Shown: one piece after another, positions 1-15,605 of the stretch
Layout: each line of letters opens with the position of its first letter
Numbering within the stretch: the stretch's first letter is position 1
Notes under the pieces: generated by a model
Databases searched by the model: none
What the model was told of the DNA's origin: nothing
Seen by the model: the letters and a program-made list of their open reading frames with translations, nothing else
Made by a program: the position numbers and the translations under genes
DNA from: Deltaproteobacteria bacterium RIFOXYA12_FULL_61_11
GTDB lineage: Bacteria; Bdellovibrionota_F; JAHFAK01; YA12-FULL-61-11
Direction of reading: 5' to 3'
Assembly: GCA_001799195.1 (NCBI GenBank)
Contig: MGSU01000101.1
Span: 1-15,605 of the forward strand
DNA: 15,605 nt

Positions 1-1571
1 TGGTCGTCATCGGGGGGGGGATCACCGGCGCGGGGGTCGCCCGGGACGCGGCCATGCGCGGTCTCTCCACCCTGCTCGTCGAGAAAGGCGATCTGGCCTC
101 GGGCACCAGCTCCCGCTCGGGCAAGTTGGTCCACGGTGGGCTGCGCTACCTGCGGTACGCCAATTTCAAACTGGTCTACGAATCTGCCAATGAGCGCAAC
201 TGCCTGCGCGATGTGGTCGCCCCGCATCTCGTCCGCCCCGAGCGGATGGTGGTGCCGACCTATCGCGACGGACGGTATTCGCGAAACCTGCAGGTGACCG
301 GGCTCTTCCTCTACGGCGCCATGACTCTCTTCCGCAATGCCAACCACTTCGAGATCCTCTCCAACAAGGAACTCGAGCAGGACGTGCCCGGCCTCAGGCG
401 CGGCGACACCAGGGGGGCGGTCGCCTTCTACGACTGTCGGACCATGGACACGCGCCTGACCGTGGACACGGTCAAATCGGCGGTCGAGGCCGGAGCCGAA
501 GTCGGCACGTACTGCGAACTTTTATCCCTCGAATTTTCCCGGGGAGGAAAAGGGGGACGGGCGATACTCCTCGATCGGCTCGACGGTGGACGGCACGAGG
601 TAGAGGCTCTGGCCTTCGTCAATGCCACCGGGGTCTGGGGGGACGAACTCCTCGCCCGAGCGGGCGCCCGCGAACGCTTCAACCTGAAGAAGAGCTGTGG
701 GGTGCATGCCGTCGTGCGCCGAGAGCGCCTCGGTCATGACTTCTCGGTGTCGGTCGAATCCTTTGTCGACAAACGCTTCCTCTATCTCATGCCCTGGGGG
801 GAACACACCCTCATCGGCACAACCGACGCCTACTATTCCGGCCACCCGGACCAGGTCGTCCCCCGGGCTGCCGACCTGGACTACCTGCTCGAGGCGGTCA
901 ACTGGCACTTCCCTCGCGCCAGGCTCTCGAGGGCTGACGTGACGTGTTGTTACGCTGGGCTTCGACCCCTGGTGACCCAGGAAGACGTGCCCGAGGAACG
1001 CGCCTCGCGGGACTACGAGCTTGCCGTCGATCCCCGGGGCCTGGTCTCCATCACGGGAGGCAAGTTGACGACCTACCGCTTGATGGCCCGCAAGGTGGTC
1101 GACCTGCTGGTCCGGCGTTTTTTCGCCCATCGCCGACTGCCCCGCTGCCTGACCCGTTCCCCAATCTCCGGAGGCCTCCCCCTGTACCTTCCCCGACACA
1201 GTAGAGTCTCGTTATCGCGCCGCTTCGACCTCGACCCCGAGGTCCTCGAGCACCTGATCTCCCGTTACGGGTCCAATTATCAGGAACTTCTCGCCCTGAT
1301 CGAAGGAGATCCCTCTCTGGCCGAGCGCTTGCGGCCCGACCGGCCCTATTGCCTGGCCGAGCTGTCCTATCAGGTCGAGAGGGAATACGTCGAGTGCCTC
1401 GACGACCTCTTGCAGCGCCGTACCACCTTGTTCTGGTTCACCGATGACAACGGCCTGGCCGTGGCCGAGAAGGTAGCCGCCCGACTGGCCGCCTTACTCG
1501 GCTGGGACGCCCGTCGCAAGGAGGCGGAACTGGAACGGTACCGGGTCAAGGTCGCTCAGGCAAGACCCTGA
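1..1571 (+). CDS. glpD: Aerobic glycerol-3-phosphate dehydrogenase, 5'-truncated by the window edge
   Basis: FAD-dependent enzyme that oxidises sn-glycerol 3-phosphate to dihydroxyacetone phosphate and passes the electrons to the quinone pool at the inner membrane. The reading frame is open from base 3 and begins inside the N-terminal FAD-binding Rossmann motif (VVIGGGITGAG), so only a few N-terminal codons are missing. The first visible ATG is not the true start. Family landmarks follow in order: GLRYLR, the segment around MDTRLTVDT, ATGVWGDEL, GTTDAYY, CYAGLRPL and GGKLTTYR, then the C-terminal helical domain ending near a QRRTTLFWFTDD segment that is typical of GlpD. About 522 residues remain, close to the usual 500-560. 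A run of nine G encodes the Gly-Gly-Gly of the FAD motif; the frame is intact there. Its stop lies inside the 3' end of the convergent oxidoreductase gene. No glpF or glpK is visible in the window. Confidence 0.95.
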   Translation, partial: VVIGGGITGAGVARDAAMRGLSTLLVEKGDLASGTSSRSGKLVHGGLRYLRYANFKLVYESANERNCLRDVVAPHLVRPERMVVPTYRDGRYSRNLQVTGLFLYGAMTLFRNANHFEILSNKELEQDVPGLRRGDTRGAVAFYDCRTMDTRLTVDTVKSAVEAGAEVGTYCELLSLEFSRGGKGGRAILLDRLDGGRHEVEALAFVNATGVWGDELLARAGARERFNLKKSCGVHAVVRRERLGHDFSVSVESFVDKRFLYLMPWGEHTLIGTTDAYYSGHPDQVVPRAADLDYLLEAVNWHFPRARLSRADVTCCYAGLRPLVTQEDVPEERASRDYELAVDPRGLVSITGGKLTTYRLMARKVVDLLVRRFFAHRRLPRCLTRSPISGGLPLYLPRHSRVSLSRRFDLDPEVLEHLISRYGSNYQELLALIEGDPSLAERLRPDRPYCLAELSYQVEREYVECLDDLLQRRTTLFWFTDDNGLAVAEKVAARLAALLGWDARRKEAELERYRVKVAQARP

Positions 1572-3169
1572 GACTCAGGACGTTTTTCGGGAAAACGCGC
1601 GGCGAAACGTTCGGCCAGAGCGGTGATGGTCAACGAGGGGTTGACCCCCAGGTTGGCCGGCACCACAGAACCGTCGCTGACGTACAGGCCTTGATAGCCG
1701 AAGACCTGGTGATCTTCGTCGAGGACTCCCCGCTCCGGCCCATCGGCCACGCAACAACCGCCGAGGATGTGGGCCGAAGCCGGGATGCCGAACAGGACTT
1801 CGGCGGCGATGTTCTGCGGCTCGCCGTCGATCTCTTTGGCCAGCAAGGTCGCCGCGGCCTGGGCCACGGGCAGGTAGCTCGGCACCGTGGCGCCGGTGCG
1901 GTCCCGGATGAGGTCGCGGCGGAACAAGGTGAGCGGCGAGCGTCCCAGACCCAGGCGCATGGCCGTGTCTCGGCTCTGCATGACCAGCAGGATGAGCGAA
2001 TGCTTGGCCCAGTCGAGCATGGTCCACAAACGCACGAGCCGCGGCAGCGAGAAGAGGATAGTCCCCAGCAGTCTCAAGGGCCGCACTAGTCTGTTCCCAG
2101 GGCCGGTGAGAGGAACGCCGATGAGGCGGAGTAAACCACTGCCGGCCGGATACCGAACGGCCTCGATCTTGGTCTCGGCATCGGGGTTGATGGAGGAACC
2201 GATGGCCACACCGGTGGAGAGATCCAGGTCCTTCCTGAGGGTGGTCGCGCCGAGCAGGCTCTCGCCGTTGGTCCTGACCCGATGTCCCAGGGAAGGAGAC
2301 AGGTCGGGCAGGGTCTTGTAGACGTCGCGGTTGCGGAGGAGTAGGCGCAGGGTGCCGAGTACCCCGCAGGACAGGATCACCGCGTCGGCAGAAAACCGGA
2401 GGCCTTCGCTTCGCAGCCAGGCATCGGTGCGCCGGGTCTCTATCTGCCAACGCCCATCCTTTGTCGAGGAAGGCGGGAGCAGCCGGGTCGCGGTCAGCAG
2501 CGGATGAATGATCGCTCCCGCAGCTTCGGCGAGGTGGAGATAGTTCTTCGGCAAGGTGTTCTTGGCGCCGACCCGGCAGCCGACCATGCACCCGCCGCAG
2601 AACGTGCAGCCGGTGCGTACCGGTCCTCGGCCTTCGAAATAGGGGTCGGCCTGTTCCTTGCCCTCCTCGCCGAAGTAGACTCCGACCGTGGTGGGGCGGA
2701 AGGTCTGGCCCACCCCGAGTTCGCGACCGACCGCCGCAAGGGCCTCGTCCCCACGGCACAGGCGCGGATTGACCGTGGCGCCGAGCATGCGCTTGGCAAC
2801 CTCGTAGTAGGGGGGCAGCTCTTTTGCCCAATCGGTCGAAGCCGGCCAGGCCGGGTCGCGGAGGACCTCCTCGGCGGGGACGAGGAGAGTATTGCCGTAC
2901 ACCAGACTTCCGCCGCCCACACCCCTGCCTTCGAGCAAGAGGAGGCCGTTGAGCAGGGAGAGCTTTTGGATACCGAAGCAGCGCAGCAGCGGAGCATAGA
3001 GGTAGCGCCGCAGGTCCCAGTTGGTGACCGGAAAATCGGTATCGGCGAAACGCCGTCCGGCCTCGATCACCCCAACCTTATAGCCTTTCTCTCTCAACCG
3101 CAGGGCAGGGACGCTGCCGCCGAAACCGGAACCGATGATCACGACGTCGTAGTGCAGGACGTTGGGCAT
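1556..3169 (-). CDS. GMC-family (cholesterol-oxidase-like) FAD oxidoreductase
   Basis: A 537-residue flavoprotein that probably oxidises an alcohol group; the substrate cannot be read from the sequence. Seen: an N-terminal ADP-binding motif GSGFGG (residues 13-18) followed by an acidic strand end (VIEAG), a GMC signature GRGVGGGS with a YGNT tail (about 82-94), and a C-terminal block with His467 (HILGGCC), LYVSDGS and Asn510 (GVNPSLTI), the His/Asn pair expected at the active site. A four-Cys cluster, CTFCGGCMVGC (Cys188, 191, 194, 198), is found in the cholesterol-oxidase-like branch of the family. No signal peptide, so probably cytoplasmic. The ATG is chosen because GAGG lies six bases upstream and the FAD motif follows closely; an in-frame GTG nine codons earlier (3196) has no better ribosome site. 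Convergent with glpD, 16 bases overlapping. No convincing promoter was found, only a G-rich leader. Confidence 0.9.
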   Translation of the reverse strand: MPNVLHYDVVIIGSGFGGSVPALRLREKGYKVGVIEAGRRFADTDFPVTNWDLRRYLYAPLLRCFGIQKLSLLNGLLLLEGRGVGGGSLVYGNTLLVPAEEVLRDPAWPASTDWAKELPPYYEVAKRMLGATVNPRLCRGDEALAAVGRELGVGQTFRPTTVGVYFGEEGKEQADPYFEGRGPVRTGCTFCGGCMVGCRVGAKNTLPKNYLHLAEAAGAIIHPLLTATRLLPPSSTKDGRWQIETRRTDAWLRSEGLRFSADAVILSCGVLGTLRLLLRNRDVYKTLPDLSPSLGHRVRTNGESLLGATTLRKDLDLSTGVAIGSSINPDAETKIEAVRYPAGSGLLRLIGVPLTGPGNRLVRPLRLLGTILFSLPRLVRLWTMLDWAKHSLILLVMQSRDTAMRLGLGRSPLTLFRRDLIRDRTGATVPSYLPVAQAAATLLAKEIDGEPQNIAAEVLFGIPASAHILGGCCVADGPERGVLDEDHQVFGYQGLYVSDGSVVPANLGVNPSLTITALAERFAARFPEKRPESQGLA

Positions 3170-3568
3170 GGTCGCCTCGGGAGTGGGTAGGTCCACCCCA
3201 CCCTACCCGATCGGTGAGGCAAAGGCTACCAAAGGTCCCGGAGGTGTCGTATTACTTCAGTCTTGGGGTGAATTGTAGGTTGTTTGTCACCACGTTGGGG
3301 TGGCGCCGACGGGGGTCCCCCGCCACGCGCAAGCATGAGCATGGTGGGGGCGACCGCAAGGATGCGGACCTCCAAGCGACGCGCAGGATGCAGCGGCGTC
3401 GGTGTGAGAGGCGACAGGACCCCGTACCCCGACCAAGACTGAAAAGTTACGGTGATGTCCCATTTCGACCCCGTCGGGTGCGCACTTTCGCCCCCGATTC
3501 GATACTGTCCGAGACACCCTGTCGATGTTGTTTCTTTATTATCATATAGATGCATGAATTACTGGGTG
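3170..3568. other. Gene-free, hairpin-rich intergenic region
   Basis: No credible coding sequence. Two overlapping minus-strand frames and one plus frame stay open here, but they have low-complexity, Pro/His/Arg-rich composition and no ribosome site. What can be seen is structure. GTGGC and GCCAC arms enclose a GGGGGTCCCCC core (about 3299-3333). There is a near-repeat GGATGCGG / GGATGCAGCGG (about 3360-3395), a CGAC-CCC-GTCG hairpin (about 3467-3477), and an AT-rich tract (about 3530-3560) just before the sigma-54 promoter. On the minus strand the first bases upstream of the oxidoreductase start contain GGG-TA-GGG-T-GGGG-T-GG (3193-3208), a possible mRNA quadruplex. The stretch could be a decayed mobile element, a dispersed repeat or an enhancer region. 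I do not recognise it. Confidence 0.45.
3506..3516. promoter_or_regulatory. Possible activator-binding palindrome upstream of the sigma-54 promoter
   Basis: TGTC-CGA-GACA is a perfect 4-base-arm inverted repeat centred about 84 bases upstream of the predicted sigma-54 start. Sigma-54 activators usually bind 80-150 bases upstream of the start they control. The position fits, but the repeat is short and no cognate activator gene is in the window. Confidence 0.25.
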
Positions 3569-3584
3569 TGGCACAGACCTTGCT
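3569..3584 (+). promoter_or_regulatory. Sigma-54 (RpoN) -24/-12 promoter
   Basis: TGGCAC-AGACC-TTGCT matches the core sigma-54 consensus TGGCAC-N5-TTGCW at every defined position, with GG at 3570-3571 and GC at 3582-3583. The expected start is about 12 bases after the GC, at the A of 3595. There is no plus-strand gene downstream: the next thing transcribed is an intrinsic terminator, and then the 3' end of the opposing symporter gene. By hand estimate, a match to about 10.5 specified bases is expected by chance only about 0.015 times on both strands of a window this size. Confidence 0.7.
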
Positions 3585-3594
3585 AATCTCCTAC

Positions 3595-3648
3595 ACCATT
3601 GAAAGGAACCCCGAGGTCGATCCCCCCCTCCGACCTCGGGGTTTTTTG
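3595..3648 (+). ncRNA. Predicted sigma-54-driven small RNA of about 53 nt
   Basis: Inferred transcript running from the predicted sigma-54 start to the end of the T-run. It would consist of a 14-nt single-stranded 5' tail (ACCATTGAAAGGAA), an 11-bp perfect stem and an 11-nt loop holding seven consecutive C. A C-rich loop is complementary to G-rich Shine-Dalgarno sequences, as in known bacterial small RNAs with C-rich loop motifs. No open reading frame fits inside it. It could instead be an aborted leader of a longer antisense transcript into the symporter gene that is released only under anti-termination. Expression is unproven. Confidence 0.4.
3609..3647. terminator. Intrinsic terminator, probably bidirectional
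   Basis: CCCCGAGGTCG (3609-3619) pairs perfectly with CGACCTCGGGG (3631-3641) across an 11-nt C-rich loop. Six T follow on the plus strand, which is the stronger direction. Read on the minus strand, the same hairpin lies about 36 bases after the symporter stop and is followed by TTCCTTT, so it can also end the four-gene operon. Confidence 0.85.
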
Positions 3649-3676
3649 TTTCTTGCGTCTGGTGCCTCTACCTCCC

Positions 3677-5086
3677 TTACCCCCTTCTCCTCCGTCGGTG
3701 CAGCCGTGCCACCACCTTCGCGCCCAAGAGGATAAGGGCGGAACTGAGCAAACCTGGATAGATCGGTTCTAGCCCGAAGAGATGAGCATTCCCCTCGCTC
3801 CCCGGGACCAGGGTCCACAAAGTCGCCACCACACCGCTGGTGGTCATGGCCACCACCGCGGCGCTCGGTGACGGCCGAGAGGGCGGGTGGAAGGAGGCGA
3901 GGAGCGGGAGGAGCAGGACAGGCGCGGAGATCGAACCAAGACTCTTCCAAATACCCACCACCGATTGCTGGGCATAGGCAATGAGCACCGAGAGGATCCC
4001 GGTCGCAACGAGCGCAACGCGGGTCAGTCTCACGCTGCGCTGTTCGGAGAACGCCCCCCCCAACTTGCCCAGGAAATCCCGCCCGAGAGTCACTGCCGCG
4101 AGGAAGGCATAGCTGTCGACGGTCGACATAATGATGGCCAGGAGACCGGTCAGGAAGATTCCCAGGAACACCGGGGGTAGCAGCCGATCGGCCAGGGCGA
4201 GATACGCGAAGACCGGTCGATCCAAGTCCGGCACGATAGCTCGGGCATAGAGACCGGACACGGTGGTCAAGGCGTCGAAGCCGATCCAGCAGAGCATCGA
4301 GAGCAACAAGCCGGCCTTCGCTACTTTTGCGTCGCGGGCCGCGAAACAGCGCTGATAGAGGCTCGGTTCGACCAGGGTTGCCAGAGCGATGAAGAACCAG
4401 ACCAGGATGGCTGAGACCGGCAGACCTCCATGCCAGGTCAAGTGCTCTTCCGGCAGGTGTTCTCGCAAGAAATTCAACCCGCCATAGTTGACCAGCGCGA
4501 AGGGCACCAGCATGAGAAAGGCCGCGAACATCAGGACGAACTGGAAGAGATCGGTGCGGACAACGGACCGGAAGCCGCCGCGCAGAATATAGCAGGTCGA
4601 GAACACGGTTCCTGCAATCAGACAAACCGGGAGTTGCCAGCCGAACAAGGCCTGGAGGAGGATGGCGAGCATAAGCACATAGGCCGCGGGCACGGTCGTG
4701 ACGAAGAGGAAGAGCGCGCCGATCAGCGAGGCGGTCTTGCCGTAATGACGTTCGAGTTGCTCGGGGATGGTGGTGAGCCGCGCCGTGCGTGCTTTCTCCG
4801 CCAGGAACAGGGCGAAGACGAGGATAGCCAGGTAGTAGGGCACCCCGAAGACAACCCAGTTGACCAGCCCGTGCCGGTAGGAATATTCACCCACTCCGAG
4901 AATCCCGCCGTACCAGGTCGACACCGTCGTTGCCACGAAGGCCGGCAGGGTCAGGGTTCGACCTGCGAGGAGATAGTCAGCACTGCTCTTTACCGTTTTC
5001 GTCCTGAGCAAGGCGAAGCCGAGAACCAGCACGAACGCGAAGTAGGAACCAACGATCAGGACATCGAGCCAATGGAGGTTGAGCAT
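3677..5086 (-). CDS. Sodium:solute symporter (SSF) family permease
   Basis: A 469-residue polytopic inner-membrane protein. It starts with a short periplasmic tail and a hydrophobic helix (VLIVGSYFAFVLVLGFALL), then the SSF landmark SSADYLLAGRTL before the next helix, and continues with roughly twelve to thirteen hydrophobic segments to an Arg-rich cytoplasmic tail (RLHRRRRRG). SSF proteins use the Na+ gradient to import sugars, amino acids, carboxylates or vitamins; which of these applies here cannot be told. The ATG directly abuts the TAG stop of rnhB with no base between, and AAGG lies eight bases upstream inside rnhB, so translational coupling is expected. It is the last gene of the operon. 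A run of eight C (G on the coding strand) near 4054 encodes Gly-Gly and is a possible slippage or sequencing-error site, but the frame is open through it. Confidence 0.9.
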   Translation of the reverse strand: MLNLHWLDVLIVGSYFAFVLVLGFALLRTKTVKSSADYLLAGRTLTLPAFVATTVSTWYGGILGVGEYSYRHGLVNWVVFGVPYYLAILVFALFLAEKARTARLTTIPEQLERHYGKTASLIGALFLFVTTVPAAYVLMLAILLQALFGWQLPVCLIAGTVFSTCYILRGGFRSVVRTDLFQFVLMFAAFLMLVPFALVNYGGLNFLREHLPEEHLTWHGGLPVSAILVWFFIALATLVEPSLYQRCFAARDAKVAKAGLLLSMLCWIGFDALTTVSGLYARAIVPDLDRPVFAYLALADRLLPPVFLGIFLTGLLAIIMSTVDSYAFLAAVTLGRDFLGKLGGAFSEQRSVRLTRVALVATGILSVLIAYAQQSVVGIWKSLGSISAPVLLLPLLASFHPPSRPSPSAAVVAMTTSGVVATLWTLVPGSEGNAHLFGLEPIYPGLLSSALILLGAKVVARLHRRRRRG

Positions 5087-5779
5087 CTAACGAGCCTTCT
5101 CGCGAAGCAGACCCGAGAGAAAACTCCTTCGGTGTTCAGCACACGGTCCGAGCCGGAGCAACGCACCGCGGTGTTCGGCTGTGCCATACCCTTTGTGCCG
5201 GCCGAAACCATACCCCGGGAACCGAGCTTCGTACTCGAGCATCTCCCGGTCGCGATGGACCTTGGCCACAATCGAGGCCGCGGCCATACAGAAACAGCGG
5301 GCATCGCCCTTGACCACGGCCTGTTGGGGCACGTCGAAGGGCAGGTCCGGCAGCGGGTGGTTGCCGTCAATCAAGAGATAGTGAGGAGCTACCGTCAGGG
5401 CTTCGAGCGCTCTGCGCATGGCCAGGAACGTGGCCCGGAGGATGTTCAGGTCGTCAATCTCGCTTGCCGAGGCCGACCCCAGAGAACAGGCCGTCGCCAA
5501 GCGCAGTACCGCCCGGGCCAATACTTCCCGCTTGGCTTCGGACAGGCGTTTGCTGTCATCCAGCGCCAACAGGGGATGGGCGAGCTCTCGGTCTTCGATT
5601 AGGGCGAGCAATCGCGAGGTCGGCAGCACCACGGCCGCCGCGACCACCGGACCTGCCAGAGGCCCCCGTCCGACCTCGTCGATGCCCACGACGAGGTCCA
5701 GGCCCCGGCCGTACAGCTCGCGCTCCAGGCTCAACTTGTCCTCAATAGCCGTCAGACTCGGATACCTCCACTGGACCAC
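5087..5779 (-). CDS. rnhB: Ribonuclease HII
   Basis: Cleaves the RNA strand of RNA-DNA hybrids and excises single ribonucleotides from DNA. It has 230 residues, slightly longer than the Escherichia coli enzyme because of about 18 extra N-terminal residues. Motifs: GIDEVGRGPLAG with catalytic Asp34 and Glu35, the DDSKRL block (about 74-79), Asp138 in IDGN, Asp159 in KGD, the SIVAKVHRD helix, and the C-terminal GYGFGRHKGYGT and HRRSF segments. All four metal-binding acids are present, so it should be active. The start is a GTG with AGGGGGA about eight bases upstream; no better ATG exists before the first motif. It follows the J-domain gene by 16 bases and abuts the symporter gene, so it is the third gene of an operon. 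Confidence 0.96.
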   Translation of the reverse strand: MVQWRYPSLTAIEDKLSLERELYGRGLDLVVGIDEVGRGPLAGPVVAAAVVLPTSRLLALIEDRELAHPLLALDDSKRLSEAKREVLARAVLRLATACSLGSASASEIDDLNILRATFLAMRRALEALTVAPHYLLIDGNHPLPDLPFDVPQQAVVKGDARCFCMAAASIVAKVHRDREMLEYEARFPGYGFGRHKGYGTAEHRGALLRLGPCAEHRRSFLSGLLREKAR

Positions 5780-5795
5780 GTGCCGTCCCCCTGTT

Positions 5796-6629
5796 TCAGG
5801 TCAGACCGCGAGCTTGTTTGATCCGTTCATAGGCCGCACCGAGGTCCTGGAAGCGGCGCTTGGCGAGTTCCACGAATTCAGGAGGCAATCCCTTGGCCAT
5901 GGCCACGTCGGGGTGATGTTCCTTGGCCAAGCGGCGATAGGCGGCTTTGAGCTCGCGCTCTCCCGCCTCCGGGGTCAAACCCAAGAGGGCATAGTCGCCG
6001 CCGGTCTGCGGAACGAAGGAGGCCCGGAGGGCGCGATACTCCTGCTCGGTCACCCCAAAGATCGAGGCAACCTCATCGATCAGGGTTTGTTCGGCGGGAT
6101 GGAAATGCCCGTCGGCCGAGGCCACCTCGAACAGAATCTGGAGCATGAGGTAGAGCAGTTCCCGGCGACCGGCGCTCAGTTGTAGGTACTGGCGGGCCAA
6201 GGTCTCGACGGGAAAAGCACGGTTCTTGGCCTGCTCGAAGATCGCGATGGCCAGGGCGCGCTGCTCGCGGCTGAGTTGCAGCCGGCGACGCATGAAGTCC
6301 TCGATACGATCCAGCTCGGGCCTGGTGACCACGCCATCGGCCTTGGCCAGCTTTGCCAAGAGGGAGAAGGTGGCGACGAAGAAGGCGTACTGGTGGCGGG
6401 CGAGCTCGGAGGGCTCGGGACGTTCAGCGCTGCAGGCAGGACAGTCCACGCCGAGCACCGTCGGAATGGGGCGGCCACAACGCGGGCAGAGCTCTGTCTT
6501 CGTCGTGGTCGTACTCTGTTCCAGAGCCTTGTCCAAGAGACTGCCCAGAGCCGCACCGGCCAAGCCGCCGAGCGGACCGCCCAGGGACCACCCCAGGGCT
6601 CCGCCGAACATGGTCGCGAACCAGCTCAT
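5796..6629 (-). CDS. DjlA-like membrane-anchored TerB and J-domain co-chaperone with zinc ribbon
   Basis: A 277-residue protein. Residues 1-34 are Gly/Ala-rich with GGxxG repeats ending in SLLDKALEQ, like the single membrane segment of DjlA. A CPRC-X11-CPAC zinc ribbon (Cys48, 51, 63, 66) follows, then a helical TerB-like domain (about 78-195) with the acidic metal-site pattern KADGVVTRPE and ASADGHFHPAE. A C-terminal J-domain (about 211-277) carries the HPD tripeptide at 239-241, which stimulates the ATPase of a DnaK-type Hsp70. E. coli DjlA has TerB and J domains but, to my knowledge, no such ribbon. The ATG is chosen because GGAGG lies five bases upstream; an in-frame TTG eleven codons earlier is less likely. 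The gap to the transpeptidase stop is 29 bases. Expected at the inner membrane, helping envelope-stress or folding functions through DnaK. Confidence 0.85.
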   Translation of the reverse strand: MSWFATMFGGALGWSLGGPLGGLAGAALGSLLDKALEQSTTTTKTELCPRCGRPIPTVLGVDCPACSAERPEPSELARHQYAFFVATFSLLAKLAKADGVVTRPELDRIEDFMRRRLQLSREQRALAIAIFEQAKNRAFPVETLARQYLQLSAGRRELLYLMLQILFEVASADGHFHPAEQTLIDEVASIFGVTEQEYRALRASFVPQTGGDYALLGLTPEAGERELKAAYRRLAKEHHPDVAMAKGLPPEFVELAKRRFQDLGAAYERIKQARGLT

Positions 6630-6658
6630 CTCCCCCTCCGTCTTCGTCAGGACCTGGA

Positions 6659-7957
6659 TCAACCGCGATGCTGGTCGTCGAGGGCGATGCTCAGCAAGAG
6701 GGCAGTGAGTTCACTCGAACGAATTCCGAGACTCTCCCCGTGGATCGCGAGCACGGCCACGGCCAAGGTCTTGGCATGGTCCTCTGCCTCACTGTAAGCG
6801 ATGGTCCAGTCGATCTTGTAACGGTCCGTGAGGTCGTTGACCGTACCGGTCTTGGCCCCGAAGGTCATCCCGGCTTGCTCGAAACGGCGCAAGCGCCTCC
6901 GGAAGGTCTTGCGGCAGGTCCCGCTCCTCACCGTCTCTTCCATCAGGGCAGCCAGGGTGAGGCTGGTATCGGCATCGATGGGCATGGCGAGGACCGAGGG
7001 AGGGGTGTGCACGAGGAGCTTCTCCTCCGGATCGGAGAAACCGGTGAGCAGGCGAGGCTTCATCATCAGTCCGTGATTGACCACTGTAGCCGCGAGTAGG
7101 GCCGCGTGGAGGGGGGACAGGGTAGTACTCTTGTTGAAACCCGACGCTGCCTCGGCCAGGGCGAACTCTTCTTCGGGCATGGAGTACTGACTCACGCCGA
7201 CCGGCAACTCGAAGGGGAGGTCTCGGTTGAAGAGGAATTCGTGGGCATACCGGGTGAGTAGGTCCGGCCCGAGGAAGAAGATCCCCAGCTTGCCGAACAC
7301 CGGATTGATCGAGCGGGCGAAGGCGGTGGCCAGGTCGACCTGGTCGCCGTACCGCTCCTCGAGCTCCCGCAACTGGAACCGGTACAAGGTATGTTTCCGG
7401 CCGACGTGCTTGAGGACGGTCGTCTGGTCGAGTCCCCGACTCTCCACTGCACCTGCGGCGGTGACCAACTTGAAGAGGCTCGCGGCCGGAAAACAGGAAG
7501 CGAGAGCCAGGTGCTCGGGCATTGCGTCAATTGCTTCACCGGCAAGGGGATCGAGCTGATCGATCAGTTCAGGGTCGCCTCCCTCTGCCAGGGCTAGGAC
7601 ATCGCCGGTCGCGGGATCGAGGATCACGGCCGCCGCGGCTAGCGTTCCACTGCGTGCGAGGAGGTCGAGGGCCGCGAGCTGGAGTCGGGGTCGGAGGTTC
7701 GAGTGGAGCAGGTACTCGCGGCCGCTGGAGGTGACTCGGAGGGCCGGTAGGGCACTATCCCGAGGAGGCTCGAGCAGCGAGAGGAGCTGTTCGGGATCAA
7801 CCTCTGCGAGGATGTCCTCGGGTTCGATCGCATCGGCCGTAGGATGGACCGGCACGCTGCGCTGTTCCTTGACCGAGGAATGAGCGCGGAAGAACAGGAC
7901 GACGGACAGGAGAACGCTCAGGATGAGCACGCCTTGGAACCTGAGCCGGGTGGACAT
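6659..7957 (-). CDS. Penicillin-binding-type transpeptidase with a single membrane anchor
   Basis: A 432-residue protein with a short cytoplasmic N-terminus, one hydrophobic anchor (about 8-24), a spacer, and a transpeptidase domain carrying all three active-site motifs: S-L-F-K with the acylated Ser160, S-I-N at 216-218, and K-T-G at 369-371. PVFGKLG after the second motif and STTLSPLHAALLAATVVNHG are typical of the class B (FtsI/PBP2-like) fold, and AAVILDPATGDVLALA resembles the usual start of that domain. There is no room for the long dimerisation domain of FtsI, so this is a compact family member that would cross-link or trim peptidoglycan in the periplasm. The ATG is preferred over a GTG two codons upstream; ribosome-site support is weak for both. 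First gene of a four-gene operon. Confidence 0.85.
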   Translation of the reverse strand: MSTRLRFQGVLILSVLLSVVLFFRAHSSVKEQRSVPVHPTADAIEPEDILAEVDPEQLLSLLEPPRDSALPALRVTSSGREYLLHSNLRPRLQLAALDLLARSGTLAAAAVILDPATGDVLALAEGGDPELIDQLDPLAGEAIDAMPEHLALASCFPAASLFKLVTAAGAVESRGLDQTTVLKHVGRKHTLYRFQLRELEERYGDQVDLATAFARSINPVFGKLGIFFLGPDLLTRYAHEFLFNRDLPFELPVGVSQYSMPEEEFALAEAASGFNKSTTLSPLHAALLAATVVNHGLMMKPRLLTGFSDPEEKLLVHTPPSVLAMPIDADTSLTLAALMEETVRSGTCRKTFRRRLRRFEQAGMTFGAKTGTVNDLTDRYKIDWTIAYSEAEDHAKTLAVAVLAIHGESLGIRSSELTALLLSIALDDQHRG

Positions 7958-7997
7958 GGGCACTCTTGTTCCCGTAAAAGATCAACTTATTCAAATA

Positions 7998-8025
7998 ACA
8001 ATACTGAACTTGGGCACGAAGGCAA
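7998..8025 (-). promoter_or_regulatory. Candidate promoter of the transpeptidase operon
   Basis: On the minus strand TTGCCT (8020-8025) and TATTGT (7998-8003) are separated by 16 bases, each matching the housekeeping consensus at four of six positions. The predicted start lies about 34 bases before the ATG, in a locally AT-rich patch. No equally good promoter was found for the divergent CYTH gene: TTGACT at 8076 lacks a decent -10 box. Confidence 0.4.
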
Positions 8026-8139
8026 GAAAAACCATTGTTTGAGCCCATCCTCCACGACCAAGGGGTTTCTGTCCATTGACTTCCCCACCCTCCTCCAGTA
8101 GGCGCTTGGACTGAACAACCTGCCGGGCTGGAGGTATGT

Positions 8140-8631
8140 ATGGGCAAGGAGATCGAGCGCAAATTCCTGGTACGGCCCGGAGTAGACGTGCCCTCCCTGG
8201 GACCGACGACCCGGATAGTCCAAGGCTATCTCTCCTCGGTGAAGGAACGCACCGTCAGGGTCAGACTCGAGGGCGAGCATGCCTTCCTCACCATCAAGGG
8301 CATCGGCAATGCCTCGGGAGCCAGCCGTTTCGAGTGGGAGAGGGAATTGCCGGTCGCAGAAGCCGAGGAATTGCTGGCGATCTGCGAACCCGGAGTGATC
8401 GAGAAGACCCGGACCAGGGTCGCGGTCGGCCGTCACACCTACGAGGTCGATCGGTTCTTCGGGGCCAACGAGGGGTTGATCCTGGCCGAGCTAGAACTCC
8501 AGGACGAGGCCGAGTCCTTCGACCGGCCCGACTGGCTGGGGGAAGAGGTCACCGGCGACGTGCGCTACTACAATTCCACGCTCAGGAAACATCCCTTCCG
8601 CGCTTGGGGTCTCTCTCCCGTCGGAGTATGA
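8140..8631 (+). CDS. CYTH-domain (triphosphate tunnel metalloenzyme) protein
   Basis: A 163-residue stand-alone CYTH protein. Members of the family hydrolyse inorganic triphosphate or nucleoside triphosphates, or act as class IV adenylate cyclases, inside an eight-stranded beta tunnel. The signature ExExK is intact (Glu4, Glu6, Lys8 in EIERKFL). The alternating charged tunnel residues follow: RVR (40-42), TIK (51-53), FEWERE (64-69), KTRTRV (89-94), YEVDRF (101-106) and LAELEL (115-120). The length and lack of a CHAD domain match the short bacterial triphosphatase type, so triphosphatase activity is the likelier role. GGAGG lies five bases before the ATG. No signal peptide, hence cytosolic. 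It ends six bases from the stop of the convergent secreted protein, which appears to share the fold. Confidence 0.93.
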   Translation: MGKEIERKFLVRPGVDVPSLGPTTRIVQGYLSSVKERTVRVRLEGEHAFLTIKGIGNASGASRFEWERELPVAEAEELLAICEPGVIEKTRTRVAVGRHTYEVDRFFGANEGLILAELELQDEAESFDRPDWLGEEVTGDVRYYNSTLRKHPFRAWGLSPVGV

Positions 8632-8637
8632 GAGGGT

Positions 8638-9450
8638 TCAGGGCAGCGCCGCGGTCTTGGAACAGCCGAGAACGACGTAGTTAGCCAGCGCCGTTCCGAG
8701 ACGCTCGAGGACCCGGTCTCCGGCTTCGATGGCGCCCTCGGACCCCGAGGCCCTGAACGACAGCTCGCCGATCAGCACCGCACTGGTACCGGGTTTCCTC
8801 CACAACGCGAGAGCCGTCTGGACCTTGCTGTCGGCAGGGAGTTTGAGTTTCCCCAAGGTGACTACCTCTTCGTCGACGCTGCGGGCCGACAGCGCCGAGT
8901 CTGCGCCGCCCAGCGTTGCCAGCGAGGGGAACACCGCGACCGCAGCCGAGAAGAGCGGTGGCGGGGGGAGCGGCTCGGCCTCGCCGCTGCGGGCATACTT
9001 GCCCCCGAAGGTCGGCGGGGTGAGCGTGGTCAAGCAACGATCGAGTTCCAGTTTGACCGAACCGCCGAGGCCTGGGATCGGTTCGACCGGTGCGGCTGCA
9101 ACCTGGGCAAGGTCGGCATGACTAAACTTCAGGGTCAGTTCGCCGTGTTGTGCCCCCTGCTCGGCTCGATGCCGCAACACGAAACCGCGGCCGGTCAAGA
9201 GCGCGGTCGCGGTATCGAGGTACCGCAGCGTGCGATATTTCGAGGCCTTCCCTTGCGAGGTCGGTTTGAAGTCCAGCCCCTCGAGCTTCGCCGTCGATAC
9301 CATCGCGGCCAGGACCGTGGCAATGCCGGATCCCGGCTCGGCGAAGAGGGATGCTCGCAGTAACAGCTTGTACTCGCACGCCGGTTGTTCCTCGGCGGCG
9401 AGGAGCGCGAGAGGAACGAGTACGACGGTGAGGAGGCTCAGGTTGCGCAT
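8638..9450 (-). CDS. Secreted protein with a divergent CYTH-like domain
   Basis: A 270-residue protein with a clear signal peptide (about 1-19, MRNLSLLTVVLVPLALLAA). The mature part has a CYTH-like order of motifs: CEYKLLLRA (25-33) where ExExK would be, keeping one Glu and the Lys; YRTLRYLDTA (72-81) matching the usual Y-x-D-T strand; LRHR (92-95); ELTLKF (104-109); KLELD (133-137); and GELSFR (228-233) where the late E-x-E strand would be. A Pro-rich linker sits at 160-166. The first tunnel Glu is missing, so catalysis may be lost or altered and the domain may only bind polyphosphate or nucleotides. The start is set by GGGAG seven bases before an ATG at the signal peptide; upstream in-frame codons look non-coding. 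No family name is known to me. Transcribed towards the cytosolic CYTH gene. Confidence 0.72.
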   Translation of the reverse strand: MRNLSLLTVVLVPLALLAAEEQPACEYKLLLRASLFAEPGSGIATVLAAMVSTAKLEGLDFKPTSQGKASKYRTLRYLDTATALLTGRGFVLRHRAEQGAQHGELTLKFSHADLAQVAAAPVEPIPGLGGSVKLELDRCLTTLTPPTFGGKYARSGEAEPLPPPPLFSAAVAVFPSLATLGGADSALSARSVDEEVVTLGKLKLPADSKVQTALALWRKPGTSAVLIGELSFRASGSEGAIEAGDRVLERLGTALANYVVLGCSKTAALP

Positions 9451-9690
9451 CGAGAAGCTCCCACGGTGGTGCCGGGAATCGCACTCTATGCCGGACAGAC
9501 GAGTGGTGCAAGTTCGGTCTCGGGAAGATAATACAGGACCTCGACGCATTCGCCATGGTCATTCAAACAATGACCGATAGTGCCGGTGATGCCCGTGGTG
9601 GGCGCGTGGGTCGTGGTTGGCGTGTCAGATATTTTTCCGAGTTCAGCAACGGCGCTGGGTTATTCCGCGAGGTACAACCCAGGTGTACCC
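9451..9690. other. Intergenic spacer with inverted repeats
   Basis: No gene is supported here. GGTCATT-CAAAC-AATGACC (9557-9575) is a perfect 7-base-arm inverted repeat, about 107 bases upstream of the secreted CYTH-like start. Nearer the other end, GGTACA/TGTACC (9671-9689) and CTGGGTT/AACCCAG (9655-9682) are mutually exclusive hairpins just after the stop of the next gene. They lack a T-run, so I do not call a terminator. A TATTAT box at 9530-9535 (minus strand) could be a -10 element, but no good -35 partner is seen. Confidence 0.35.
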
Positions 9691-10938
9691 TCAGTCCTCC
9701 TCTGGGCTAGAGGGGAAGGGGAGACGTGGATGGTTGGTATCATCGAACAGCTTGGGGAGATTACCCTTGAGAAGTTTTTTCATTGGGATAGCTACCATAC
9801 GAGCCGGCAGGGCGAAGAGCATGGTTTGCGAGGGTTCATGATAAGCGAATGATCCCATTGGAAGTCTTGTCATCAGGGTGCTATCCCTATCATTCGCCAC
9901 CATGGTTCGTGAAATCATTCTGCCTTGATCGAGGTCATACAGATCTACAAAATGGGAATAACCCTCACGTTTTCCTGCCCCGTTGTAAGCATATGGTTTT
10001 GAACCGATATACCCGTACCAAAGGACTGAATAGGCCAGCGCGAAGAGGCGGCGCTGCCCGAGACGGATTATCTTGTAATATTGTGTCGACAAGGAGGCTA
10101 TCTTTGCCAGATGGGGATGGTCATCATGCTCGAAAGAAGCGACTATTTCGCTTGTCCCGTTGCTTTCGAAAGCTACGAGCCGTTGCTCGCTCTGGCAAGA
10201 TACCCAGGCCAGGGCTCGGTCGCCGTCTCCTGATAGGTTTTTTTGGAAAATGCAATCTTCGTCGTTCAGGTCCACAACAGGTGTACGCTTAAGTGGCGAT
10301 GCCTGGGAAGTACCAGTCCAGAGTCCGTGGTCGAGCGGTGTAACGTAAAGCTGTGTTCCATCGTGGGTGAAAAGCACCTCTTCAGAAGCAGGGATGAATG
10401 CGCCCAGGGTACGTCCAGCAAACCATGCTTCACGCCAGGCATCATTATTATAGGGAGTATAGCGATAGGAGGGATCGTCGGCAGCGGGATCCTTTGGTTC
10501 ACGCCACCGAGGGTTGTACGGTACAAAGAGCAATCGCGTGTCTTTTCTTGGTCCTCCCAGGTCGGTATAGCTCCTCCCGGTGTAGGTTTTTCGTCTGACT
10601 AGTTCTCTGTCACCTTCGATGAAATACAAATGAGCATTGAGCAATATACCGACGCTGCTACGGAAATCGCATTCCCTCCCCCAGACAGGATCCACGTCCT
10701 CACCATTGAGCTGGCGTGTACCCAGAATGCACGCCGCGACATTACCCTGGGAATCGACGTCGAACATGCTAAGGCCGGCAACGTGCTCATTGTCGGCGAC
10801 GGCACCAGCGAGATGCTCGAACTTCTCAAGTCCTTTTCCTTTCCAGGAGAGGAGGTTGAGGGCCGACGCTTCGGGGCAAGTCAAAGCCCCAAATGCGAGT
10901 GAAAGTATGCATAGCGATAGTACTTGCCGTGTATTCAT
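9691..10938 (-). CDS. Secreted protein of unknown function, possibly propeller-like
   Basis: A 415-residue protein not assignable to a family. The signal peptide covers about residues 1-27 (MNTRQVLSLCILSLAFGALT, then an Ala-Ser-Ala type cleavage site); the Cys at 21 does not sit in a proper lipobox. The mature part is rich in Tyr, Trp, Asp and Gly, with repeated short hydrophobic strands ending in polar turns (AGLSMFDVDSQGNVAACI, EEVLFTHDGTQLYVTP, FVDLYDLDQGRMISRTMV, SQTMLFALPARMVAIPM). That spacing suggests a beta-propeller or similar all-beta fold, but the repeats are irregular. GGAGG lies seven bases before the chosen ATG; codons further upstream in frame are not protein-like. It sits 29 bases after another secreted orphan and shares its lower GC, so the two are probably co-transcribed and act together outside the inner membrane. 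Confidence 0.75.
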   Translation of the reverse strand: MNTRQVLSLCILSLAFGALTCPEASALNLLSWKGKGLEKFEHLAGAVADNEHVAGLSMFDVDSQGNVAACILGTRQLNGEDVDPVWGRECDFRSSVGILLNAHLYFIEGDRELVRRKTYTGRSYTDLGGPRKDTRLLFVPYNPRWREPKDPAADDPSYRYTPYNNDAWREAWFAGRTLGAFIPASEEVLFTHDGTQLYVTPLDHGLWTGTSQASPLKRTPVVDLNDEDCIFQKNLSGDGDRALAWVSCQSEQRLVAFESNGTSEIVASFEHDDHPHLAKIASLSTQYYKIIRLGQRRLFALAYSVLWYGYIGSKPYAYNGAGKREGYSHFVDLYDLDQGRMISRTMVANDRDSTLMTRLPMGSFAYHEPSQTMLFALPARMVAIPMKKLLKGNLPKLFDDTNHPRLPFPSSPEED

Positions 10939-10967
10939 ACCCTTACCTCCGGATTCGAGTGATCGGT

Positions 10968-11894
10968 TCAATCCTTCCAACAGGGTTTTATCATGTGCAA
11001 CCTCATCCAACCGACATACTCGTACAGTACACGGCCGAACTCGCGACCTTCCCCGCAGTAGTCGTAATAATAGACATTGCGTTCTCCCTCCCACACGAAG
11101 GAAGGATACTCGCTCCAGGTCTTTTTATTTTTCTTGCTCAGGGAGGGTTTTAGCAGGGTATAGATGTTCTTGTCGCGTTGGGTGCAAGCGCTCGATGCTG
11201 CCTTGAGGTCTACGCAACCACGCTGGAAGATCGGATTGACGGTATTCCACATGATCGCTCGCAGCGACCGCCAGGTGGCGTGCGGTTCGTCGAGCGCCAG
11301 GGTCAACTCGACGATCGTTGCGAGTAGCACTTCCGAGCCGGTCTGGTCTACTTCGACTAGGCGGGCCAGAGTGGGAAGGAAAGCGAATCGAGTCCGCTTG
11401 CTCGACAATTCGCGAGTGTGGGCAACGATAGTGGTGACCATCCAGTCCATCCGTTCATCGCTCCTGCCGATGGTGGCGAGCATGAGGAACTCCCGGATCA
11501 TGGTGTCGAGTTCTTCAGAGGAATATCTCTGCGGATCGCTCCTTCGGGCAGCTAGGATGTAGACATCGGCGAGGAGATCACCAACTCGACGAAGATCCTC
11601 ATCTTCGCTCAGGGCTAAATCCTCTCCACCGAAGCCGCTACTGTCGCGCCAAGCGAGAACTTCGGAGGGAGTCATAATAGTCTTGGGCAGGGTACTCGCA
11701 ATTTTTTTACCTGAGATTTCCTGGTACTCCTCGTAGAACATGACGTTGAAGTTTCTGCCACGGACGAAGCGATGCAGCTCTGCGGTTTTCGCAAGGACCA
11801 TGGTGTCTATGCCCTCGGCCGAGTTGGCGCTGAAACCAAGGAAGGCGCCGAAGATCGTGCTCAAAATGACGGCACGGGCGGAAGCAATGGACAT
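10968..11894 (-). CDS. Secreted, mainly helical protein of unknown function
   Basis: A 308-residue protein that I do not recognise. A signal peptide (about 1-26) ends in ANSA, with cleavage expected before EG. The middle is predicted helical, with long amphipathic stretches (DLRRVGDLLADVYILAARR, ELDTMIREFLMLATIG, TFARLVEV-like segments, LLATIVELTLALDE). The end is aromatic and charged (YYYDYCGEGREFGRVLYEYVGWM) with four Cys after residue 220. A perfect AGGAGG lies five bases before the ATG, one of the best ribosome sites in the window. First gene of a two-gene unit with the downstream secreted orphan and directly downstream of the AT-rich control region. Its GC is visibly lower than that of the operons on either side, compatible with horizontal acquisition. 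Confidence 0.78.
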   Translation of the reverse strand: MSIASARAVILSTIFGAFLGFSANSAEGIDTMVLAKTAELHRFVRGRNFNVMFYEEYQEISGKKIASTLPKTIMTPSEVLAWRDSSGFGGEDLALSEDEDLRRVGDLLADVYILAARRSDPQRYSSEELDTMIREFLMLATIGRSDERMDWMVTTIVAHTRELSSKRTRFAFLPTLARLVEVDQTGSEVLLATIVELTLALDEPHATWRSLRAIMWNTVNPIFQRGCVDLKAASSACTQRDKNIYTLLKPSLSKKNKKTWSEYPSFVWEGERNVYYYDYCGEGREFGRVLYEYVGWMRLHMIKPCWKD

Positions 11895-11936
11895 GAGAAC
11901 CTCCTGGGTCAGTCAGCATGCAATGAACATTATGAA

Positions 11937-12090
11937 AGCAAAAAATTTACCATAATTTTACCTCTTCACTTAATTTAACAATTATTATCGATCTAAATAC
12001 TAATTTAAATAATCATTATCAAAATTTTAAATATGATTTCTACAATCTGCTTGATTGCAAATTGTAAACAACATTTATGTTCTATTTACT
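11937..12090. promoter_or_regulatory. AT-rich control region between divergent transcription units
   Basis: Positions 11941-12060 contain 23 G or C in 120 bases (19%), against roughly 65% in the flanking operons. Minus-strand candidates include TTGATA-N17-TATTTA as a weak promoter, tandem GGTAAA boxes 11 bases apart (11946-11962), and a stretch resembling a Fur box (12002-12020). A perfect inverted repeat TACAAT-N14-ATTGTA lies at 12041-12066. For the plus strand, TTGTAA-N17-TTTACT (about 12063-12091) could serve the lipoprotein gene. In such AT-rich DNA single motif matches are weak evidence. The composition itself suggests a silenced or foreign control region. Confidence 0.5.
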
Positions 12091-12140
12091 AATTCCTGCT
12101 CCGTCACCTAGTCGTTGCGGCAACAAAGTCGCACGACGCG

Positions 12141-12172
12141 GGTTTGGTCCACGGTACTCCGTGGGAGGAACC
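12141..12172 (+). other. Hairpin in the lipoprotein 5' leader region
   Basis: GGTT...TCCACGG-TACT-CCGTGG...AACC forms a six-base-pair stem with a four-base loop and an outer four-base-pair arm across a small internal loop. It lies about 110 bases before the lipoprotein ATG. No T-run follows, and it matches no riboswitch I can recognise. Confidence 0.3.
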
Positions 12173-12282
12173 ATTGAAGGAGCCCCTCGGCGAAAGAGAC
12201 TACAAGGAAGTCGCCAGACCCAGTGACAGCGCCCGTCTCGCACGGTAGTATTCGGGAAAGGAAGCGCGAACAAGGTCAGGGC

Positions 12283-13287
12283 ATGGACACGGCAATCCGA
12301 CGGACCGGGTGGCAACTCGCCGTTCTGGCGCTCTTCTTCCATGGTTGTGCCGCTCCGGGACAGAACGAGCGAGTTCGAACACCCCTCCCCGGTCCCGCGT
12401 CGCAACCCGGTCTGCACCTCCCCCCTACCGATCCGCTTACCACGGATCCCACGACCGAACCCCAGGATCCTTCCGGCGCTGGGGTAACCGCGGTTCAGGA
12501 CGAACCACCACCGCTCACGGTCCTAGCAGCCCCCGAGGAGCCGGCTCAACCCCAGGCGACCCCGGCCGTGGTCCAGCCCGAGGACGACGGACGACTCAAT
12601 CCCGGTTGGATCGGCGGATCTTGCGCCGGGCACGGCGAGTGCCTCTACGACAAGAAGCACTGCTACACCGCGGCCGAGGGTTTTCCCAACGGCATGTGTT
12701 CCAAGTCCTGTAAAGATGCCTGTCCCCAGGGCGAAGGCGCGGACCTCGTCCCCGTGAAGTGCATCCTGCCTTCGGCCTTCATGGCCTTCGACCAGGGGCT
12801 CTGTTTCGCCGAGTGTGCCCGAAATCTCTACCCGGACAACGACGGTTGCCGACCCGGGTATTTTTGCAGTCCCCAACCCAAGGCCTCGTCGAAGGCGACG
12901 ACCCTCGAGGTCTGCATCCCCCGCGGCTTGACCGAGGCTGGCCAGCAGGGAGGAGCCGACCCGATCGATCCTCCGGCACCGATCGCCGCAGAGCCTGATT
13001 GGCAAACCCTTGGTGCCGAGGCCTGGCGACCCCTCTGCGTGAAATATTTCAGCGAACGGCCTGGTCGGCCCGATGATATCGAGTATTGCGTCGACAAGAT
13101 CAATGCCGAGAGCCGGGGCAATCCGCGCGCGGTCAGCCCCGAGGGTTGTTGTTGCGGGCTCTTCCAGCACCATCGCCTCTACTGGGCCGATCGCGCGACC
13201 AAGGCCGGGTTCCCCGGCGCCGATTGTTTCGACGGCGAGGCCAACATCGCGGCGGCCGCGGTCGGGTATTTCGAGGAAGCGCGCTGA
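12283..13287 (+). CDS. Lipoprotein with a Cys-rich module and a lysozyme/transglycosylase-like C-terminal domain
   Basis: A 334-residue protein. The N-terminus has two Arg, a hydrophobic core (WQLAVLALFF) and a lipobox-like FHGC with the lipidated Cys22. A long Pro/Thr/Gln-rich linker (about 23-108) would span from the membrane. Residues 114-211 hold twelve Cys (GSCAGHGEC, CSKSCKDAC, CFAEC, CRPGYFC and others), a disulfide-rich module. The last 85 residues resemble a lytic transglycosylase or lysozyme fold: NAESRGNP with the putative catalytic Glu276, GLFQ (292-295) and the late ANIAAAAVGYF helix. A run of three Cys (289-291) sits beside the GLFQ segment. Expected to cleave or bind peptidoglycan. 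The ATG, with AAGG seven bases upstream, is preferred over a GTG 20 codons earlier whose extension is very polar. The domain ends soon after the last helix, so it is short for the fold. Confidence 0.75.
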   Translation: MDTAIRRTGWQLAVLALFFHGCAAPGQNERVRTPLPGPASQPGLHLPPTDPLTTDPTTEPQDPSGAGVTAVQDEPPPLTVLAAPEEPAQPQATPAVVQPEDDGRLNPGWIGGSCAGHGECLYDKKHCYTAAEGFPNGMCSKSCKDACPQGEGADLVPVKCILPSAFMAFDQGLCFAECARNLYPDNDGCRPGYFCSPQPKASSKATTLEVCIPRGLTEAGQQGGADPIDPPAPIAAEPDWQTLGAEAWRPLCVKYFSERPGRPDDIEYCVDKINAESRGNPRAVSPEGCCCGLFQHHRLYWADRATKAGFPGADCFDGEANIAAAAVGYFEEAR

Positions 13288-13323
13288 GCAAGACCCTCCC
13301 GTTTCCACAGCATGCTGCTGAGG

Positions 13324-14610
13324 TCACTGAGGCTCATGCCTGGAAAACGCTGTGAAGGCCGGGGCCATGCGCTCTTGTTCATCCCTCGAGATGCCTTGGG
13401 CTTTTGCTACGGCTCGCCAACGGCCGACAGCGGTCATGACTCCGGTGATGATCTCCTCGGCCTGAGACCTCGCGATACGGAAATAGGGCGCAACCTCGCG
13501 CGCCAAGTCCAGCGCCAGGGCGTTGTCGGTCTCGGTAATGTTGAGACGCAGCCCTGCTCCATGGGGGTCGGGGTTCAGATCATAGGCCGGAGTCAGGGAC
13601 CACCCGGTCGGTTCGAGCAGGAAGCCGTGGTTCCGCAGGTGATCATCGGTGTTGGAAATCGCGATGAACAGGACGATGCGTCTCCATAACTCTTCGAGGT
13701 CACGCACCGGATGCGCTCCTGATCTCAGGAGCAGGTCGGCCAGCTCCAGATAGCATGCACCGGTTCCGGCATCATCTCCATCACTTCGTTGCAGCAGGGT
13801 CAGCGCCGAGGCGAAGTGCATGCGGCCGCCCGTGCTGGTTCGATCGAAGCGTTGTGCGAGGAAGGTGTGGTGTTTTCCGGCAAAGGTGCGGGTTTGGTTC
13901 GGCGCGACGTGCACACCGCACTGCCCAGCCAAGGCATGGGCGACCGCTTCCCAAGCACCAATATCGAAGGTATCTCTCCGACTTGGGAACTTGGCGATCC
14001 ACAAAGAACCCTGGGCATCGACGACGCTGGCTTTGGGTCTTGCACCACCGAGTGACCCGCCTGGATCGATGAGCATCGCGAGCCACTGCGCATAGGCAGG
14101 GTGATCAACTGCGTGTTCGCCCTCGAGGAGCAAACAGACCTGTTCCAGTTCTCGCAACGAGGTCCATGGTGGGATTACGAAATGCGGCAGGTCGTCGAGG
14201 AAGGGACCTTGAGATGCAGTCCGAAAGCGCAGAGCGCCCATGCGCTGGAGGTCGTGTACCCCGAGGAGGTAATCAAAGCCCATGAGTTTTCGTGGCTTGC
14301 GGTTCTCATCACGCGCCAGTTGCGCCTCGCGCCGATCCATGAGCACCCTACCCCAGCGGTCAGGACAGGAATCCAGGAAAAGGCCGAAATTCTCCTGCAT
14401 GACCGGGGCATAGTGGGGACCAGCGAACAACCTGAGCGCGGGATCAAGCTGCTGGGCATGAGGGCCGGTCAACCAGGCGGGAGCATACTCGAAGGAAAAG
14501 ACCTCCCGTCCCCGGACCAGGGCGGCGGTGAGGGTGCCCATGAAGATGGGCGCGCCGAGCCAGGTCCAATCCGCCCAGACTTCAACCTTGCGCTGGTCCC
14601 TCTCGCTCAT
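13324..14610 (-). CDS. hipA: HipA-family serine/threonine kinase toxin
   Basis: A 428-residue HipA-type kinase. The N-terminal subdomain (about 8-110) fits the HipA N-terminal fold (VEVWADW, FEYAPAWL, LPDRWGR-like SCPDRWGR). The kinase core shows a Gly-rich loop GGSLGGARPKA (184-194), the ATP-binding Lys207 in IAKF, the catalytic loop NTDDHLRNH (320-328, Asp322 as base and Asn327), and the metal-binding Asp344 in AYDLNP. All key residues are present, so the kinase should be active; E. coli HipA phosphorylates glutamyl-tRNA synthetase, but the target here is unknown. The start codon overlaps the antitoxin stop as ATGA, so translation is coupled. The unit is convergent with the lipoprotein gene, leaving only 36 bases between stops. 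Confidence 0.92.
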   Translation of the reverse strand: MSERDQRKVEVWADWTWLGAPIFMGTLTAALVRGREVFSFEYAPAWLTGPHAQQLDPALRLFAGPHYAPVMQENFGLFLDSCPDRWGRVLMDRREAQLARDENRKPRKLMGFDYLLGVHDLQRMGALRFRTASQGPFLDDLPHFVIPPWTSLRELEQVCLLLEGEHAVDHPAYAQWLAMLIDPGGSLGGARPKASVVDAQGSLWIAKFPSRRDTFDIGAWEAVAHALAGQCGVHVAPNQTRTFAGKHHTFLAQRFDRTSTGGRMHFASALTLLQRSDGDDAGTGACYLELADLLLRSGAHPVRDLEELWRRIVLFIAISNTDDHLRNHGFLLEPTGWSLTPAYDLNPDPHGAGLRLNITETDNALALDLAREVAPYFRIARSQAEEIITGVMTAVGRWRAVAKAQGISRDEQERMAPAFTAFSRHEPQ

Positions 14611-14927
14611 GAGCGCTTGCTCTTCGAGGTGTGGGGCTTGGTACTCAGACCGGCATCCTGGAGCTTGCGGCCGAGCAGGTCGTCACGGGCAAGCAGGATC
14701 AGGTCGTTCTCGAGGCCGAGACAGTGCAGCACATTTGCATAAGCACCCATGGTTACCCCTGCCTCGCCCTTTTCTATGGCGCGCAAGGTTGTTCGGGACA
14801 TACCGGCACGCTCGGCGAGGAGGTGCGCCGGTAAGCGCCGGCGTAACCGAGCAAGCCTGAGATTATCGCCCAGTTCCTTCATGAGCCGCTGCAGCGACGG
14901 CAGGGGGAGGGTGGTTTTTCTCGCCAT
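14607..14927 (-). CDS. hipB: HipB-like XRE-family antitoxin and autorepressor
   Basis: A 106-residue DNA-binding protein. The helix-turn-helix region covers about residues 21-57 (LARLRRRLPAHLLAERAGM, then SRTTLRAIEKGEAG), followed by the usual dimerisation helices (VTMGAYANVLHCLGL) and a basic C-terminal tail (STKPHTSKSKRS). It should neutralise the HipA kinase encoded next and repress the shared promoter. The ATG has no Shine-Dalgarno sequence; the predicted transcription start is only three or four bases before it, so the mRNA appears leaderless. An in-frame TTG 13 codons earlier would lie on the -35 box and is rejected. Four bases overlap with the toxin gene. Confidence 0.9.
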   Translation of the reverse strand: MARKTTLPLPSLQRLMKELGDNLRLARLRRRLPAHLLAERAGMSRTTLRAIEKGEAGVTMGAYANVLHCLGLENDLILLARDDLLGRKLQDAGLSTKPHTSKSKRS

Positions 14928-14937
14928 AATGGTTATT

Positions 14938-14966
14938 ATTCTAGCCAATAATGCAGTAATTGGCAA
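14938..14966 (-). promoter_or_regulatory. hipBA promoter with embedded operator
   Basis: On the minus strand TTGCCA (14961-14966) and TAGAAT (14938-14943) are 17 bases apart, each matching the housekeeping consensus at five of six positions. A perfect inverted repeat GCCAAT-N9-ATTGGC (14944-14964) fills the spacer and overlaps the -35 box. A second repeat, ATTATT-N6-AATAAT, lies at 14935-14952. A repressor bound there would block RNA polymerase, as expected for HipB autoregulation. Confidence 0.7.
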
Positions 14967-15052
14967 GAAATATGACCATATCTACACTGCGCTGATACGA
15001 TTCCGGTTCTTGCTCGTTATCAACGAGAGCGCGCTGAGCCGGGACTACGATC

Positions 15053-15081
15053 TTGCCTTTCCCACTTCGAGAAGCTAGGGT
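15053..15081 (+). promoter_or_regulatory. Candidate promoter of the hflK transcription unit
   Basis: TTGCCT (15053-15058) and TAGGGT (15076-15081) are 17 bases apart. The -10 box matches the consensus at only three of six positions, so support is modest. A small perfect hairpin CTCGTT-ATC-AACGAG (15013-15027) lies just upstream and may separate this unit from hipBA. Confidence 0.3.
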
Positions 15082-15143
15082 GCAACCCGCCGGAGGAAGT
15101 GTGATCCCCGACGGCAGGACAGCGAACGAACTGGAGGGAATTC

Positions 15144-15605
15144 ATGAATTGGGATCAACGACGTGCCGGAGGAGACGGGTTCGAACTCCCGACCCTCAAG
15201 TTACCCTCGGGTTGGTGGCGTCCGGCCCTGCTCGGATTTGGCGCATTGTTGGTCTTATTGATGATCAACGGCGGCTTCTACACGGTCAACGCCGAGGAAG
15301 AAGCCGTGGTGATGCGCTTCGGCCGCTTCATCGGTATCGAGGGCGCTGGGCTCCACTTCAAGATCCCGCTCGGGATCGACCAGATCGTGAAGATCCCGAC
15401 GAAGAGGGTGCTCAAACAAGAGTTCGGCTTCGTCACCGAACAGGCAGGAGTGCGCAGCTCTTTCAGTCCGGGGGCGGATAAGGACGAAGCGATCATCCTC
15501 ACCGGCGACCTCAACGTCGCCGATGTCGAGTGGGTGGTCCAGTACCGCATCGCCGATCCCCGCGCTTTCCTGTTCAACGTCGAGGACGTGGTCAGCCTCA
15601 TCCGA
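15144..15605 (+). CDS. hflK: HflK-type SPFH/band-7 membrane protein, 3'-truncated by the window edge
   Basis: The first 154 residues of an HflK homologue. HflK and HflC form a large periplasm-facing assembly that surrounds and modulates the membrane protease FtsH. Seen: a short polar cytoplasmic N-terminus, one membrane helix (about 27-46), then the start of the SPFH domain with EEEAVVMRFGRF (51-62), PGLH-like GAGLHFKIPLGID (67-79) and ILTGDLNVADVEWVVQYRI (118-136), ending in DPRAFLFNV. These are characteristic of HflK rather than HflC, which lacks the Gly-rich and Trp-containing N-terminus. GGAGGG lies about five bases before the ATG. The reading frame is open to the window end; hflC would be expected just downstream. 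Unlike in gammaproteobacteria, no hfq or hflX lies upstream: the neighbour is a divergent hipBA unit. Confidence 0.9.
   Translation, partial: MNWDQRRAGGDGFELPTLKLPSGWWRPALLGFGALLVLLMINGGFYTVNAEEEAVVMRFGRFIGIEGAGLHFKIPLGIDQIVKIPTKRVLKQEFGFVTEQAGVRSSFSPGADKDEAIILTGDLNVADVEWVVQYRIADPRAFLFNVEDVVSLIR

Follow-up and report, generated by a model that had tools for sequence, protein, structure and literature searches.

The window, by which we mean the whole stretch of 15,605 nucleotides analysed here (contig C101), contains an intergenic region between a GMC oxidoreductase gene and a sodium:solute symporter gene, in which a match to the sigma-54 promoter core is followed by a terminator hairpin. The features of this region and the two flanking genes are as follows:

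1556-3169, minus strand: GMC oxidoreductase gene, cholesterol-oxidase-like (PF05199/PF00732); the gene starts at 3169
3506-3516, no strand: short palindrome TGTCCGAGACA (TGTC-CGA-GACA) with 4-bp arms
3528-3563, no strand: AT-rich tract upstream of the promoter, a possible bend or activator-loop region
3569-3584, plus strand: sigma-54 promoter core TGGCAC-N5-TTGCT (-24/-12), exact match, with the letters TGGCACAGACCTTGCT
3595-3647, plus strand: predicted small RNA of 53 nt, its start placed by the usual sigma-54 spacing and its end by the terminator
3603-3619, plus strand: 5' arm of the terminator hairpin
3620-3630, plus strand: loop AUCCCCCCCUC, the proposed anti-Shine-Dalgarno seed
3631-3647, plus strand: 3' arm and U tract of the terminator
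3677-5086, minus strand: SSS-family sodium:solute symporter gene (PF00474, E = 1.7e-31); the gene ends at 3677

The original prediction of a sigma-54 core at this position was confirmed, the sequence at 3569-3584 being exact, whereas every other site in the window has two or more mismatches. The hairpin starts 22 nt past the core, and the interval between promoter and terminator holds no gene, as had been stated. Since both flanking genes are located on the minus strand, the RNA would be convergent with the symporter gene and divergent from the GMC oxidoreductase gene, whose match to NF058674 is under the cut-off of that model. The terminator, which had been described as an 11-bp stem, is real and stronger than claimed: the hairpin contains 13 perfect pairs (3607-3619 with 3631-3643) and, with an A-U/G-U extension, 17 pairs (3603-3619 with 3631-3647), and is followed by the T tract TTTTTTGTTT. 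Its predicted stability is -29 kcal/mol (z = -5.1), which was equalled by none of 200 shuffled sequences. Nearly all of the predicted 53-nt RNA consists of this one terminator hairpin, and the C-rich loop is predicted to be unpaired in the fold. The 50 nt upstream of the unit are 66% AT, as compared to 40% genome-wide, in agreement with the AT-rich tract noted earlier. The palindrome did not hold up as an activator site; its arms are only 4 bp long, and neither a counterpart of it nor a common activator palindrome was found upstream of the sister units described below.

The genome (4.64 Mb in 342 contigs, 87% complete, 60% GC) contains one match to rpoN, and the sigma-54 activator domain is matched about 30 times. 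The exact core TGGCAC-N5-TTGCT occurs at eight sites genome-wide, all of which are intergenic, as compared to five sites for the reversed control pattern. When one mismatch was allowed, no enrichment was observed genome-wide (68 sites versus 74 in the reversed control), and counts of sites alone would thus not show the use of sigma-54. It is the context that makes the exact sites credible: they look functional because seven of the eight, all but the site in the window, are shortly followed by a ribosome-binding site and a start codon. The site in the window is the only one of the eight without a gene behind it. In the other genome of the class (G001), near-consensus sigma-54 sites are strongly enriched, with 106 sites versus 8 in the reversed control.

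We searched the whole genome by blast with positions 3480-3665 and recovered one strong match, on the reverse strand of contig C335 (E = 2.3e-10), which covers the hairpin only. A sigma-54-like core, TGGCACAAGAAATGCT, is nevertheless present upstream of the C335 hairpin in exactly the same register. In an ungapped comparison of the two copies, the -24 element is identical at 6/6 positions and the -12 element at 4/5 (10/11 overall), whereas the N5 spacer agrees at 1/5 and the spacer from -12 to the start at 4/10. The RNA is identical at 44/53 positions (leader 6/8, 5' arm 13/17, loop 11/11, 3' arm 14/17), as compared to 17/50, 17/50 and 22/48 in consecutive upstream segments, 5/11 in the tail and 16/50 downstream. 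Identity is thus high in the promoter core and in the RNA, while the promoter spacers and the flanks have diverged. In the stem, three pairs are changed on both sides and one is changed on one side between G-U and A-U, with no pair broken. Such covariation was matched in 65 of 500 shuffles and is not significant alone; with only two sequences, the stem changes therefore support the structure but do not prove it. The original prediction was to be given up if the promoter drifted while the hairpin was kept, and the C335 copy, with 6/6 and 4/5 positions retained in the two promoter elements, instead favours an RNA gene. Judged from the sequence, promoter and hairpin are conserved as one unit between the two copies.

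A simpler explanation is that the hairpin only serves the minus-strand symporter operon, as a bidirectional terminator, and that the sigma-54 site is a chance match or a relic. The hairpin forms in the minus-strand reading too, and it is located about 30 nt past the stop codon of the symporter gene, just as the C335 hairpin is located about 30 nt past the stop codon of a PEBP-family gene that is oriented in the same way relative to it. The window hairpin may accordingly double as the symporter terminator on the other strand. A terminator alone would not, however, readily account for the matching promoter cores in the same register at both loci despite diverged spacers, nor for the features of further units in the same genome.

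These units were identified in a scan of approximately 1.76 Mb of the genome for hairpins preceded by a sigma-54 site with no more than one mismatch, irrespective of the loop. The scan also returned loci on contigs C57 and C87, with the loops ACCCCCCCUC and UUUCCUCCUCCUUU:

C57 unit: sigma-54 site TGGCATCAGCTTTGCT, stem GCCTGAAGTT, loop ACCCCCCCTC
C87 unit: sigma-54 site TGGCACGGAACCTGCT, stem GCCATGGGG, loop TTTCCTCCTCCTTT

The C57 stem, as read by eye, is largely that of C335 with a further compensated pair beside the loop; this unit is located about 100 nt from the contig end. A loose pattern searched against the whole genome returned the four loci plus one match without the same features, and one match in the reversed control. 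In all four units, the 50 nt upstream are 66-76% AT in a genome of 40% AT, and the longest T tract 3' of the hairpin is on the sigma-54 strand, which argues against a terminator that serves only the opposite strand. The loops vary in detail (C7-U-C versus CCUCCUCC), yet all are C/U-rich. With two further units of the same architecture, the earlier proposal of a dedicated RNA gene gained support.

The association between sigma-54 sites and C-rich loops was quantified in about 2.28 of the 4.64 Mb. Under relaxed criteria (a stem of at least 6 pairs and at least 5 T in 8 positions), 45 intergenic terminators were identified, and four of them are preceded, at a distance of 15-75 nt, by a sigma-54 site with no more than one mismatch. 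C-rich loops are present in 4/4 of these and in 0/41 of the others (Fisher's test, p = 7e-6), in 4/4 versus 0/8 under strict criteria (p = 0.002) and, if the window and C335, which are not independent discoveries, are set aside, in 2/2 (C57 and C87) versus 0/41 (p of about 0.001); all of these p-values are descriptive, because the criterion for calling a loop C-rich was chosen once the loops had been seen. A sigma-54 site at this distance and with at most one mismatch precedes 4/12 of the strict intergenic terminators, as compared to 0.31% of random intergenic points. Judged by sequence, C-rich loops are associated with sigma-54 terminators, and both this confinement and the rarity of such upstream sites by chance speak against a terminator and nothing else, which we consider improbable. 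The two roles are compatible rather than exclusive. Strong intrinsic terminators are in general rare in this genome, with 12 to 45 intergenic ones in 2.28 Mb depending on the criteria, and much of the termination may therefore use other means.

At C87, a same-strand MMPL-family gene begins about 195 nt past the terminator, and this unit might therefore be a leader. Extended to the family, the suggestion would be one of attenuation: the terminator would stand ahead of a longer transcript, and read-through would carry the regulatory effect. In the window, however, the next same-strand gene is more than 4 kb away and the symporter gene is antisense, while at C335 about 800 nt, including an opposite-strand gene, separate the unit from the next gene on its own strand. 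Nor is any alternative anti-terminator pairing evident in the 53-nt RNA, and a leader is in our assessment highly improbable, even more so than a terminator alone. A separate small-RNA gene is the preferred reading.

A fifth and weaker candidate was observed on contig C113 (L288, 7516-7610, plus strand), with a sigma-54-like site that contains two mismatches (TGGCATAAACTGTGCT), a very AT-rich upstream region, a strong terminator, a short ACCC loop and CCCTCTCC in a stem arm. The neighbours of three units include the MMPL gene, which has a sterol-sensing domain match (L193, 10384-12723, minus strand), and two GMC oxidoreductase genes (1556-3169 on the minus strand in the window, the cholesterol-oxidase-like one, and L178, 5353-6870, minus strand), which may be coincidental. 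The GMC oxidoreductases near the window and C335 copies are only distant relatives, and their presence is probably a coincidence.

We also looked for the unit in other genomes. The class and the phylum are represented by one other genome only, which contains neither the symporter nor the sigma-54 RNA unit, and conservation is therefore shown only between copies within one genome. An alignment of intergenic regions via relatives of the GMC protein was abandoned, as the nearest ones are about 50% identical, are spread over many phyla and are too distant. A covariance-model search of 290 genomes yielded one outside match, a C10-loop terminator in G204, which was rejected as a family member since the promoter part does not fit. 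The matched locus in this unrelated genome (L244, 1264-1585) consists of an exact sigma-54 site, an open reading frame of about 40 codons and the C10-loop terminator. A tighter pattern matched 26 other genomes among 386, mostly without a hairpin around the C-rich stretch. Two of them, both unrelated to the present genome, do contain such a hairpin, its loop being C-rich and a sigma-54-like site standing ahead of it (G102:C61:4334-4416, minus strand, CACCCTCCC; G266:C22:33674-33757, plus strand, ATCCCCCTTC). No match to the unit was found in a plasmid collection or in viral contigs.

Small RNAs with dedicated sigma-54 promoters under the control of enhancer-binding activators, sometimes in several paralogues, include Qrr, GlmY/GlmZ and CrcZ. 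The window RNA would be like them in its control, but those RNAs, described in Proteobacteria, are longer and differently structured, and no Rfam family reaches its gathering score on the window RNA. Sub-threshold scores were obtained for Pseudomon-1/ErsA (RF01719; 23.8 bits versus a gathering score of 50), RybB (RF00110; 27 versus 40) and F6 (RF01791; 26.2 versus 46), none of which was accepted. Membership in alpha-r14 (RF02344) was likewise rejected, with 17.5-18.3 bits versus a gathering score of 58.8 and one hairpin rather than three motif-bearing ones. These weak scores were absent from the sister loci when these were searched whole, where the longer stretches entail stricter filters. The weak RybB, F6, ErsA and ar14 scores are in keeping with a terminator of generic type whose loop is rich in C.

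Closest in mechanism are RepG, 6C/B11 and alpha-r14. In RepG of Helicobacter pylori, the C/U-rich loop of the terminator hairpin is the mRNA-binding site and pairs with G-repeats in leaders (PMC8295292). The window RNA resembles it in having a C-rich terminator loop that would be aimed at G-rich leaders; it differs in having about one stem-loop rather than two, an explicit sigma-54 promoter and several units per genome, and no sequence kinship was shown. The 6C/B11 RNAs of mycobacteria have C-rich loops that are able to bind G tracts of mRNA leaders (PMC10470900), but they carry two such loops per RNA and are actinobacterial, and the window RNA has no match to them in Rfam. In alpha-r14, an identical anti-Shine-Dalgarno motif (CCUCCUCCC) is kept in the loops while the stem sequences differ (PMC10746234). 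The C87 loop, which contains CCUCCUCC, is similar to those of alpha-r14/NfeR1, the cuckoo RNAs of rhizobia; these have three hairpins with the motif in each, however, and for NfeR1, NtrC is a repressor and LsrB an activator.

The 3' end of the 16S rRNA of the organism carries CACCTCCTT, and the loop is complementary to G-rich Shine-Dalgarno sites. The mean predicted pairing energy of the loop is -10.5 kcal/mol in windows around ribosome-binding sites versus -8.7 and -8.4 kcal/mol in the controls, as would be the case for any anti-Shine-Dalgarno sequence, and the strongest predicted pairings are not enriched at ribosome-binding sites (61 versus 60 in the upstream control). The best single target candidate is a beta-helix lipoprotein gene (L163:16117) with GGAGGGGGGGA directly before the ATG, although one such match is unremarkable by chance. 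Another highly ranked candidate, at -24.6 kcal/mol, is the TerB/DnaJ gene (5796-6629; GGAGGGGG), which belongs to the window's own operon. A G-run on contig C65 was rejected as a target since it is located between convergent gene ends. A tblastn search of half of the genome identified no Hfq, which settles nothing.

Target prediction gave no sharp winner, and this, together with loops that vary in detail and remain C/U-rich, would also suit a real sigma-54 small RNA that works in another way, by sponging up a protein or a second RNA or by binding ribosomes in general. In other bacteria, however, G-rich leaders are the targets of RNAs whose loops are C-rich, as in RepG (PMC8295292) and B11 (PMC10470900), and we regard such another mode of action as unlikely, albeit less so than a terminator without an RNA gene.

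We propose instead that the RNA acts by pairing with mRNAs. An enhancer-binding activator, one of those encoded in the genome, would trigger the sigma-54 form of RNA polymerase to start at about position 3595 and stop at about 3647. The product, 53 nt long, would comprise hardly anything beyond its own terminator hairpin, with AUCCCCCCCUC as the exposed C-rich loop. This loop would be the seed: by pairing with target mRNAs at G-rich ribosome-binding sites (GGAGG(G)n), it would hinder their translation. The window RNA would be one of a family of at least four such units in the genome (C101, C335, C57 and C87). We infer transcription, its dependence on sigma-54 and the action by loop-mRNA pairing from these features. 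That the locus is a dedicated small-RNA gene seems very likely, while pairing by the loop is a mechanism that we favour with less assurance; the statement as a whole, that is a sigma-54 small-RNA gene in a family of at least four units whose loops pair with ribosome-binding sites, is on the evidence of sequence probably correct, with the same degree of reserve.

When RNA data are lacking, the small RNAs of deep-branching uncultured bacteria are difficult to detect. In the present case, the evidence from promoter, terminator, loop and sister copies concurs and points to a family in which both the seed and the switch can be tested. The family would unite sigma-54 control with anti-Shine-Dalgarno terminator loops, each a known theme, in a single very small gene. 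As a simple search rule for finding more, we suggest a sigma-54 site with a C-rich-loop terminator behind it. More tentatively, the units could represent an undescribed family of minimal sigma-54-switched riboregulators, each a terminator with a generic anti-Shine-Dalgarno loop seed, in a lineage of which hardly any relatives have been sequenced. If the comparable units in G102 and G266 count, the design would be wider than this lineage. If the proposal is true, one activator signal could dampen the translation of many mRNAs with G-rich leaders at once.
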